Source: Desulfobacterium sp. | Lineage (GTDB): Bacteria; Desulfobacterota; Desulfobacteria; Desulfobacterales; Desulfobacteraceae | Direction of reading: 5' to 3' | Assembly: GCA_030145245.1 (NCBI GenBank) | Contig: JAQYWC010000081.1 | Coordinates: 1 to 54,653, forward strand | Length of the DNA: 54,653 nucleotides | Shown: piece by piece, positions 1 through 54,653 of the stretch | Layout of the letters: each line of letters starts with the position of its first letter | Position numbering within the stretch: the stretch's first letter is position 1 | Notes under the pieces: model-generated | Seen by the model: only the letters and a program-made list of their open reading frames with translations | Databases searched by the model: none | Told to the model about the DNA's origin: nothing | Made by a program: the position numbers and the translations under genes

Positions 1-654
1 CAGACCAAAGATCTGAAGGCGATGGCCCCACTGGGAAAAATCCTTCTCACGGGAATAACGAATGGCCGCATCCCTGGGAAATCTGGTCGTTGCGATGACC
101 TTGGCCCCTGCCCTCAGCATCATCACGGTCGCCTGGAACCCAATCTTCACCCTGGCCCCGGTGATCAGGGCCACCTGGTTTTCAAGGGACGCTGTCTGGA
201 ACCGTTTCTGGTAATTGAAGTCCCCGCACTCCTGGCACATGGTGTCGTAGAAAGAATGGAGCCTTGTGAACTCTTTCTTGCACACATAGCAGTTCCGGGG
301 GGTACTGAGCTCCTCCGGCCCATGGGACGCATTGGCATTAAGCTCAATCAGCCGCTCCGGCGCCTCAAACACCGGTGCGGTCCTGGCCTGCCGGATGCCG
401 GTGTGGGCCCTTGCCGCCCTCTCCTTCTCCTTCACAGACCGCCTCCGCGAACGGTTGAGCGCCTTTCGACGTTCCTTTATCTCCTTTCTGTCCGGCCGGG
501 AGAGCCGGCCCGCCGCCGCCAGCAGCGCAATACGCTCCCCGTCATCAAGCCCGGCAAGCATTTCACTGTCGTTCACAAGATATTCAAGCAAAGGGATGCA
601 CGCCTTGATATCCTCTATGGAATAGGCTGCGCCCAGGGTGTCTTCGGTCTTCAT
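1..654 (-). CDS. SDR-family NAD(P)-dependent oxidoreductase with N-terminal zinc-ribbon region (partial, C-terminus off the left edge)
   Basis: The reading frame is open from an ATG at 654 to the left edge, giving 218 residues with no stop, so the C-terminus lies outside the window. Residues 1-118 are a charged, helical N-terminal region. Residues 122-143 hold two Cys-x-x-Cys pairs (C122/C125 and C140/C143) that look like a zinc ribbon. The Rossmann fold starts near residue 159, with the dinucleotide loop T-G-A-R-V-K-I-G at 165-172 followed by RAGAKVIATTRFPRD. Short-chain dehydrogenases with this long N-terminal extension are a recognised subgroup; the substrate is unknown. The catalytic Tyr-x-x-x-Lys is beyond the edge and cannot be checked. 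AGGAAC upstream of the ATG serves as a weak SD. Confident as an SDR, not as to substrate. Confidence 0.85.
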   Translation of the reverse strand, partial: MKTEDTLGAAYSIEDIKACIPLLEYLVNDSEMLAGLDDGERIALLAAAGRLSRPDRKEIKERRKALNRSRRRSVKEKERAARAHTGIRQARTAPVFEAPERLIELNANASHGPEELSTPRNCYVCKKEFTRLHSFYDTMCQECGDFNYQKRFQTASLENQVALITGARVKIGFQATVMMLRAGAKVIATTRFPRDAAIRYSREKDFSQWGHRLQIFGL

Positions 655-895
655 CGTTTCGGTTCCTGTGGGTTGTACAAAAGGGCAAATATACCCGTAG
701 CCGGAACAATTAACAACGTTTTTTTGTAACCCGGAATCCACCGGCTCACCTTGGCAGACGGCTTCAAAGATGATATTAGAAATAAAAAGTAGAAATGAGA
801 GGTAGTAAATATATTCCTGCGGGGACCATGAGTAACCGTTTCTTAAATTTGTTGCCCACAGCGAATTCCACGATAAATCACAAGCTGAGGTTGTT

Positions 896-1774
896 TTGCA
901 AAACTACAGTAAACACTATATTTTCTCCGAAAAAAACCGGCTTCATTACATCAAGTCACCCCGGAACGGAACCCAGATCCATTTTCTCCATGCCAATGGA
1001 TTCAATGGGGAGATGTACGCCCCGCTCTATCGGGCCATGGGGGACAACTATCAGATCATCGCCAGCGATATCCAGGGCCATGGGGAATCCCAACGTAGGG
1101 AAACGGCCCCCATCCGGGACTGGACCCCGTTTGCACACAACCTGAAGGATGTGCTTTCCCATGCCGCGACCGGACCTGTGGTGGGGATCGGGCACTCCCT
1201 GGGAGGATATGTAACCTACATGACCGCCGCCTTGTATCCTGAGCTGTTCTCGAAACTGGTGCTCATCGACCCGGTGATCTTCTCCCCCTCATTTCTGGCA
1301 TTGATCGGGGCCACCCGTGCCCTCGGCCTCCGGGGAAAGGTCCCCCTTGCGGAAGGGGCCCGGAGAAGAAAATGGAAATTTCACAGCCGGGAGGAAGCCT
1401 ACAAGCGGTTTAGCAGCGGCCGGGGAATGTTTTCCAAATGGAGTGATGCGTTCGTCAGGTCCTATGTGGAACACGGACTCATGAACGTCAACGGCTCCGC
1501 GGTCCTCAAGTGCAGGCCTGAACTGGAAGCCCAGGTGTTCGAGTCCATTCAGATGGATACCTGGAAGCACGCGGGAAAAATTCAATGCCCTACCCTGGTT
1601 ATCCGGGGCGGCATTTCCGACGTGTTCCGAAAAAATGCCGCCCGCCGTCTGGAAAAGAAAATTCCCCGGTGCCGGGTGATCACCCTGGATAACTGTGGAC
1701 ATTTCGCCCCCATGGAGGATATGGAGACCTGTGTCCGGTACATTCGCGCGTTTATTGACAGTGAGGATTTATGA
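896..1774 (+). CDS. Alpha/beta-hydrolase fold protein
   Basis: This 292-residue protein has the layout of a serine hydrolase. There is an HANGFNG oxyanion-type motif near residue 32 and a nucleophile elbow GHSLGG at 99-104 with Ser101 as nucleophile. A likely acid is Asp242 (GGISDVF) and the catalytic His is His269 (DNCGHFAPME). A cap region lies between about residues 130 and 210. No signal peptide is visible, so it is probably cytoplasmic. The start is a TTG at 896, preceded by GAGG at 887-890 with good spacing; the next in-frame ATG would remove the first strand and the oxyanion motif. The substrate cannot be told; esterase, lipase-like or C-C hydrolase are all possible. It stands alone, divergent from the SDR gene. 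Confidence 0.85.
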   Translation: MQNYSKHYIFSEKNRLHYIKSPRNGTQIHFLHANGFNGEMYAPLYRAMGDNYQIIASDIQGHGESQRRETAPIRDWTPFAHNLKDVLSHAATGPVVGIGHSLGGYVTYMTAALYPELFSKLVLIDPVIFSPSFLALIGATRALGLRGKVPLAEGARRRKWKFHSREEAYKRFSSGRGMFSKWSDAFVRSYVEHGLMNVNGSAVLKCRPELEAQVFESIQMDTWKHAGKIQCPTLVIRGGISDVFRKNAARRLEKKIPRCRVITLDNCGHFAPMEDMETCVRYIRAFIDSEDL

Positions 1775-1867
1775 CCCGGTAAGGTTCTTTACATCCGCTC
1801 CCTTTTGGGTATATGGTTTACCTGTTAGACAATGGAATATTAAATCTCCAGCTAAAAGGATGCCGCC

Positions 1868-2599
1868 ATGCTCTTTACAGCCGCAGGTTTTGTCACAGGT
1901 AATTGGTCCCGGGTGTTTGCCATTCTGATTGTCATTGCCTGCCTGGCCAGCCCCCCTATCCCATCGCGGCAGATATCGCCCAAACAGCCGCAATCCATTC
2001 ACATTGACAGGGAGTCCCACAGATCAGAAACGTTTGAGGTCAGCTTTGACCGACCGGTTTTAAGCAATAAAATGGCTGAACAACGGTTAAACGCCTGGAT
2101 TACAGAAATCGTGGATGATTTTTCCGCAGAAAGCAGCGCCAATGTCGCCCCCGGCAGTATGCCCAATATTTTGGAAGGGCGCATCACCCGTCAGATCAGC
2201 CGGTATCCGTTCCTGAGCTTAAAGTTCGGCATTGCTGCATTCATGGGGAGCGAACATCCCGATACCTGTATAGAAACATTTGTCTTTGATATGGAAACCG
2301 GACATTGTCTGGGCCTGACCGACCTTTTTGCCCGGCCCGGCAAAGCATTGGAAGTCATTTCCACAACCGCTGTCCGGCAAATGAAAGACGCATCAGACCA
2401 TGAACTGTCCTCCATGGCACGGGACAGACTCCTGCCGGCGGAACAAAATTTCCAATACTTCAGCCTCGACCGGAACGGGATCACCTTTTTCTTTCCCGTC
2501 TATCACACCGGGGCCCGCGCCCTTGGCGAACAACGGGTAACCATCCCCTATGCCCGGCTGAACCAATGGATGGTGCCCGGCATCAAAGACAGACTTTAA
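1868..2599 (+). CDS. DUF3298-domain exported or membrane-anchored protein
   Basis: This 243-residue protein has a hydrophobic N-terminal segment at about residues 14-30 (RVFAILIVIACLAS), which fits a signal peptide or signal anchor. The mature part therefore faces the periplasm or outside. The C-terminal half matches the DUF3298 (RsiV-type) pattern: a strand region around FVFDMETGHCLGLTDLF, then a late block ending in ITFFFPVYHTGARALGEQ and an IPYARL motif. In RsiV this fold binds lysozyme, but here there is no neighbouring sigma factor, so no such role can be assumed. It converges with the metallo-beta-lactamase gene; a hairpin lies between them. Confidence 0.75.
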   Translation: MLFTAAGFVTGNWSRVFAILIVIACLASPPIPSRQISPKQPQSIHIDRESHRSETFEVSFDRPVLSNKMAEQRLNAWITEIVDDFSAESSANVAPGSMPNILEGRITRQISRYPFLSLKFGIAAFMGSEHPDTCIETFVFDMETGHCLGLTDLFARPGKALEVISTTAVRQMKDASDHELSSMARDRLLPAEQNFQYFSLDRNGITFFFPVYHTGARALGEQRVTIPYARLNQWMVPGIKDRL

Positions 2600-2630
2600 A
2601 CATAACATTGCGCCTTCAACCGGATGCGAC

Positions 2631-2657
2631 TCCCCGGGGTCAGCTTTGCCCCGGGGA
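2631..2657. terminator. GC-rich hairpin between convergent genes
   Basis: Nine-base arms TCCCCGGGG (2631-2639) and CCCCGGGGA (2649-2657) are perfect complements around a 9-base loop. The hairpin lies between the stop of the DUF3298 gene (2599) and the stop of the convergent gene (2678). No strong U-tract follows on either strand, so intrinsic termination would be imperfect; a bidirectional transcript-end role is inferred from position. Confidence 0.5.
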
Positions 2658-2677
2658 CTTTCAATTCCTCAAGGACG

Positions 2678-4057
2678 TCAGCCCACCAGGGGCTGTCCGC
2701 TGTTGATCCATGCAGCCATGCCGCCGGCAAGGCTGTGCACATGCTCAAACCCCTGGCTCTGGAGAAAGCTTGCCGCAATGTTTCCCCGGTACCCCACGCC
2801 GCAGGTGACGATCACCTCTTTGTCCCTGGGAATATCCGGTGCCTTGTTAAGCAACCCGGTCAGGGGCAGATGGGTGGCCTGATCAATGTGACCGCCCTCC
2901 CACTCTCCAGGGGTTCTGACATCAAACAGATAGTCCAACCGGCCGGTTTCAAGCTTCTGTATCAGTTTTTCCGTGGAGATTTGCCATAATTGACGGATGG
3001 GCAGTCCCGCCTCCTGCCAGGCAGCCATGCCCCCGTAGAGATACCCGATGATATTGTCATACCCGATGCGGTGAAGGTGCAGCCGCATCTCATCATAGGC
3101 CCTTTCATCGGAAACAATGAGAATAAGCGGCGTATTGGGATCAATCACCATTCCGATCCAGTTGGCCGTCTGTTTGGCAAACCCGATATTGATGGAACCG
3201 GGGATATGAACGCCGCCAAATGCTGCCGTATCCCGGGAATCCAGCACCAGTGCCCCCCTGCGGATCTCTTCCTGGACCTGGAACGGCGCCATGTCCCGGA
3301 CCATGGGGCAGCGGTCCAGCAACGGGGCCCCGGTTCGGTTGGTATTGATGATATGGGCAAAGCTTTTGGGTCGCTCGGGAAAGCTTTGTTTCATCCGGGC
3401 CTGGAACTGTTCCCGGGTAAGGTTCAAAAGATGGTTGTTCCTTTTTTCAAACCCGATGGTTGAGTTGGATTTCGCACTCATTCCCCTGCCGCAGAGGGAG
3501 CCCTCCCCATGGGCCGGAAACACCTCCAGGTCATTGGCCATGACACCCAGCTTATTATAAAGGGAGTGGTAGAGGTTATCGACCTGCTCGTCGATGCGTT
3601 CCTCTCCGGCGAGATCCGGACGGCCGATGTCTCCCACAAAAAGACAGTCCCCGGTCAGAACCAGCCAGGGGTCCTTGCTCCGGGCCAGGTCCGATACCAA
3701 TATGGACATGGCATTGGGAGTGTGCCCGGGTGTCTTTAAAAATTCGAGGCGGGCATTGCCGAACTCCATGGCCTGTCCCTGGGTCAGGGCCAGGTGGTCA
3801 AAGGAGACCGGGGTATCTTCCATAAAGCAGATCCTGGCACCGGTGCGGGAGCGAAGTTCCTGGTTGCCGCTGACGTGGTCGGCATGGATATGGGTTTCAA
3901 AGATATGGGTGATCTTCATCCCGTTCTCCCGGGCAAGATCGATGTAGTTCTGTACGTCCCGTTTGGGATCCACAACACAGGCGACCCTGGCCTGGGGGCA
4001 TCCGATAAGGTACGAAAGACACCCCATTCCCTCGACAGCTATCTGTTTGAAATACAT
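2678..4057 (-). CDS. MBL-fold persulfide dioxygenase-like protein with two rhodanese domains (CstB-like architecture)
   Basis: This 459-residue protein has three parts. Residues 1-240 are a metallo-beta-lactamase domain with the metal site THIHADH (H56, H58, D60, H61), a GHTPNAM His motif, an LTGDCLFVGDIGRPDL Asp motif and a late PAHGEG His. This is the ETHE1/persulfide dioxygenase pattern. Residues about 260-355 are a rhodanese-like domain whose active-site loop reads VSDERAY with no Cys, so it is probably non-catalytic. Residues about 365-459 are a second rhodanese domain with active-site Cys419 in the loop CGVGYR. This order, with the middle rhodanese inactive, is that of CstB, which oxidises persulfides and thiosulfate-type sulfur. 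Good SD (AAGGAGATC). A role in sulfide or persulfide handling is inferred. Confidence 0.85.
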   Translation of the reverse strand: MYFKQIAVEGMGCLSYLIGCPQARVACVVDPKRDVQNYIDLARENGMKITHIFETHIHADHVSGNQELRSRTGARICFMEDTPVSFDHLALTQGQAMEFGNARLEFLKTPGHTPNAMSILVSDLARSKDPWLVLTGDCLFVGDIGRPDLAGEERIDEQVDNLYHSLYNKLGVMANDLEVFPAHGEGSLCGRGMSAKSNSTIGFEKRNNHLLNLTREQFQARMKQSFPERPKSFAHIINTNRTGAPLLDRCPMVRDMAPFQVQEEIRRGALVLDSRDTAAFGGVHIPGSINIGFAKQTANWIGMVIDPNTPLILIVSDERAYDEMRLHLHRIGYDNIIGYLYGGMAAWQEAGLPIRQLWQISTEKLIQKLETGRLDYLFDVRTPGEWEGGHIDQATHLPLTGLLNKAPDIPRDKEVIVTCGVGYRGNIAASFLQSQGFEHVHSLAGGMAAWINSGQPLVG

Positions 4058-4513
4058 GGTATGATCTCCTTAAGGCTAAAATCCGTTACCCGTTGCAGTC
4101 GTTCTCATCTCCATTCAACTCCCATGTACGAATAGCATAATTCGTACCAATCCCATGTTGGTGATAAAAGGGGTTTAACAAGAGAAACAAAGGCAACTCT
4201 CAATACACATTGTCTCAAATGAAACAATTGCGTCCACACAGATGATACACATATGCTTTCCAGCCCCGGGGTTCCTTTCCCGGCAAAAAAAGACAAAATT
4301 CATCTTCCCCCAAAAGCAAACCTGTAAAAACAACCACTTACCACAAACATACCCTGTGTTTTTGTTGATATTTTGCGTCCGCTCCCCAGCCATAAAAAAA
4401 ACGGCACCCCTTTTGCTATAGTATAAGTTATCGTAAAAAGCGAATCCCATTTAACGGGGCAAATCCGATTGATGTGCCACTCTCTGCAACATAAAAAAAC
4501 AAAAGGGGATAAC
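4058..4513. other. Divergent intergenic region (456 bp)
   Basis: No gene is supported here; short frames on the minus strand have biased, non-protein-like composition. The region separates the divergent MBL-rhodanese and flavodoxin genes and is AT-rich, with several A-tracts. It holds a perfect inverted repeat at 4126-4147 (described separately) and a TATAGT hexamer near 4417 that could serve as a -10 element for the flavodoxin, but no matching -35 box is clear. Confidence 0.6.
4126..4147. promoter_or_regulatory. Perfect 8-bp inverted repeat, candidate operator
   Basis: The arms GTACGAAT (4126-4133) and ATTCGTAC (4140-4147) are exact reverse complements around AGCATA. The 22-bp dyad lies about 70 bp upstream of the MBL-rhodanese start codon and is not followed by a T-run. 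It resembles a repressor or activator binding site more than a terminator. The regulator is unknown; persulfide-sensing regulators control cstB genes in other bacteria, but no such regulator gene lies in the window. Confidence 0.45.
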
Positions 4514-4954
4514 ATGAAAAAAGTATTAATCGCGTATGTGAGCAGAACCGGGGTTACCGAAAAAATGGCAAACTACCTGGCAGAAGGTGTTCGCATGGGC
4601 GGACAGGAAGCGGAATTGATGAAAATCTCATCCATTAAAAACGAAAAAGTGCTTTCCGGTTTTGATGCATTTATCTTTGGCTGCCCCACCTATCACAAGG
4701 ATATAACCTCCGGTATGAAACAGTTTCTGTTCCTGGCGGAAAAAGCCAATCTTACGGGTAAGATCGCAGGTGCCTTTGGCTCCCATACCCACAGCGGAGA
4801 GTCAGCCCCCATGATCTTTGATACCATGCAGCATGTATTTAAAATGGATACCGTCGATCTGGGCCCCTTAAATCTCACCGAAGCCATGATGGAAAGCGAT
4901 GAGGGCGCAAAGGCCTGCCAGCAGTACGGAAAGACCCTGTCCGAAAAACTTTAA
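4514..4954 (+). CDS. Flavodoxin-like FMN-binding electron carrier
   Basis: A 146-residue protein of flavodoxin length. The N-terminal strand and phosphate loop KVLIAYVSRTGVTEKMANYL carry the S-R-T-G-V-T pattern for FMN phosphate binding. FGCPTYHKD and FGSHTHSGES fit the two isoalloxazine-contacting loops. The ATG at 4514 was chosen over an upstream in-frame codon at 4469 because AAAAGGGG lies just ahead of it and the protein then begins exactly at the first beta strand. It probably shuttles electrons in the cytoplasm; the partner is unknown. The small Cys-rich gene follows 23 bp downstream and is likely co-transcribed. Confidence 0.9.
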   Translation: MKKVLIAYVSRTGVTEKMANYLAEGVRMGGQEAELMKISSIKNEKVLSGFDAFIFGCPTYHKDITSGMKQFLFLAEKANLTGKIAGAFGSHTHSGESAPMIFDTMQHVFKMDTVDLGPLNLTEAMMESDEGAKACQQYGKTLSEKL

Positions 4955-4977
4955 TCCTGGTTAAAGGAGCGTTAGCA

Positions 4978-5190
4978 ATGACAGAAGGGAAGTGCCCGGT
5001 ATGCGGGTGTAAGCAATTCTATGTAAAGAACCCTGATGATGAGTATGATATCTACGAATTTGAATGCAAAGGGGGAAACGTCTGTTTCGATACGGACACG
5101 GATCCATCTGAGGCACCCCCTGTGGATGAAACCACCGAAACCTTTTGCAATGACTGTGCATGGCATGACAAATTCGCCAAACTGAAATAA
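4978..5190 (+). CDS. Small Cys-rich (zinc-ribbon-like) protein
   Basis: A 70-residue acidic protein with a CPVCGC motif at residues 6-11, a middle Cys in FECKGG, another in NVCFD and a C-terminal CNDC pair. This spacing would suit a zinc ribbon or a small iron-sulfur/rubredoxin-like site, but it matches no family I can name. A strong SD (AAAGGAG) precedes the ATG and the gene follows the flavodoxin by 23 bp, so a joint role in electron transfer or metal handling is possible. The coding assignment is supported by the SD, the ordered Cys pairs and the operon position. Confidence 0.7.
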   Translation: MTEGKCPVCGCKQFYVKNPDDEYDIYEFECKGGNVCFDTDTDPSEAPPVDETTETFCNDCAWHDKFAKLK

Positions 5191-5628
5191 CGCTTTATTC
5201 AAGTACAGGCATAGACCTGTGCCTCAACGGCAAGCGAGGCGGCCCGAAACAGCACCAAAGCCGTCTCCCTTGCCGTGGCACCGATGGTAATTTCATAAAC
5301 CTCCATTGAGCTTCTGTTCTTTCAGGATTGGGCAAGGGGGAATTTACAGCCACAGAACATGACCAGCGGTCTGCCCACAATCATCCCGAGTTCCAGCCGC
5401 CTTCCGGAAAAGCAAGCGTCGGGGATGACACTGTTCACTTTGCCGGTACAGAAACCGCTGACGAGCTGGCGGCTACCTTGACGGTGCATTGTCCAGTGCT
5501 GAACGGGCTGTCCGTTAAATATGCCAAAAAGCAATTTTCAAGGAGTGCCCGGCTTGAAAAAGAGGCAAAACCCGTGTAGATTACCGTTTCTATGACAATC
5601 GACAATATTTTCAGGAGACAAATACAAA
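5191..5628. other. Intergenic region with comF-like relic (438 bp)
   Basis: No intact gene is supported. The left third carries a degraded copy of a ComF C-terminus on the minus strand (5199-5306, listed separately). Frames in the rest (for example 5328-5579 plus, 5322-5534 minus) lack an SD, and I recognise no family in them. No conserved cobalamin-box or SAM-riboswitch core is visible ahead of the homocysteine methyltransferase. AGGAG at about 5613 is the SD for the downstream TTG start. Confidence 0.55.
5199..5306 (-). pseudogene. Relic of a ComF-type phosphoribosyltransferase C-terminus
   Basis: A 35-codon minus-strand frame ends at a TGA at 5199-5201 and reads EVYEITIGATARETA followed by LVLFRAASLAVEAQVYA. 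It aligns with the last ~35 residues of the intact ComF at 6529-7383 ([13 protein letters not shown], then [17 protein letters not shown]). At DNA level the stretch around TGCCGTGGCACCG is identical between the two. The PRPP-loop Asp pair is lost and nothing upstream in this frame looks like ComF, so this is a fragment and not a gene. It may be the leftover of a duplication or rearrangement around the homocysteine methyltransferase gene. Confidence 0.55.
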
Positions 5629-6513
5629 TTGAATATTATAGAAACCATTAAAAACCGGGGCCTGATATTTGACGGAGGCATGGGGTCCATGCTCATTGCC
5701 AGAGGACTGCAGGGCGGAGACGCCCCTGAACGCTGGAATCTTACCCGTCCCAAAGCCATCCAGGAGGTGCACCAGGCCTATTATGGGGCCGGGGCCGATG
5801 TGGCCACCACCAACACCTTCGGGGCTTCGACCATCAAGCTGGCCAAAATGGCCGTCACCGAAGGCATGGAGGAGATCAACCGGGCCGGCGTAAAGGTTGC
5901 AAAGGACGCAAAAGAGGTCTGCGGTCCCGGAAAATTTATTGCCGGGGACATCGGAGAAGCCGGCGACATGCTGGCTCCCATGGGCCCCTTGTCCCGGGAG
6001 GACGCCCAGGCCTGCTTCAAAGAGCAGGCCGAGGTGCTGGCCCATGCGGGGGTGGACATCTTCATCATTGAAACCCAGTTCGACCTCAACATGGCCCTGG
6101 CCGCGATCCGGGGGATCCGGTCGGTAACGGATATCCCCATTGCCTGCACCATGACCTTCAAGCAGACCCCCAGGGGATTTTTCACCATCATGGGCAACCC
6201 GCCGGCCGAATCCATGAAAACCCTGGCCGGTGAAGGGGCTTCCGTTGTAGGTGCCAACTGCTCCATGGGCAGCGACACCATGGTGGAACTGGCAGGTGTT
6301 ATCCGGGACGCCGTGGATACCCCCGTCATGATCCAGCCCAATGCCGGGATGCCCCAGGCCGGGCCGGACCAGACCGTGACCTACCCGGAAACGGCCGTTT
6401 TTTTTGCGGACAATCTCATGAAAATGAAATCCCTGGGCATCGAAGTGGTCGGCGGCTGCTGCGGCACCACCCCGGATTATATCCGCACCATCCATGACCG
6501 ATTGAACCGGTAA
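5629..6513 (+). CDS. Homocysteine S-methyltransferase domain protein (MetH N-terminal type)
   Basis: A 294-residue stand-alone homocysteine-binding domain. It begins with LIFDGGMGSML, typical of the barrel's first strand. It carries the zinc-binding Cys set C211 (VGANCS) and C277/C278 (GGCCGTTP), which ligate Zn and activate the homocysteine thiol. The length equals the first module of MetH, so the corrinoid and pterin modules would have to be separate proteins, as in split methionine synthases and corrinoid methyltransferase systems. The start is TTG at 5629 with AGGAG upstream; no earlier ATG fits the fold. Methionine synthesis is likely, but another thiol methyl acceptor is possible. Confidence 0.88.
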   Translation: MNIIETIKNRGLIFDGGMGSMLIARGLQGGDAPERWNLTRPKAIQEVHQAYYGAGADVATTNTFGASTIKLAKMAVTEGMEEINRAGVKVAKDAKEVCGPGKFIAGDIGEAGDMLAPMGPLSREDAQACFKEQAEVLAHAGVDIFIIETQFDLNMALAAIRGIRSVTDIPIACTMTFKQTPRGFFTIMGNPPAESMKTLAGEGASVVGANCSMGSDTMVELAGVIRDAVDTPVMIQPNAGMPQAGPDQTVTYPETAVFFADNLMKMKSLGIEVVGGCCGTTPDYIRTIHDRLNR

Positions 6514-6528
6514 CCCCTCTTGGGTGCT

Positions 6529-7383
6529 TCAGGCACGGGCAAGGACCAGCAGGTCCACGGACAGGGCGCCTGCCTTGAACAGGGTTGAAGCCGCCTCCCG
6601 TGCCGTGGCACCGGTGGTGTAGACATCGTCCGTGAGGATGAGTCTTTTCCCCTGGACCTTTGAGGGATGCTTTACCCGGAACGCCCCTTTTATGTTCTCT
6701 GCCCGCCTGGCCTTGTCAAAGCCTGTCTGGGACAGGGTGTTCCTTGATCTGAAAAGAAGGCTGTTTGAAATTGTCCAGCCAGGGGCAACTCCTGCCCATT
6801 CCTTAAAGAGCCGTGGGAATTCATGCACCAGGAGATAGGCCTGGTTGAACCCCCTGTGTACGAGCCGTTTCCGGTGCAGGGGAACAGGAACGATCACATG
6901 GAGGGGACCTGTGACAAAATGGTGTTGAAAGGTTTGGAACATAAGCCGTCCCAGGGGCCGGGCAAGGGATGTCTTTTTCCGGTACTTCAAAAGATGGATG
7001 CACTCCTTTAACAGGGCGTCGTAGTGGCCAAAGGCCCTGACCATGCCGATCCGGTCATGGGTTGGGTCACTGGCGTGGAGGCAATCTGCACAGGGGTGAT
7101 CTGTTCCTGTGCGGGAGGCAAAGGGTTTGCCGCATTGGGTGCACAGGGGGGATTCAATGGGGTTGACGCCTGTTTCAAGGCAGGCGGAGCAAAAGAGGTG
7201 GCACAGGAGAGGTTCAACGGTGGGGGTGGCAGGTTGCGGCCGAAACCGAATGTAGCGGCCGCAAACCAGGCACTTGTGCGGGAAAAGAGCGGCCAGCGCC
7301 CTTTTCCCTACACATGAGAGGAATTTTAAGATCAGCTCATTTTTTGGATGGTCTCGCAGATGATCTTTCCAAAGGCTGAACAT
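6529..7383 (-). CDS. comF: ComF-family phosphoribosyltransferase-like protein
   Basis: ComF proteins pair an N-terminal zinc finger with a PRTase domain and act with ComFA-like helicase or repair functions in competent bacteria. Here the first ~110 residues carry four Cys pairs (CLVC, CSAC, CTQC, CADC). The PRTase core follows, with [23 protein letters not shown], a PRPP-binding loop [13 protein letters not shown] and the C-terminal VLARA. I chose the ATG at 7383 because AGGAGG sits ideally upstream; the earlier in-frame codon at 7398 is a GTG without an SD. The start lies inside the 3' end of icd (52-bp overlap), so translation is probably coupled. No competence genes are nearby. Confidence 0.88.
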
Positions 7384-8558
7384 GATACCTCCTGGCACCC
7401 GGGCATTCCCGGGGCAAGGTCGATGGTGGCCTTACCCGATCCCAGGGCGGTTGCAACGCCCTGGCGGACATAGTCTGCCGCCTTGTTCCATCCCAGGTGG
7501 TCCAGCATCATGGCACCGGACAGGATAATGGAACAGGGGTTTGCAGAGTCTGTTCCAGCAAGGTCCGGGGCGGTGCCGTGGGTGGCTTCGAACACAGCGC
7601 AGCGGTCACCGATATTGGCGCCCGGAGCGATGCCGAGCCCGCCCACCTGGGCGGCCAGGGCGTCTGAGATGTAGTCGCCGTTGAGGTTGGGAGCTGCGAT
7701 CACGTCAAAATCCTCGGGCCTGAGCAATACTTCGGCAAAGACCATATCGGCAATCTTGTCCTTGATAAGCACCTTGCCCTCGGGATGGACGCCGTCATAG
7801 GTGTCCCAGAGCTCCTTTTCCGTGATCACCACGTCACCGAAATAGTCCTGGGCAGCCTGGTAGCCCCATTTCCGAAATCCGCCCTCGGTGAACTTCATGA
7901 TGTTACCCTTGTGCATGAGGGTGACGCTCTTGAGGCCATGGTCCACGGCATAGGCGACCGCACGGCGGACCAGGCGACGGGTCTTTTCCGGGCAGATGGG
8001 CTTGATGCCGATGGAGGAGGTGGAGCAGAGATCTACATCCAGCTCTTTTTTCATGAACGCGGTGAGTTTTTCCACCTCTTCCGACTCGGAGGCCCACTCG
8101 ATACCGGCATAGAGATCCTCGGTATTCTCCCGGAACACGGTGATGTCGACCTTTTCAGGCGCCTTCACCGGGCTCTGAACCGGAGAGAAGTAGCGGATGG
8201 GCCGGATGCAGGCATAAAGGTCCAGCTCCTGGCGGATTCGCACGTTAAGGCTTCTCATTCCCCGGCCCACGGGGGTGGCAAGGGGACCTTTGATGGCGAC
8301 CCGGTGCTCCTCAATGATCTTGAGGGAAGCGTCCGACAGCCACTCTCCGGTCTGGTTGAACCCCTTCTCTCCTGCAGGGAGCTCAAGCCACTCGATCCGC
8401 TTTTTGCCGTTAAACGCTTTTTCAACGGCCGTGTCAAACACAGACTGTGCAGCCCTCCAGATATCGGGTCCGATGCCGTCCCCCTCGATAAAGGGGATCT
8501 CAACGCAATCGGGTACCTTGAGTCCTGCATCCTTGTCTATGGATATGATCTTACTCAT
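7332..8558 (-). CDS. icd: Isocitrate dehydrogenase, probably NAD-dependent
   Basis: A 408-residue homodimeric-type isocitrate dehydrogenase converting isocitrate to 2-oxoglutarate and CO2. Substrate residues are in place: the phosphorylation-loop-like [12 protein letters not shown] with Ser103, [12 protein letters not shown], the K and Y of the active site, and [10 protein letters not shown] metal ligands. The cofactor loop reads HGTAPDLAG (327-335), with Asp332-Leu333 where the E. coli NADP enzyme has Lys-Tyr. The later Tyr/Arg that clasp the NADP phosphate are also absent. An acidic residue there is the known mark of NAD-specific enzymes, so NAD use is inferred. Good SD (GAGGAGAG). It lies between rlmB and comF, an unusual place for a TCA-cycle gene. 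Confidence 0.92.
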
Positions 8559-8585
8559 GCAACGCTCTCCTCTTTTATGCTGTTA

Positions 8586-9338
8586 TTAGGATCTCTGACG
8601 CAAGGCCTCGTACATGGCGATTCCGCCTGCAACCGATGCGTTCAAGGAAGTCACTCCTGCCTTTTGGGGCAGTGAGACGAGAAAATCGCACTCTTTTTGC
8701 ACCAAGGGCCTGATGCCCTTGTGCTCGCCGCCCACCACAAGAACCAGGTTGCCGGTGAGATCCGCCTTGAACAATGGGGTCTTTCCTGCGGCATCCAGGC
8801 CCGCCACCCAGAAGCCAAGGTCCTTCAACTGGCGAAGCAGGGAAGCCGTGTTGGTGATGAACGAAATGTCGGCATGCTCCATGGCCCCTGCAGAAGCCCG
8901 GGAGACCGATGGCGTGGGAGAGACAGACCTCTCCTTGGGCAACATGATGTGATCCACACCGGCGCACAGGGCGGTCCGGATCAATGCCCCCAGATTCTGG
9001 GGATCTTCCAGGTTCTCCACCACCAGGATGAACTTCGGGGACTGGGGTTTGGTCATCTGTTTGACTATGCCTTCGGCCCGAACCTGACGAAACGGGCTGA
9101 CCTTTGCCACAACGCCCTGGTGACGGGCTTCCCGGGTCATGGTGTCAAGGGTCGTCAAATCGGTCATCTCGACGGGAATGGCATGCTCATCTGCAAACTT
9201 AAGGATCTCGGAGACCCTTGCCCTTGAGCGCTCCTTAGCAATAACGATGGCATAAACCTTTCTCTTGCCTGCCCGCAGGGCCTCCCTCACCGGATGGATA
9301 CCGCAAAGGATCTCGACCTGTTCTTTTTTTTCCTTCAC
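8586..9338 (-). CDS. rlmB: 23S rRNA 2'-O-methyltransferase, RlmB/TrmH family
   Basis: A 250-residue SpoU-family enzyme. An N-terminal substrate-binding domain (ILCGIHPVREALRAG) is followed by the trefoil-knot methyltransferase with its three motifs: NLEDPQNLGALIRTA (motif 1), VVGGEHKGIRPLV (motif 2) and SLNASVAGGIAMYEALRQR (motif 3). RlmB methylates G2251 of 23S rRNA; TrmH-family paralogues modify other sites, so the exact target is inferred. The start is a GTG at 9338 with AAGGAG upstream, overlapping the gmk stop by four bases (GTGA), which implies translational coupling. Confidence 0.92.
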   Translation of the reverse strand: MKEKKEQVEILCGIHPVREALRAGKRKVYAIVIAKERSRARVSEILKFADEHAIPVEMTDLTTLDTMTREARHQGVVAKVSPFRQVRAEGIVKQMTKPQSPKFILVVENLEDPQNLGALIRTALCAGVDHIMLPKERSVSPTPSVSRASAGAMEHADISFITNTASLLRQLKDLGFWVAGLDAAGKTPLFKADLTGNLVLVVGGEHKGIRPLVQKECDFLVSLPQKAGVTSLNASVAGGIAMYEALRQRS

Positions 9339-9919
9339 CTGAGCTCCTTTTTAAAAATAGCTGCCATCTGTTTTTTGCTTGTTTCAAGATCGTCGTTATC
9401 GATCACATGGTTGTAGCAATCTTTCTGCTCGATCTCGTTTACTGCGTTTTTCATGCGTTTTTCTATGGCCTCCTCGGAATCGGTTCCCCGGCTCCTGAGA
9501 CGCTTTTCAAGGATCTCAAGATCAGGGGCCATGATAAAGAGGGTCACGGCCGACGGAAACGCCTTGGTGATCTGCCTGGCGCCCTGGACATCGATGTCAA
9601 GAAGCAGGCTCCCGCCATTTTCCAGGGTCTCCCGGATAAAGGTGAGGGACGTACCGTAATAGTTGTCGTGGACCCGGGCCCACTCAGCCCACAGGTTGTT
9701 CTCGATCCTCTCCTCGAATGCCTCTTTTCCAATGAAAAAGTAATCTTTACCGTGGACCTCCCCTTCCCGGGGAGGCCGGGTGGTGTGGGAGACCGAGAAA
9801 GAGATTTCGGGAAATTCCTCCAGCATGAGCTTGCAGAGGGTTGACTTGCCGGCACCCGAAGGGGCGGATACCACAAATAGTTTTCCTGGTTTTTTGCTGT
9901 TTTCCAAACCTTGCTCCAT
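9335..9919 (-). CDS. gmk: Guanylate kinase
   Basis: A 194-residue guanylate kinase that converts GMP to GDP with ATP. It has the P-loop APSGAGKST at residues 19-27, the GMP-binding SHTTRPPREGEVHGKDY and DIDVQGARQI motifs, and the lid Arg motif RLRSRGTDSEEAIEKRM. The length is usual for the family. It follows remA closely in the conserved yicC-remA-gmk order and overlaps rlmB downstream. Confidence 0.95.
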   Translation of the reverse strand: MEQGLENSKKPGKLFVVSAPSGAGKSTLCKLMLEEFPEISFSVSHTTRPPREGEVHGKDYFFIGKEAFEERIENNLWAEWARVHDNYYGTSLTFIRETLENGGSLLLDIDVQGARQITKAFPSAVTLFIMAPDLEILEKRLRSRGTDSEEAIEKRMKNAVNEIEQKDCYNHVIDNDDLETSKKQMAAIFKKELR

Positions 9920-9933
9920 CCTTGTCAGAAGGT

Positions 9934-10200
9934 CTATTTTTCCTGCTCTTCCTGCTGTTTCAATGCCGAAAAACGCTGTGAAATGGTTTCCGCCTGTATG
10001 GCCGAAAGTATCACATGGTTGCTCTCTGTCACGATGATGGCCCGGGTCTTTCTGCCGTGGGTAGCATCCACCAGACGCCTTTCATCCTTTGCCTCATCCT
10101 TCAACCGCTTCATGGGGGAGGAGTTGGGAGAAAGGATTGTCACCACCTTTTCAGCCACCACCGTGTTACCAAACCCTATGTTCAGTAGGACCTGTTCCAT
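9934..10200 (-). CDS. remA: RemA/DUF370-family DNA-binding regulator
   Basis: An 88-residue protein with the DUF370 signature: [49 protein letters not shown] and [13 protein letters not shown]. RemA of Bacillus is a DNA-binding activator of matrix genes. In Gram-negatives the gene is widely found between yicC and gmk, as here, with an unproven role. The protein is soluble and basic, in line with DNA or RNA binding. The 14-bp gap to gmk suggests one transcript. Confidence 0.88.
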
Positions 10201-10217
10201 TATATCTCCTCATCAAA

Positions 10218-10242
10218 GGGGACAGATTTGAAATCTGTCCCC
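10218..10242. repeat. REP-like 25-bp near-perfect palindrome
   Basis: The arms GGGGACAGATTT (10218-10229) and AAATCTGTCCCC (10231-10242) are exact complements around a single G. The element lies in the 49-bp gap between yicC and remA, inside an operon. It is not followed by a U-tract on the coding (minus) strand, so it is not a standard terminator. The sequence resembles the class of short interspersed palindromes (REP) linked with RAYT-type transposases; copy number elsewhere in the genome cannot be seen here. Confidence 0.65.
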
Positions 10243-10249
10243 ACGCTCT

Positions 10250-11131
10250 TTATTCAATGTTCTGGACCTGTTCCCTGATCTTCTCAAGCTCAGACTTCAG
10301 ATTGACAATGGTGTGGGACAGCTCGGCCTGGCCGGACTTTGACCCCATGGTGTTGAACTCCCGGTTGAACTCCTGGATCAAAAAGTTGAGTTTCCTTCCG
10401 GCCGGTTTGCTTGACGACAGGATCTCCCTGAACTGCTTGATATGGCTGTGGACCCTGACAATCTCTTCGGAGATGTCGCTCTTGTCGGCAAGGATGGCTG
10501 CCTCCTGGGAGAGCCGCACCGGATCCAAGGCTTCCACCCCGGCCGTGAGACGGGAGATCCGCTCCATTAGACGTTCCCGGTAGATCTTCGGGATATCGGC
10601 GGCCCGGTCTTCAATGGTCTTGAGCTCAACCTCGATGAGGTTCATGCGCTCTTCAAGATCAATGGCCAGGTTCTCACCCTCGTTTGCCCGCATGGTGGTA
10701 AGGGCGGAAAGGGCCTGGGTAACGGCACTTGACACCGCCTGCCAAACCAGGTCGAAATCGGTCTCCTTTTCCTCGTCCTGGATCATCTCCCTTCCGGCCA
10801 GCACATGGTCCAGGGTGATGGCGGAATCAATGGCAAGGTTCTGCTTCAGACTTGCCAATGCCTTGTAATAGGCCCTGGCCCTTTTTTCATCCACGGCAAA
10901 ACTTGCTGCGTCCTCGGATTCATCTTTGACGGAAATACGGATCTCCACCCGTCCCCTGGCAAGGGTTCCGGCAACGATCTTCTTGATTCCATCCTCAAAC
11001 CTGCGGCAATAACCCGGAAGATATAAGGCCACATCAAGGTTCTTGCTATTGTAGGAACGAATCTCAACCTCGGCCCTGATATCGTTCTCCGTATATGACG
11101 CCTCTGAAAAGGCGGTCATGCTCTTTATCAT
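10250..11131 (-). CDS. yicC: YicC-family endoribonuclease/RNase adaptor
   Basis: A 293-residue YicC protein. The N-terminus MIKSMTAFSEA is the family's hallmark, followed by the conserved EIRSYNSKNLDV region, and the C-terminus has GRKLNFLIQEFNREFNTMGSKS and the AELSHTIVNLKSELEKIREQVQNIE block. E. coli YicC assists small-RNA decay and has been reported to cleave RNA. The start overlaps the DUF4416 stop by four bases (ATGA). The REP-like palindrome lies just downstream. Confidence 0.93.
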   Translation of the reverse strand: MIKSMTAFSEASYTENDIRAEVEIRSYNSKNLDVALYLPGYCRRFEDGIKKIVAGTLARGRVEIRISVKDESEDAASFAVDEKRARAYYKALASLKQNLAIDSAITLDHVLAGREMIQDEEKETDFDLVWQAVSSAVTQALSALTTMRANEGENLAIDLEERMNLIEVELKTIEDRAADIPKIYRERLMERISRLTAGVEALDPVRLSQEAAILADKSDISEEIVRVHSHIKQFREILSSSKPAGRKLNFLIQEFNREFNTMGSKSGQAELSHTIVNLKSELEKIREQVQNIE

Positions 11132-11670
11132 TTAAACTCTTCTCTCTTTCTTTTTAGGTCAAGGCAATATTTTGCCCTGACAGTTTCAAGGAATCCCTTG
11201 ATGGCGTCTCCGGCATAGTCGGGGTAAGTCCACTCAAGCTTTTGGAATCCCCCTTTTTTATAGATCAGGGTGAGATCCGCATAGATCCCCTTCCCGATAT
11301 AAACCCGATGGGAATAATCCTTGCCGGTTGCAAGGATAAACCTGGACGGAACAAGGTAGCCCGGATCAATATTGAGGCTCCTTTGCCCATCGGCTTTCCA
11401 CAATGTTTCCAATTGGTTGGTGGCCTCCTTGATCGATGCCAGGCTCTCCTGCTCGATCAGTTCCTTGAACACCACCACCCGCCGGAACAGGGGAGATCCC
11501 ATCTCTTTATAATAATAGTCGGTATAATCAAAATCGAACCACGGACTGATAATATCGATACTGCCGAACTTCTCTTCCAGCAGGGGCAGCACCGCTTCCA
11601 GGATGGTTTGATCGTTCATGAACAGGCTCATGATGAGCTTAGCCGGATCCGGTCTCTTTGGTGTACTCAT
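11128..11670 (-). CDS. DUF4416 family protein
   Basis: A 180-residue soluble protein that fits DUF4416, a family common in Desulfobacterota and other anaerobes. Visible conserved parts are an N-terminal KLIMSLFMND, the aromatic block SPWFDFDYTDYYYKEMG, LNIDPGYLVPSRFILATGKDYSHRVYIGKGIYADLTL and the late WTYPDY. No catalytic motif can be named. It overlaps by four bases both the Trm112-like gene upstream and yicC downstream, so it belongs to the same operon; a link to RNA metabolism is only positional. Confidence 0.8.
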   Translation of the reverse strand: MSTPKRPDPAKLIMSLFMNDQTILEAVLPLLEEKFGSIDIISPWFDFDYTDYYYKEMGSPLFRRVVVFKELIEQESLASIKEATNQLETLWKADGQRSLNIDPGYLVPSRFILATGKDYSHRVYIGKGIYADLTLIYKKGGFQKLEWTYPDYAGDAIKGFLETVRAKYCLDLKRKREEFK

Positions 11671-11840
11671 CGGGTCAGCGGCTTTGCCTCTTCTACGAGC
11701 ATAATGGGAATATCGTCCCGGATTTCATACACAAGGCTGCAGGCCTCACACACAAGTCCGTCGTTACTCTGGTTCATGGTCACCTCGCCCTTACAATTGG
11801 GGCAGGCCAGTATCTCTAACAATTCCTTGGAAACAGCCAT
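11667..11840 (-). CDS. Trm112-like zinc-binding protein
   Basis: A 57-residue protein. It begins MAVSKELLEILACPNCKGEV and has a second Cys pair CEAC followed by LVYEIRDDIPIMLVEEA. This is the bacterial Trm112/YcaR pattern, a zinc-ribbon protein that in other organisms activates methyltransferases, or in E. coli sits beside lpxK/kdsB. Here it is two positions from msbA, in line with the LPS-linked context of ycaR. The stop overlaps the DUF4416 start (ATGA). AAGGAGATTTG upstream is a good SD. Confidence 0.88.
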   Translation of the reverse strand: MAVSKELLEILACPNCKGEVTMNQSNDGLVCEACSLVYEIRDDIPIMLVEEAKPLTR

Positions 11841-11908
11841 TGTCAAATCTCCTTTTTTTTCATCAATATTTTAGTCAGCCATACAAACAGGTGCAAGGTA
11901 AAATTCTC

Positions 11909-13714
11909 TCACGCCGCCGGGACTTCCGCTTTGGAGTCCCCTTCCCCGGCCTGGTCGATGACACCACGTGAAGTCTGCATGGTCTGAAGCTTGAAATACT
12001 CTCCGTGTTTTGCCATAAGCTGATCATGGGTGCCCTGCTCCACAATGGCTCCCTTTTTCAACAAAACGATCCTGTGGGCATGGTCAATGGTGGAAAGCCT
12101 GTGGGCGATGACCAGTGTGGTCCGGCCCTGCATCAGATTGGAAAGCGCTTTCTGGACCACCCTTTCCGCCTCGGCATCCAGGGCCGAGGTCGCCTCGTCA
12201 AGGATGAGAACCGGTGCATCCTTGATCAATGCCCTTGCAATGCAGAGCCGCTGCTTCTCTCCCCCGGACAGACGGCTTCCAAGCTCACCTATCATGGTAT
12301 CGTACCCCTGGGGAAAGCCCATGATAAAATCGTGGGCATAGGCAGATTTTGCAGCTTTCTCCACCTCTTCATCAGTTGCGTCCATGCGGCCGTACCGGAT
12401 GTTGTCCCGGACGGTCTCATTGAAGAGAATGGGCTCCTGGGTCACGATGGAGATGTTCCGTCTCAGGGAGTTAAGGGAAAGGTCCTTCACATCATGGCCG
12501 TTAACCAGTACCCTTCCCTGGGTTGCATCGTAGAACCTGGGCACCAGATTGACAAGGGAAGTCTTTCCTCCGCCGCTCATTCCCACCAGGGCCAGCACCT
12601 CGCCGGGATTGACATTGAGACTAACATCCCGCAGCACCGGCTTTTCGTCTGAATTATAAGCAAAGGTGAGGTTCTCGAACTGAACCCCCACCGAGGAACC
12701 GTTGAGTTCAGCGGCGTCTGAGGGCTCGGTTATTTCCGACTCCCGTTCAAGGATATCAAATATCCGGGTAAGGGCTGCCGTCCCCTCCTGCACGGTGTTG
12801 TTGAGTTTGCTGAGTTTTTTAATCGGATCGTAAAGCATCATCACCGCGGTCAGAAAGGAAAAAAAGGTGCCCGGCGTGGACGCGCCGCTGATCACCCGGG
12901 ATCCGCCGAACCAGATGATAAAGGCGATACCGATACCGCCGACAAACTCCATCACCGGGGATGACAGGGACTTGGCAATGATGGATTTCATCTCAAGCCT
13001 GAAAAGCATATGGGCCTTTTTATAGAACCGCTCTTTTTCAAAGGCCTCCATGGTAAAGATCTTGACCACCTTTGTACCGGAAAAGGTCTCATGGAGAAAG
13101 ACGTTGAGATCGGCCATGGCCTCCTGGCACCCGGTGCTGAACCGCCTCACCCTTCGCCCGAACACCACGATGGGATAAAAGGCAACGGGCAGGACCACAA
13201 AGGCGCCGATGGCAAGCTTCCAGTCCATATAGAGGACAACACCGATCAGCCCGATCACGGTAAAGGCGTCCTTTAAGACGCTTGTCACAGCGGAAGAGAC
13301 CATGCCCTTGACAATGTTCACGTCATTGGTGATCCTGGACATGAGCACCCCGGTTTTTTCAGTATGATAAAATGCCAGGGGCAGATCAATGATTCTTTCA
13401 TACAGGGAGATCCTGAAGTGCTTGATGATCTCCTGCCCCACATGGCTCATGAAATAACCCTGGCCGTAGGCGCCGGCGCCCTTTAAGAAAAAAACCAGGA
13501 TGGCGGCCCCGGGCAGGAGAAGAAGCTTGGCCTCGTCCTTGTTTATGAAGATGTCGTCCAGCATGGGTTTTACCAGATAAGCGGAAGCCGAGGTTGCAGC
13601 GGCCACCACCACCATGCAGCCCATGGCAAGAACGAGTCTTCTCCACCGGGAGAGAACAAGTCCTAAAACGACCCGCCCCCTGTCTCTATTTTTTTTTTCA
13701 GATAAATTTTCCAT
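11909..13714 (-). CDS. msbA: Lipid A export ATP-binding/permease protein MsbA
   Basis: An ABC exporter half-transporter of about 601 residues. Six membrane segments (about residues 20-310, with the GVLMSRITNDVNIVKGM coupling region) are followed by a nucleotide-binding domain: Walker A GMSGGGKTS, Q-loop VTQEPILFNET, signature LSGGEKQR, Walker B VLILDEATSALD and switch His in IAHRLST. MsbA flips lipid A-core across the inner membrane; the neighbouring kdtA and the large LPS locus support this over a drug exporter. I set the start at ATG 13714 (MENLSEKK), which gives the usual MsbA length. The frame stays open further upstream and another ATG occurs at 13747, so the start is uncertain. It is divergent from kdtA. 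Confidence 0.9.
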   Translation of the reverse strand: MENLSEKKNRDRGRVVLGLVLSRWRRLVLAMGCMVVVAAATSASAYLVKPMLDDIFINKDEAKLLLLPGAAILVFFLKGAGAYGQGYFMSHVGQEIIKHFRISLYERIIDLPLAFYHTEKTGVLMSRITNDVNIVKGMVSSAVTSVLKDAFTVIGLIGVVLYMDWKLAIGAFVVLPVAFYPIVVFGRRVRRFSTGCQEAMADLNVFLHETFSGTKVVKIFTMEAFEKERFYKKAHMLFRLEMKSIIAKSLSSPVMEFVGGIGIAFIIWFGGSRVISGASTPGTFFSFLTAVMMLYDPIKKLSKLNNTVQEGTAALTRIFDILERESEITEPSDAAELNGSSVGVQFENLTFAYNSDEKPVLRDVSLNVNPGEVLALVGMSGGGKTSLVNLVPRFYDATQGRVLVNGHDVKDLSLNSLRRNISIVTQEPILFNETVRDNIRYGRMDATDEEVEKAAKSAYAHDFIMGFPQGYDTMIGELGSRLSGGEKQRLCIARALIKDAPVLILDEATSALDAEAERVVQKALSNLMQGRTTLVIAHRLSTIDHAHRIVLLKKGAIVEQGTHDQLMAKHGEYFKLQTMQTSRGVIDQAGEGDSKAEVPAA

Positions 13715-13723
13715 AAGCTTTCT

Positions 13724-13753
13724 ATTATGTGATATAATGCCGTCCATTGTCAA
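13724..13753 (-). promoter_or_regulatory. Candidate sigma70 promoter for msbA
   Basis: On the minus strand TTGACA (13753-13748) and CATAAT (13729-13724) are separated by 18 bp, a good sigma70 match. Transcription would begin only a few bases before the chosen msbA ATG, making a nearly leaderless mRNA, so either a downstream start codon is used or the match is chance. Confidence 0.35.
13730..13738 (+). promoter_or_regulatory. Extended -10 promoter for kdtA
   Basis: TGATATAAT is a perfect extended -10 (TGnTATAAT). No good -35 box lies upstream, which extended -10 promoters tolerate. Transcription would start near 13745, about 40 bp before the first possible kdtA start. It overlaps the candidate msbA promoter on the other strand, so the two genes may compete or be co-regulated. 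Confidence 0.45.
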
Positions 13754-13783
13754 TCTTAAAAGAGTACAGGACCCCCTATCCAA

Positions 13784-15061
13784 ATGCAGACAGAGACAGT
13801 ACCCATGAGCTTGCTCGGACTTTACAATCTTGCATGGCAAGCAGTGCTGCCGCTTCTCAAGAGAAACAAACGGCTCAAACAGGGTTTTAACCAGAGATGT
13901 TCGGCCACCCACCTTTCAAAGTGCGATATCTGGATACAGGCGGCATCGGCAGGCGAGGCCTACCTTGCTGCTGAGCTTGTGAAACGGCTTGGGTTCAACA
14001 CAGAGACCACCATCCTGGTCTCCACCACAACGACCCAGGGAATGGAGATCCTGAAACAGGAGATCGACCCCCAAAAGCTTCATCCAAGCATCCAGTGCCG
14101 GCTTGCCTGGTTCCCCTTTGATATGCCGGAATTAATGAAAGCGGTTCTGGAGCGGCTGAACCCTGTCACCATGGTGCTCCTTGAGACGGAACTCTGGCCC
14201 GGTCTCTTGTCCGCCCTGAAGAAACGGGGCACAAAGATACTGATGGTCAATGCAAGGCTTTCTGAGAAGAGCTTTAAAGGGTACAACCGAACCGCTTTTA
14301 TCTGGAAACACCTTGCCCCGGACAGCATCCTTGCCATATCCGAGGAAGACGCCGCTAGGTTCAGGGCCCTGTTCACCACGGCAACCATCCACGTCATGCC
14401 CAACATCAAGTTCGATGCCATGGACTGCCTTGATTCAACCCCGGCAAAAGCATCCTCCCTGGAAAGCCTGTTCGCCCCCGACACCCCCCTCTCCATCCTC
14501 GCCTCGGTGCGCATGGAGGAGGAGCAGTTGGTTGAACAGATACTGAAACGCCTGCTTGACAGGTTTCCCGACCAGGTGGTGGCCCTGTTTCCCCGCCACA
14601 TGCACAGACTCGACTTCTGGAAACAGAGCCTGACCGCAAAAGGGTATTCCTGGCAGCTCAGAAGCGATACAAGCACCCCGACCAAGCCCGGCTCAATCGT
14701 TTTGTGGGACGTGTTCGGGGAACTCAAACAAGCCTATGCACTTGCCGTGACAGCCTTTGTCGGCGGCAGCCTCCTCCCCCTGGGCGGCCAGAATTTCATG
14801 GAACCCGCCATTGCAGGGGCAGCCACGGTCACCGGCCCCCATTTAAGCAATTTTTTATGGGTCGGAGAAGAAATTTTTAAAAAAGGGGTTGTGTATAAGG
14901 CCGAAAACTGGCAGAAGGTTGCAGATTTTATGATAAAAAACCTTAATCATGTTCCCAGCAGAGCAAGTTTAGTGGAACAGGGGCAACGCTTCATCCGAAA
15001 ACGACAGGGCGGGACCGAGCTTGCCGTAAACCAAATAACCCGATCCTTAGAAAAGATTTAA
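13784..15061 (+). CDS. waaA: 3-deoxy-D-manno-octulosonic acid (Kdo) transferase
   Basis: A GT30 transferase that moves Kdo from CMP-Kdo to the lipid A precursor at the inner membrane (also called kdtA). It has an N-terminal hydrophobic segment (LYNLAWQAVLPLL), the IQAASAGEAYLAAEL motif with the catalytic Glu, WFPFDMP, VLLETELWPGLL, VNARLSEKSFKGY, the C-domain SVRMEEEQLVE, LFPRHMHR and the acceptor GGSLLPLGGQNFMEPA. Length is 425 residues from ATG 13784, or 418 from ATG 13805; the second start matches the family's N-terminus better, but neither has a strong SD. Mono- versus bifunctionality cannot be told. Confidence 0.92.
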   Translation: MQTETVPMSLLGLYNLAWQAVLPLLKRNKRLKQGFNQRCSATHLSKCDIWIQAASAGEAYLAAELVKRLGFNTETTILVSTTTTQGMEILKQEIDPQKLHPSIQCRLAWFPFDMPELMKAVLERLNPVTMVLLETELWPGLLSALKKRGTKILMVNARLSEKSFKGYNRTAFIWKHLAPDSILAISEEDAARFRALFTTATIHVMPNIKFDAMDCLDSTPAKASSLESLFAPDTPLSILASVRMEEEQLVEQILKRLLDRFPDQVVALFPRHMHRLDFWKQSLTAKGYSWQLRSDTSTPTKPGSIVLWDVFGELKQAYALAVTAFVGGSLLPLGGQNFMEPAIAGAATVTGPHLSNFLWVGEEIFKKGVVYKAENWQKVADFMIKNLNHVPSRASLVEQGQRFIRKRQGGTELAVNQITRSLEKI

Positions 15062-15068
15062 TGGAACC

Positions 15069-16280
15069 ATGGAACACATCAAGACCGTAAAAACCAACGT
15101 GATTCGAAAAAGGGCAGGCCAGCACAAACGCTATGCCACAGGCTTTCAATACCAGCAGGACTCTATCTTTTTTGCCCAGATCGCCGAAGATCTGATCAAG
15201 GAAGGGGAAGAAGAGCTGAAAAAACTCGGGGCAACCGAGGTGACGCCGTCATTTCGAGGCATCTACTTCAAGGCCCAAAAGGGCGTTTTCTACAACATAA
15301 ACTACCAGACCAGGCTCTGTTCAAGAATCCTCGCCCCCCTGGTATCCTTCAACTGCACCGATACCGACACCCTCTACAAACTGGCAAAGCGTATCAAATG
15401 GGAGAACCTGTTCAAAAAAAAGAGCACCTTTGCCATCACGGCCAATGTCTCGGACAGTGAGATCACCCATTCCCAGTATGCTGCTCTCAGGCTCAAGGAC
15501 GCCATTGCCGACTATTTCAGGGAACGAACCGGAAAAAGGCCGGACGTGGACACCCTCAACCCGGATGTGATGATCAACCTGCACATCAGAAAAGAGAAGA
15601 TAGCCATCAGCATCGACGCTTCCGGCGGCGCCCTTCACAAGCGGGGATACAGGGAGGAGTCGGTGTCTGCCCCCATGCAGGAGACCGTTGCCGCAGCCGT
15701 TATCCGCCTTTCCGAGTGGGACGGGTCGGTTCCCATCTACGACCCCATGTGCGGCTCAGGCACCCTATTGTGTGAAGCCCTGATGCACCATTGCAACATC
15801 CCTGCCGGCATATTCAGGAAACGATTCGGATTTGAGATCCTGCCCGATTTCAACCCGGACCTGTGGGCCCAGGTCAAAGCAAAGGCAGACGCCAGGATCG
15901 GCTCCCTTGAGAGCGGTCTCATCGCCGGCAGCGACATTGCCGATACATCGGTCAATGCGGCACGGACCAACCTCATGGGGCTCCACAATGGCGGCCAGGT
16001 ATCCATTGGCCACCAGGATTTCAGGGACCTGCCCGATATTGAGAACGCCATCATCGTTGCCAACCCGCCCTACGGCATCCGCATGGGCAAGGAGAGCGAC
16101 CTCAAGGCCTTTCACCGGGACCTGGGTGATTTTCTCAAACAGAAATGCAAGGGATCAACCGCATACATCTATTTCGGAGATCCCCAGTACGTTGCCCACA
16201 TGGGACTGAAAGCGACCTGGAAAAAGCCCCTCAAGGCCGGCGGGCTTGACGGCCGCCTTGTCAAGTACGAGATGTATTAG
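15069..16280 (+). CDS. THUMP-domain class I rRNA methyltransferase (RlmL N-half/YpsC-like)
   Basis: A 403-residue SAM-dependent RNA methyltransferase. The THUMP RNA-binding domain covers about residues 50-170 (TPSFRGIYFKAQ, VMINLHIRKEKIAISID). It is followed by an N2-guanine methyltransferase domain with SAM loop YDPMCGSGTLLCEA, acidic IAGSDIADTSVNAARTNL and catalytic motif NPPYGIRM. It matches the N-terminal half of E. coli RlmL (which makes m2G2445) and stand-alone YpsC proteins; the C-terminal RlmK half is absent. It starts 8 bp after the kdtA stop, so the two are co-transcribed. A GC-rich terminator follows. Confidence 0.88.
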   Translation: MEHIKTVKTNVIRKRAGQHKRYATGFQYQQDSIFFAQIAEDLIKEGEEELKKLGATEVTPSFRGIYFKAQKGVFYNINYQTRLCSRILAPLVSFNCTDTDTLYKLAKRIKWENLFKKKSTFAITANVSDSEITHSQYAALRLKDAIADYFRERTGKRPDVDTLNPDVMINLHIRKEKIAISIDASGGALHKRGYREESVSAPMQETVAAAVIRLSEWDGSVPIYDPMCGSGTLLCEALMHHCNIPAGIFRKRFGFEILPDFNPDLWAQVKAKADARIGSLESGLIAGSDIADTSVNAARTNLMGLHNGGQVSIGHQDFRDLPDIENAIIVANPPYGIRMGKESDLKAFHRDLGDFLKQKCKGSTAYIYFGDPQYVAHMGLKATWKKPLKAGGLDGRLVKYEMY

Positions 16281-16308
16281 ACAACGAACAGGTTTTAAAA
16301 AATAGAAT

Positions 16309-16333
16309 GGGCCGGCATCCTGCCGGCCCTTTT
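16309..16333 (+). terminator. Rho-independent terminator (GGGCCGGC family, copy 1)
   Basis: Perfect 9-bp arms GGGCCGGCA and TGCCGGCCC around a TCC loop, followed by TTTT. It closes the kdtA-methyltransferase unit. The hairpin core and its AATAGAAT lead recur at 17011-17051, and the core also at 22596-22625. Confidence 0.85.
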
Positions 16334-16497
16334 ATTACTATTCAGCTGGTGCAGTCACCTTGCTGAAAATTCAGTTCATTCCTGATTGCGCATGACCGTT
16401 GTTTTTGCTATTATCTCCAGCAATTTTACTGGAATCCGGCTTTAAACCTCCGGGTTCTCTTTTACCCAACACGTATATAAAAGAGGAGAAATACGAG

Positions 16498-16983
16498 ATG
16501 AATGTTCGCCCCAAACATGTTTTGTTCATTGTTGCCCTGATCGCTGGAATCTGTATCCACATATCAACGGCCTTTGCAAGTTCACCGGAAGATACAGTTG
16601 TTGATTTCAGTAAAGCCTACTACATGCTCGATCCGGAGATGGAAAATTACCTGACCGAAGAGGGTAAAGTGAACGATGAAGATCAGCGAATTGTTGCGCT
16701 TTATTTTGAGCAGATTGAAAAACAAGCCCTGAACCAGGGGTACAAGCCCAGTTACTTCCAGATGAGCCTGAGCAAGGTCAAAACCGAAGTCCTCAGTTCA
16801 GATGATGAAATGGCAAAGATCCGGATCACCGGGATCAAGAAACGGAGTATCAACCCCCTTTACAAGATAGTGGGAAGTCTGTACTCCATCGTGGACGAAC
16901 ATAAACTGGACCGGGTTGTCACCGTGGTTAATGAAGACGGAGACTGGAAAATCGCCCCCGGCACCTATGAGCTTCCCCGATAG
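16498..16983 (+). CDS. Exported protein of unknown function
   Basis: A 161-residue protein with a clear signal peptide: positive MNVRPKH, a hydrophobic core VLFIVALIAGICIHI and a cleavage site after AFA near residue 25. The mature part is acidic, about 135 residues, and ends VVTVVNEDGDWKIAPGTYELP, reminiscent of the final strands of NTF2-like or DUF4878-type periplasmic proteins; I cannot assign a family. The start ATG 16498 has AAGAGGAGAA upstream and leaves a proper signal peptide. It is monocistronic, flanked by copies 1 and 2 of the GGGCCGGC hairpin. Confidence 0.75.
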   Translation: MNVRPKHVLFIVALIAGICIHISTAFASSPEDTVVDFSKAYYMLDPEMENYLTEEGKVNDEDQRIVALYFEQIEKQALNQGYKPSYFQMSLSKVKTEVLSSDDEMAKIRITGIKKRSINPLYKIVGSLYSIVDEHKLDRVVTVVNEDGDWKIAPGTYELPR

Positions 16984-17010
16984 GGTTTTTTGAACAGTTA
17001 TGCTGCAAGC

Positions 17011-17051
17011 AATAGAATGGGCCGGCTATTTGCCACCTGCCGGCCCATTTA
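17011..17051 (+). terminator. GGGCCGGC-family hairpin (copy 2)
   Basis: The arms AATGGGCCGGC and GCCGGCCCATT form an 11-bp stem around a 12-base loop, 30 bp after the stop of the exported protein. The preceding AATAG is the same as in copy 1. Only TTTA follows, so termination may be modest. Confidence 0.7.
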
Positions 17052-17095
17052 GTGCCACACATTTCATCCCTGCTTAACCCTCCCCTGTGAAACCT

Positions 17096-18313
17096 ATGCT
17101 GAACAAAAGAATCGGACTCCTGTTTCTTCTATACCTCTCCCAGGGACTGCCCTTTGGATTCCAGATTACGGCCCTGCCCGTTTACCTGCGAAGCCAGAAC
17201 ACCTCCCTCACCCTCATCGGTTTTTCCAGCGCCCTGGCCCTGCCGTGGATGCTCAAGGCCCTGTGGTCACCCCTTGTGGACCGGTTCAGTATCCGGAAAA
17301 TCGGGCGCAGAAAAACCTGGATCATTCCCCTTCAAATTCTGCTGCTGGGAACGATTCTGTTCACCGCCACCCTCTCCCCGGAAAAAAACCTCACGGCTAT
17401 CCTGGCTGCGGTGTTTTTCATGAATCTGTTTGCCGCCACCCAGGACATTGCCGTGGACGGTCTGGCCGTGGACATTCTGGGAACCAATGAACTGGGACCC
17501 GGTAACGCCGCACAGGTGTGCGGTTATAAAACCGGCATGCTCATCAGCGGAGGGCTTTTGGTATGGCTCGGGGGAAGCCTGGGATGGACAGGAATGTTTC
17601 TTGTGATGGGAATATTTGTCACCCTGCCCCTTTTTGCCATCATGTTCTACCGGGAACAGGACAAAGAAAGATTCACTAAACCCATGGATATGGGAAAAAC
17701 CATGGATCTTGTGGTTAAAACCTTCAAGCTTCCCGGTGCAGGCAGGCTGATCCTGTTTATCGCTTCCTACAAATTCGGAGAGATGATGGTGGATGTGATG
17801 TTCAAACCCTTCCTCATCGACAACGGCTTTACGCCTTCACAGATCGGGCTGTGGCTGGGGACATGGGGCATGATCGCGTCCCTTTCAGGGTCCCTGTTCG
17901 GCGGTTTTCTGGCCGGAAGTTATTCCATAAGGCGCATGCTCCTCATCAGTGCCGTCGCCCGGACACTCTCCATGGCCCTGGAGTGGGCCATCTCCCTGGG
18001 AGTACCCACTGAATTTCAGGTGATCTCCGTCACCGTTCTGGAACATTTTACCGGGGGTATGCTCACAACAGTGATGTTCGCATTCATGATGTCACGGGTT
18101 AACCGGAAAATCGGAGCCACCCATTACACCATCCTGGCCACCGTCGAGGTGCTGGGGAAATCACCGGGAGGATGGATATCCGGTCCCATTGCGGAAAGTT
18201 TCGGATATCCGTTGCTGTTCGCCGCAGGAACTCTTCTTTCCCTTTTGCCACTCCTGCTGCTGCCCACAAGTGAACCAAACCGGAACTGCTTAAAGGGAGT
18301 AAAACGGATTTAA
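17096..18313 (+). CDS. MFS permease of the AmpG/PAT type
   Basis: A 405-residue, 12-segment membrane protein. [22 protein letters not shown] near the start and [17 protein letters not shown] about a third of the way in are the hallmark motifs of AmpG-like and acetyl-CoA transporter (PAT) permeases. AmpG imports anhydro-muropeptides for cell-wall recycling; that role is likely but no recycling genes are adjacent. Start choice is open: ATG 17096 or GTG 17087 three codons earlier; no SD is visible for either. It converges with a frameshifted lipoprotein gene, whose stop overlaps this gene's end by three bases. Confidence 0.85.
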
Positions 18314-18808
18314 TCCCCAGAGTTTTTTTTAAATAACTCATAAAGGGTCTCATAATCACTGATATGAGTCCTGATCGAATCGCCATTTGTCACTATCCAC
18401 TGTGCGATGTACGCACCAGCACCATCAGAAAAACGACCGGTGACCTTGTAGAATGCCCCCCAATAATGATCAACTTTTATTCTGATATTTTATATTATCA
18501 CTACTAATATTCGGGTCATACATGGCATTTACATCCAGATTTATTATGCAACCTTGATGTAAAAACACTATCCTGGCAATTTTTTCTGATGGTATTTTCC
18601 CATCACTACCAAAAAATGGATTTCCATCGATAAGACACGTATAGTCTCCACAACTTTTAATCTTGTGTTTTTCCGGCACGAATTTTTCCACATACACTTT
18701 TACTGACCCTACCCCATTAATAACAACTTCTATCATCTCAGCATGGGACTGTTGACATGAAACTATAAAAAGTATGACAAACATAAAAACTGGAGAAGAA
18801 TTACGCAT
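18310..18808 (-). pseudogene. Frameshifted small lipoprotein gene
   Basis: The first frame (ATG 18808) has a lipoprotein signal: hydrophobic FMFVILFIVSC with lipobox I-V-S-C18. It runs 112 codons to a TGA at 18470. The coding pattern then continues in the next frame as IRIKVDHYWGAFYKVTGRF and on through YIAQWIVTNGDSIRTHISDYETLYELF to a TAA at 18310. Removing one T from the T4 run at 18488-18491 (A4 on the coding strand) fuses the two frames into one 165-residue protein. This is a +1 disruption by insertion, a sequencing error, or a programmed shift. The function is unknown; I recognise no domain in the joined product. Confidence 0.7.
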
Positions 18809-18859
18809 ACTTTGGACTCCCGGGTTTTATATGTCGTGCCGGCAATGTGGCTGCAATTA

Positions 18860-19324
18860 TTAAAGAAGGATTGTTTTTTTTTCGGTGTTTATTTTTTCAT
18901 ATCTATTTTTAATTGTATTCATCAAGACAAGCGATTGTGTATGAATTGACGGATCGCCTTTTTTTAGCTTAGAAGCGCTAAAATTATTGAATATTACCGG
19001 CAAGATACAGCCTTTTGCAGACATTGAAGAGTTAGCTCTATGTATTTGTATATTCAACCGATGACCAGTATTTTTCAATTCTAATCTCCATCCTTTAGGA
19101 CCATCAGATCTAATTTTCAGGCCATAGGTACCGATTTTTATTCTGCTTAAATCGTTTTTAGATTTTCCAGATAACGCTCCACTTTCATATTCGTCCCACG
19201 GGAGTTCAGATGTATAGCAAAGCCTTTCCCAGGAAAGTCCATTGACAGTCTGAATATACATTTCGCCCCAACGATCTTCATTTTGGTAGGTTCGCCGTAA
19301 TATATAGATAAATTCCCAACTCAT
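18860..19324 (-). CDS. DUF5675-like protein
   Basis: A 154-residue protein. The start ATG 19324 is preceded by AGGAAACGG; the frame is open further upstream but would then include the 11-C tract. The core reads CYTSELPWDE, then IKIGTYGLKI, then LNIQIHRANSSMSAKGCILP. This matches the DUF5675 plan (Leu-Pro strand, a short Gly-Thr-Tyr strand, then I-x-I-H-x-A-N and G-C-I-L). Such proteins occur in phage-like and secretion contexts; no phage genes are near. It is AT-richer than most of the window. Confidence 0.65.
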   Translation of the reverse strand: MSWEFIYILRRTYQNEDRWGEMYIQTVNGLSWERLCYTSELPWDEYESGALSGKSKNDLSRIKIGTYGLKIRSDGPKGWRLELKNTGHRLNIQIHRANSSMSAKGCILPVIFNNFSASKLKKGDPSIHTQSLVLMNTIKNRYEKINTEKKTILL

Positions 19325-19354
19325 TTTTCCGTTTCCTGTTTGATAACGGTTAAC

Positions 19355-19365
19355 GGGGGGGGGGG
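19355..19365. repeat. 11-base G homopolymer tract
   Basis: Eleven consecutive G on the plus strand (C11 on the coding strand) begin 31 bp upstream of the DUF5675-like start codon. Tracts of this length are prone to slipped-strand change; here it would alter promoter spacing or the leader, not the protein. Confidence 0.9.
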
Positions 19366-19396
19366 CAGTTACCAATCCGCCCCCCAGAGCCATCCT

Positions 19397-19868
19397 CTAC
19401 TCTGAATTACTGTGGACAAACCCTTCCCGACCCTTGTAATCCTTTACACAATCTCCCATACCAAACTTTAAGGCTAATTTTGAAAGGATAAAATCAGGGA
19501 GTAATCCCCTTAGAATAATGGCAATATAAAGCCGTCTCGGTCTGCATACGATATGAATATTTTTCTTTAACCCGGATTCTACAATCCCTTCTGCAACATC
19601 ATCGTGATCCTTTACAGACGGGAAACAAATCCTCCACAGCTTTTTCGAAAAGTTCCAGCACCCTCTCTCTGTCCGACACATCACAATGATAGGTAAAAAC
19701 TTTTCCTCCCATTTCTTTAAGTACTTTTTCAGCATTTCCCATTTCGTCCAGACTGAGATCCCAGATAGTCACTTCGCATCCTTCCCGGACCAATCGTTTA
19801 CATGTCGCAAAACCGATCCCCATGGCACCGCCGGTAACAATGGCTTTTTTGCCGGTTAACTGAGTCAT
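19397..19868 (-). pseudogene. Short-chain dehydrogenase with internal deletion and frameshift
   Basis: From ATG 19868 (SD GGAG) the frame encodes the SDR N-terminus: KKAIVTGGAMGIGFATCKRL with the TGxxxGIG loop, then IWDLSLDEMG and HCDVSDRERV, and runs into a premature stop at 19599. The other frame then resumes with the C-terminal end of the same family: HDDVAEGIVESGLKKN, RLYIAIILRGLLPDFIL. About 120 residues in the middle, including the Ser and Tyr-x-x-x-Lys catalytic residues, are missing. The gene is therefore dead: deletion with loss of frame. It lies just upstream of the DUF5675-like gene on the same strand. Confidence 0.8.
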
Positions 19869-20198
19869 GACATACTCCTTTCCCAAAAGATATTGTTAAT
19901 TACTAATGGCAGCCCTGCTCTGCTTAGCAGAAAGTTCATATAAACGGGTTGAGAATCTTGAGATGAGAATGCTGATAATGACGGTCAACATTCTCAATGT
20001 GTGCACCATATGCCATTGTAAGTCCAAGACTATATACAAATATCCCATTTACCATTGCAATGGATACAGGTTTATTTAAGGAGACATTTCGCAGACAGGA
20101 CAAAAGCAATCATATAACCCAGGTTTCCCTTCTCTTTTTTGCCTGGTTTAATGGTTTGGATGCTGTTATTATTTCAGATAAAAACAACAGGAATATCC
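19869..20198. other. Intergenic region, no gene seen (330 bp)
   Basis: AT-rich spacer between the SDR pseudogene and the FemAB-like gene. It holds an imperfectly spaced inverted repeat, TGAGAATG (19964-19971) and CATTCTCA (19989-19996), with a 17-base loop. A 71-codon frame at 19997-20212 has no SD and no recognisable domain, and I do not call it. Confidence 0.5.
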
Positions 20199-21266
20199 AT
20201 GAGTCATTTTAACAGATTAGAGATAAAAGTAATTGCAAGTTCTGATGCATGGGACAGGTATGTGCTGAATCATGAACAATCAGGATATTGCCATCTTTTT
20301 AATTGGAGCAGGGTTATTGAAGATGCCTATCTTCACAAACCTTTTTACCTTGCAGCAATAAAGAAAGGTCTGACAAACAAAGGTAGAATCTGCGGCATTT
20401 TACCCCTTTTTAAATTCAGTAGTATCCCAGGCAGATCAAAGCTTATATCCATCCCTTTTTTTGATACCGCAGGCATCCTTGCCAGGAACATGGAAGCCCG
20501 GTCCTTTCTATTTAAAAAAGCTTCATGCTTTCCAGGGCAGCCCATTTCCTCAGCCATGGAACTCAGGCAGGACAGCCCGCTGGATATCCCTGATATGGAA
20601 ATTTCAGGTGTAATGCCTCAAATTTACACAGCGAAAAAAGGCATCTCTCTTGACCTTACAGATTCCCAGAATAAAATGATGGCAGGTTTCAAGTCAAAAC
20701 TGAGAAACCAGATTCGCAAAGGACAGAAGAATGGCCTGACCTGGAAGATCGGAAAAACCGGACTTTTAGATCCTTTTTACCAGGTGTTCAGCCGTAATAT
20801 GAGGGACCTTGGTTCACCTGTCCATTCAAAGAAATTTTTCAGCAGCATTTTTAAATATTTTCATGGGCACTCATTCATATGTGTTGTCTTTTTCAGATCT
20901 CAACCGGTGGCGGCTTCATTCATGTTCAGGTTTAAAAACAGGCTTGCCAACCCGTGGGCATCATCGATCAGGGAATATCGGCACCTGAATTCAAATATGT
21001 TCCTCTATTGGCAGATGATTAAATTTGCATGCAATATCGGCATGGATACATTTGACATGGGAAGATCTTCCAAAGGCGCTCCGACCTATAGATTCAAAAA
21101 ACAATGGGGCCCTTCCGAAAACCAGATCTTTTGGTACAGCTGGTTTTTCCGGGGCAAGGCCATTAACATGCCTGGAGAAACCCTGGTCATTGAACCCTGG
21201 AAAAAACTCCCCCTGGGAATTGCAAATCTTATGGGCCCTTTTTTGAGAAGACATATATCTTTGTGA
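20199..21266 (+). CDS. FemAB/GNAT-like acyl or aminoacyl transferase
   Basis: A 355-residue protein resembling FemAB-related transferases with a GNAT fold (PF13480 type). Features are an N-terminal WDRYVLNHEQSGYCHLFNWS, GILPLFKF, the basic KLRNQIRKGQKNGLTWKI helix, PVHSKKFF, the strand VAASFMFRFKNRLANPWASS and the late DMGRSSKGAPTYRFKKQWG. This matches FemAB proteins linked to exopolysaccharide or PEP-CTERM loci and peptidoglycan bridge enzymes. There are no polysaccharide genes adjacent, so its substrate is unknown. ATG 20199 has AGGA upstream; the open frame extends to 20139 but gives no better SD. Confidence 0.8.
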   Translation: MSHFNRLEIKVIASSDAWDRYVLNHEQSGYCHLFNWSRVIEDAYLHKPFYLAAIKKGLTNKGRICGILPLFKFSSIPGRSKLISIPFFDTAGILARNMEARSFLFKKASCFPGQPISSAMELRQDSPLDIPDMEISGVMPQIYTAKKGISLDLTDSQNKMMAGFKSKLRNQIRKGQKNGLTWKIGKTGLLDPFYQVFSRNMRDLGSPVHSKKFFSSIFKYFHGHSFICVVFFRSQPVAASFMFRFKNRLANPWASSIREYRHLNSNMFLYWQMIKFACNIGMDTFDMGRSSKGAPTYRFKKQWGPSENQIFWYSWFFRGKAINMPGETLVIEPWKKLPLGIANLMGPFLRRHISL

Positions 21267-21429
21267 GGCTTTGCTTCATGATTCAGGAAACTATTTACCA
21301 TAGTTTATTCGACCTCTTTTTTCTAATAGCCCCGGGTTGTATTGTCCTGGGATTTTTGTTAATGTAATGATTTTATTTTTAATGTACAGTAAGAGCCAAT
21401 ACAAACCCTTTAATATATAAGGACTCAAG

Positions 21430-22044
21430 ATGAAAGTTGAATTAGATAAGGTAAGTTATGTTCTCGGCCAGACGATAGGTAGCGATTTTAAGAAACAGGG
21501 TCTTGAGATTGATCCTAAAATCTTTGCGGATTCATTTATCGCGGCTTTTAACGGTGAAGAGCCTAAAATGCCTGTTGGAGCAATGCAGCTGGTTATGCAG
21601 AATTTCCAAGCAGCAATGCAGGAAAAAATGCAGGCAAAGCAGCAGGAAGCAGGAAGTAAAAACATTGAAGCCGGAAAGAACTTCCTTGAAGAAAACAGTA
21701 AAAAAGAGGGTGTTAAAGTTACTGAAAGCGGACTTCAGTATAAAGTAATCACTGAAGGAAGCGGAAAGAAACCAGCCGTTACAGATACCGTTGAGACGCA
21801 TTATGAAGGTAAGACACTTGAGGGTACAATCTTTGACAGCTCATATAAACGTGGACAGACAGCAACGTTCCCACTGAATGGTGTCATTAAAGGCTGGACA
21901 GAGGCGCTTCAGCTTATGGCAGAGGGTTCAAAATATGAGCTGTATATTCCATCTGAGCTTGCATATGGTGCAGCCGGCAGTGGTGGTACGATTGAGCCCT
22001 ATTCTACATTGATTTTCACGGTTGAACTTGTCGCTGTAAAATAG
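21430..22044 (+). CDS. FKBP-type peptidyl-prolyl cis-trans isomerase (FklB/Mip-like)
   Basis: A 204-residue protein. Residues 1-95 are the helical dimerisation domain of Mip/FklB-type FKBPs (VSYVLGQTIGSDFKKQGLEID and a Gln/Lys-rich long helix). Residues 100-204 are the FKBP catalytic domain: VETHYEGKTLEGTIFDSS, VIKGWTEALQLMAEGSKYELYIPSELAYG and LIFTVELVAVK, with the usual active-site aromatic and Asp residues. There is no signal peptide, so it is cytoplasmic and closest to FklB, acting as a folding helper. SD AAGGACTC upstream. A long hairpin terminator follows. Confidence 0.92.
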   Translation: MKVELDKVSYVLGQTIGSDFKKQGLEIDPKIFADSFIAAFNGEEPKMPVGAMQLVMQNFQAAMQEKMQAKQQEAGSKNIEAGKNFLEENSKKEGVKVTESGLQYKVITEGSGKKPAVTDTVETHYEGKTLEGTIFDSSYKRGQTATFPLNGVIKGWTEALQLMAEGSKYELYIPSELAYGAAGSGGTIEPYSTLIFTVELVAVK

Positions 22045-22083
22045 ACACCGCCTTTTCATCATCCAAGATATCGTTCAACCCGC

Positions 22084-22146
22084 AAAAGCTTCCCATGCCC
22101 TCCGACGGATTTTTAAGCACTCATTCCCGGGCATGGGAAGCTTTTT
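22084..22146 (+). terminator. Long-stem terminator after the FKBP gene
   Basis: A 17-bp perfect stem, AAAAGCTTCCCATGCCC (22084-22100) with GGGCATGGGAAGCTTTT (22129-22145), encloses a 28-base loop and ends in a T-run on both strands. It can terminate from both directions. The inner arm overlaps the end of the broken ORF on the minus strand. Confidence 0.75.
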
Positions 22147-22603
22147 GCTCCCTTTGGTCTTCATCCAATTGTCCAACCAGATGGACCAGACCCTGCAGAT
22201 CCTTTGAATTTGCTTCTTGTGCCACTGATAAAAATGCCCCAAGGGCCTGCGGACCACGGCGATTCGAATAATCTATAAACGCCTGAGAATGATTTCCAGA
22301 CCATGACGCAGCAATCATAAGATTACTTTTATCTTCTTTGGAAACCCCGGCTGCAAACTTATGGTATGCTATTTGTTCTTTACTTTCATCTGATATATAC
22401 CAACTTATCTCAAAAAAAGTCTTTGTTCTCGCCTGCTTTATAACTAGCACCTAATGCATCCCAGATATTGAGTATGGTTTGCGTTTGCGTTTGCGTTTGC
22501 GTTTGCGTTTGCGTTTGCACTGCTATATCGCAGCTTGATACCCCAGGGGGAGTAATTTCGATAGATAAGTAAACTTTGTCCGATGTTTTAAAAGCATGGG
22601 CCG
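22121..22603 (-). pseudogene. Headless, frameshifted ORF with a (Gln-Thr)7 repeat
   Basis: On the minus strand a protein-like frame begins after the hairpin near 22603 without any start codon. It reads KTSDKVYLSIEITPPGVSSCDIA, then a (Gln-Thr) repeat, then ILNIWDALGASYKAGENKDFF, and hits a stop. The next frame takes over as EISWYISDESKEQIAYHKFA and continues to ASHARE and a TGA at 22121. Deleting one base of the 7-base A/T run at 22412-22418 joins them. The joined product is about 160 residues, soluble, and of no family I know. A GTG at 22450 could start the second part alone but has no SD. The N-terminus appears lost. Confidence 0.55.
22477..22518. repeat. Hexanucleotide microsatellite (GTTTGC)7
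   Basis: Seven perfect tandem copies of GTTTGC (plus strand). In the broken minus-strand ORF this encodes seven Gln-Thr pairs. A unit of six bases changes protein length without changing frame. Confidence 0.97.
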
Positions 22604-22625
22604 GCTTGATGCCGGCCCATTCATT
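22596..22625 (-). terminator. GGGCCGGC-family hairpin (copy 3), end of the GlpSTPQV-type operon
   Basis: The arms ATGGGCCGGC and GCCGGCCCAT form a 10-bp stem with a 5-base loop. On the minus strand GCTTTT follows. It lies about 50 bp past the stop of the solute-binding protein gene and shares GAATGGGCCGGCATC with copy 1. Confidence 0.75.
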
Positions 22626-22670
22626 GTCATTCGGCGGGTGCAGCCCTGAGGGTGCACGTTCAGTATATTC

Positions 22671-24422
22671 CTACTTCACCCTCCCCTCTTTCCATGCCTG
22701 GAGAAGCTTATCATAGTCAAGGGTTTCCCCTTGAGGTTTTTCGTTGGCAAGCTTGGCTTTTGGTGAACCAGGTTTGTTGAGCCAGTAGGATTCAGGCTTT
22801 TCCGGGTTCAGGAGCGGCCCCTGGTCACCCTGGACACCGGATCGTGCAATGCGCATGAGGACCCGGTCCTGCTCCCTTGCCAGGTTATCCATGGCCGTTG
22901 ACACGGTCACTTCGCCGGCAACGGCCTCACCGATATTCTGCCACCAGAGCTGGGCAAGCTTTGGATAGTCCGGGACATTGGTACCGGTGGGGGTCCAGGC
23001 CACCCTTGCCGGACTTCGGTAGAACTCCACGAGTCCCCCAAGCTTGGGTGCCCGTTCGGTAAAGGAGGCGTGCCGGATATCGCTGTCCCGGATGGGGGTC
23101 AGCCCCACATGGGTCTTTTTAAGGGATACGGTCTTGCAGACGCAGAACTGGGCAAAGAGCCAGGCCGCCTTTCTACGCTCCAACGGGGTGCTCTTGAGCA
23201 ATGTCCAGGAACCGCAGTCCTGGTATCCAAGCTTCATCCCCTCTTCCCAGTAGGGTCCGTGGGGTGATGGGGCCATCCGCCACTTGGGCGTGCCGTCCGC
23301 GTTGACCACGGGCAGCCCCTCCTTGACAATGGAGGAGACAAAGGAGTTGTACCAGAAGATCTGCTGGGCCACATTGCCCGTTGCAAGGTAGGGCAGGGAC
23401 TGGTAGAAGTCCATGCCAAGGGCGCCCGGGGGCGCATATTTCCTGAGCCAGGACATATATTTCTTGAGGGCGTATTTGGCGGCAGGACCGTTGGCCGCCC
23501 CGCCCCTGCTCACGCTGGAGCCCACGGGCCGGTTGTTTTCATCCACCCGGATACCCCATTCATCCACGGGCTTTCCATTGGGAATGCCCTTGTCTCCGGC
23601 ACCGGCCATGGAGAGCCAGGCATCGGTGAACCGCCAGCCAAGATCCGGGGCCTTTTTGCCGTAATCCATGTGGCCGTAGATGGCCCGCCCGTTAATCTCG
23701 CCCACATGCTCACTGAAGAACTCGGCAATATCTTCGTAGGCAGACCAGTTAACCGGTACCCCCAGCTCATACCCATAAATATCCTTGAACTGACGCTTGA
23801 AATCCTCCCGGGTAAACCAGTCGTAACGGAACCAGTAGAGGTTGGCAAACTGCTGGTCGGGCAGCTGGTAAAGCTTGCCGTCGACTCCTGTGGTAAAGGA
23901 TTTGCCCATGAAATCATCCACATCCAGGGTGGGCAGGGTCACCTCTTTTCCCTCTTCCGCCATCCAGTCGGTGAGGTTGACCACATGGCCGTACCTGGAA
24001 TGGGTGCCGATGAGATCCGAATCATTTACATAGGCGTCAAACACGTTCTTGCCGGACTGCATCTGGATCTGGAGCTTCTCGATCACATCGCCTTCCTGGA
24101 TCAGATCGTGGGTGACCTTGATGCCGGTGATCTCTTCAAAGGCTTTTGCAAGCACCTTTGACTCATACTCATGGGTGGGGATGGTCTCGGATACCACCTT
24201 GATCTCCATGCCCTTAAACGGACGGGCCGCATTGATGAACCACTCCATCTCCCCGGCCTGCTGCTGCCTTGACAGGGTGGATGGCTGGAACTCCTTGTCG
24301 ATCCATTGTTGTGCGGCGGTCATGTCTGCCATTGCAGGGCCGGAACAGAAGGTGAACAATATCGCTGAAACAACTCCCGGAAGCCATTTCCCGGGCATCT
24401 TTCCCAACACTTTCTTCATCAT
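22671..24422 (-). CDS. glpV: ABC transporter solute-binding protein, GlpV-like
   Basis: A 583-residue periplasmic binding protein of the large family-1 type. A signal peptide (MMKKVLGKMPGKWLPGVVSAILF, cleaved after AMA near residue 35) is followed by VVSETIPTHEYESKVLAKAFEEITGIKVTHDL, typical of the first lobe. The start ATG 24422 has GGAGGAGCGC upstream; the frame runs further up but without a signal peptide or SD. Length, order and the DUF2160 neighbour match GlpV of the rhizobial glycerol ABC system. Glycerol is thus the likely ligand, but other polyols are possible. It is the last gene of the operon. Confidence 0.85.
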   Translation of the reverse strand: MMKKVLGKMPGKWLPGVVSAILFTFCSGPAMADMTAAQQWIDKEFQPSTLSRQQQAGEMEWFINAARPFKGMEIKVVSETIPTHEYESKVLAKAFEEITGIKVTHDLIQEGDVIEKLQIQMQSGKNVFDAYVNDSDLIGTHSRYGHVVNLTDWMAEEGKEVTLPTLDVDDFMGKSFTTGVDGKLYQLPDQQFANLYWFRYDWFTREDFKRQFKDIYGYELGVPVNWSAYEDIAEFFSEHVGEINGRAIYGHMDYGKKAPDLGWRFTDAWLSMAGAGDKGIPNGKPVDEWGIRVDENNRPVGSSVSRGGAANGPAAKYALKKYMSWLRKYAPPGALGMDFYQSLPYLATGNVAQQIFWYNSFVSSIVKEGLPVVNADGTPKWRMAPSPHGPYWEEGMKLGYQDCGSWTLLKSTPLERRKAAWLFAQFCVCKTVSLKKTHVGLTPIRDSDIRHASFTERAPKLGGLVEFYRSPARVAWTPTGTNVPDYPKLAQLWWQNIGEAVAGEVTVSTAMDNLAREQDRVLMRIARSGVQGDQGPLLNPEKPESYWLNKPGSPKAKLANEKPQGETLDYDKLLQAWKEGRVK

Positions 24423-24597
24423 ATGCGCTCCTCCTTGTGGCCTTAAGAATGGGGGTTCCGGTTGTCCGGGCAAGCCCACCGGTGAAAAGGCCGTTAACAC
24501 CGGCGACACCCCTTGGATTATAGACATCGCACTCGAATTGATGCCTGCTTTACCGCTTGAAAGAAGAAAGGGGCTCTGTTCATATGGGAATCAACAC

Positions 24598-24876
24598 TCA
24601 TCCCCAGCGCATGACCACCACCATCCAGGCAAGGGAGAGACCAAGCGCGATCCACAGGGTCAGGCTGGTCAGTCCCAGCCAGGCCAGGTGAATGTATGCG
24701 CTGCTCAAAAGCCCGATAAAGAGCCGGTCTCCCCGGGTGGTTGCAATGGGCAGAAAGCCCCGTCGTTTGATGCAGGGCGAAACCACCTGCCAGAGGGTCA
24801 TGCCAAAGAGCATCAGGGCAATGGTGATAAAAAAAACCGCTGTGGGAACCGTCCATGCCATCCATTCCAGTGTCAT
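24598..24876 (-). CDS. DUF2160 small membrane protein of the GlpSTPQV-type operon
   Basis: A 92-residue protein with two or three membrane segments (VPTAVFFITIALMLFGMTLW; HLAWLGLTSLTLWIALGLSLAW) joined by a basic loop with FLPIATTRGDRLFIGLL. This is the DUF2160 pattern, found almost only between the permease and binding-protein genes of glycerol-type ABC operons, exactly as here. Its role is unproven; it may be an accessory subunit. AGGAGGATACG is a strong SD. The 175-bp gap to the binding-protein gene holds nothing I recognise. Confidence 0.88.
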   Translation of the reverse strand: MTLEWMAWTVPTAVFFITIALMLFGMTLWQVVSPCIKRRGFLPIATTRGDRLFIGLLSSAYIHLAWLGLTSLTLWIALGLSLAWMVVVMRWG

Positions 24877-24953
24877 CGTATCCTCCTAACCGGGACCAAC
24901 CGGAACCCAAAAGATTATCTTGCCAAAATAACGCGAAAGTCTGAGCTAAGAAG

Positions 24954-25751
24954 CTAAACCCTTCCCATGGCAAATCCCTTTGCCATGTGGTTCCTGACAA
25001 ACCAGATCACGAGGGCCCCCGGCACGATGGTGAGGATGCCGGCTGCGGACAGAAGTCCCCAGTCAAGGCCCGAGGCGCTCACGGTCCGGGTCATGATGGC
25101 GGCAATGGGTTTTGCCGACGTTGTGGTGAGGGTCCGTGCAAAGAGAAGCTCCACCCAGGAGAACATGAAACAGAAAAACGCGGTCACCCCGACCCCCGAA
25201 CGAATCAGGGGAATGAAAATCGTGGTAAAAAACCGGGGAAAGGAATACCCGTCTATATAGGCGGTCTCATCAATCTCCTTGGGCACCCCGGACATGAATC
25301 CCTCCAGGATCCACACGGCAAGGGGCACATTGAACAGACAGTGGGCCAGGGCAACGGCGATGTGGGTGTCGATGAGACCCACCGTGGAATAGAGCTGAAA
25401 AAAGGGAAGCAGGAAAACAGCCGCCGGTGCCATGCGGTTGGTCAGAAGCCAGAAAAACATCTGGCCGTCTCCGATGAAGCGGTACCGGGAAAAGGCATAG
25501 GCTGCCGGCAGGGCCGTGGCAAGGGAGATGACCGTGTTCAGGGACACGTAGATGATGGAGTTGATGTACCCGGAATACCAGGAGGCATCGGTGAAGATCT
25601 TCATATAGTTCTCAAAGGTGAAATGCCGGGGATAAAGGGAGAACACGCTCAGGATGTCGGCATTGGTCCGAAGGGACATGTTGAGCATCCAGTAGATGGG
25701 AAGCATCAACAAGATAAAATAGACGATTAGACCTAGGGTTCTTTTTTTCAT
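24954..25751 (-). CDS. glpQ: ABC transporter permease, GlpQ-like (MalG type)
   Basis: A 265-residue inner-membrane permease with six predicted membrane segments. The coupling EAA loop reads EIDETAYIDGYSFPRFFTTIF. It begins KKRTLGLIVYFILLMLPIYWMLNMS, typical of MalG-type subunits. I took ATG 25751, with AGGAG upstream; a GTG one codon earlier is possible. The start overlaps the upstream permease's stop (TGATG), so translation is coupled. With the other permease it forms the transmembrane pathway. The symbol refers to the rhizobial importer and not to the phosphodiesterase of the same name. Confidence 0.88.
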   Translation of the reverse strand: MKKRTLGLIVYFILLMLPIYWMLNMSLRTNADILSVFSLYPRHFTFENYMKIFTDASWYSGYINSIIYVSLNTVISLATALPAAYAFSRYRFIGDGQMFFWLLTNRMAPAAVFLLPFFQLYSTVGLIDTHIAVALAHCLFNVPLAVWILEGFMSGVPKEIDETAYIDGYSFPRFFTTIFIPLIRSGVGVTAFFCFMFSWVELLFARTLTTTSAKPIAAIMTRTVSASGLDWGLLSAAGILTIVPGALVIWFVRNHMAKGFAMGRV

Positions 25752-26620
25752 CACGCCTCTCCTTTTCCAACGTTCTGAAGCACCTGGTAAAACAGCCAGC
25801 TTAAGAGCAGTATGATCAGGAAATAGATGATGGAAAAGGCCGCGGCCGGCCCCAGATCAAACTGCCCCACGGCCACCTTCACAAGATATATGGACAAAAA
25901 AGTGGTGGTATTGCCGGGCCCCCCGCCGGTGAGCACAAAGGGCTCGGCATAGATGAGAAAACTGTCCATGAACCGGAGCAACAGGGCGATGGTCAGGACG
26001 CCCCTCATCTTTGGCAGTTGAATGTATTTAAAGATGGCCCAGGCCGAGGCGCCGTCGATGCGGGCGGCCTGGAAATAGGCCTCGGGAATGGCCCGAAGTC
26101 CGGCGTAGGCAAGCAGCGCCACAAGCGGCGTCCAGTGCCACACCTCCATGAGCATCAGGGTGACCCAGGCATCCGAGGGACTTGCCGTGTGGTCAAAGGC
26201 GATGCCAAGGGCGTTGATTCCGGCACCGAACAGGCCGATGTCCGGGCGGGTGAAAATCATCCAGATGGTGCCGATCACATTCCAGGGAATGAGAAGCGGC
26301 AGTGCCAGCATCACAAGGCTCAAGGAGGCGCCCCACCCTTTTTTCGGCATCATCAGGGCGATGATGATGCCCAGGGGCATCTCAATGAGCAGGACCAGCC
26401 CGGAAAAGATAAACTGACGAACCAGGGCCTCGTGGAGACGCTTGTCCGAGAGCACCTCTTTGAACCATTCCACCCCCACAAACACCCGCTGCCCCGGTCC
26501 GAAAATATCCTGGAGCGAATAGTTCACCACCGTCATCAACGGAATAATGGCACTGAAAGCAACGATGATAAACACCGGCAGCACCAGAAACCAGGCCCTG
26601 TTGTCTTCCCACTTATCCAT
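25751..26620 (-). CDS. glpP: ABC transporter permease, GlpP-like (MalF type)
   Basis: A 289-residue permease with six membrane segments. It starts AWFLVLPVFIIVAFSAIIPLMTVV and contains the EAA loop IPEAYFQAARIDGASAWAIF and a late TGGGPGNTTTFLSIYL motif seen in sugar permeases. It lies 60 bp after the second ATPase gene and overlaps the second permease. It partners GlpQ in the membrane channel. Confidence 0.88.
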   Translation of the reverse strand: MDKWEDNRAWFLVLPVFIIVAFSAIIPLMTVVNYSLQDIFGPGQRVFVGVEWFKEVLSDKRLHEALVRQFIFSGLVLLIEMPLGIIIALMMPKKGWGASLSLVMLALPLLIPWNVIGTIWMIFTRPDIGLFGAGINALGIAFDHTASPSDAWVTLMLMEVWHWTPLVALLAYAGLRAIPEAYFQAARIDGASAWAIFKYIQLPKMRGVLTIALLLRFMDSFLIYAEPFVLTGGGPGNTTTFLSIYLVKVAVGQFDLGPAAAFSIIYFLIILLLSWLFYQVLQNVGKGEA

Positions 26621-26680
26621 AGTTATTTACGCTCCTTCAGGTTATAGTTCCCCGCATTTGAACAGAGCCCATTTTTACAG

Positions 26681-27763
26681 TTATAAGAGCCGGTCATCGC
26701 TGAACAGCCGGATCCAGTCGGTGGGAAACCTGAGCCAGGCCGTCTCTTGCGGCACTGGCTCATCTTCGGCAAGCCGTGCCCGAACCGGATGCCCCCCCAT
26801 AATCGCCGTGAGAATCTTGAAACTGCCCTGGTCTTCCACGGATTTCACCCGGGCCTCGACTCCCTGATCCACTTTCTTGCCATGGACCTCAAGATAGAGG
26901 GGACGGATGCCAAGTTTCAGCTCGCCCGTGGCGGTTCCTGCCACCCCGGCAAGGCGCTCTCCCAGGAAGATTTCAGCATCCCCCACCCGGGCAATCCCGT
27001 TTTCAAGGGCAAAGGGAACAAAGTTCATTCCGGGACTCCCGATGAAATAGCCCACAAACGTATGAACAGGATTTTCAAACAGCTCCTGGGGGGTCCCGAT
27101 CTGGACGATCTCCCCCTCATACATCACGATCACCTTGTCCGCAAAGGTCAGGGCCTCCACCTGGTCGTGGGTGACATATATAAAGGTTAACTTCAGCTGT
27201 TCGTGGATCTCCTTGAGCTTGCACCGGAGTTGCCACTTGAGATTGGGATCGATCACGGTCAGGGGCTCGTCAAAGAGAATGGCGGCAACATCCCTTCGGA
27301 CAAGGCCCCGGCCCAGGGAGATCTTCTGCTTTGCATCGGCGGCAAGGCCTGCCGCCCTCTTTCCAAGAAAAGGGGCAAGGTCCAGGATATCCGCCACCTC
27401 ATGAACCCTTTTTTTCACGTCCTTTTCATTAAAGCCCCTGTTTCGCAACGGGAATGCAAGGTTATCAAACACCGACATGGTGTCATATAGGACGGGAAAC
27501 TGAAACACCTGGGCAATGTTGCGCTTTTCCGGCGGAAGACGGGTGACATCCCGGCCGTCAAACAGGATCCGGCCCCGGCTCGGGGTGAGAAGCCCTGAGA
27601 TGACATTAAGCAGGGTTGTCTTGCCGCAGCCCGAAGGCCCGAGCAGGGCATAGGCCCCGCCATCCTGCCACACATTGTGAATCCGTTTCAGTGCATAATC
27701 GGACACTTCCCTGGGGTCGGCCATATAGGCGTGGGCAATTTCTTCCAGATCGATCTGAGCCAT
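26681..27763 (-). CDS. glpT: ABC transporter ATPase, GlpT-like, with degenerate signature motif
   Basis: A 360-residue CUT1-type ATPase with a C-terminal TOBE-like regulatory region from about residue 240. Walker A GPSGCGKTT lies at 42-50, the Q-loop at QVFQFP, Walker B ILFDEP near 162-167 and the switch His199 in YVTHDQ. The signature that should read LSGGQ is instead LAADAKQ (140-146). This ATPase supplies a good nucleotide face but a poor signature, complementing its partner. The symbol follows the rhizobial glycerol importer and is not the glycerol-3-phosphate antiporter. Confidence 0.88.
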   Translation of the reverse strand: MAQIDLEEIAHAYMADPREVSDYALKRIHNVWQDGGAYALLGPSGCGKTTLLNVISGLLTPSRGRILFDGRDVTRLPPEKRNIAQVFQFPVLYDTMSVFDNLAFPLRNRGFNEKDVKKRVHEVADILDLAPFLGKRAAGLAADAKQKISLGRGLVRRDVAAILFDEPLTVIDPNLKWQLRCKLKEIHEQLKLTFIYVTHDQVEALTFADKVIVMYEGEIVQIGTPQELFENPVHTFVGYFIGSPGMNFVPFALENGIARVGDAEIFLGERLAGVAGTATGELKLGIRPLYLEVHGKKVDQGVEARVKSVEDQGSFKILTAIMGGHPVRARLAEDEPVPQETAWLRFPTDWIRLFSDDRLL

Positions 27764-27797
27764 GGATCTTCCTTTTTTTTAGCGTAACTTTCGGATG

Positions 27798-28886
27798 TCA
27801 GCTTTGATGAAAAGGATCGGGGGACAGCACCAGGTCTCCGGACCCGGTAAAAACGAAAAAGCGGGCCGGATTCACAAAAACCGAGGTTTCCGATCCGATC
27901 CTGGCGGAGCGCACCCCCACCTCCTGGACCACCAGCCTTGAACCGAAACAATCCACATGGATAAAGGTTTCCGAACCGTTGATCTCGGCAAGCTTGATCC
28001 TTGCCGTCAATTCCATGTCAAGCTTGTTTCGCCGGCCAAGGGAGAGGTTGTTGGATCTTACCCCCAGGGTGTAACGGCCGGGCGTCAACCCCTTCAGATG
28101 CCCGGTCATGGGGATGCTAAGGCCGGATTTAAGGGTCAGGGTATTTGCGTCCACCCGGCAGTCAAGGTAGTTGATGGGGGGATCGCTGAACACCTCGGCC
28201 ACCTTGAGGTTGGCCGGGTTCCGGTACACCTGGGTGGTGGGCCCGGTCTGGATAACCCGTCCCCCATCAAGGACAACGATGCTGCCGCCGAACTTCAGGG
28301 CCTCCCCGGGTTCGGTGGTGGTATAGACCACCATGGCATCCCGCTGCCGGAAAATCTCCTGGAGCTCGGTCTGGAGCTCCTCCCGCAATTTATAATCCAG
28401 GTTCACAAGGGGTTCGTCCAACAGCAGAAGCTGGGCATCCTTGACAAGGGCCCGTGCAATGGCCGTCCGCTGCTGCTGGCCGCCGGACAGCTCGGCCGGC
28501 ATCCGGTGGAGCATCCCTGTCAGGTGGAGAACCTTTGCAACCTCCATCACCCGCTTCTTTATTTGATCCCTGGGCATGCCTGCCACCTTAAGGGGAGAGG
28601 CGATGTTGTCAAAGATGGTAAAGGAGGGATAGTTGATGAACTGCTGGTACACCATGGCAATACTTCGTTTTCTCACCGACACCCCGGTGACATCTTTGTC
28701 GTCCACGAGAATGGCCCCCCGGGTGGGCCGGTCAAGTCCAGCCATGATGCGCAACAGCGACGTTTTCCCGGACAGGGTTCGGCCGAGGACTACGGTTCTG
28801 GATCCTGATTCAATGGTGAGATCAATGCCGGAGAGATGAATCTCCCCGTCCACGGACTTATGGAGGTTCTGAAGGGATAATCCCAT
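27798..28886 (-). CDS. glpS: ABC transporter ATPase, GlpS-like, lacking the switch histidine
   Basis: A 362-residue ATPase. Walker A is GRTLSGKT (35-42), unusual at its third to fifth positions but with Gly-Lys-Thr intact. The signature LSGGQ is canonical (133-137), as is Walker B LLLLDEP (153-159). The switch region reads YTTTEPGEA, with Thr191 where the catalytic His should be. A TOBE-like C-terminal domain follows. It is the first gene of the operon. Together with GlpT-like it should form a heterodimer with only one fully equipped ATP site. Confidence 0.88.
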
Positions 28887-29133
28887 TGCCTGTCTCCATG
28901 GGTCAAATATTTATGGTTCATTCCTGGTCTTGAAACCTTGTGGGGGGTATAGCACAGGGTGTGCTCAAATAAACCGCTAACACTAAAGTGATCATTTTTC
29001 AATAGTTTTTTCCCAACGAACCACCTGTCTTGGATGGACAACATCTCCTCCATGCCGGGAAACCGGGGGGCAATTAACCTTGCACAAGTAATATATTCTG
29101 TGATATTTGTACTCGATTTAGACATCCAGGTTT

Positions 29134-29139
29134 TATAAT
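29134..29139 (+). promoter_or_regulatory. Candidate -10 box for the kdsB operon
   Basis: TATAAT lies 23 bp before the kdsB start. No convincing -35 box is found at 16-18 bp. The 275-bp spacer between the two divergent operons is otherwise featureless to me. Confidence 0.3.
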
Positions 29140-29161
29140 TATAAAAGGAACGACTGCAAAT

Positions 29162-29893
29162 ATGAGCATTGCTGTAATACCATCTAGATTCGGTTCAAAA
29201 CGATTCAATGGAAAGCCCCTGGCACCGATCGCAGGGAAGCCCATGATTCAGAGGGTTTATGAGCAAGCAAGCAAGGCCAAAAACATTGACAGAGTGATTG
29301 TTGCAACCGATGACGACCGCATACTCAAGGTTGTTGAAGGGTTTGGCGGAGAGGCTGTCATGACATCCTCCGACCTCAGATCCGGAACAGACAGGGTTGC
29401 TGAAACAGCCAATATTCTCAACCTCGGTCCCAACGAAATCGTTGTCAACATTCAAGGCGACCAGCCTCTTTTCGACTCTGAATGCCTTGATCAGTTAGTG
29501 GCACCGTTCCAGGCAGATCCTGAACTGACCATCTCCACCCTTGCGGTGAAGATCAAAGAGAAAACCGACGCTTCAGACCCGGGAAATGTGAAGGTGACCT
29601 TTGATAAGAATGGGTTTGCCCTCTATTTTTCACGGGCAGAGATTCCCTATGTAAGAGACAAAGGCACAGCGGTTGACATCTACAAGCATCTTGGATTTTA
29701 TGCCTACAAGAAAAGTTTTGTAGATAAGATCTCAGCGCTTCCCGATTCCACCCTGGAATCCGTTGAAAAACTGGAGCAGCTCAGGGTTCTGGAATACGGT
29801 CATAGAATCAAAGTCGTCATTACAGAGCATGACTCTCCAAGTGTTGACCGGCCCGAAGATATCCCGCCCATAGAAAAAAGCATTCGAGCGTAA
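29162..29893 (+). CDS. kdsB: 3-deoxy-manno-octulosonate cytidylyltransferase (CMP-Kdo synthetase)
   Basis: A 243-residue enzyme joining CTP and Kdo to make CMP-Kdo, the donor for the waaA product encoded earlier in the window. The N-terminal nucleotide-binding motif is IPSRFGSKRFNGKPLAPIAGKPMI; ATDDDRI and NIQGDQPLFD carry the metal-binding Asp residues; YFSRAEIPYVR and HLGFYAYKKSF are family blocks. AAAAGGAACG is the SD. It opens the plus-strand arm of the LPS locus. Confidence 0.95.
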   Translation: MSIAVIPSRFGSKRFNGKPLAPIAGKPMIQRVYEQASKAKNIDRVIVATDDDRILKVVEGFGGEAVMTSSDLRSGTDRVAETANILNLGPNEIVVNIQGDQPLFDSECLDQLVAPFQADPELTISTLAVKIKEKTDASDPGNVKVTFDKNGFALYFSRAEIPYVRDKGTAVDIYKHLGFYAYKKSFVDKISALPDSTLESVEKLEQLRVLEYGHRIKVVITEHDSPSVDRPEDIPPIEKSIRA

Positions 29894-29898
29894 TCACC

Positions 29899-30579
29899 GT
29901 GTCCAATATCCATACAAGGGTTCATCGTTCCTACTCGTTTGGCTCTGTCCATGCTCTGAGCACCGCAAGCCTGGACATTCTGATCGATATTTTCCATTCC
30001 CCCCCAAACCATGAAACAGAGATACTTGAGGGAAGGGTCCCCCCCCGGTTTGCAGTCATACCCGAAGCAGGTCCTGTTGTGATAAAAGCCTATAAACGGG
30101 GCGGCTTGATCTCCCGGATCAATAACGACCGGTATTTAAAGGTTGGCCGGATCAGATCCAGAAGAGAGTTTGAATTTATGCTTGCTGCGGAACAAGCCGG
30201 GGTAAGGGTGCCTGCACCCGTGGCATATGCTAGCACAGGCTTTCCATTCTACAGAACATGGCTGATAACAAAAGAGATCAAAGAACACCGCTCTTTTGTA
30301 AAATTGTGCCTTACGGATAAGGAACAGGCCCTGGCCCTTATTCCGGAAATTTCACGTAACATAAACAGCCTGATAAGAAACAAGATCCATCATGTCGATC
30401 TTCATCCGGGAAATGTTCTCATTGATGGCAACAATAAAATTTACATCATTGATTTCGACAAAGCCCGCCTTTATTCAAAAACAAAAACCAGGCTGGCGAT
30501 AACCTATCAACAACGATGGTCACGGGCGGTTCACAAATACAAACTACCGGAAGCGTTAGCAGCCTTGAAAATTGGATAG
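29899..30579 (+). CDS. kdkA: Kdo kinase-like LPS kinase (KdkA family)
   Basis: A 226-residue protein kinase-fold enzyme. The Haemophilus KdkA pattern is clear: YKRGGLISRINNDRY (compare the Tyr-Arg-Gly-Gly-Leu-Trp motif), RREFEFMLAAEQAGVRVPAPVA, the catalytic loop HHVDLHPGNVLID and the metal-binding IIDFDKAR. KdkA phosphorylates Kdo in the inner core. It starts at GTG 29899, five bases after the kdsB stop, so it is in the same operon. A kinase for Kdo right after the gene that activates Kdo is a sensible pairing. Confidence 0.85.
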   Translation: MSNIHTRVHRSYSFGSVHALSTASLDILIDIFHSPPNHETEILEGRVPPRFAVIPEAGPVVIKAYKRGGLISRINNDRYLKVGRIRSRREFEFMLAAEQAGVRVPAPVAYASTGFPFYRTWLITKEIKEHRSFVKLCLTDKEQALALIPEISRNINSLIRNKIHHVDLHPGNVLIDGNNKIYIIDFDKARLYSKTKTRLAITYQQRWSRAVHKYKLPEALAALKIG

Positions 30580-30616
30580 GCATGGTTCAGGCAATTGTAA
30601 GAACTAAGGATACAAC

Positions 30617-31582
30617 TTGAAAATTTTAATAATAAAACTTGGCGCGCTGGGTGATGTGATCAACACCTTTCCGCTTGTTGTAAATTTAAAAAAATATCTT
30701 AACGCCGAGATTGACTGGCTTGTTGCGCCGTTAAGCTACCCCCTTGTTGCCAACCACCCGTGTGTGGATACCGCCATTTTGTTTGACAAGAACCGGGTAA
30801 GGCTCTCCCTGCCCTGTGCACTGAAAGAGATCAGGACAAAAGAGTACGACATCACCCTGGATCTCCAGAGGATCCTTAAATCCGGCCTGTTTTCCATGGC
30901 ATCCAAAAGCGCCAACCGCGTGGGTTTTAACAAGGAACGATGCAAAGAGATGACATGGCTGTTTCCCTTTGACAGGATACCGCCCTCTGATCCCCAGGCC
31001 CATATGCTCAACCAGTATCTGGAGTTTGGCACCCACCTGAATCTGCCGGACAATGACGTATCATGGATGATTCCGCGAATAGCAAAAAAGCTGCCCGGTC
31101 TTCCGGAGAAATACCTTGTACTGAATGTCGGCGCATCCAGGCCCGTAAAACAATGGGCCCCGGAGTATTTTGCAGCGCTCGCAGATAAAATCAATGAAAA
31201 GTTTCATCTGCAGCCGGTTCTCACAGGCGGTCCTGAAGATATAAACACCGGGAAGCAAATTAAAGAGAAAACCAACAGCAATATCATCGATCTTACAGGC
31301 AGGACATCAATTCTCCAACTGGTTGAGGTGATAGCGGAGGCCCAATGCGTCATCTCCTGTGATACCGGTGCAATGCACCTTGCGTCAGCCCTTGGAACCG
31401 ATTTGATTGCCCTCTTCGGCCCAACCGACCCAAGACGCACAGGTCCCTTTCGAGGCAGGGTCATACAAAAGGAACTATCCTGCGCGTGCCTGCCGTGCAA
31501 CAAACGAAAATGCAAAGATCCCCGGTGCATGGATGCAATAAAACCGGAAGATGTCTGCCAAGAGCTTGAATCACTCATATAG
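30617..31582 (+). CDS. GT9 heptosyltransferase-family protein
   Basis: A 321-residue ADP-heptose:LPS heptosyltransferase-type enzyme. Motifs are ILIIKLGALGDVINTFP at the start, VLNVGASRPVKQW for donor binding, VLTGGPEDINTGK, IDLTGRTSILQLVEVI and the CDTGAMHLASALGTDLIALFGPTDP block. The Cys cluster CACLPCNKRKC and C near the C-terminus is common in GT9 enzymes. It is either heptosyltransferase I or III; the second GT9 at 38502-39503 is the other copy. The start is a TTG at 30617. Confidence 0.88.
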   Translation: MKILIIKLGALGDVINTFPLVVNLKKYLNAEIDWLVAPLSYPLVANHPCVDTAILFDKNRVRLSLPCALKEIRTKEYDITLDLQRILKSGLFSMASKSANRVGFNKERCKEMTWLFPFDRIPPSDPQAHMLNQYLEFGTHLNLPDNDVSWMIPRIAKKLPGLPEKYLVLNVGASRPVKQWAPEYFAALADKINEKFHLQPVLTGGPEDINTGKQIKEKTNSNIIDLTGRTSILQLVEVIAEAQCVISCDTGAMHLASALGTDLIALFGPTDPRRTGPFRGRVIQKELSCACLPCNKRKCKDPRCMDAIKPEDVCQELESLI

Positions 31583-31591
31583 GAATATACA

Positions 31592-32470
31592 ATGCCTGAT
31601 CCCAAAGTAACCCTGCTCATTCCAAATTACAAAACACCGGATCTGACCAAGCTGTGTCTGCGTCTCATTCGAAAGCACACAGATCCCAAGCTGATCCATG
31701 TCATTGTTATTGACAACAATTCCCAGGATGAATCCCTGGAATATTTACGCTCCCTTACCTGGATCGAGCTTATTGAAAGAACGGTGATCCCGGGTGAGAG
31801 TCCGTCCCTGTCCCACTCACGGGCCCTTGATCTCGCCCTTGAAAGGGTAAAGACCCCCTATGTTCTTTCAATTCATACGGACACCCTGGTAAAGGATTCA
31901 GGCTGGCTCGAAGCCTTGCTCACCACCATAGAAAAGGATACTGATATTGCCGGTGTGGGATCCTGGAAACTAGAGGAAAGCCCGTCCCTTGGAAAACGAA
32001 TCTGGAAATTGGTTGAGTTTTCCGTAAGGGCTGCCACATGCCGCATGACCGGGAACAAAAAAAAGCTGAAAGAGGTTCAACTCCAGAAGAACAGCCGTTA
32101 CTACAGCTTGTTTCAAAGCAACAGTGATGACCTGAACACAAATGGCAGTGACTATTTTTATCTTCGGAGTCATTGTGCCCTCTACCGCATGGATCTCATA
32201 AAAAAATACAATCTCACCTTTACCGGAGGGAATGAAACCGCCGGCAACCTGATGCACAGCCTTCTTACGAAAAAAGGTCATCGGATGATCTTTCTTTCAG
32301 CCGGTTTTTTAAGCAGGTTCCTTGTTCATCTCAACCATGCCACCATGGTCCTGAATCCGGAACTCGGTTGCAGCAGCAAAACGATTCGAAAAGGATTAAA
32401 ACGGTGTCAAACTGAGCTCAAGCGCCTCGATTCAGATAAGATATTAAACAACAACTCCCTGGACCTCTGA
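31592..32470 (+). CDS. GT2-family glycosyltransferase
   Basis: A 292-residue GT-A fold enzyme. The N-terminus VTLLIPNYKTPDLTKLC and VIDNNSQDESLEYL are typical of GT2. The DxD-like metal site is IHTDTLV. The C-terminal half is divergent. It is cytoplasmic or peripheral and adds a sugar, probably to the LPS core given the flanking genes. It begins 9 bp after the GT9 stop. Confidence 0.85.
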   Translation: MPDPKVTLLIPNYKTPDLTKLCLRLIRKHTDPKLIHVIVIDNNSQDESLEYLRSLTWIELIERTVIPGESPSLSHSRALDLALERVKTPYVLSIHTDTLVKDSGWLEALLTTIEKDTDIAGVGSWKLEESPSLGKRIWKLVEFSVRAATCRMTGNKKKLKEVQLQKNSRYYSLFQSNSDDLNTNGSDYFYLRSHCALYRMDLIKKYNLTFTGGNETAGNLMHSLLTKKGHRMIFLSAGFLSRFLVHLNHATMVLNPELGCSSKTIRKGLKRCQTELKRLDSDKILNNNSLDL

Positions 32471-32522
32471 TTCAAAAAAAGGCTGGCTCACCATTAATAC
32501 ATTATTTTTTCAAAAGGGTTTC

Positions 32523-34061
32523 TTGCCAAAAGATTTAGATGAAACATCATTGAACAGGCTCTGCCTTGGAATTCCAATAGCGGTTTCCCTGTTGGTGAAA
32601 TTGATTCTTTTATCAATCCTGCACCAGGATGCCATCAACATGGACGGCATCCTGTATATTAACGCAGCCAGACAATATGCAGCGGGCAACATGGCAGCAG
32701 GCCTTGCCATCTATCCCATGCCGGCCTACCCCATGTTGATCGCATTGACCCACACCATCATCCCGAACTGGATCATCGCAGGCTATTTTATTTCCGTCAT
32801 CAGCATGGTGCTTGCCACAATCCCCCTGTACCAGTTGACAAAAAACATGTTTGGAATGAAAGAGGCGTTCTGGGCCTCTCTTATTTTCGCCCTTCTGCCC
32901 AAGATGAATGCATGGGCGCTTTATGTGAGCCGGGACCCGCTTTTTCTACTGATATCCGCCTGGTTCGTCTATGTTGGACTGAAATCGAGCCGGAAAACCG
33001 ACCTTTTTCTGTTTGGAACAACCTTTGTCCTGGCCTGGATCTCCATACTCATCAGGATAGAAGGATTAATTTTTATTTTTTTCTACGCAGGCGTTTTGCT
33101 ATATCGTGCCGTTACAGCAACCGACCACAAAGGCCGGTACTATTTAAAGCTCCTGATCTGGGTGGGAATCCCCCTGGGGATCGGTCTTACCACACTGGGT
33201 TTCATGGGCTTTCACGATATTGGCGTAAATAGATTTGACCAGGTATATCTCTGGTCAGTCTCGCTGTTTAATGGCGATTTCCTCAACAGATATTTCCAGA
33301 TTTACCATTTTTTTTCAGAGGCGGAAAAGCATCCGCCGTTTTCAGGGTGGCATTACAATTTTGCCGCCCTTTCAAGGCACTACCTGCTTGCCATCTATAT
33401 GATGGGGTTAATGGAAATACTGTTAAAACTAATATTTCCACTCTCATGTATCCCCCTTTACATTGCACTGAAAGAGCGATTCACAGCACAGGGAAAGTTT
33501 ATCCTCTGGTTGTGCTTTCTCTTTATCGGGGTTGTTTATTGTTCCATCCTGACACGGGATTTTGTTGCAACACGCTTTTTAATGATGCCGGCATTTCTGC
33601 TTCTTCCATGGGTCGGGGCCGGAACAAACAAACTATGGATTAAGGGAACCGGCGCTCCCCATAAAACCCTCACGCTAATAATAGTGTTTTCCCTGATACT
33701 GGCTCCGGCAGTGAAGACCCTTAGCTTGATAGGGCTCAATGACAACACAATTCCCTGTGCAGTCAAATGGCTTGCAGAAAACAACTCCACAGAAAACATG
33801 CACATTGTGACAAATGACAAGAAAGTCCCTTTTTATGCAGGCATGGAAACCGAAAATAAGCCCAACTGGAACATTCAAGTATACGAGAACAATGATCTTA
33901 AAGCCCTTCAAACCTTTGCCATGGATCAAAAAGCAACCATCATAATCCTGAAAAGACGATTCAAAAAGGACCATGATATGCCCGGCTTCGATTTTTATGA
34001 AAAAATCGCCACATTTGTCAACGGAGCAAAGGACACATCCATCTACGCTCGAAAACCTTAA
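32523..34061 (+). CDS. GT-C membrane glycosyltransferase (GT39/ArnT-like)
   Basis: A 512-residue protein with about ten to twelve membrane segments and a soluble C-terminal tail (from about residue 410). The first periplasmic loop has QDAINMDGILYINAARQY with the acidic residues expected for catalysis in GT-C enzymes, and YVSRDPLFLL follows. Such enzymes use a lipid-linked sugar donor on the periplasmic face. Acceptors include lipid A and LPS core; in this locus an LPS modification is the best guess. The start is TTG 32523. Confidence 0.8.
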   Translation: MPKDLDETSLNRLCLGIPIAVSLLVKLILLSILHQDAINMDGILYINAARQYAAGNMAAGLAIYPMPAYPMLIALTHTIIPNWIIAGYFISVISMVLATIPLYQLTKNMFGMKEAFWASLIFALLPKMNAWALYVSRDPLFLLISAWFVYVGLKSSRKTDLFLFGTTFVLAWISILIRIEGLIFIFFYAGVLLYRAVTATDHKGRYYLKLLIWVGIPLGIGLTTLGFMGFHDIGVNRFDQVYLWSVSLFNGDFLNRYFQIYHFFSEAEKHPPFSGWHYNFAALSRHYLLAIYMMGLMEILLKLIFPLSCIPLYIALKERFTAQGKFILWLCFLFIGVVYCSILTRDFVATRFLMMPAFLLLPWVGAGTNKLWIKGTGAPHKTLTLIIVFSLILAPAVKTLSLIGLNDNTIPCAVKWLAENNSTENMHIVTNDKKVPFYAGMETENKPNWNIQVYENNDLKALQTFAMDQKATIIILKRRFKKDHDMPGFDFYEKIATFVNGAKDTSIYARKP

Positions 34062-34088
34062 CGGACCACAAGAACCAGGCAACCTAAG

Positions 34089-35075
34089 ATGAAAAAGCAA
34101 CCCTATATTTTATTTCTGTCCAAAAGACAATCCAGCGCATCAACCCGGTACAGGGGCATGAACTATTTCACCTTTCTGAAGCAGGCAGGCTTCAACCCCG
34201 TCCAGATGGACCCCAAAGGCAACCTGTTCCATAAAGTTGCAGTCCTGGGGGAGGTCATGAAAGCGGATGTGGTGGTGGTGCTGCGCAAGACCTTCTCCTT
34301 CCCCTTTCGCCGTCTTGTTCAGCTTCTGTCAAAAAAACTTATCTTTGACTTTGATGATGCCATCTTTGCAAAGAGCAGCGGCGGGTCGTCAAAACTCAGA
34401 ATGGGCAGGTTTGAATCCATGTTAGCCAGGGTTGACCATGTCTGGGCAGGTAACCGCTATCTTGCAGAAAATGCAGAAAAGTTCACTGATTCCGTTGAGA
34501 TCCTGCCCACGGCTGTGGATCTCACCCGCTATGAAGCGTGTGAAACCAAGCCGGACAACACCATCGATATCGTATGGATCGGAAGCTCCTCCACCAAAAA
34601 ATATCTCCAGGACCTGATCCCGGTACTGGAAAAACTGGCTGAAAAAGCACCCCATATCCGGCTGAAGATCATTGCAGATTTTGACCTGGACACAACGCGT
34701 CTCACCACCCTCCCCATTGCCTGGAGCAATGATACCGAGACCCAGGAACTGGCTTCCAGCCACATCGGAATCGCAGTCATGTCCGATGACCCATGGTCCC
34801 GGGGAAAATGCGGTTTAAAGGTGCTGCAGTATATGGCGGCATCCCTTCCCGTGGTCGTATCCGACGCCGGTGTTCACCGGGAAATTGTGGACCATGAAAA
34901 ATCAGGATATCTTGTCAATGGTGAGGCCGGATGGCTCAGCGCATTGACCCGGTTGATCAACGATGAACAACTCAGGTGCGCCATGGGCAAGCACGGACGG
35001 GAAATTGTCAAGGATAGCTACTGTTACGACACGACTTCAAAAAAGATGATCAACCGGCTTAAAACGTTTCTGTAG
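34089..35075 (+). CDS. GT4-family glycosyltransferase
   Basis: A 328-residue GT-B fold enzyme. The acceptor domain has STRYRGMNYFTFLKQAGF, VLRKTFSFPFRRL and IFDFDDAIF. The donor domain has VWIGSSSTKKYLQDLIPVL, DIGIAVMSDDPW-type residues (HIGIAVMSDDPWSRGKCGLK) and VVVSDAGVHREIV, the usual E-x7-E-like donor site. It is the last gene of the plus arm of the LPS locus, ending 18 bp from the convergent kinase gene; no terminator hairpin is visible there. Confidence 0.87.
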   Translation: MKKQPYILFLSKRQSSASTRYRGMNYFTFLKQAGFNPVQMDPKGNLFHKVAVLGEVMKADVVVVLRKTFSFPFRRLVQLLSKKLIFDFDDAIFAKSSGGSSKLRMGRFESMLARVDHVWAGNRYLAENAEKFTDSVEILPTAVDLTRYEACETKPDNTIDIVWIGSSSTKKYLQDLIPVLEKLAEKAPHIRLKIIADFDLDTTRLTTLPIAWSNDTETQELASSHIGIAVMSDDPWSRGKCGLKVLQYMAASLPVVVSDAGVHREIVDHEKSGYLVNGEAGWLSALTRLINDEQLRCAMGKHGREIVKDSYCYDTTSKKMINRLKTFL

Positions 35076-35093
35076 AAGGCAGGGCAAGTTTCC

Positions 35094-36545
35094 CTATTTC
35101 AATGACCGAAACAGGGTTGCTATTTCAGGCAAGCGGGCCCAATTTTTCATGAACCGTTTGACATCCTTGCGACGGGCCCGGACAAAACCGGCTTTGCTTT
35201 TGTGGACAGCCATACTGTCAAGATCGATTAAAAAAGCCTGGCCGTCATGGATCATGATATTGGTGGCCTTCATGTCCCCGTGGCTTACCAGCAGGGATTC
35301 AAGCCGCTCAAACATGCGAAGAATCTGTTGGGGCAGGTCCTTTTCACCCTTGGATGGAGCCTCTTGGAAATACTCCCGGGCACTGGTTCCCTCGATGTAA
35401 TCACAGATCAGATAGGCCTTGTTCCTGAACGGCCCCAGGCGTACCTCTTTCATGGCGATGGGCTTGGGGGTGTTGATCCCGTATTCCAAAAGCAGGTGGG
35501 CACCAAACCAGGAACGGTCTGCACGGCTTTTTTTAAAGGCGAGCCTCAACCCATGGACAGGGTTTTTCACATTATATCGTTTGACCACAAGGTCCTGCCC
35601 CCCCACCTTGAACCGGACCACGGTTGCCGTGTTACCCCTCTTTAACATGGGGGTTCCAGGGAGATTAAAGGCTACATCCGGGTCTTTTAGAAAAGACGCC
35701 ATGGCCGGGGTGTAACTCGCGCGTTTGCAAAGAGCAAAGGATGTGAATGATTTTTTGCAGACCGTTTCAGTGGACTGCCTGTAAATTTTTTTCAAATACC
35801 GGTTGGTTCTGACTTTCCGCCGTTCTTTGATCCGTGTTTCCAGGGTCGATACCAGTTCATCCCTGTTTTTTAAATTCCGGGCTGCGCAATAGACGGAAAA
35901 AAGTTCCATGACAGGCAACCTGTCCCCGATATTCCGCTGGGCAAAAAGAATGGCCAGGTTTTTTAAGCTTGCCCCTGTATCAAGGGGAGCATCCCTGTGT
36001 ATCTCCTCCAGGGCCGATCCGTCCAGGGCGTAAAGGTCATTTTCCTTGGTAAGAGAATTGTCCTGGACAAGGAAATTGTCGAGATGAAGGTCATTGTGCC
36101 GGAGACCGGCCTCGTGCATCCGGGCAAGCAGGACCATGAGCTTTTCCAGGTAATCCCGGCATTGACCTGAATCCCTGGAAGAGTGAAGCACCGCGCCAAG
36201 ATTTTCGGCAGGATGGATATACTCAAAGATCAGGGCTTTGGCCCGGCTCTCCCTGACAGATCCCGAACAGAGGATTTCAGCGGTTGGAACACCGGCCTTT
36301 TTCAGCAGCCTGTTTCCCTCTGTCTCCATCTCTATATGCTTTCCAGCCCTGAACCGTTTGTAAAAAAGCTTTGCCACCACCGGTTTTCCACGCCATCTGC
36401 CGAGCAACACAGCCCGCTTGCCGGGAACAAGCCGCAGCAGGTCTGTGCACTCCAACAGTTCATCTTCTCCTGAAAGGGTCAGATTAAACGGCGGCACAAA
36501 CCTTTTTCCGGCAATAACAACAGCTCGTTTTTTGTCTCGGTTCAT
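35094..36545 (-). CDS. Tandem LPS-kinase-like protein with two kinase domains
   Basis: A 483-residue protein made of two protein-kinase-fold domains of the Kdo/WaaP type. The N-domain (about 1-240) has VVAKLFYKRF with Lys59, a catalytic loop HNDLHLDN (150-157) and metal Asp175 in ALDGS. The C-domain (about 295-483) has LVVKRYNVKNP, a catalytic loop HGDMKATN (422-429) and metal Asp441 in LIDLDS. Both loops keep the Asp and Asn needed for activity. Usual family members have one domain of about 230-280 residues, so this looks like a fusion or duplication. Its targets are unknown; two core phosphorylation sites could be served by one protein. Confidence 0.85.
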   Translation of the reverse strand: MNRDKKRAVVIAGKRFVPPFNLTLSGEDELLECTDLLRLVPGKRAVLLGRWRGKPVVAKLFYKRFRAGKHIEMETEGNRLLKKAGVPTAEILCSGSVRESRAKALIFEYIHPAENLGAVLHSSRDSGQCRDYLEKLMVLLARMHEAGLRHNDLHLDNFLVQDNSLTKENDLYALDGSALEEIHRDAPLDTGASLKNLAILFAQRNIGDRLPVMELFSVYCAARNLKNRDELVSTLETRIKERRKVRTNRYLKKIYRQSTETVCKKSFTSFALCKRASYTPAMASFLKDPDVAFNLPGTPMLKRGNTATVVRFKVGGQDLVVKRYNVKNPVHGLRLAFKKSRADRSWFGAHLLLEYGINTPKPIAMKEVRLGPFRNKAYLICDYIEGTSAREYFQEAPSKGEKDLPQQILRMFERLESLLVSHGDMKATNIMIHDGQAFLIDLDSMAVHKSKAGFVRARRKDVKRFMKNWARLPEIATLFRSLK

Positions 36546-36550
36546 GGACT

Positions 36551-37375
36551 CTACCAGATGACCGGCGGATTTTTCTTAAACTCTTTTTTATATAAATTAA
36601 CCGCCCGCCGCTTCACAAGCCACCAGAAAAATTTATTCTCATCAAGGGATTTTTCCGGGGTTGTGTTGTGATATATGCCGGCAAACAACAACAGATCCTC
36701 TTTTGAAAGGCCAAGATCCATACTTGAAAAAAGAAGGGCTGAAACATCTTTTGCCCGCCATCTCAGGGGGGTTCTCGGCCGAATCTGCACCCGGTGAAGA
36801 TCAATGAGATAAAGATGAATATCTTCCGGCTCAATGGCGTCCACGCCCTTTGCAATATCCAGCAGATAATGACAGATATAGAGATCACGGTGATTCAAAC
36901 CGTTTTCATGGATGGTTCTGGCAATTTTTGCCACCTCGGTGATAAGGGCACGCTTCAACTCCGTGGAAGGAGGCGAAGACGCCCAGTCCTGGCAAAACTT
37001 CTCAAGACTCAGGGTCTCCTTTAATTCATGGGTCACCACAAAGGAATGGATTTTGGCAGGATTCCTGCCAACCTTGCCGTAACCCACAAGGCGCATGGTA
37101 TCGACACCAAGGCTTTCCAGCTTTTTTATGGCGCGCCACTCGTTTTGGGCACTGAGCACCGGCGGACTCCGGAACTGGAGAAGGTTTTTAATTATTTTTT
37201 TCCATCCAACGCCTGTATGAAATTTTCCAAAATAGTGTTTTTCACCGAATTTAAACCGGAGGGTCTTCCGACCGATACTTTCACTGTAAACAGGCCCTTC
37301 AACACTGAAAAGTCGTTGTAGCCCCTCTTTTTCGATATTCCAATACTCTTTCCACTCTTTGGGTAAAACAATCAT
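36551..37375 (-). CDS. waaP: LPS core heptose(I) kinase
   Basis: A 274-residue WaaP/RfaP-type kinase. The signature catalytic loop NHRDLYICHYLLD closely follows that of E. coli WaaP, and the metal Asp is in LYLIDLHRVQ. Other blocks are KTLRFKFGEKHYFGKFH (nucleotide Lys) and PLRWRAKDVSALLFSS. WaaP adds phosphate to heptose I of the inner core, which strengthens the outer membrane. The start overlaps the waaG stop by four bases. The tandem kinase follows five bases downstream. Confidence 0.92.
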   Translation of the reverse strand: MIVLPKEWKEYWNIEKEGLQRLFSVEGPVYSESIGRKTLRFKFGEKHYFGKFHTGVGWKKIIKNLLQFRSPPVLSAQNEWRAIKKLESLGVDTMRLVGYGKVGRNPAKIHSFVVTHELKETLSLEKFCQDWASSPPSTELKRALITEVAKIARTIHENGLNHRDLYICHYLLDIAKGVDAIEPEDIHLYLIDLHRVQIRPRTPLRWRAKDVSALLFSSMDLGLSKEDLLLFAGIYHNTTPEKSLDENKFFWWLVKRRAVNLYKKEFKKNPPVIW

Positions 37376-38505
37376 ATAGCAACCTTTTCAATAATATCCG
37401 AAGCCTTTTGGGATCGACTAAAAATATCTGTCTGTTCAATATAGTTTTTGCAATTGGCCCGCCACGTGTTCCGAAGGTTTGAGGTGAGCATAGAATGAAG
37501 CGCACTGTTCAGTTCCTCCTGGTTAAAAGGAGAACCAACCACCTTTCCCCCGTCAGCCCGTGTAACGTGGAAACTGTATCCGCAGATATCCGTGGTAAGA
37601 ACCGGGACATTGGCGGCCATTGCCTCAACAATCACCGTGCCTGTATTTTCAATGGAGGCGGGGTGTATCAGAAAATCAGCGGCCATGAGCAGCTGTGGCA
37701 CATCACTTCTGGCACCGATAAAGCGGACCTGTTCCAGAACCTTCAGCTGCTTTGCCAGGCGGCTGTATTGCCGTGGGTTATCCTTGCCCACAACAAGCAG
37801 TTCGGTTTTTCTTAAAATTTCAGGCGGCAGGGCTGACATTGCGCGAATGGCCCGGGCAACCCCTTTTATCTTGAAATTGGTACAAACCATTAACAGAACC
37901 GTCTTGTCCTGTCCGATGGACAGCTCTTCGCGCTTTCCGGCACCAATTTTATCTGCATCCGCAGGCGGAAGGCAGGTCCGGGAAATGCCCGGCGGCATCA
38001 GGTGAAACCGGTGGCCGCCTGTTTCATAGTAGTCCATATAGAAATGCTTCTCCTTCTCTGTTAAAAGAAGAATCTCTGTCCTGGACCCTTTATCGAACAC
38101 AGCCCGTTCCAGCGCCATCAGGGTACGGAAACGGCCGGTATACCGGTGAAACCTGCTTCGTTCCATCATCTTGGCGGCATAGGAGACGTCTGCACCATAG
38201 TAGACATCCAGCCCGGGCATTTTGTTGAACCCGACCAGGGCATCGTAGTTTTCCCGTTGGACATGGTCATGTACCAATTTTGAAAAGGATCTATACCGTG
38301 CATGGTTGGTCACACCGGACACCGGAAGGAGTACTATCTCCAGCCCCTCGGGTTTTTCCCCTTCCCATGAGATCGTATAGGCAACAACCTTGTGCCCGCG
38401 GGCCATGCATTCCTTTGCAATGTTGATGAAATTGACCTGCAATCCGCCAAAGGGGAAATATTTAAACAGGCAAAAGGCAAGTTTTAATTGTTTATTCATT
38501 TTCAT
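37372..38505 (-). CDS. waaG: LPS core glucosyltransferase WaaG
   Basis: A 377-residue GT4 enzyme that adds the first glucose (or another hexose) to heptose II. It matches E. coli WaaG along its length: LAFCLFKYFPFGGLQ, YTISWEGEKPEG, VGFNKMPGLDVYYGADV, ALERAVFD, LLLTEKEK, LMPPGI, LVVGKDNPRQYS, FLIHPASIENTGTVIVEAMA and PVLTTDICGY. The product is peripheral at the inner membrane. It overlaps waaP by four bases and starts inside the stop region of the upstream GT9 gene. Confidence 0.93.
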   Translation of the reverse strand: MKMNKQLKLAFCLFKYFPFGGLQVNFINIAKECMARGHKVVAYTISWEGEKPEGLEIVLLPVSGVTNHARYRSFSKLVHDHVQRENYDALVGFNKMPGLDVYYGADVSYAAKMMERSRFHRYTGRFRTLMALERAVFDKGSRTEILLLTEKEKHFYMDYYETGGHRFHLMPPGISRTCLPPADADKIGAGKREELSIGQDKTVLLMVCTNFKIKGVARAIRAMSALPPEILRKTELLVVGKDNPRQYSRLAKQLKVLEQVRFIGARSDVPQLLMAADFLIHPASIENTGTVIVEAMAANVPVLTTDICGYSFHVTRADGGKVVGSPFNQEELNSALHSMLTSNLRNTWRANCKNYIEQTDIFSRSQKASDIIEKVAI

Positions 38506-39503
38506 AGGACCCTGTCGCAGGCATCAATCACCTCTTTGGCAGCTATCGTCATGCATGCCTCCGTACCATTGGGGCATTGGTTGCTTCCGTGCCTCCGGCA
38601 GGGTTTGCACCCAAGGGTATCATCCTGCACAATGGTTGATTTCGGGTTTTGCCAGGGCCCAAAACCAAATTCAGGCGAGGTGGCACAAAAGACGGCCACG
38701 TTTGGCACCTTGAATGCCGATGCCATGTGCAGGGCCATGCTGTCGTTACAGATGGCGAGGCTGCTCTGTTCCATGAGGTAGAGTGTATCGGAAAGGGAGA
38801 TCCTGCCGGAATAATCCAGATAATCCCCCTGATCGTTTATTTTTGCACACACGGCTTTATCCGCCGGGCCACCGATCAGCACAATCTTTTTACCCAATTG
38901 TGCAAAATGACGGGCCACTTCGGAATATCCCTGCCAATGCCACTGCTTGGTTTTCCAGGCACTGCCAGGAGCCATGACAATGGTATCCCCAGCCAGGGGG
39001 AACGCTTGGCCTGCCGTTTCAGAAAGATTTTCATGCTTGGGTGCAAAAAGCCTGAGATCCTTATCAAACTCCGTTTCCGGCAACTCATCAAAAAGAAGGG
39101 ACAGATTTCTTATGGCAGAATGCCCCTCGACTTTCTTTTGCCGCTGATCCGTGTACAAGAAACTTAATTTTGCATCCTGAAACCCGACCCTGACGGGAAT
39201 CCCTGCAAGGGCCAGCAAAATGGACGTCCGGTAGGATCTATGGAGGGAATACACCCGGTCAAAACCCTCATACTTCAGTTTCCTGGCCTTTTCAACCATG
39301 CCCCCAATACTCTTTTCCCTGCCCCGCTTATCAAACGTGATAACCCGGTCAACCAGGGGATCATTTTCCACAAGGGCAGCTGCCAGGGGGGTTGTCATAA
39401 CGGTCAGGCTTGCGTTGGGATGAATCTTTTTCAACCCTGAAATAACAGGTGTTGACAGGATCATATCCCCAAGAAAGCTCAATTGTACAAGAAGTATCTT
39501 CAT
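38502..39503 (-). CDS. ADP-heptose:LPS heptosyltransferase (WaaF-like, GT9)
   Basis: A 333-residue GT9 enzyme. It begins ILLVQLSFLGDMILSTPVI and has MAPGSAWKTKQWHWQGY for donor binding, VLIGGPADKAV, LDYSGRISLSDTLYLM and the ICNDSMALHMASAFKVPNVA block. The C-terminal CKPCRRHGSNQCP and C-M pattern is typical of heptosyltransferase II (WaaF). SD AGGTCC precedes the ATG. It overlaps waaG by four bases. Confidence 0.88.
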   Translation of the reverse strand: MKILLVQLSFLGDMILSTPVISGLKKIHPNASLTVMTTPLAAALVENDPLVDRVITFDKRGREKSIGGMVEKARKLKYEGFDRVYSLHRSYRTSILLALAGIPVRVGFQDAKLSFLYTDQRQKKVEGHSAIRNLSLLFDELPETEFDKDLRLFAPKHENLSETAGQAFPLAGDTIVMAPGSAWKTKQWHWQGYSEVARHFAQLGKKIVLIGGPADKAVCAKINDQGDYLDYSGRISLSDTLYLMEQSSLAICNDSMALHMASAFKVPNVAVFCATSPEFGFGPWQNPKSTIVQDDTLGCKPCRRHGSNQCPNGTEACMTIAAKEVIDACDRVL

Positions 39504-39526
39504 AGGACCTCAACCTTCAAAAGCAT

Positions 39527-40423
39527 CTATGCTTCCTCCAGGGGTCTTGTTCTCCACCGGTTATGGAGCCACAACCACTGGTCCGGGTGTTGCCGGATAT
39601 AATCTTCGATAAGGGCATGGTAGGCCTGGGTGTTTACAAAGATATCGAGTTCTTCCTTACCCGTCCGTATCACCGGCATCTCAGGCAGAACTTCAAGGTG
39701 GGACCGGCCGTTTTTCCGGTAGGTCAGGATCGGTACAACAGGCGCTTTGGTGCGAAGGGCAATCCTGGCAAGCCCGGTGTTTGCAGAGGCCTTACGGCCG
39801 AAAAAATCCACAAAAACACTATGGTGCCGTTTTCTTGAATTCTGGTCCACGATAAGACCGACGGCCTCTCCCCTGGCCAGCGTCTCAAACACGCCGTCAA
39901 GGGCATTATGGAGGGGAAGCATTTTGCACCCCGCAGACGATCTCTTTGCCTTGACATAACTCTCCATGACCGGAGATTCGATTGTTTTATAGACAACCGA
40001 AAACGTTACACCGGTCAAACGGGTGAGGGCCGAGCCATATTCCCAGTTTCCCAGATGACCGGAAAAGACGATTACGCCCCGGCCTTTTGCATGGGCGGCT
40101 TTAAAATTTTCAAGGCCCTTGATTTCAAAAAGATCAAAATAGTTATCGGGATCAATGGTGTGAAATCTGGCATGCTCAAACAGCATTGTGGCCGTATTTT
40201 CAAAGACCCGCCTTGCCAGTAACCACCTGGCATGGGAATCCATCTGGGCTGCATAGGCATGGCCCAGGCTGTCAAGGGTTATTCTTTTATGCTTTTTATC
40301 TAAACCAAACCAGATTCTGCCCAGGATTTTCCCCAGGAGACGCCCCATGGAAGGGGAAAGCAATCCAAGAATCGACATAAAACCTGAAAGGATATGGCTC
40401 ACTAATTTGTCAGCAGTACTCAT
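39527..40423 (-). CDS. Lipid A late acyltransferase, LpxL/HtrB-like
   Basis: A 298-residue LABLAT-type acyltransferase that adds a secondary acyl chain to Kdo-lipid A. The catalytic motif is SGHLGNWEY (His-x4-Glu), followed by VYKTIESPVMESYVKAKRSSAGC, VGLIVDQNS, VFVDFFGRKASANTGLARIA and WLWLHNRWRTRP. An N-terminal amphipathic segment (SHILSGFMSILGLL) would anchor it to the inner membrane. LpxL, LpxM and LpxP cannot be told apart by eye. It sits directly after lpxK. Confidence 0.88.
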   Translation of the reverse strand: MSTADKLVSHILSGFMSILGLLSPSMGRLLGKILGRIWFGLDKKHKRITLDSLGHAYAAQMDSHARWLLARRVFENTATMLFEHARFHTIDPDNYFDLFEIKGLENFKAAHAKGRGVIVFSGHLGNWEYGSALTRLTGVTFSVVYKTIESPVMESYVKAKRSSAGCKMLPLHNALDGVFETLARGEAVGLIVDQNSRKRHHSVFVDFFGRKASANTGLARIALRTKAPVVPILTYRKNGRSHLEVLPEMPVIRTGKEELDIFVNTQAYHALIEDYIRQHPDQWLWLHNRWRTRPLEEA

Positions 40424-40430
40424 AACGTCC

Positions 40431-41537
40431 CTATATTTGTGATTGAATTTTCTCTTTTATCAACGTTTCAAACGCCTCCCCATGATCTCCCATGAAATCT
40501 ATTGCCACACCAACCACAACAAGGAGTTCCGGGATCACAAACCGTTCTGCAATCTTCACATAATCCTTTTCGGTGGTAACAATAAAACCGGCCCCAAGCT
40601 TTTTGTATTGTTCCAGAAGCATGGTAATATCATCCGGCTTATACCAATAATGATCGGGAAACTCAAGGTGACCTGCGATTCCCATGCCCATGGTTTCACA
40701 GGTTCTTCTGAAATCCCTATTATTGGCAATACCGGAAAAAAGCAGCCCTTGTTTATGGCGATTCTTGTCCAAAAATCTTTCAACCGACTTTTCATCAAGT
40801 TCCCGGCCCGAACCGGTAACAATCTTGGAAAGACTGGAATAATGGAAGGTCCGAAACCCGGGATATTCGCATTTTTTGTTTTCTTTTACATCACTCCGGG
40901 TAAACACAATGGCATCACTGCGTTCCAGGGAGGAGACAGGCTCTCTCAACCGCCCCCGGGGAATAAGCGCGCCATTGCCAAAGGGCTGTCCTGCATCAAG
41001 GAGAACAAGATCAAGATCCCGTTTCAATTTAATGTGCTGGAATGCGTCATCAAAAACAATGACCTGGGAATCAAACGCCTGGATCGCTTTCAGGCCGACG
41101 GCATATCTGTCTTTCCCTGCAAGCACGGGAACGCCAAGGCTCTGGGCTATCAGGTAGGGTTCATCCCCCGACTCTTCCGGGGTGCAGCAAAGGGTTTGGC
41201 CGTCACAGACGACACCTCCCGCCTGCTCGAATTTCCCCCTGTAGCCCCTGCTGACCACGGCCACCCTGTATCCCATCTGCCGCACAAGACCGGCCACATA
41301 CACCGTCATGGGTGTCTTGCCGGTACCGCCGGCCGTGATATTTCCCACGGATATGACAAAACAGGGAAGCTTTCTTGATTTCAACACCCCGGCGCGAAAG
41401 AGGGCCACCCTTAGCTTTACGACAACGCCATAAACCTTTGAAATAAAAAACAACAACGTCTCCAGGGAGAATACGCTGTCCCGTTCCACAGGCCGGGACA
41501 TGATCGCCTCGATTCTTGCCGCAAGTCTCTTAATCAC
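40431..41537 (-). CDS. lpxK: Tetraacyldisaccharide 4'-kinase
   Basis: A 368-residue inner-membrane-associated kinase that phosphorylates the 4' position of the lipid A disaccharide. A P-loop GGTGKTP lies at residues 70-76 after VISVGNITA; VAVVSRGYRGKF, DEPYLIAQSLGVPVLAGKDRY and DDAFQHIKLKRDLDLVLLD are family blocks. The start is GTG, overlapping the lptG stop by eight bases. With lpxL-like downstream it forms the lipid A part of the minus arm. Confidence 0.93.
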   Translation of the reverse strand: MIKRLAARIEAIMSRPVERDSVFSLETLLFFISKVYGVVVKLRVALFRAGVLKSRKLPCFVISVGNITAGGTGKTPMTVYVAGLVRQMGYRVAVVSRGYRGKFEQAGGVVCDGQTLCCTPEESGDEPYLIAQSLGVPVLAGKDRYAVGLKAIQAFDSQVIVFDDAFQHIKLKRDLDLVLLDAGQPFGNGALIPRGRLREPVSSLERSDAIVFTRSDVKENKKCEYPGFRTFHYSSLSKIVTGSGRELDEKSVERFLDKNRHKQGLLFSGIANNRDFRRTCETMGMGIAGHLEFPDHYWYKPDDITMLLEQYKKLGAGFIVTTEKDYVKIAERFVIPELLVVVGVAIDFMGDHGEAFETLIKEKIQSQI

Positions 41538-42609
41538 CCACGGCCACCAGAAACAGGATGGTGGAACAGATGAAAATCAGGTTGGCCGCCCAGGCACTCA
41601 AAATCGGAGGCAGCATCCCCCCATATCCCAGGGAGACACAAAAGCCATGGATGACCCAGTAACAAAATGCGGCCCCGATTCCCACGGCAATACCCAGGGG
41701 CATGTTTTCCTTTACCGCAGGAAGCATCCCTGCTGCGGTACCTGCCAGGGCCATCACCAGGCAGATCACGGGAAAGGCCATCTTTGCCCAGAAATCCACG
41801 ATATACCGGGTTGCGTCATACCCCTCGGATTTAACCTTTTCGATATAATCCCGAAGTTCCAGGATACTCATCTGGTCAGATTTTTTCACGACGTTTTTAA
41901 GATCGGCCGGCACAATATTCAAAACATAGCGCTTATCGTCATAGGAGTTAATATCAGACTCCCGGCCATCCTCTGAATAGTTCTGTTCCAGCACATTGAG
42001 AAGCTGCCATTGGCCGTTGTCAAACACTCCTTTTTCCGCATCCACCCTGCGCCCTATCCGGAAATTCTCCTGGAGAGAAGTGACGGTAATCCCGGTGATG
42101 GTATCATCCTTAGGGTTAAAAAAGTTGATGTGGATGATTTTATTATCACCCCGCATCCAGATATCTTCCCGCACAGCAAAGATCTTCTTGCTCTTCTTCA
42201 GGGTCGAATACTTGATATGGTTGGCCTTGAACATGGTAGAAGGCACGATGGTCTCACCCAGAAATAGCATCAGCACAGCAAGAAGAATCCCCACCAGGGC
42301 AACGGGTTTCACCAGGCAGTAGATGCTGACGCCGCTTCCCTTTAAGGCCAGGAGTTCGTTGTTCCTGTTCATGAGACCGAACACCACGATGGTTGCGAGG
42401 ACAACCCCGGCCGGGGTAAATTGCACAAACATAAAGGGAACCTTCAGCAGCACATACCCAAACGCCTGGACAATGGAGAAATTGGCCTCAAGGAACTTAT
42501 CCATATTGGAAAGATAGTCCACCGCGAGAAAGATACAAAGCAGAACCATCTGTATGATGCAGAAGAACCGTGCAAACTCTTTTAACCAGTACCTGTAAAT
42601 CGTAGCCAT
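41530..42609 (-). CDS. lptG: LPS export permease LptG
   Basis: A 359-residue member of the LptF/LptG family. Three membrane segments at the N-terminus (FFCIIQMVLLCIFLAVDYL, VVLATIVVFGLM and a third) are followed by a periplasmic beta-jellyroll of about 150 residues and three C-terminal segments. RNNELLALKGSGVSIY is the coupling motif that contacts LptB. With LptF it pulls LPS out of the inner membrane. I chose ATG 42609 (MATIYRYWL), four bases after the lptF stop; the earlier in-frame codon would overlap lptF. Confidence 0.92.
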   Translation of the reverse strand: MATIYRYWLKEFARFFCIIQMVLLCIFLAVDYLSNMDKFLEANFSIVQAFGYVLLKVPFMFVQFTPAGVVLATIVVFGLMNRNNELLALKGSGVSIYCLVKPVALVGILLAVLMLFLGETIVPSTMFKANHIKYSTLKKSKKIFAVREDIWMRGDNKIIHINFFNPKDDTITGITVTSLQENFRIGRRVDAEKGVFDNGQWQLLNVLEQNYSEDGRESDINSYDDKRYVLNIVPADLKNVVKKSDQMSILELRDYIEKVKSEGYDATRYIVDFWAKMAFPVICLVMALAGTAAGMLPAVKENMPLGIAVGIGAAFCYWVIHGFCVSLGYGGMLPPILSAWAANLIFICSTILFLVAVGD

Positions 42610-42613
42610 ATGC

Positions 42614-43789
42614 TTAATTGCCCTGCCTTTGAAACATCCGCTTTGCAAGGCGCCCCAGGATAAAGAAAACCCGGGGCATCTCCACAGGGCGTTCCCTGGC
42701 TATTCGAAACAGAAGATAGAAACCAATGCCCCCCATGACCAGATCCGGGAGCCACATGCCGATAACAGGCGGATACAGCCCGGTCTCTCCGGCAGACCAG
42801 CCCGCCGCAAGCAGCAGATAGTAGAGAAGAAAGAAGAAGATTCCCATGCCAAACCCGGCCGTTCGCCTGGACGATGCGGATTGCAACCCCAGGGCCATGG
42901 CAAGAATGCCTAAGGCCATACAGGCAAAAGGAATTGAAAACTTTTCATAAAGAATCATCAGGGCAGAGTCCATAACAGATCTCTCTCCTGAACCTTTTTT
43001 TATAAACGCCATGAGCTCTTTCAGGCTCATCTCGTCAAAATCCTTGTGCACCTTGACCGGCCCTTTCCGGGCCTGATCAAAATCAAGGTTGATATCATAG
43101 GTGTTAAAGTTCACGGAATTGATGGATTTGGTTTTCAGGTCCACCTGGTTCACGGTTCCGCCATAGAGACGAAGGGTGAATCCGCCGGTGCCGGCATCCT
43201 TTGCCAGAATGCCTTCAGGAGCAACCGAAACCGTCACCCGGCCCTTGGTCCTTGAATCCTCGATAAAGACATCCTTGAGCTTCTTGGTCTGCATGTCCAT
43301 GGAGCTGACATAGATCATCACATCCTTGAAGCTTGAGTTGAACTGACGTTCGCTCAGGGCAACGTTCAGGTTTGACCGGGCGATCTGGACGCCGGTTGTC
43401 TTGAACTCAAGCTTCCCCCAGGGCACCCCGAAGACGGTCACCCCCAGGGTGAGCAGCGTCCCCAGAAAACAGAATATCAAAACCGGGGGCAGCAGCCGGT
43501 AGATGGTCATCCCGCCCCCCTTGAGGGCGATAATCTCATTGTCCCCGGACATGCGCATGAAGGTGAGCAGCACCGAAATCATCACTGACATGGGGATGGT
43601 GAACTCCATGAACCTGGGAAGGGTATAGGATATCAGCAGGAGGACAGACAGAATCCCGGTGTCGTAATTCACCACCATATTAGTAATCTGGGGGATTCTG
43701 GTCATCAGGAATATCGAGGTAAGAAAAATGGAGCTGATGGTAAAGGGCGGTATCAGCTCCCTGAAAATGTATCGGTTTATCGTAGTCAT
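42614..43789 (-). CDS. lptF: LPS export permease LptF
   Basis: A 391-residue LptF. The start MTTINRYIFRELIPPF is the family's usual N-terminus, hence ATG 43789 and not the upstream codon at 43828. The coupling motif SGDNEIIALKGGGMTIY, periplasmic jellyroll and C-terminal membrane segments are present, ending in a basic tail. LptF and LptG together with LptB form the ABC machine that drives the Lpt bridge; lptB is not in the window. It heads the minus arm of the LPS locus. Confidence 0.92.
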   Translation of the reverse strand: MTTINRYIFRELIPPFTISSIFLTSIFLMTRIPQITNMVVNYDTGILSVLLLISYTLPRFMEFTIPMSVMISVLLTFMRMSGDNEIIALKGGGMTIYRLLPPVLIFCFLGTLLTLGVTVFGVPWGKLEFKTTGVQIARSNLNVALSERQFNSSFKDVMIYVSSMDMQTKKLKDVFIEDSRTKGRVTVSVAPEGILAKDAGTGGFTLRLYGGTVNQVDLKTKSINSVNFNTYDINLDFDQARKGPVKVHKDFDEMSLKELMAFIKKGSGERSVMDSALMILYEKFSIPFACMALGILAMALGLQSASSRRTAGFGMGIFFFLLYYLLLAAGWSAGETGLYPPVIGMWLPDLVMGGIGFYLLFRIARERPVEMPRVFFILGRLAKRMFQRQGN

Positions 43790-43824
43790 ATGTGGGGGAA
43801 AAATATAGGGAATCGGCCAAAGAG

Positions 43825-44832
43825 TCAAACTTTTTCTGTAAACCCGCCCCTTTTCGACCCAAACCGTGCAAGTTTTTCCATGTCCATGGCACCAAGGGAG
43901 AGCTTCAACCCCTCCCCCCGCTTCCGGGCAAGGCCGAACCAGTTACGGATCTCCTCCTTGAGGGTCTCCTCTCCAACGGCCCTTTTCCCGTTGGCACCGG
44001 CCAGGTTGTTGTCCATATCACCCGAGTTGATAAAGGTCCAGACATCATCGATCTTTGAAACCACCCCGGTATGCCCCCGGGTCCGGGTGGAAAAACTCAG
44101 GATCTGCCCGTCCCTGAGAAAGGGCATCATCTCGGCCATGGTCTTGTCAGCCTCAAGATCAGCCTTGTCAATCTTAAAAATGCGCTTTTGATAGAGATTC
44201 CTTCCCGAGGCTGCCACCAACCCCTCCCCGTTGAGATAGTGATTGTAGGCAAACCCCTTGTTCACGGCCTTTTCCATGAGGTGTTCCCCCAGCCCGCCAC
44301 TGCCCTGGTATTGGACCCCCATATTCTTGAGACCGCCCACCACAAGCTCGTAACAATCCATCTGGGAGTACGCCTTTCCAAGAAAGGAGCGAACAGCAGT
44401 GGTGAGCTGGCTGCCTTCCTGGCCGGGAAGGGGAGGCGGAGCAGCTGCCAGGTGTCCGGCCGGTTCCACAGACTGTTTTTCAACGCCATTGCCCTTCCAT
44501 ACAAGCTCCGAGGTGGTTGGATCAAGGAAGATCTCTGTGCCGGGCATTATCTGCTTATACGCTTTGCCGGCATTCTCCCGCTTGGCAAGTATCCGCCAGC
44601 AATCCTTTTTATACGGGGAGAGGTAGATGAGTTCGGAAACCGTCGGAACCTCTTGGGTCACCGTTCCAAGGGAAAGAAGGCCTTTTTTCAAACCCTGACT
44701 GCCTGCAGCCCCCAGAGAGTCCATGGATCCGACCTTGTCAGCCAGCATCGCACGGAACCGATCCGACTGAAATGAGCCCCTGGAGAAAGCATTGTTGGGG
44801 CTGTTTTTTGCTTGAAGGGATTGTATTTTCAT
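43825..44832 (-). CDS. LysM-like and NlpC/P60-like protein, cytoplasmic or non-classically exported
   Basis: A 335-residue protein. Residues 1-60 are low-complexity and Ser/Gly-rich. Residues 65-110 (ELIYLSPYKKDCWRILAKRE, then IMPGTEIFLDP) resemble a LysM peptidoglycan-binding motif. Residues about 140-270 resemble a papain-like NlpC/P60 fold, with possible catalytic Cys160 (MDCYELV) and His254 (RGHTGVVSKID). No signal peptide is seen. ATG 44832 has AGGAGATC upstream; the frame continues further up but without protein-like content. Assignment to a peptidoglycan enzyme is tentative, since overall similarity is weak. It is just upstream of lptF on the same strand. Confidence 0.6.
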   Translation of the reverse strand: MKIQSLQAKNSPNNAFSRGSFQSDRFRAMLADKVGSMDSLGAAGSQGLKKGLLSLGTVTQEVPTVSELIYLSPYKKDCWRILAKRENAGKAYKQIMPGTEIFLDPTTSELVWKGNGVEKQSVEPAGHLAAAPPPLPGQEGSQLTTAVRSFLGKAYSQMDCYELVVGGLKNMGVQYQGSGGLGEHLMEKAVNKGFAYNHYLNGEGLVAASGRNLYQKRIFKIDKADLEADKTMAEMMPFLRDGQILSFSTRTRGHTGVVSKIDDVWTFINSGDMDNNLAGANGKRAVGEETLKEEIRNWFGLARKRGEGLKLSLGAMDMEKLARFGSKRGGFTEKV

Positions 44833-44867
44833 TACGATCTCCTGGCCAAAGGTCATGATAAATAGAT

Positions 44868-44880
44868 TGCCGATTCGGCA
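44868..44880. promoter_or_regulatory. 13-bp palindrome upstream of the LysM/NlpC-like gene
   Basis: TGCCGA-T-TCGGCA lies about 36 bp before the ATG. It could be an operator. GCCGA also resembles the -10 core of flagellar sigma28 promoters, but no TAAA -35 box fits, so I do not claim that. Confidence 0.3.
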
Positions 44881-45089
44881 TAAATTCAAAAGAGAACCGC
44901 CAACGACAACTGCTTCGAAACTTCTTGGTATAATTACAGCAATTTTAATGCCAAGTGTAAAAGCCCTGAAAACCCGGACCGGTTTCCCGGTCAACCCGTG
45001 TGGAACGCCAAGGATATGACACAGGGGTTCAAATCCATGACATTGATTTTTCATGGACAGGGCCAGGGATCTGGACTATATCTCTCTTC

Positions 45090-45725
45090 ATGGACTGTAT
45101 TATCATAGCGAGCGGAGCGCTCAAGCGGCATGACTATTTTACCCGGCTGATACACAAGGCTGATCTGGTTGTCTGCGCAGATGGCGGGGCAAGGCACCTG
45201 AGAAGGATGAACATGATTCCCCACGTAGCCATCGGGGATTTTGATTCCATTGATACCAAGAGCAGGCTGTTTCTTGAGACGCACCATGTCCCCATCATCA
45301 CCCATCCCCGGGACAAGGATGCCACCGACACCGAGCTTGCTGTGCAATGGGCCATGGAAAAGGGCGCAACCGGGCTCACCCTCATGGGGGTAACGGGCAC
45401 ACGCCTGGATCACACCCTGGCCAACATTCTTCTATTAAAATCCATTGGTGAGACCGGAATAAAGTGCAGGATCGTTGACGACAATAATGAAATATACATT
45501 GTCACGGAAAGAATCGAACTTCACGGAAATCCTGGAGATCTTGTATCCCTGATTCCCCTTACCGAAACCGTGAAGGGAGTCACCATCACTGGGGTGGATT
45601 TCCCGCTTGACAACGCAGAAATCCCCATGGGATCATCCCTTGGAATCAGTAACCGGTTTTCAGGGACACAAGCTCAGATTTCCATCAAAAACGGAATGGC
45701 GGTTGTTACAAAGTCGGTGGACTGA
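45090..45725 (+). CDS. thiN: Thiamine pyrophosphokinase
   Basis: A 211-residue enzyme that converts thiamine to thiamine diphosphate with ATP. Motifs are VVCADGGARHLRRM, IGDFDSIDT, THPRDKDATDTELAVQWAME and GVTGTRLDHTLANILLL, with C-terminal beta-strands FPLDNAEIPMGSSLGISN. ATG 45090 gives the family length; the frame is open upstream from 45000 but that part is not conserved-looking. No THI-box (TPP riboswitch) is visible in the leader. The 3' end overlaps the convergent thyX by 20 bp. Confidence 0.9.
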   Translation: MDCIIIASGALKRHDYFTRLIHKADLVVCADGGARHLRRMNMIPHVAIGDFDSIDTKSRLFLETHHVPIITHPRDKDATDTELAVQWAMEKGATGLTLMGVTGTRLDHTLANILLLKSIGETGIKCRIVDDNNEIYIVTERIELHGNPGDLVSLIPLTETVKGVTITGVDFPLDNAEIPMGSSLGISNRFSGTQAQISIKNGMAVVTKSVD

Positions 45726-46371
45726 AGCGGTCGATATCCGATTCATAGGTTTCATAAAGGGAGTCAAACAGAACCGGCACCCGCCTGTGGAACTCGGCAA
45801 GAAGGGGCAGCATGATCTCCCGCATCTGGGGATGAGAGGCTCCTGAACACCTTAATTTAAACATGTGCCGCCACTCCCGGATGTTTGCCGTGATAACGAT
45901 GTCGGTCTTGAGGCTGTTGGGCAGCACACTCCTTGCCTCCTGGGCCTTTGCCCCCTGGTCAAGGAGCGTGAGATAAGCCTTTTCACACATCTCCATGGCC
46001 CGTTCCCACTCCTTGTACTGCTCTGAATCCTGCGCCCAGAAGAAGGGACGGATCACGGTGATCTCTCTTCCGAACTTCTCCTTTGAGTAGTTGGCGTACC
46101 GGGTGCTCTCCTGGCTGAACGAACAGAGCCTGTGCCGTACGATCTCGTGGGTAACCCCACGGTCGCACACAAGCCTTACCGTGACAGAGATATGCTCGAT
46201 AACGCTCTCATGCCCTGTTTTCAAGATGCGTCTCAAAAAACCTTCCGCCGTCCCCTCACCGATCTTGTCTTCGGATTTGTAGCAGGTTCGTGCCGCAAGC
46301 TCAAGATGCCGCAGAATCTCGTCGCTGTCGGCCATGTGAAGTATTTCAAAATAAGGTTCAATAACCTTCAT
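45706..46371 (-). CDS. thyX: FAD-dependent thymidylate synthase ThyX
   Basis: A 221-residue ThyX, which makes dTMP from dUMP using FAD, NADPH and methylene-tetrahydrofolate, without relying on a separate dihydrofolate reductase. The signature RHRLCSFSQESTR is at 79-91, with HESVIEH before it and TANIREWRHMFKLRCSGASHPQMREIM for dUMP and FAD binding. It is the expected enzyme in many anaerobes. It lies 11 bp after leuD on the same strand. Confidence 0.95.
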   Translation of the reverse strand: MKVIEPYFEILHMADSDEILRHLELAARTCYKSEDKIGEGTAEGFLRRILKTGHESVIEHISVTVRLVCDRGVTHEIVRHRLCSFSQESTRYANYSKEKFGREITVIRPFFWAQDSEQYKEWERAMEMCEKAYLTLLDQGAKAQEARSVLPNSLKTDIVITANIREWRHMFKLRCSGASHPQMREIMLPLLAEFHRRVPVLFDSLYETYESDIDRFSPPTL

Positions 46372-46382
46372 AGTGTATTCCT

Positions 46383-46907
46383 TTAATAATGTTTATCTGC
46401 ATAGTCAACCCATCCCCCGGCCCGGACAATGGCAAGATCAAAATCGCTCACCTGGAACGGAAGCGTTTCCGTCCCCTTGTCGTCGGATACGGTAAAAAGC
46501 ATGGAATCGAAATCCGTTGTGATGACGGTCTCCCCGCCCCCATACCGTTTAAAGAGATGGTCAATGGTACCCGGGTCAAGCTCCACGGCCATCATGCCGC
46601 AGTTGAACATGTTCTGCCTGAATATCCTGGCAAATCCCGATGCTATGACCATGTTAATATTGTTGACCTCAAAGGCCCAGGGAGCGTGTTCCCGTGAAGA
46701 GCCGCATCCGAAATTGGTCCTGGTAACGACAATCGCCCTATCCCGGATATCGGCCTTTGGATCAAAGCCGTCAAGATTAAGATCTTCGAGAAGATAGGGT
46801 TTCAACGCCTCCTTGGAACTCTCGGTCAGATACTTTGCCGGAATGATCTCGTCGGTGTTGATATCGGACCTGTCAAGGAACAGCACCCTGCCACTGAAAT
46901 TTTTCAT
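46383..46907 (-). CDS. leuD: 3-isopropylmalate dehydratase-type small subunit (LeuD-like)
   Basis: A 174-residue swivel-domain subunit of a hydro-lyase. It begins FLDRSDINTDEIIPAKYL and has the conserved TNFGCGSSREHAPWA motif that places the substrate-binding Ser and Arg. The specificity loop after II-P-A-K reads Y-L-T-E, unlike the Y-L-R-T of archaeal isopropylmalate isomerases or the Y-L-V-Y of homoaconitases. Leucine biosynthesis is likely, but a related substrate is possible. The start overlaps the leuC stop by four bases. Confidence 0.87.
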   Translation of the reverse strand: MKNFSGRVLFLDRSDINTDEIIPAKYLTESSKEALKPYLLEDLNLDGFDPKADIRDRAIVVTRTNFGCGSSREHAPWAFEVNNINMVIASGFARIFRQNMFNCGMMAVELDPGTIDHLFKRYGGGETVITTDFDSMLFTVSDDKGTETLPFQVSDFDLAIVRAGGWVDYADKHY

Positions 46908-48205
46908 CGTCTTTCACCCTTGTCACAAAAGATTTCTGAATTCGTGATCGTCCCGGCAACGGCCGATGCGGCTGCTGTGGCAGGGCTCATCAAATGAACC
47001 ATGCCCCCCTTGCCCATGCGCCCGTTAAAATTGCGGTTTGTGGTCGAGGCACACACCTCGCCGTTTGCAAGAACACCGGTGCTCATGCCTAGGCAGGCAC
47101 CGCAGGTCGGATTGGTAACACAGAACCCCGCATCCATAAAAATCTTTATGAGCCCCTCGTCCAGGGCCCTTGAAAAAATATCCGGGGTTGCTGGAGAGAC
47201 AATGGCCCGCACCTTTGGACTGATGCGCTTGTCCTCAAGCAGGGAAGCCGCAATCCTTAAATCGTCCAGCCGGCCGTTGGTGCAGGAACCGATATAGACC
47301 TGGTCTATCTTTGTACCCTCCATTTCCGAGACAGGCCGAACCTGGTCCGGCTTGAACCCGAATGTCACCTGGGGAACAAGGTCTGCCACATCCACCTCAA
47401 CGGTATCGCTGTAAACGGCATCCCCGTCCGGGGTAAAGGCCTGGAACGCCTCCAATGCCGCCTGCCTTGATGGGTATTCCTCCTTGATAAACTCCCACAG
47501 ATAATCCACCGTCACCATGTCAGGAGCGCAGATGCCGCTGGTGGCACCAGCCTCCACCGCCATGTTGCAGAGGGTCATCCGCTCTTCCATGGACATCCGG
47601 TCCACCACCGGTCCGGAAAACTCCATGACCCGGTCAGTTGCACCGTTGACCCCGATGATCTTGATGATGGAAAGAATCACATCCTTGGCATAGACCCCGG
47701 GTACAAGGGTCCCGGAAATGGCGACCTTCATGGATTTAGGACTCTTGAACCGGCACACGCCCTTAAGGATGCCCACCTCGAGGTCCGTGGTGCCGACACC
47801 GGCGGCAAAGGCGCCAAAGGCACCGTGGGTACAGGTATGGGAGTCACCCATGATGATGGTGTAGCCGGGTCTCACAAACCCCTTTTCCGGAAAGATGGCA
47901 TGGCAGACCCCGTTTCGACCGATATCAAAGAAATCCTTAATATTATGGCGCTGGGCCCAATCCCTGAGAATCTTTCCCTGCATGGCTGTCTTGGAATCCT
48001 TGGCAGGGGTCACATGGTCAATCACCGCCTTAATCTTTGACGTGTCAAAGACCCTGTCCTTGCCCCTCGCCATAAGATCGTTAATGGCGATAGGGGTGGT
48101 AATTTCGTGGCAAAAAACGGCGTCCAGCCCGATAACGGTTATATCTCCGGCCAGGGAGTCAACCGTGTGGGCCTCAAAAATTTTTTCTGCGATGGTCTTT
48201 CCCAT
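46904..48205 (-). CDS. leuC: 3-isopropylmalate dehydratase-type large subunit (LeuC-like)
   Basis: A 433-residue aconitase-superfamily subunit that carries the [4Fe-4S] cluster. The ligand Cys residues are in YIGSCTNGR and TNPTCGACLG; MGDSHTCTHGAFGAFAAGVGTTDLE and NRNFNGRMGK are family blocks. It is the shorter, two-subunit type found in many anaerobes and archaea. It interconverts 2- and 3-isopropylmalate with LeuD. The leuA and leuB genes are not in the window, so the pathway role rests on homology. AAAGGAGGTCAA provides a strong SD. Confidence 0.9.
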   Translation of the reverse strand: MGKTIAEKIFEAHTVDSLAGDITVIGLDAVFCHEITTPIAINDLMARGKDRVFDTSKIKAVIDHVTPAKDSKTAMQGKILRDWAQRHNIKDFFDIGRNGVCHAIFPEKGFVRPGYTIIMGDSHTCTHGAFGAFAAGVGTTDLEVGILKGVCRFKSPKSMKVAISGTLVPGVYAKDVILSIIKIIGVNGATDRVMEFSGPVVDRMSMEERMTLCNMAVEAGATSGICAPDMVTVDYLWEFIKEEYPSRQAALEAFQAFTPDGDAVYSDTVEVDVADLVPQVTFGFKPDQVRPVSEMEGTKIDQVYIGSCTNGRLDDLRIAASLLEDKRISPKVRAIVSPATPDIFSRALDEGLIKIFMDAGFCVTNPTCGACLGMSTGVLANGEVCASTTNRNFNGRMGKGGMVHLMSPATAAASAVAGTITNSEIFCDKGERR

Positions 48206-48223
48206 TATTGACCTCCTTTATTC

Positions 48224-49048
48224 TTAATTCTGCTCCTCAGGAATCTCGGCAGGGGGTTGCGGCGTATGTTCGATCAAAAACTCATCTACCTTGTCCATGG
48301 TTGATGAGATCACCACATGGTTGACCGTGATCTCATCAACCATATTGTCTAAGTATGGATTCAGCAGCACCTCAAGATTTTTGGTAACCTGCTTGACCGA
48401 GTCAAGGGTCTTGACATCCTTGTAGAGGAGGGAACTTAAGAACAGATTCATGGCGTCCCTGGCCCTGGGATGGAGGACCGGCGGCGCCTGGCCCGGTTTA
48501 AGCTTCTTCAGGTTCACCTCCAGATCAAGACAGAGGTACCTGTCCTTGTCATGGGACCGGTGCTTGTTCAGGTTCACCACCAGAGGAGGCATTTGGATCA
48601 CCCTGGAAAAATTAACGATCTCCCCTGGCTTTGCCTTGCTCTTGAACCGGTTCCAGTCCTGGACATTGCCGTCGGGATATTTAAGGCTCAGCACATCCTC
48701 GTTCAGCTCAACGATTTCACAGAACAGGGTCTTGTTCTTCTCCCACAGATCCGCCAGATCTGACTCAATAACAGTCATAACAAGCTGTTCACCCTCCACC
48801 TGCCAGGTTCCCGTGGCTTTCCCCCGTTTCTCGATAATTCTGGAATGGGCCCCCTCCATCCTGATATCGGAATCCCATCCCCCCTGGGCCTTGAAGACCA
48901 GGACGGAGTATGCATTTTTGTGGGTTCGGTTCCAGCTGCCCAGAAGCAACTCATCAACGGAGGGACCTTTATCTTTTCCGCATCCTTCAACTAACAGCGA
49001 CGAAAACAACATAAAGGCGATCCCAAGCAGCAGAAGTATCTTTTTCAT
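48224..49048 (-). CDS. FliL-like lipoprotein
   Basis: A 274-residue protein with a lipoprotein-type signal (KKILLLLGIAFMLFSSLLVEGC, probable lipid Cys23; Glu at -2 is unusual). Residues 30-130 form a lipocalin-like or beta-rich region (LLLGSWNRTHKNAYSVLVF). Residues about 145-255 match FliL: IQMPPLVVNLNKHRSHDKDRYLCLDLEVNL, ARDAMNLFLSSLLYKDVKTL and a final VNHVVIS strand. FliL assists flagellar stators from the inner membrane with a single membrane helix. Here the anchor is a lipid and no flagellar gene is near. ATG 49048 has GGAG upstream. It follows the selenoprotein gene on the same strand. Confidence 0.75.
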   Translation of the reverse strand: MKKILLLLGIAFMLFSSLLVEGCGKDKGPSVDELLLGSWNRTHKNAYSVLVFKAQGGWDSDIRMEGAHSRIIEKRGKATGTWQVEGEQLVMTVIESDLADLWEKNKTLFCEIVELNEDVLSLKYPDGNVQDWNRFKSKAKPGEIVNFSRVIQMPPLVVNLNKHRSHDKDRYLCLDLEVNLKKLKPGQAPPVLHPRARDAMNLFLSSLLYKDVKTLDSVKQVTKNLEVLLNPYLDNMVDEITVNHVVISSTMDKVDEFLIEHTPQPPAEIPEEQN

Positions 49049-49144
49049 ATGAACTCCAAAGAGTAGTGGTTGCATTCCAAGTAATGAGGTATTCAGGCTA
49101 TCATGAAGGGCTTGGGTTGGTCAAGATGGAGAAAACAAGGACAA

Positions 49145-49175
49145 AAAAAAAGTGCTCCCGGGGGAGCACTTTTTA
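49145..49175 (-). terminator. Rho-independent terminator after the selenoprotein gene
   Basis: The arms AAAAGTGCTCCC and GGGAGCACTTTT form a strong stem with a tight GG-rich loop, flanked by A- and T-runs on both sides. On the minus strand it ends in a long U-run and lies about 30 bp after the selenoprotein stop. Confidence 0.85.
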
Positions 49176-49201
49176 AGCATTCTATACTAACAACGGAGAG
49201 A

Positions 49202-49519
49202 TTAGGAGCAGCAGGAACCTTTTGTTCCGCAGCTTCCGCATGCAGAATCTCCCATGTCGATTTTTGAATCAAGCTTAAAGCCCATGCCTGTAAAATCGAT
49301 ACTGATCTCTTTTGCCTGCTCCATAAAGGCTTTGTCTACAACAAACTTAAAACCCTTAACTTCGTAGGTGTCATCATTCTCTTTAGGCTCATCCAGAGCC
49401 ATAGCAAGGGAAGGACCACCTCAGCCACCGGAGTTTAGAAAGAGCCGGATGGGCATGGGCTCTTTGCCGTTAAAATATTCTTGGATCTGCGTTTTGGCAG
49501 CATCTGTCATTTCGATCAT
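49202..49519 (-). CDS. HesB/IscA-like selenoprotein with in-frame UGA (Sec33)
   Basis: From ATG 49519 (SD AGGAGAG) the frame encodes [16 protein letters not shown], then [10 protein letters not shown], a TGA at 49423-49421, then [16 protein letters not shown] and on to [12 protein letters not shown] and a TAA-class stop at 49202. If the TGA is read as selenocysteine the product is 105 residues, a normal IscA/HesB length, with Sec33 at the conserved first Cys position of the family. A HesB-like selenoprotein family is known from anaerobic bacteria. Twenty bases after the UGA an exact hairpin, GGCTC-TGGAT-GAGCC, has a G in its apical loop at a distance suited to a bacterial SECIS. It should bind or deliver iron-sulfur or another redox group. 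A plain annotation would call only the 66-residue tail. Confidence 0.88.
49386..49400 (-). promoter_or_regulatory. SECIS-like hairpin
   Basis: Read on the minus strand, GGCTC and GAGCC pair around a TGGAT loop. The loop begins about 26 bases downstream of the in-frame UGA, within the range usual for bacterial SECIS elements, and has the expected G near its start. It would bind SelB to insert selenocysteine. The lower stem is not strongly paired. Confidence 0.6.
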
Positions 49520-49698
49520 ATGAACTCTCCTTGGTCTGTTGGTTATGTACCAGACTTTCATGCTGGTCTAACCATTTTAACCACAGAGCCCTGGGTTGTC
49601 AAGAACCAGCAGTTGACTTGCCATCAATCTTTATGATAACAAATCTGATCTATTGGCCAGAGCAACCACTACAACACCTAATAAAAAAGGATGACACA

Positions 49699-50115
49699 AT
49701 GGAGCGAACATTATCGATAATCAAGCCGGACGGTGTGAAAAAAAATCTCATTGGCGAAGTGATCAAGCGGTTTCAGGACCAGGGAATCACCGTTGCAGCC
49801 ATAAAGATGATGCAGCTGACCCAGAAGCAGGCAGAAGGATTTTATGCGGTCCATAAAGAGCGTCCTTTTTTCAACAGCCTTACAGACTTCATGACATCGG
49901 GTCCCATTGTGGTAATGGTTCTTGAGGGTGAGGATGTCATTGCCAGGAACCGCAAGCTCATGGGAGCCACCAATTTTAAAGAGGCTGACGAGGGAACCAT
50001 TCGACGGGATTTTGCCACAGACATTGAGCAAAATGTTGTCCACGGTTCCGATGCCCCTGAAACAGCAGCCTTTGAGATCGGCTACTTTTTCAACAGCATG
50101 GAGATCGTAGGTTAG
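49699..50115 (+). CDS. ndk: Nucleoside diphosphate kinase
   Basis: A 138-residue enzyme that equalises NDP and NTP pools. It begins [20 protein letters not shown] and has the phospho-His motif in [20 protein letters not shown], with His acting as the phosphate carrier. ATG 49699 has AAAAAGGATG upstream; the open frame from 49531 precedes the family's N-terminus. It ends with zero gap against the convergent histidine-kinase gene. Confidence 0.96.
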
Positions 50116-53100
50116 TCATCCCTGGAACAGCTTTTGACGGGCCCTCATATCTTCAACCTTGACAGCAACCTTTGTCAGCACCGTGAGGGCCTCATCAAAA
50201 TCATAATCCCCGACCGTTCCCCCAAGGGTTGACAGAAGCTGCCCCATTCCGTTCATCCCCTCCCCTGCATCAAGCAGACCGTTCAATCGTTCCATGCAGG
50301 ACTGAGCCTCCACAGGATCGGATTCCCGGAGACTGCTTTCCATGCCATTGATCACCTGGATCACCTCATCAACACCTATCTCCCGGCAAGGCGGTTTTTC
50401 CTGGCCACCCTGTTTATCTTCCATCTTTTCAAAGGAATTCACCACCATATCAAAGGCTGTTTCAATCATGGGAAGCACCTTGGCTACGGCATGGGAATCC
50501 TTCTCAGAACAGGCGTCCTCCAACTTTTTTGCACCAAGCCTGAGCTCTTCTGCAGCAACATTTCCTGCAGCGCCTTTTAACGAATGGGCCTGGATACGGG
50601 CATTGGCAAAATCATCTTCCCCGACCAATTGCTGTATCTGCCTGGAAAAATCTTTATAGACCTGACAAAACTTACCCAGGATGCCCACATAGACCTCCCA
50701 GGCCCCTCCCACCCGCTGGAGCCCCCCATCAATGTCAATACCCGGAAGGGAATAGGCCCTGCTTTTCTCGACTTCCCTCTTGCTGTAGGAAATTTTCCCA
50801 TCACCCTTCCCTTCCAGGAACACGTTTTTTCTCAACACCGAAAAAAGTTCATTTCTATTGATGGGCTTGGGCACATAATCGTTCATGCCCGAGGCAAGGC
50901 ACTTTTCCCGGTCTCCGTACATGGCATGGGCAGTCATGGCAATGATGGGAAGATGTTTCAGCTCCAGGCTGTTCCGGATGGCGGATGCGGCCTCGAGCCC
51001 ATCCATTTCAGGCATCTGCACATCCATGAGCACGGCATCTACCTCGGTGGTCATCAGGGTCTCAAGGGCCTCCAGCCCGTTTTGAGCGGTAAATATTTCA
51101 ATGCCGACATCCTTGAGAATCTCGGTGGCGACCATCTGATTGATGATGTTGTCCTCCACAAGCAGCACCCTCATTCCCTGGAACTCTTCGTTGTTGACAC
51201 CACAGGATTTGCCGGCCTGGGATTTGCCGGCCTGGCGATACCCAAAGATCTCCATCACCGTATCAAAGAGGGTCGACTGTTTGACCGGCTTCATGAGATA
51301 GCTCTCTATCCCCAATTCCCTGACCGTCCTGATCTCGTCACTGGATCCGTTGGAGCCGATAACAACCATGGGGAACCTGTTGCTGACTTCCCTCCCAGCC
51401 TTGAGCCGGGTGACCAGATCCAGGCCGTCCATGTCATAGAGCTTCATATCGACAAAGGCGATGCCCACCTGATGGCCGTTCTCCCCGTCCAGGACCTCCA
51501 TGGCCCGGGTGCCTGAGTCCACGGCAACGGTCCTGAAGCCAAATCCTTCGAGCTGCCGCTTCATCACCATGGATGTTGAGGCGTTGGATTCCACAACCAG
51601 GGCAGTTGTTCTCAAGAGATTGGGGGGAAGCACCTGCCTTGGCACAAGGCCGGCAGAGCTGTCTTTGAAGATTGCCGTAAACTTGAAGACACTCCCCTGC
51701 CCCTCCTGGCTTTCGACAAATATCTTTCCGTCCATCATGCCCACGATCCTGTTGCAGATGGCAAGACCAAGTCCTGTACCCCCGTACTTCCGCGTGGTTG
51801 AGCCGTCTGCCTGGGCAAAGGTTTCCAAAAGAGGTGCGCCGTTGTTATGCAAAAGTTCCCGGCTGATGCCGATGCCCGAGTCATGAACCGCAAACAGAAG
51901 CTCGCCCCCCTGCCCCCTTGGCCCCAGGTTGGACACCTTGATCCGTATCTCTCCCTTGTGGGTAAACTTCACGGCATTGCTGACCAGGTTGACAAGAACC
52001 TGCTTTAACCGAAACGGGTCGCCCTTGAGCTCCCCGGGCACACCCTGGGCAATATCCAGGACAAACTCAATGTTCTTCAACCGTGTCTTCTCAAGAAACA
52101 TGTCCGACACTTCTTCAACCACATCGGAGAGAAGAAAAGGAATGGATTCAAAATCAAGCTTTCCCGCCTCTATCTTGGAAAAGTCGAGGATATCGTTGAT
52201 CAACTCCAAAAGTGAGCGTGAGGAGGAGCGAATGATGTTCAAATGTTCACGCTGCTTGCGGGTCATCACGGTGTCAAGAAGCAGATCGCTCATCCCGATG
52301 ATCGCGTTCATGGGAGTCCTGATCTCATGGCTCATGTTTGCCAGGAACTCATTTTTAACCTTGACCGACTCCTTGGAGAGTTCCATTGCCTTCTGAAGTT
52401 CCCGGGTCCGGTCTTCCACCCGTTTTTCCAGCTCGTCATGGGCCCGCTGGAGCGCGTCCTCGGCCCGTTTCCGTTCGGTAACATCCCTTGCAAACCCACG
52501 GAACCCAATGGGACCGCCCTCCTCATCCCTCATAAGATATGCCGAAAGCTCAAGGGTCCCCCGGCTTCCGTCGAGCCTGCACATCTCATAGTCGGCAATG
52601 TCAGCGGACTGACCCGTGGAAAAGATCTCGCTGAATGTGTTAAACAGCTGCTTGGCGCTCTTTTTCGTTGCAAATGACAGGTTGTTTTTCCCCATGAGAT
52701 CCCCAGGGGAAAAACCTGACATGGCGCACAGGGCATCATTGAAAAAGGTGAGGTTACCGGTCAGGTCCACCTCAAAGTACCCCTCCTTGATCCCTTCGAG
52801 GATCTTTCTGTATTTCTCCTCACTCTTTCTAAGGGCAGAGGCCGAGATCTGCCTGGCATCGATCTCTTTTTTCAACTGGTGGTTGGCCACCGTCAGTTCC
52901 GCGGTTCTCCGCTGAACCAGGTTCTCAAGGGTGTCACGGTAACGCCGGACCTCTTTTTTGGCGCGTTTCTGGGCTGTGATGTTCCTTAAATAAAAGAGGG
53001 TTGCCGGCTTTTCGTTCCAGACGATCTCAACATCTTTAACCTCAAACCACAGGGAACGGCCATCCCTGTGAACGACCCTTAACCGGTGTGTGTCCATCTC

Positions 53101-53367
53101 CCCATTGCTGTTGAGACGCTTTTCATGGGTGGAGGCGACAACTTCGGCATCATCGGGAAATACGAGTTCCAGGAACCGCCTGTTTATGAGAAGGGCAGGA
53201 TCATACCCAAGGGCATCACCCGCGGCCTTGTTGATAAAGACAATCTTCCACTCCTGGACGATGCAGGTCACCGTCCTGTCATTTTCAACAATGGTTTTAT
53301 AGATAGAAGAACAACCGTCCTGGCAAGCTTCGGGACTACTTCCACACTCAGCAACACTCAAATCCAT
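50116..53367 (-). CDS. Hybrid sensor histidine kinase, PAS-PAS-HisKA-HATPase-REC-REC-HPt
   Basis: A 1083-residue phosphorelay protein with no membrane segment, so it is probably cytoplasmic. Two PAS domains cover about residues 25-130 and 185-300, each followed by a coiled coil. HisKA has phospho-His347 in [13 protein letters not shown]. The ATPase domain has [20 protein letters not shown] and [10 protein letters not shown]. The first receiver (about 595-715) has Asp640 in FVDMKL but its N-terminal acidic pair is replaced by VVESN, so metal binding may be weak. The second receiver (about 735-855) is complete, with VEDN and Asp782 in VLMDVQMP. An HPt domain follows with His928 in [10 protein letters not shown]. 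The signal is unknown; no response regulator gene is adjacent. SD AAAGGATT. Confidence 0.92.
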
Positions 53368-53498
53368 CTCAGAATCCTTTTCATCACTGGGGCCTATGTA
53401 TGCTTCAACGAACTATGTTATCAGACAACTATTTATTACCAGCAACAAATTCAATTGTAAAGCAGATGATTTATTTACCCCCGGGCTCAATACAGGCG

Positions 53499-54305
53499 TC
53501 ACAGGGAGCGGTTCATGCTGCCGGAGACATACCCTTCGAGATCCACGGCAACATATTTAAAGCCCGCCTGCTTCATTGCCTCAACCACGGTTTGGCGCAG
53601 CTCTTTGTCCAGGAGTCGATCCACGGATCCGGGGTCAAGCTCTATCCTGGCCATATCCCCATGGCAACGGACCCGCACCCTTGTAAATCCAAGGTCATAC
53701 AGCGCTCTCTCCCCGTTTTCAACCATGGTCAACTTCTCCATGGTAATGCCCTCCCCATAGGGAACCCGGGTGGCAAGGCAGGACTGGGCATCCATGTTCC
53801 AGGTCTCCAGCCCCATTGCTCTGGAGCAGTCCCGGATCTCCGACTTGGTCAGTTCAGCCTCGATCAGGGGGGCCACCACGCCCATCTCACGGGCCGCTCT
53901 GAAACCCGGCCGGTAATCAGACAGATCATCCAGGTTTGCGCCGTGGGCAATGGTTTCAAAACCAAGCGCTTCAGCTTTATCCTTCAATAGGGAAAAGATC
54001 GCCTTTTTACAAAAATAACACCGTTCATTCGTGTTTTGAACAACCTCTGGGTCCGCAAGCACCCTGGCCGTCACAACCACATGGCGAATTCCGATCGTTT
54101 CGGCCATGCGAACGGCATTGTCCGCCTCTTTTTGGGATTGAAATTCCGATTTCACCGTGATGGCCACCACGGAATCGCAGCTATCCTTAGCCACGGCAGC
54201 CAGGAATGAACTGTCAACGCCCCCGGAAAAAGCGACGGCAAGGTTTTTATATCTCTTGATCTTATCAACAAGTATTTGAAGCTTATCAGGCACGGTATCC
54301 TCCAT
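53499..54305 (-). CDS. larE: ATP-dependent sacrificial sulfur transferase LarE, three-Cys type
   Basis: A 268-residue PP-loop ATPase (SGGVDSS at 27-33) of the LarE family, which makes the nickel-pincer cofactor of lactate racemase and related enzymes. NTNERCYFCKK puts Cys96 and Cys99 in a C-x-x-C pair, and Cys176 in SCLATR aligns with the sacrificial Cys of the Lactobacillus enzyme. LarE proteins with these three Cys are reported to bind an iron-sulfur cluster and work catalytically. The start ATG 54305 puts the PP-loop near residue 27, as in the family; a TTG at 54338 would add 11 residues and also lacks a good SD. No larB, larC or larA gene is in the window. Confidence 0.87.
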   Translation of the reverse strand: MEDTVPDKLQILVDKIKRYKNLAVAFSGGVDSSFLAAVAKDSCDSVVAITVKSEFQSQKEADNAVRMAETIGIRHVVVTARVLADPEVVQNTNERCYFCKKAIFSLLKDKAEALGFETIAHGANLDDLSDYRPGFRAAREMGVVAPLIEAELTKSEIRDCSRAMGLETWNMDAQSCLATRVPYGEGITMEKLTMVENGERALYDLGFTRVRVRCHGDMARIELDPGSVDRLLDKELRQTVVEAMKQAGFKYVAVDLEGYVSGSMNRSL

Positions 54306-54446
54306 GGACGACGGTTCGTAATTTCGATCCGTCAACAAAGTATTTACAAAATAACCTGAATTATATATGTGTTAAGCAGTTTTTTCAATCGGGTTGGATT
54401 GTGCGCTCGACAACACTTAAAAAAAAAAAATAATTAAAGGGGAAAT

Positions 54447-54653
54447 ATGGCTGCAAAAAAGAAAACCACCACAAAAGCAAAAACCACTGCTGCCAAGAAA
54501 AAGACCGTGAAGAAAGCAACCACAGCAAGCACCGCCGCTGCAACAAAAAAGCAGATAAAGACAACACCGGTAACCACCAAGGAAAGCGCTCCGGGAAACC
54601 CGAAAGAAACAAAAAAAGCAGCGCCAAAAAAAGCAGCGCCCAAGACCACAGCA
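54447..54653 (+). CDS. Lys/Ala/Thr-rich histone-like protein (partial, C-terminus off the right edge)
   Basis: The frame opens at ATG 54447 (SD AAAGGGG) and runs 69 codons to the edge with no stop. The sequence is almost only Lys, Ala, Thr and Pro in repeats such as KKTTTKAKTTAAKKK and KKAAPKKAAPK, like the tails of bacterial histone H1-like proteins. Such tails may bind DNA or be fused to another domain (for example a DksA-like or PHA-granule protein); the rest is outside the window. A very A-rich stretch precedes the gene. Confidence 0.7.
   Translation, partial: MAAKKKTTTKAKTTAAKKKTVKKATTASTAAATKKQIKTTPVTTKESAPGNPKETKKAAPKKAAPKTTA

Follow-up and report, generated by a model that had tools for sequence, protein, structure and literature searches.

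The window studied here, a stretch of 54,653 nucleotides from Desulfobacterium sp. that forms contig C40 of a 6.4-Mb genome assembly (83 contigs, estimated 99.6% complete), carries on its minus strand a gene that, judging from sequence comparison, very probably encodes a genuine selenoprotein of the known HesB-like (IscA-type) family, with selenium almost certainly incorporated at codon 33. The best overall explanation of this gene, to which we give a probability of roughly 0.6, is that its product is a selenocysteine (Sec)-decoded A-type carrier of iron–sulphur (Fe-S) clusters. The gene lies exactly where the first-pass annotation had placed it, and the positions of the features discussed below are collected in table 1.

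Table 1. Location of the selenoprotein gene, its signals and related loci; positions are those of the window unless a genome and contig are named.
Feature	Position	Strand	Detail or basis
HesB/IscA-like selenoprotein gene	49202..49519	minus	105 residues, Sec33; ATG start 49519-49517; stop TAA, ending at 49202
In-frame TGA, codon 33, read as selenocysteine	49421..49423	minus	alignment with Cys homologues
Shine-Dalgarno-like AAGGAGAG	49525..49532	minus	5 nt before ATG
Sigma-70-like promoter TTGACA-17-TAAAAT	49574..49602	minus	11/12 matches
SECIS hairpin GGCUC-UGGAU-GAGCC	49386..49400	minus	loop UGGAU 49391-49395
C-terminal Cys cluster, Cys94, 97, 103, 104	49208..49240	minus	translation; pLDDT <50 there
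Intrinsic-terminator-like hairpin 3' of the gene	49147..49174	minus	fold z -4.89
Lipoprotein-like gene, FliL match at C-terminal part	48224-49075	minus	35.2 bits, cut-off 24.6
LarE-type sulphur transferase gene	53499-54338	minus	TIGR00268 317 bits, cut-off 150
Cys paralogue of the window genome and following ORF	L170 (G000:C72:1-20000), 9661-10486	minus	
Second tRNA-Sec/selB locus, L165	G071:C31 144350-147159		
Second tRNA-Sec/selB locus, L166	G030:C1 529912-531948		
Second tRNA-Sec/selB locus	G040:C1 576722-579503		
Second tRNA-Sec/selB locus, L167	G081:C31 4034-6069		

The 105-residue frame contains exactly one internal TGA, and a plain ORF caller recovers from it only a 66-aa ORF that starts at the ATG at position 49402, downstream of the TGA. 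The prediction that standard gene calling would miss this gene thus holds for a simple ORF finder; NCBI already has a dedicated model (NF038090, IscA_HesB_Se, NCBIfam), for which our literature search found no naming paper. The window protein matches this model over its whole length (profile positions 1-101 of 101) with 116.1 bits for a cut-off of 85, in agreement with the HesB/IscA-like assignment first proposed, and also matches Pfam Fe-S_biosyn (41.5 bits, cut-off 26.3). The Shine-Dalgarno sequence announced ahead of the upstream ATG is indeed there, and an SD-like 4-mer at most 22 nt upstream, a loose test, is found for 87/87 TGA genes and 42/42 Cys genes of the survey described below. The sigma-70-like promoter is a weak signal, with 2 such sites found against 1.2 expected in shuffled sequences, and terminator-like hairpins number 1 against 0.8 expected; the hairpin located after the Sec gene suggests that the latter is probably transcribed alone. 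None of the seven Rfam matches near the gene reaches its gathering score, and we regarded them as chance hits.

The distribution of this gene was surveyed with NF038090 in 98 whole genomes of the same order, the window's own included. A match is present in 89 of them (above the cut-off in 88), for a total of 130 matches, of which 129 were used after a 135-base fragment (G091) was dropped: 87 genes with an in-frame TGA, found in 86 genomes, and 42 genes without internal TGA (Cys-type), found in 32. Both kinds co-occur in 30 genomes, the Cys kind alone in 2; the Sec gene is present as a single copy in 85 of the 86 Sec-bearing genomes, 56 of which have no Cys form and 55 no other NF038090 match at all. 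All 87 TGA genes, that of the window included, have their single internal TGA at one shared position, align with the family model starting at its position 1 or 2, and possess the upstream part with its ATG, contrary to the possibility raised beforehand that homologues might start only downstream of the TGA. At the TGA position, 41 of the 42 Cys homologues have a Cys, as anticipated from the loop context; the 42nd (L159), in which the motif is absent, was kept in the homologue survey and in the neighbour and genome counts and left out of the motif, codon, folding and hairpin-pairing comparisons and of the tree. The UxGP motif is found in 87/87 TGA genes. The C-terminal Cys cluster pointed out in the first-pass annotation is likewise present, with a CGSC tail in the window protein and a tail CxxC in 81/87 Sec genes (CGC in 1/87); it is not special to the Sec form, at least three tail Cys being found in 87/87 Sec genes and 41/41 Cys genes, so that the tail does not by itself establish a Sec-specific redox pair. 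Among relatives that bear a name, the nearest are a Desulfobacterium sp. MAG (96% identity), Desulfocicer vacuolatum (78%) and Desulfamplus (76-82%). As a separate observation, TGA also serves as the terminal stop in 42/87 Sec genes compared with 3/42 Cys genes, which shared ancestry may explain.

Bacterial SECIS elements are hairpins located just downstream of the UGA, with a G among the first two bases of a loop that lies 16-37 nt after the UGA. The hairpin proposed in the first-pass annotation conforms to this description, with 25 nt between the UGA and its UGGAU loop, and its five pairs are all formed in 81/87 TGA genes against 0/41 Cys genes; the remaining six Sec genes have only 3 or 4 pairs, and shifting one arm by 1-3 nt in either direction leaves five pairs in 0/87 TGA genes. 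A scan for any hairpin fitting the same description yields one in 85/87 Sec genes versus 9/41 Cys genes. Codon usage points in the same direction: among genes with the common residue, codons 8-11 after the TGA are nearly fixed in Sec genes (GCT 85/86, CTG 87/87, GAT 79/87, GAG 83/86), when at least four synonyms are used at each of codons 1 to 6, and Cys genes vary in their choice of synonyms at codons 8-11; among genes encoding the peptide ALDE, the exact GCTCTGGATGAG is found in 75/85 Sec genes and 1/26 Cys genes. Most hairpin pairs vary little, so that covariation is slight; pairing-preserving double changes are seen in L029 (G-C to U-A) and in L155 (C-G to U-A), the latter having the usual hairpin. 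Taken alone, the window sequence gives no significant folding signal, since 212 of 2000 synonymous-codon shuffles reach an equal or better fold (z -1.31), and neither do three window stretches holding the hairpin (fold z -0.62, -0.92 and -0.47); a 5-bp hairpin at the same place arises in 989 of 20000 synonymous shuffles. Across genes, the mean fold z is -1.39 for the 87 Sec genes versus -0.52 for the 41 Cys genes. The case for a SECIS element hence rests on the comparison of Sec with Cys genes.

A search of the window genome for the machinery needed to decode the codon gave one match each, above the curated cut-offs, for selA (601 bits), selB (363 bits), tRNA-Sec (75.7 bits) and selD (373 bits), the last with an in-frame TGA of its own. 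With the thresholds used, a tRNA-Sec or a selB match is present in 84 of the 86 genomes with a TGA gene, and both in 70; the two genomes with neither are 70% and 88% complete. Conversely, 12 genomes lack a Sec gene, yet tRNA-Sec is present in 8 of them. Several of these are incomplete; G022, also among the eight, is 95% complete and has Cys forms only, which indicates that the Sec form is either dispensable there or missing from the assemblies. Beside this, four relatives have a second, lower-scoring tRNA-Sec (52-58 bits) next to a second selB; in G071 a Cys HesB gene directly adjoins this pair, and in G081 the pair is clustered with formate dehydrogenase, yedF, yedE and selD.

From an evolutionary perspective, we computed a tree from 128 proteins after masking the Sec/Cys residue. 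The alignment has few columns, a large number of forks lack resolution and the bootstrap did not converge. In this tree, 86 of the 87 Sec genes fall into one 87-row branch (support 97/87), whose remaining row is a Cys gene (L157), its genome having a Sec gene as well; the other Sec gene, L155, sits on a very long branch and its placement is unsure. On this basis, the Sec gene looks vertically inherited, with its Sec retained, and the Cys genes look like old paralogues rather than recent replacements. Beyond the order, 111 of 197 genomes from the phylum have an NF038090 match, 84 of them above the cut-off. Five genomes from other parts of the phylum, picked for two closely spaced matches, carry Sec and Cys HesB genes in tandem, with starts about 410-470 bases apart (L175, L176, L177, L178 and L179). 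A match with apparently two TGAs in a distant genome (G287) was set aside, its second TGA being the terminal stop.

Structure prediction is consistent with the family assignment. An AlphaFold2 model, built with Cys in place of Sec from an alignment of 14 sequences (the window protein and 13 of 14 relative loci, L062 being left out), has a mean pLDDT of 79.8, with values below 50 in the tail, and the predicted fold is closest to IscA and SufA. Indeed, the ten PDB chains recovered by Foldseek at E <= 0.001 are IscA (four), SufA (two), 1nwb, 2apn, DsrR (2k4z) and the complex entry 9a4q, the alignment to 1r94 having an E of 4.9e-7 and a TM-score of 0.65 by query length. A sequence profile matched six PDB entries at E <= 0.01, namely IscA (yfhF 1s98 and 1r94; 1x0g), SufA (2d2a), 1nwb and 2apn.

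It is also of interest to ask which other A-type proteins the window genome may have. A TIGR00049 search of this genome found no classical IscA, SufA or ErpA: at E <= 0.001 it matched only the Sec protein and its Cys paralogue, both below the cut-off, with two further matches at chance level, and the same model scores above its cut-off in 8 of 14 control genomes. PF01521, searched over the 98 genomes, has matches in 2, both at NF038090 Cys genes; as it missed both family members of the window genome, that search can rule out only near-canonical members. The window genome also has four NifU_N (IscU-type scaffold) matches.

In the window, the Sec gene is flanked by a divergent ndk gene (nucleoside diphosphate kinase) and, downstream, by the lipoprotein-like gene with the FliL match. 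Clustering of the neighbours of the Sec loci, with annotation for the families present in the window, shows that the FliL-like lipoprotein family is the commonest neighbour (downstream of 37/87 Sec genes) and that the ndk family lies upstream of 9/87; no operon partner is widely shared, no neighbour family exceeding 37 of the 87 loci. Upstream of the Cys paralogue of the window genome lies a gene whose product has 4Fe-4S and CCG domains; 5 nt downstream of the paralogue comes a 169-aa ORF that weakly matches a ParE-like family (26.8 bits, cut-off 24.4). Short ORFs of the same family as this one follow 26 of the 42 Cys genes (median gap 14 nt), so that its product may have an accessory role instead of being a toxin. 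Beyond this ORF come an ORF on the opposite strand, then hypC, hypF, hypD and a gene with AIR-synthase domains, likely hypE given its neighbours. In Escherichia coli, cluster delivery to hydrogenases needs IscA and ErpA (PMC3283652; PMC10847431), so that an A-type protein near hyp genes fits; the Fe-containing modification of HypC is nonetheless retained when erpA and iscA are mutated (PMC10847431).

According to the mechanism that we favor, SelB would, with the help of the SECIS hairpin, insert Sec at codon 33, at the position that the first conserved Cys occupies in A-type proteins; Sec33 and the Cys of the flexible C-terminal tail could then bind an Fe-S cluster or iron between subunits, the bound cluster or iron would be passed to client enzymes, and the selenolate might tune cluster stability and transfer speed in an anaerobic, sulphide-rich cell. 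Doubts about the decoding step would take the TGA for a genuine stop, or for an artefact of sequencing, and would see in the frame either a pseudogene or the gene of a 66-aa protein starting at the downstream ATG, a view in line with the mechanical ORF list and with a folding energy that is ordinary for a single sequence in the hairpin region. The conservation of this TGA and of the sequence on either side of it in 87 genes from 86 genomes, the pairing contrast between Sec and Cys genes, the full Sec machinery of the genome and the upstream 32 residues, which are not decayed in relatives, make this exceedingly improbable, and the 87 TGA genes together with the SECIS comparison led us to reject the stop, pseudogene and sequencing-error readings. 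That the protein works as an A-type Fe-S cluster carrier is a proposal towards which we lean with more reserve. Against it, the Cys-Gly-Cys tail of IscA is replaced (CxxC in most Sec genes), the window gene is not by isc or suf genes and its family has no regular neighbour, TIGR01911 is not passed, and genomes with tRNA-Sec can lack the Sec gene, among them G022 with its Cys forms only. Moreover, a disruption mutant of the HesB-like selenoprotein of Methanococcus maripaludis is unimpaired in nitrogen fixation, a result cited as unpublished in the excerpt available of PMC11097638.

An alternative is an A-type-fold selenoprotein engaged in redox chemistry, in which Sec33 and a tail Cys would form a selenenylsulphide and the protein would act as a thiol/disulphide or peroxide reductase instead of a carrier. 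A recent review considers it likely that most uncharacterized selenoproteins have redox functions (PMC13188914); the tail CxxC is common, at least three tail Cys are found in every Sec gene, and Sec has been kept throughout the Sec branch, with one nested Cys gene. However, the active site reads U-x-G-P, with no UxxC there, the Cys paralogues have the same tail, the fold and the family are those of cluster carriers, and the Cys paralogue of the window genome lies near hypC, hypF and hypD, all of which leaves the reductase unlikely, if worth keeping in mind. We regard as less probable still that Sec33 and the tail Cys bind or store iron, or another metal or metalloid, without cluster transfer. 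The Cys-rich, low-confidence tail would be compatible with such a role, and Sec has been suggested as a possible metal ligand in some other prokaryotic selenoproteins (PMC13188914, in part); however, a Sec form carried by 86 of the 98 genomes fits housekeeping better than detoxification, and in the window the gene has ndk on one side and the FliL-like lipoprotein gene on the other.

If the carrier reading is right, the co-occurrence of Sec and Cys forms raises the question of their respective roles. Tentatively, the Sec form might be the general A-type protein and the Cys paralogue might serve hydrogenase or Hdr-type enzymes. A stronger version, which we deem rather unlikely, is that in this order the sole general A-type Fe-S carrier is a selenoprotein, with the Cys paralogue, where present, reserved for hydrogenase/Hdr maturation; if true, the whole of Fe-S enzyme assembly would depend on selenium supply. 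The breadth of the Sec form, the many Sec-bearing genomes in which it is the only NF038090 match, and the failure of the TIGR00049 search to reveal a classical A-type carrier in the window genome predict a selenium-dependent step in Fe-S assembly, for which the Cys paralogues, devoid of the five-pair SECIS hairpin, offer a natural control. The family itself has already been described; the comparison presented here makes the selenium dependence of Fe-S assembly directly testable. In the excerpts available of earlier work, HesB-like proteins are counted with the known selenoproteins as early as 2005 (PMC1242214) and tabulated in deltaproteobacteria and elsewhere, including Syntrophobacter, Syntrophus, Geobacter sulfurreducens and Desulfovibrio, among others (PMC1794560). 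The HesB-like selenoprotein of M. maripaludis came to light through mutagenesis and 75Se labelling, and its role is called unclear (PMC11097638), and a 2026 review lists HesB-like selenoproteins with the motif UxGP and considers most selenoprotein functions unclear (PMC13188914). The accessible parts of PMC11588087, PMC8318568 and PMC12013277 hold nothing on this family, and in a literature search that mostly left subscription papers outside its scope we noticed no biochemical study of a HesB-like selenoprotein.

Compared with known systems, the window protein stands close to the canonical A-type carriers IscA, SufA and ErpA, and differs from them in several respects. It matches their models below the curated cut-offs, with 43.5, 35.2, 36.9 and 30.2 bits for TIGR00049, TIGR02011, TIGR01997 and NF010147 (cut-offs 58.8, 150.6, 136.2 and 117, respectively). 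A-type carriers have a Cys where the window protein has its Sec, and in IscA-type chains it is the Cys of the GC(S/G)G loop that aligns with Sec33. The C-terminal motif of IscA is Cys-Gly-Cys, whereas the window protein and its Sec relatives have a CxxC-type tail instead; within the window, the Sec gene is not beside isc or suf genes. Compared with models built for selenoproteins, its score for TIGR01911 (HesB_rel_seleno) is 41.5 bits, below the cut-off of 66.35, which by that model would place it in a different subfamily. No tested feature separates it from NF038090, a model whose range extends to Cys genes, including the paralogue in the window genome (103.6 bits), and it has its Sec in UxGP, as do the HesB-like selenoproteins in the published sense (PMC13188914, as far as its available text goes).
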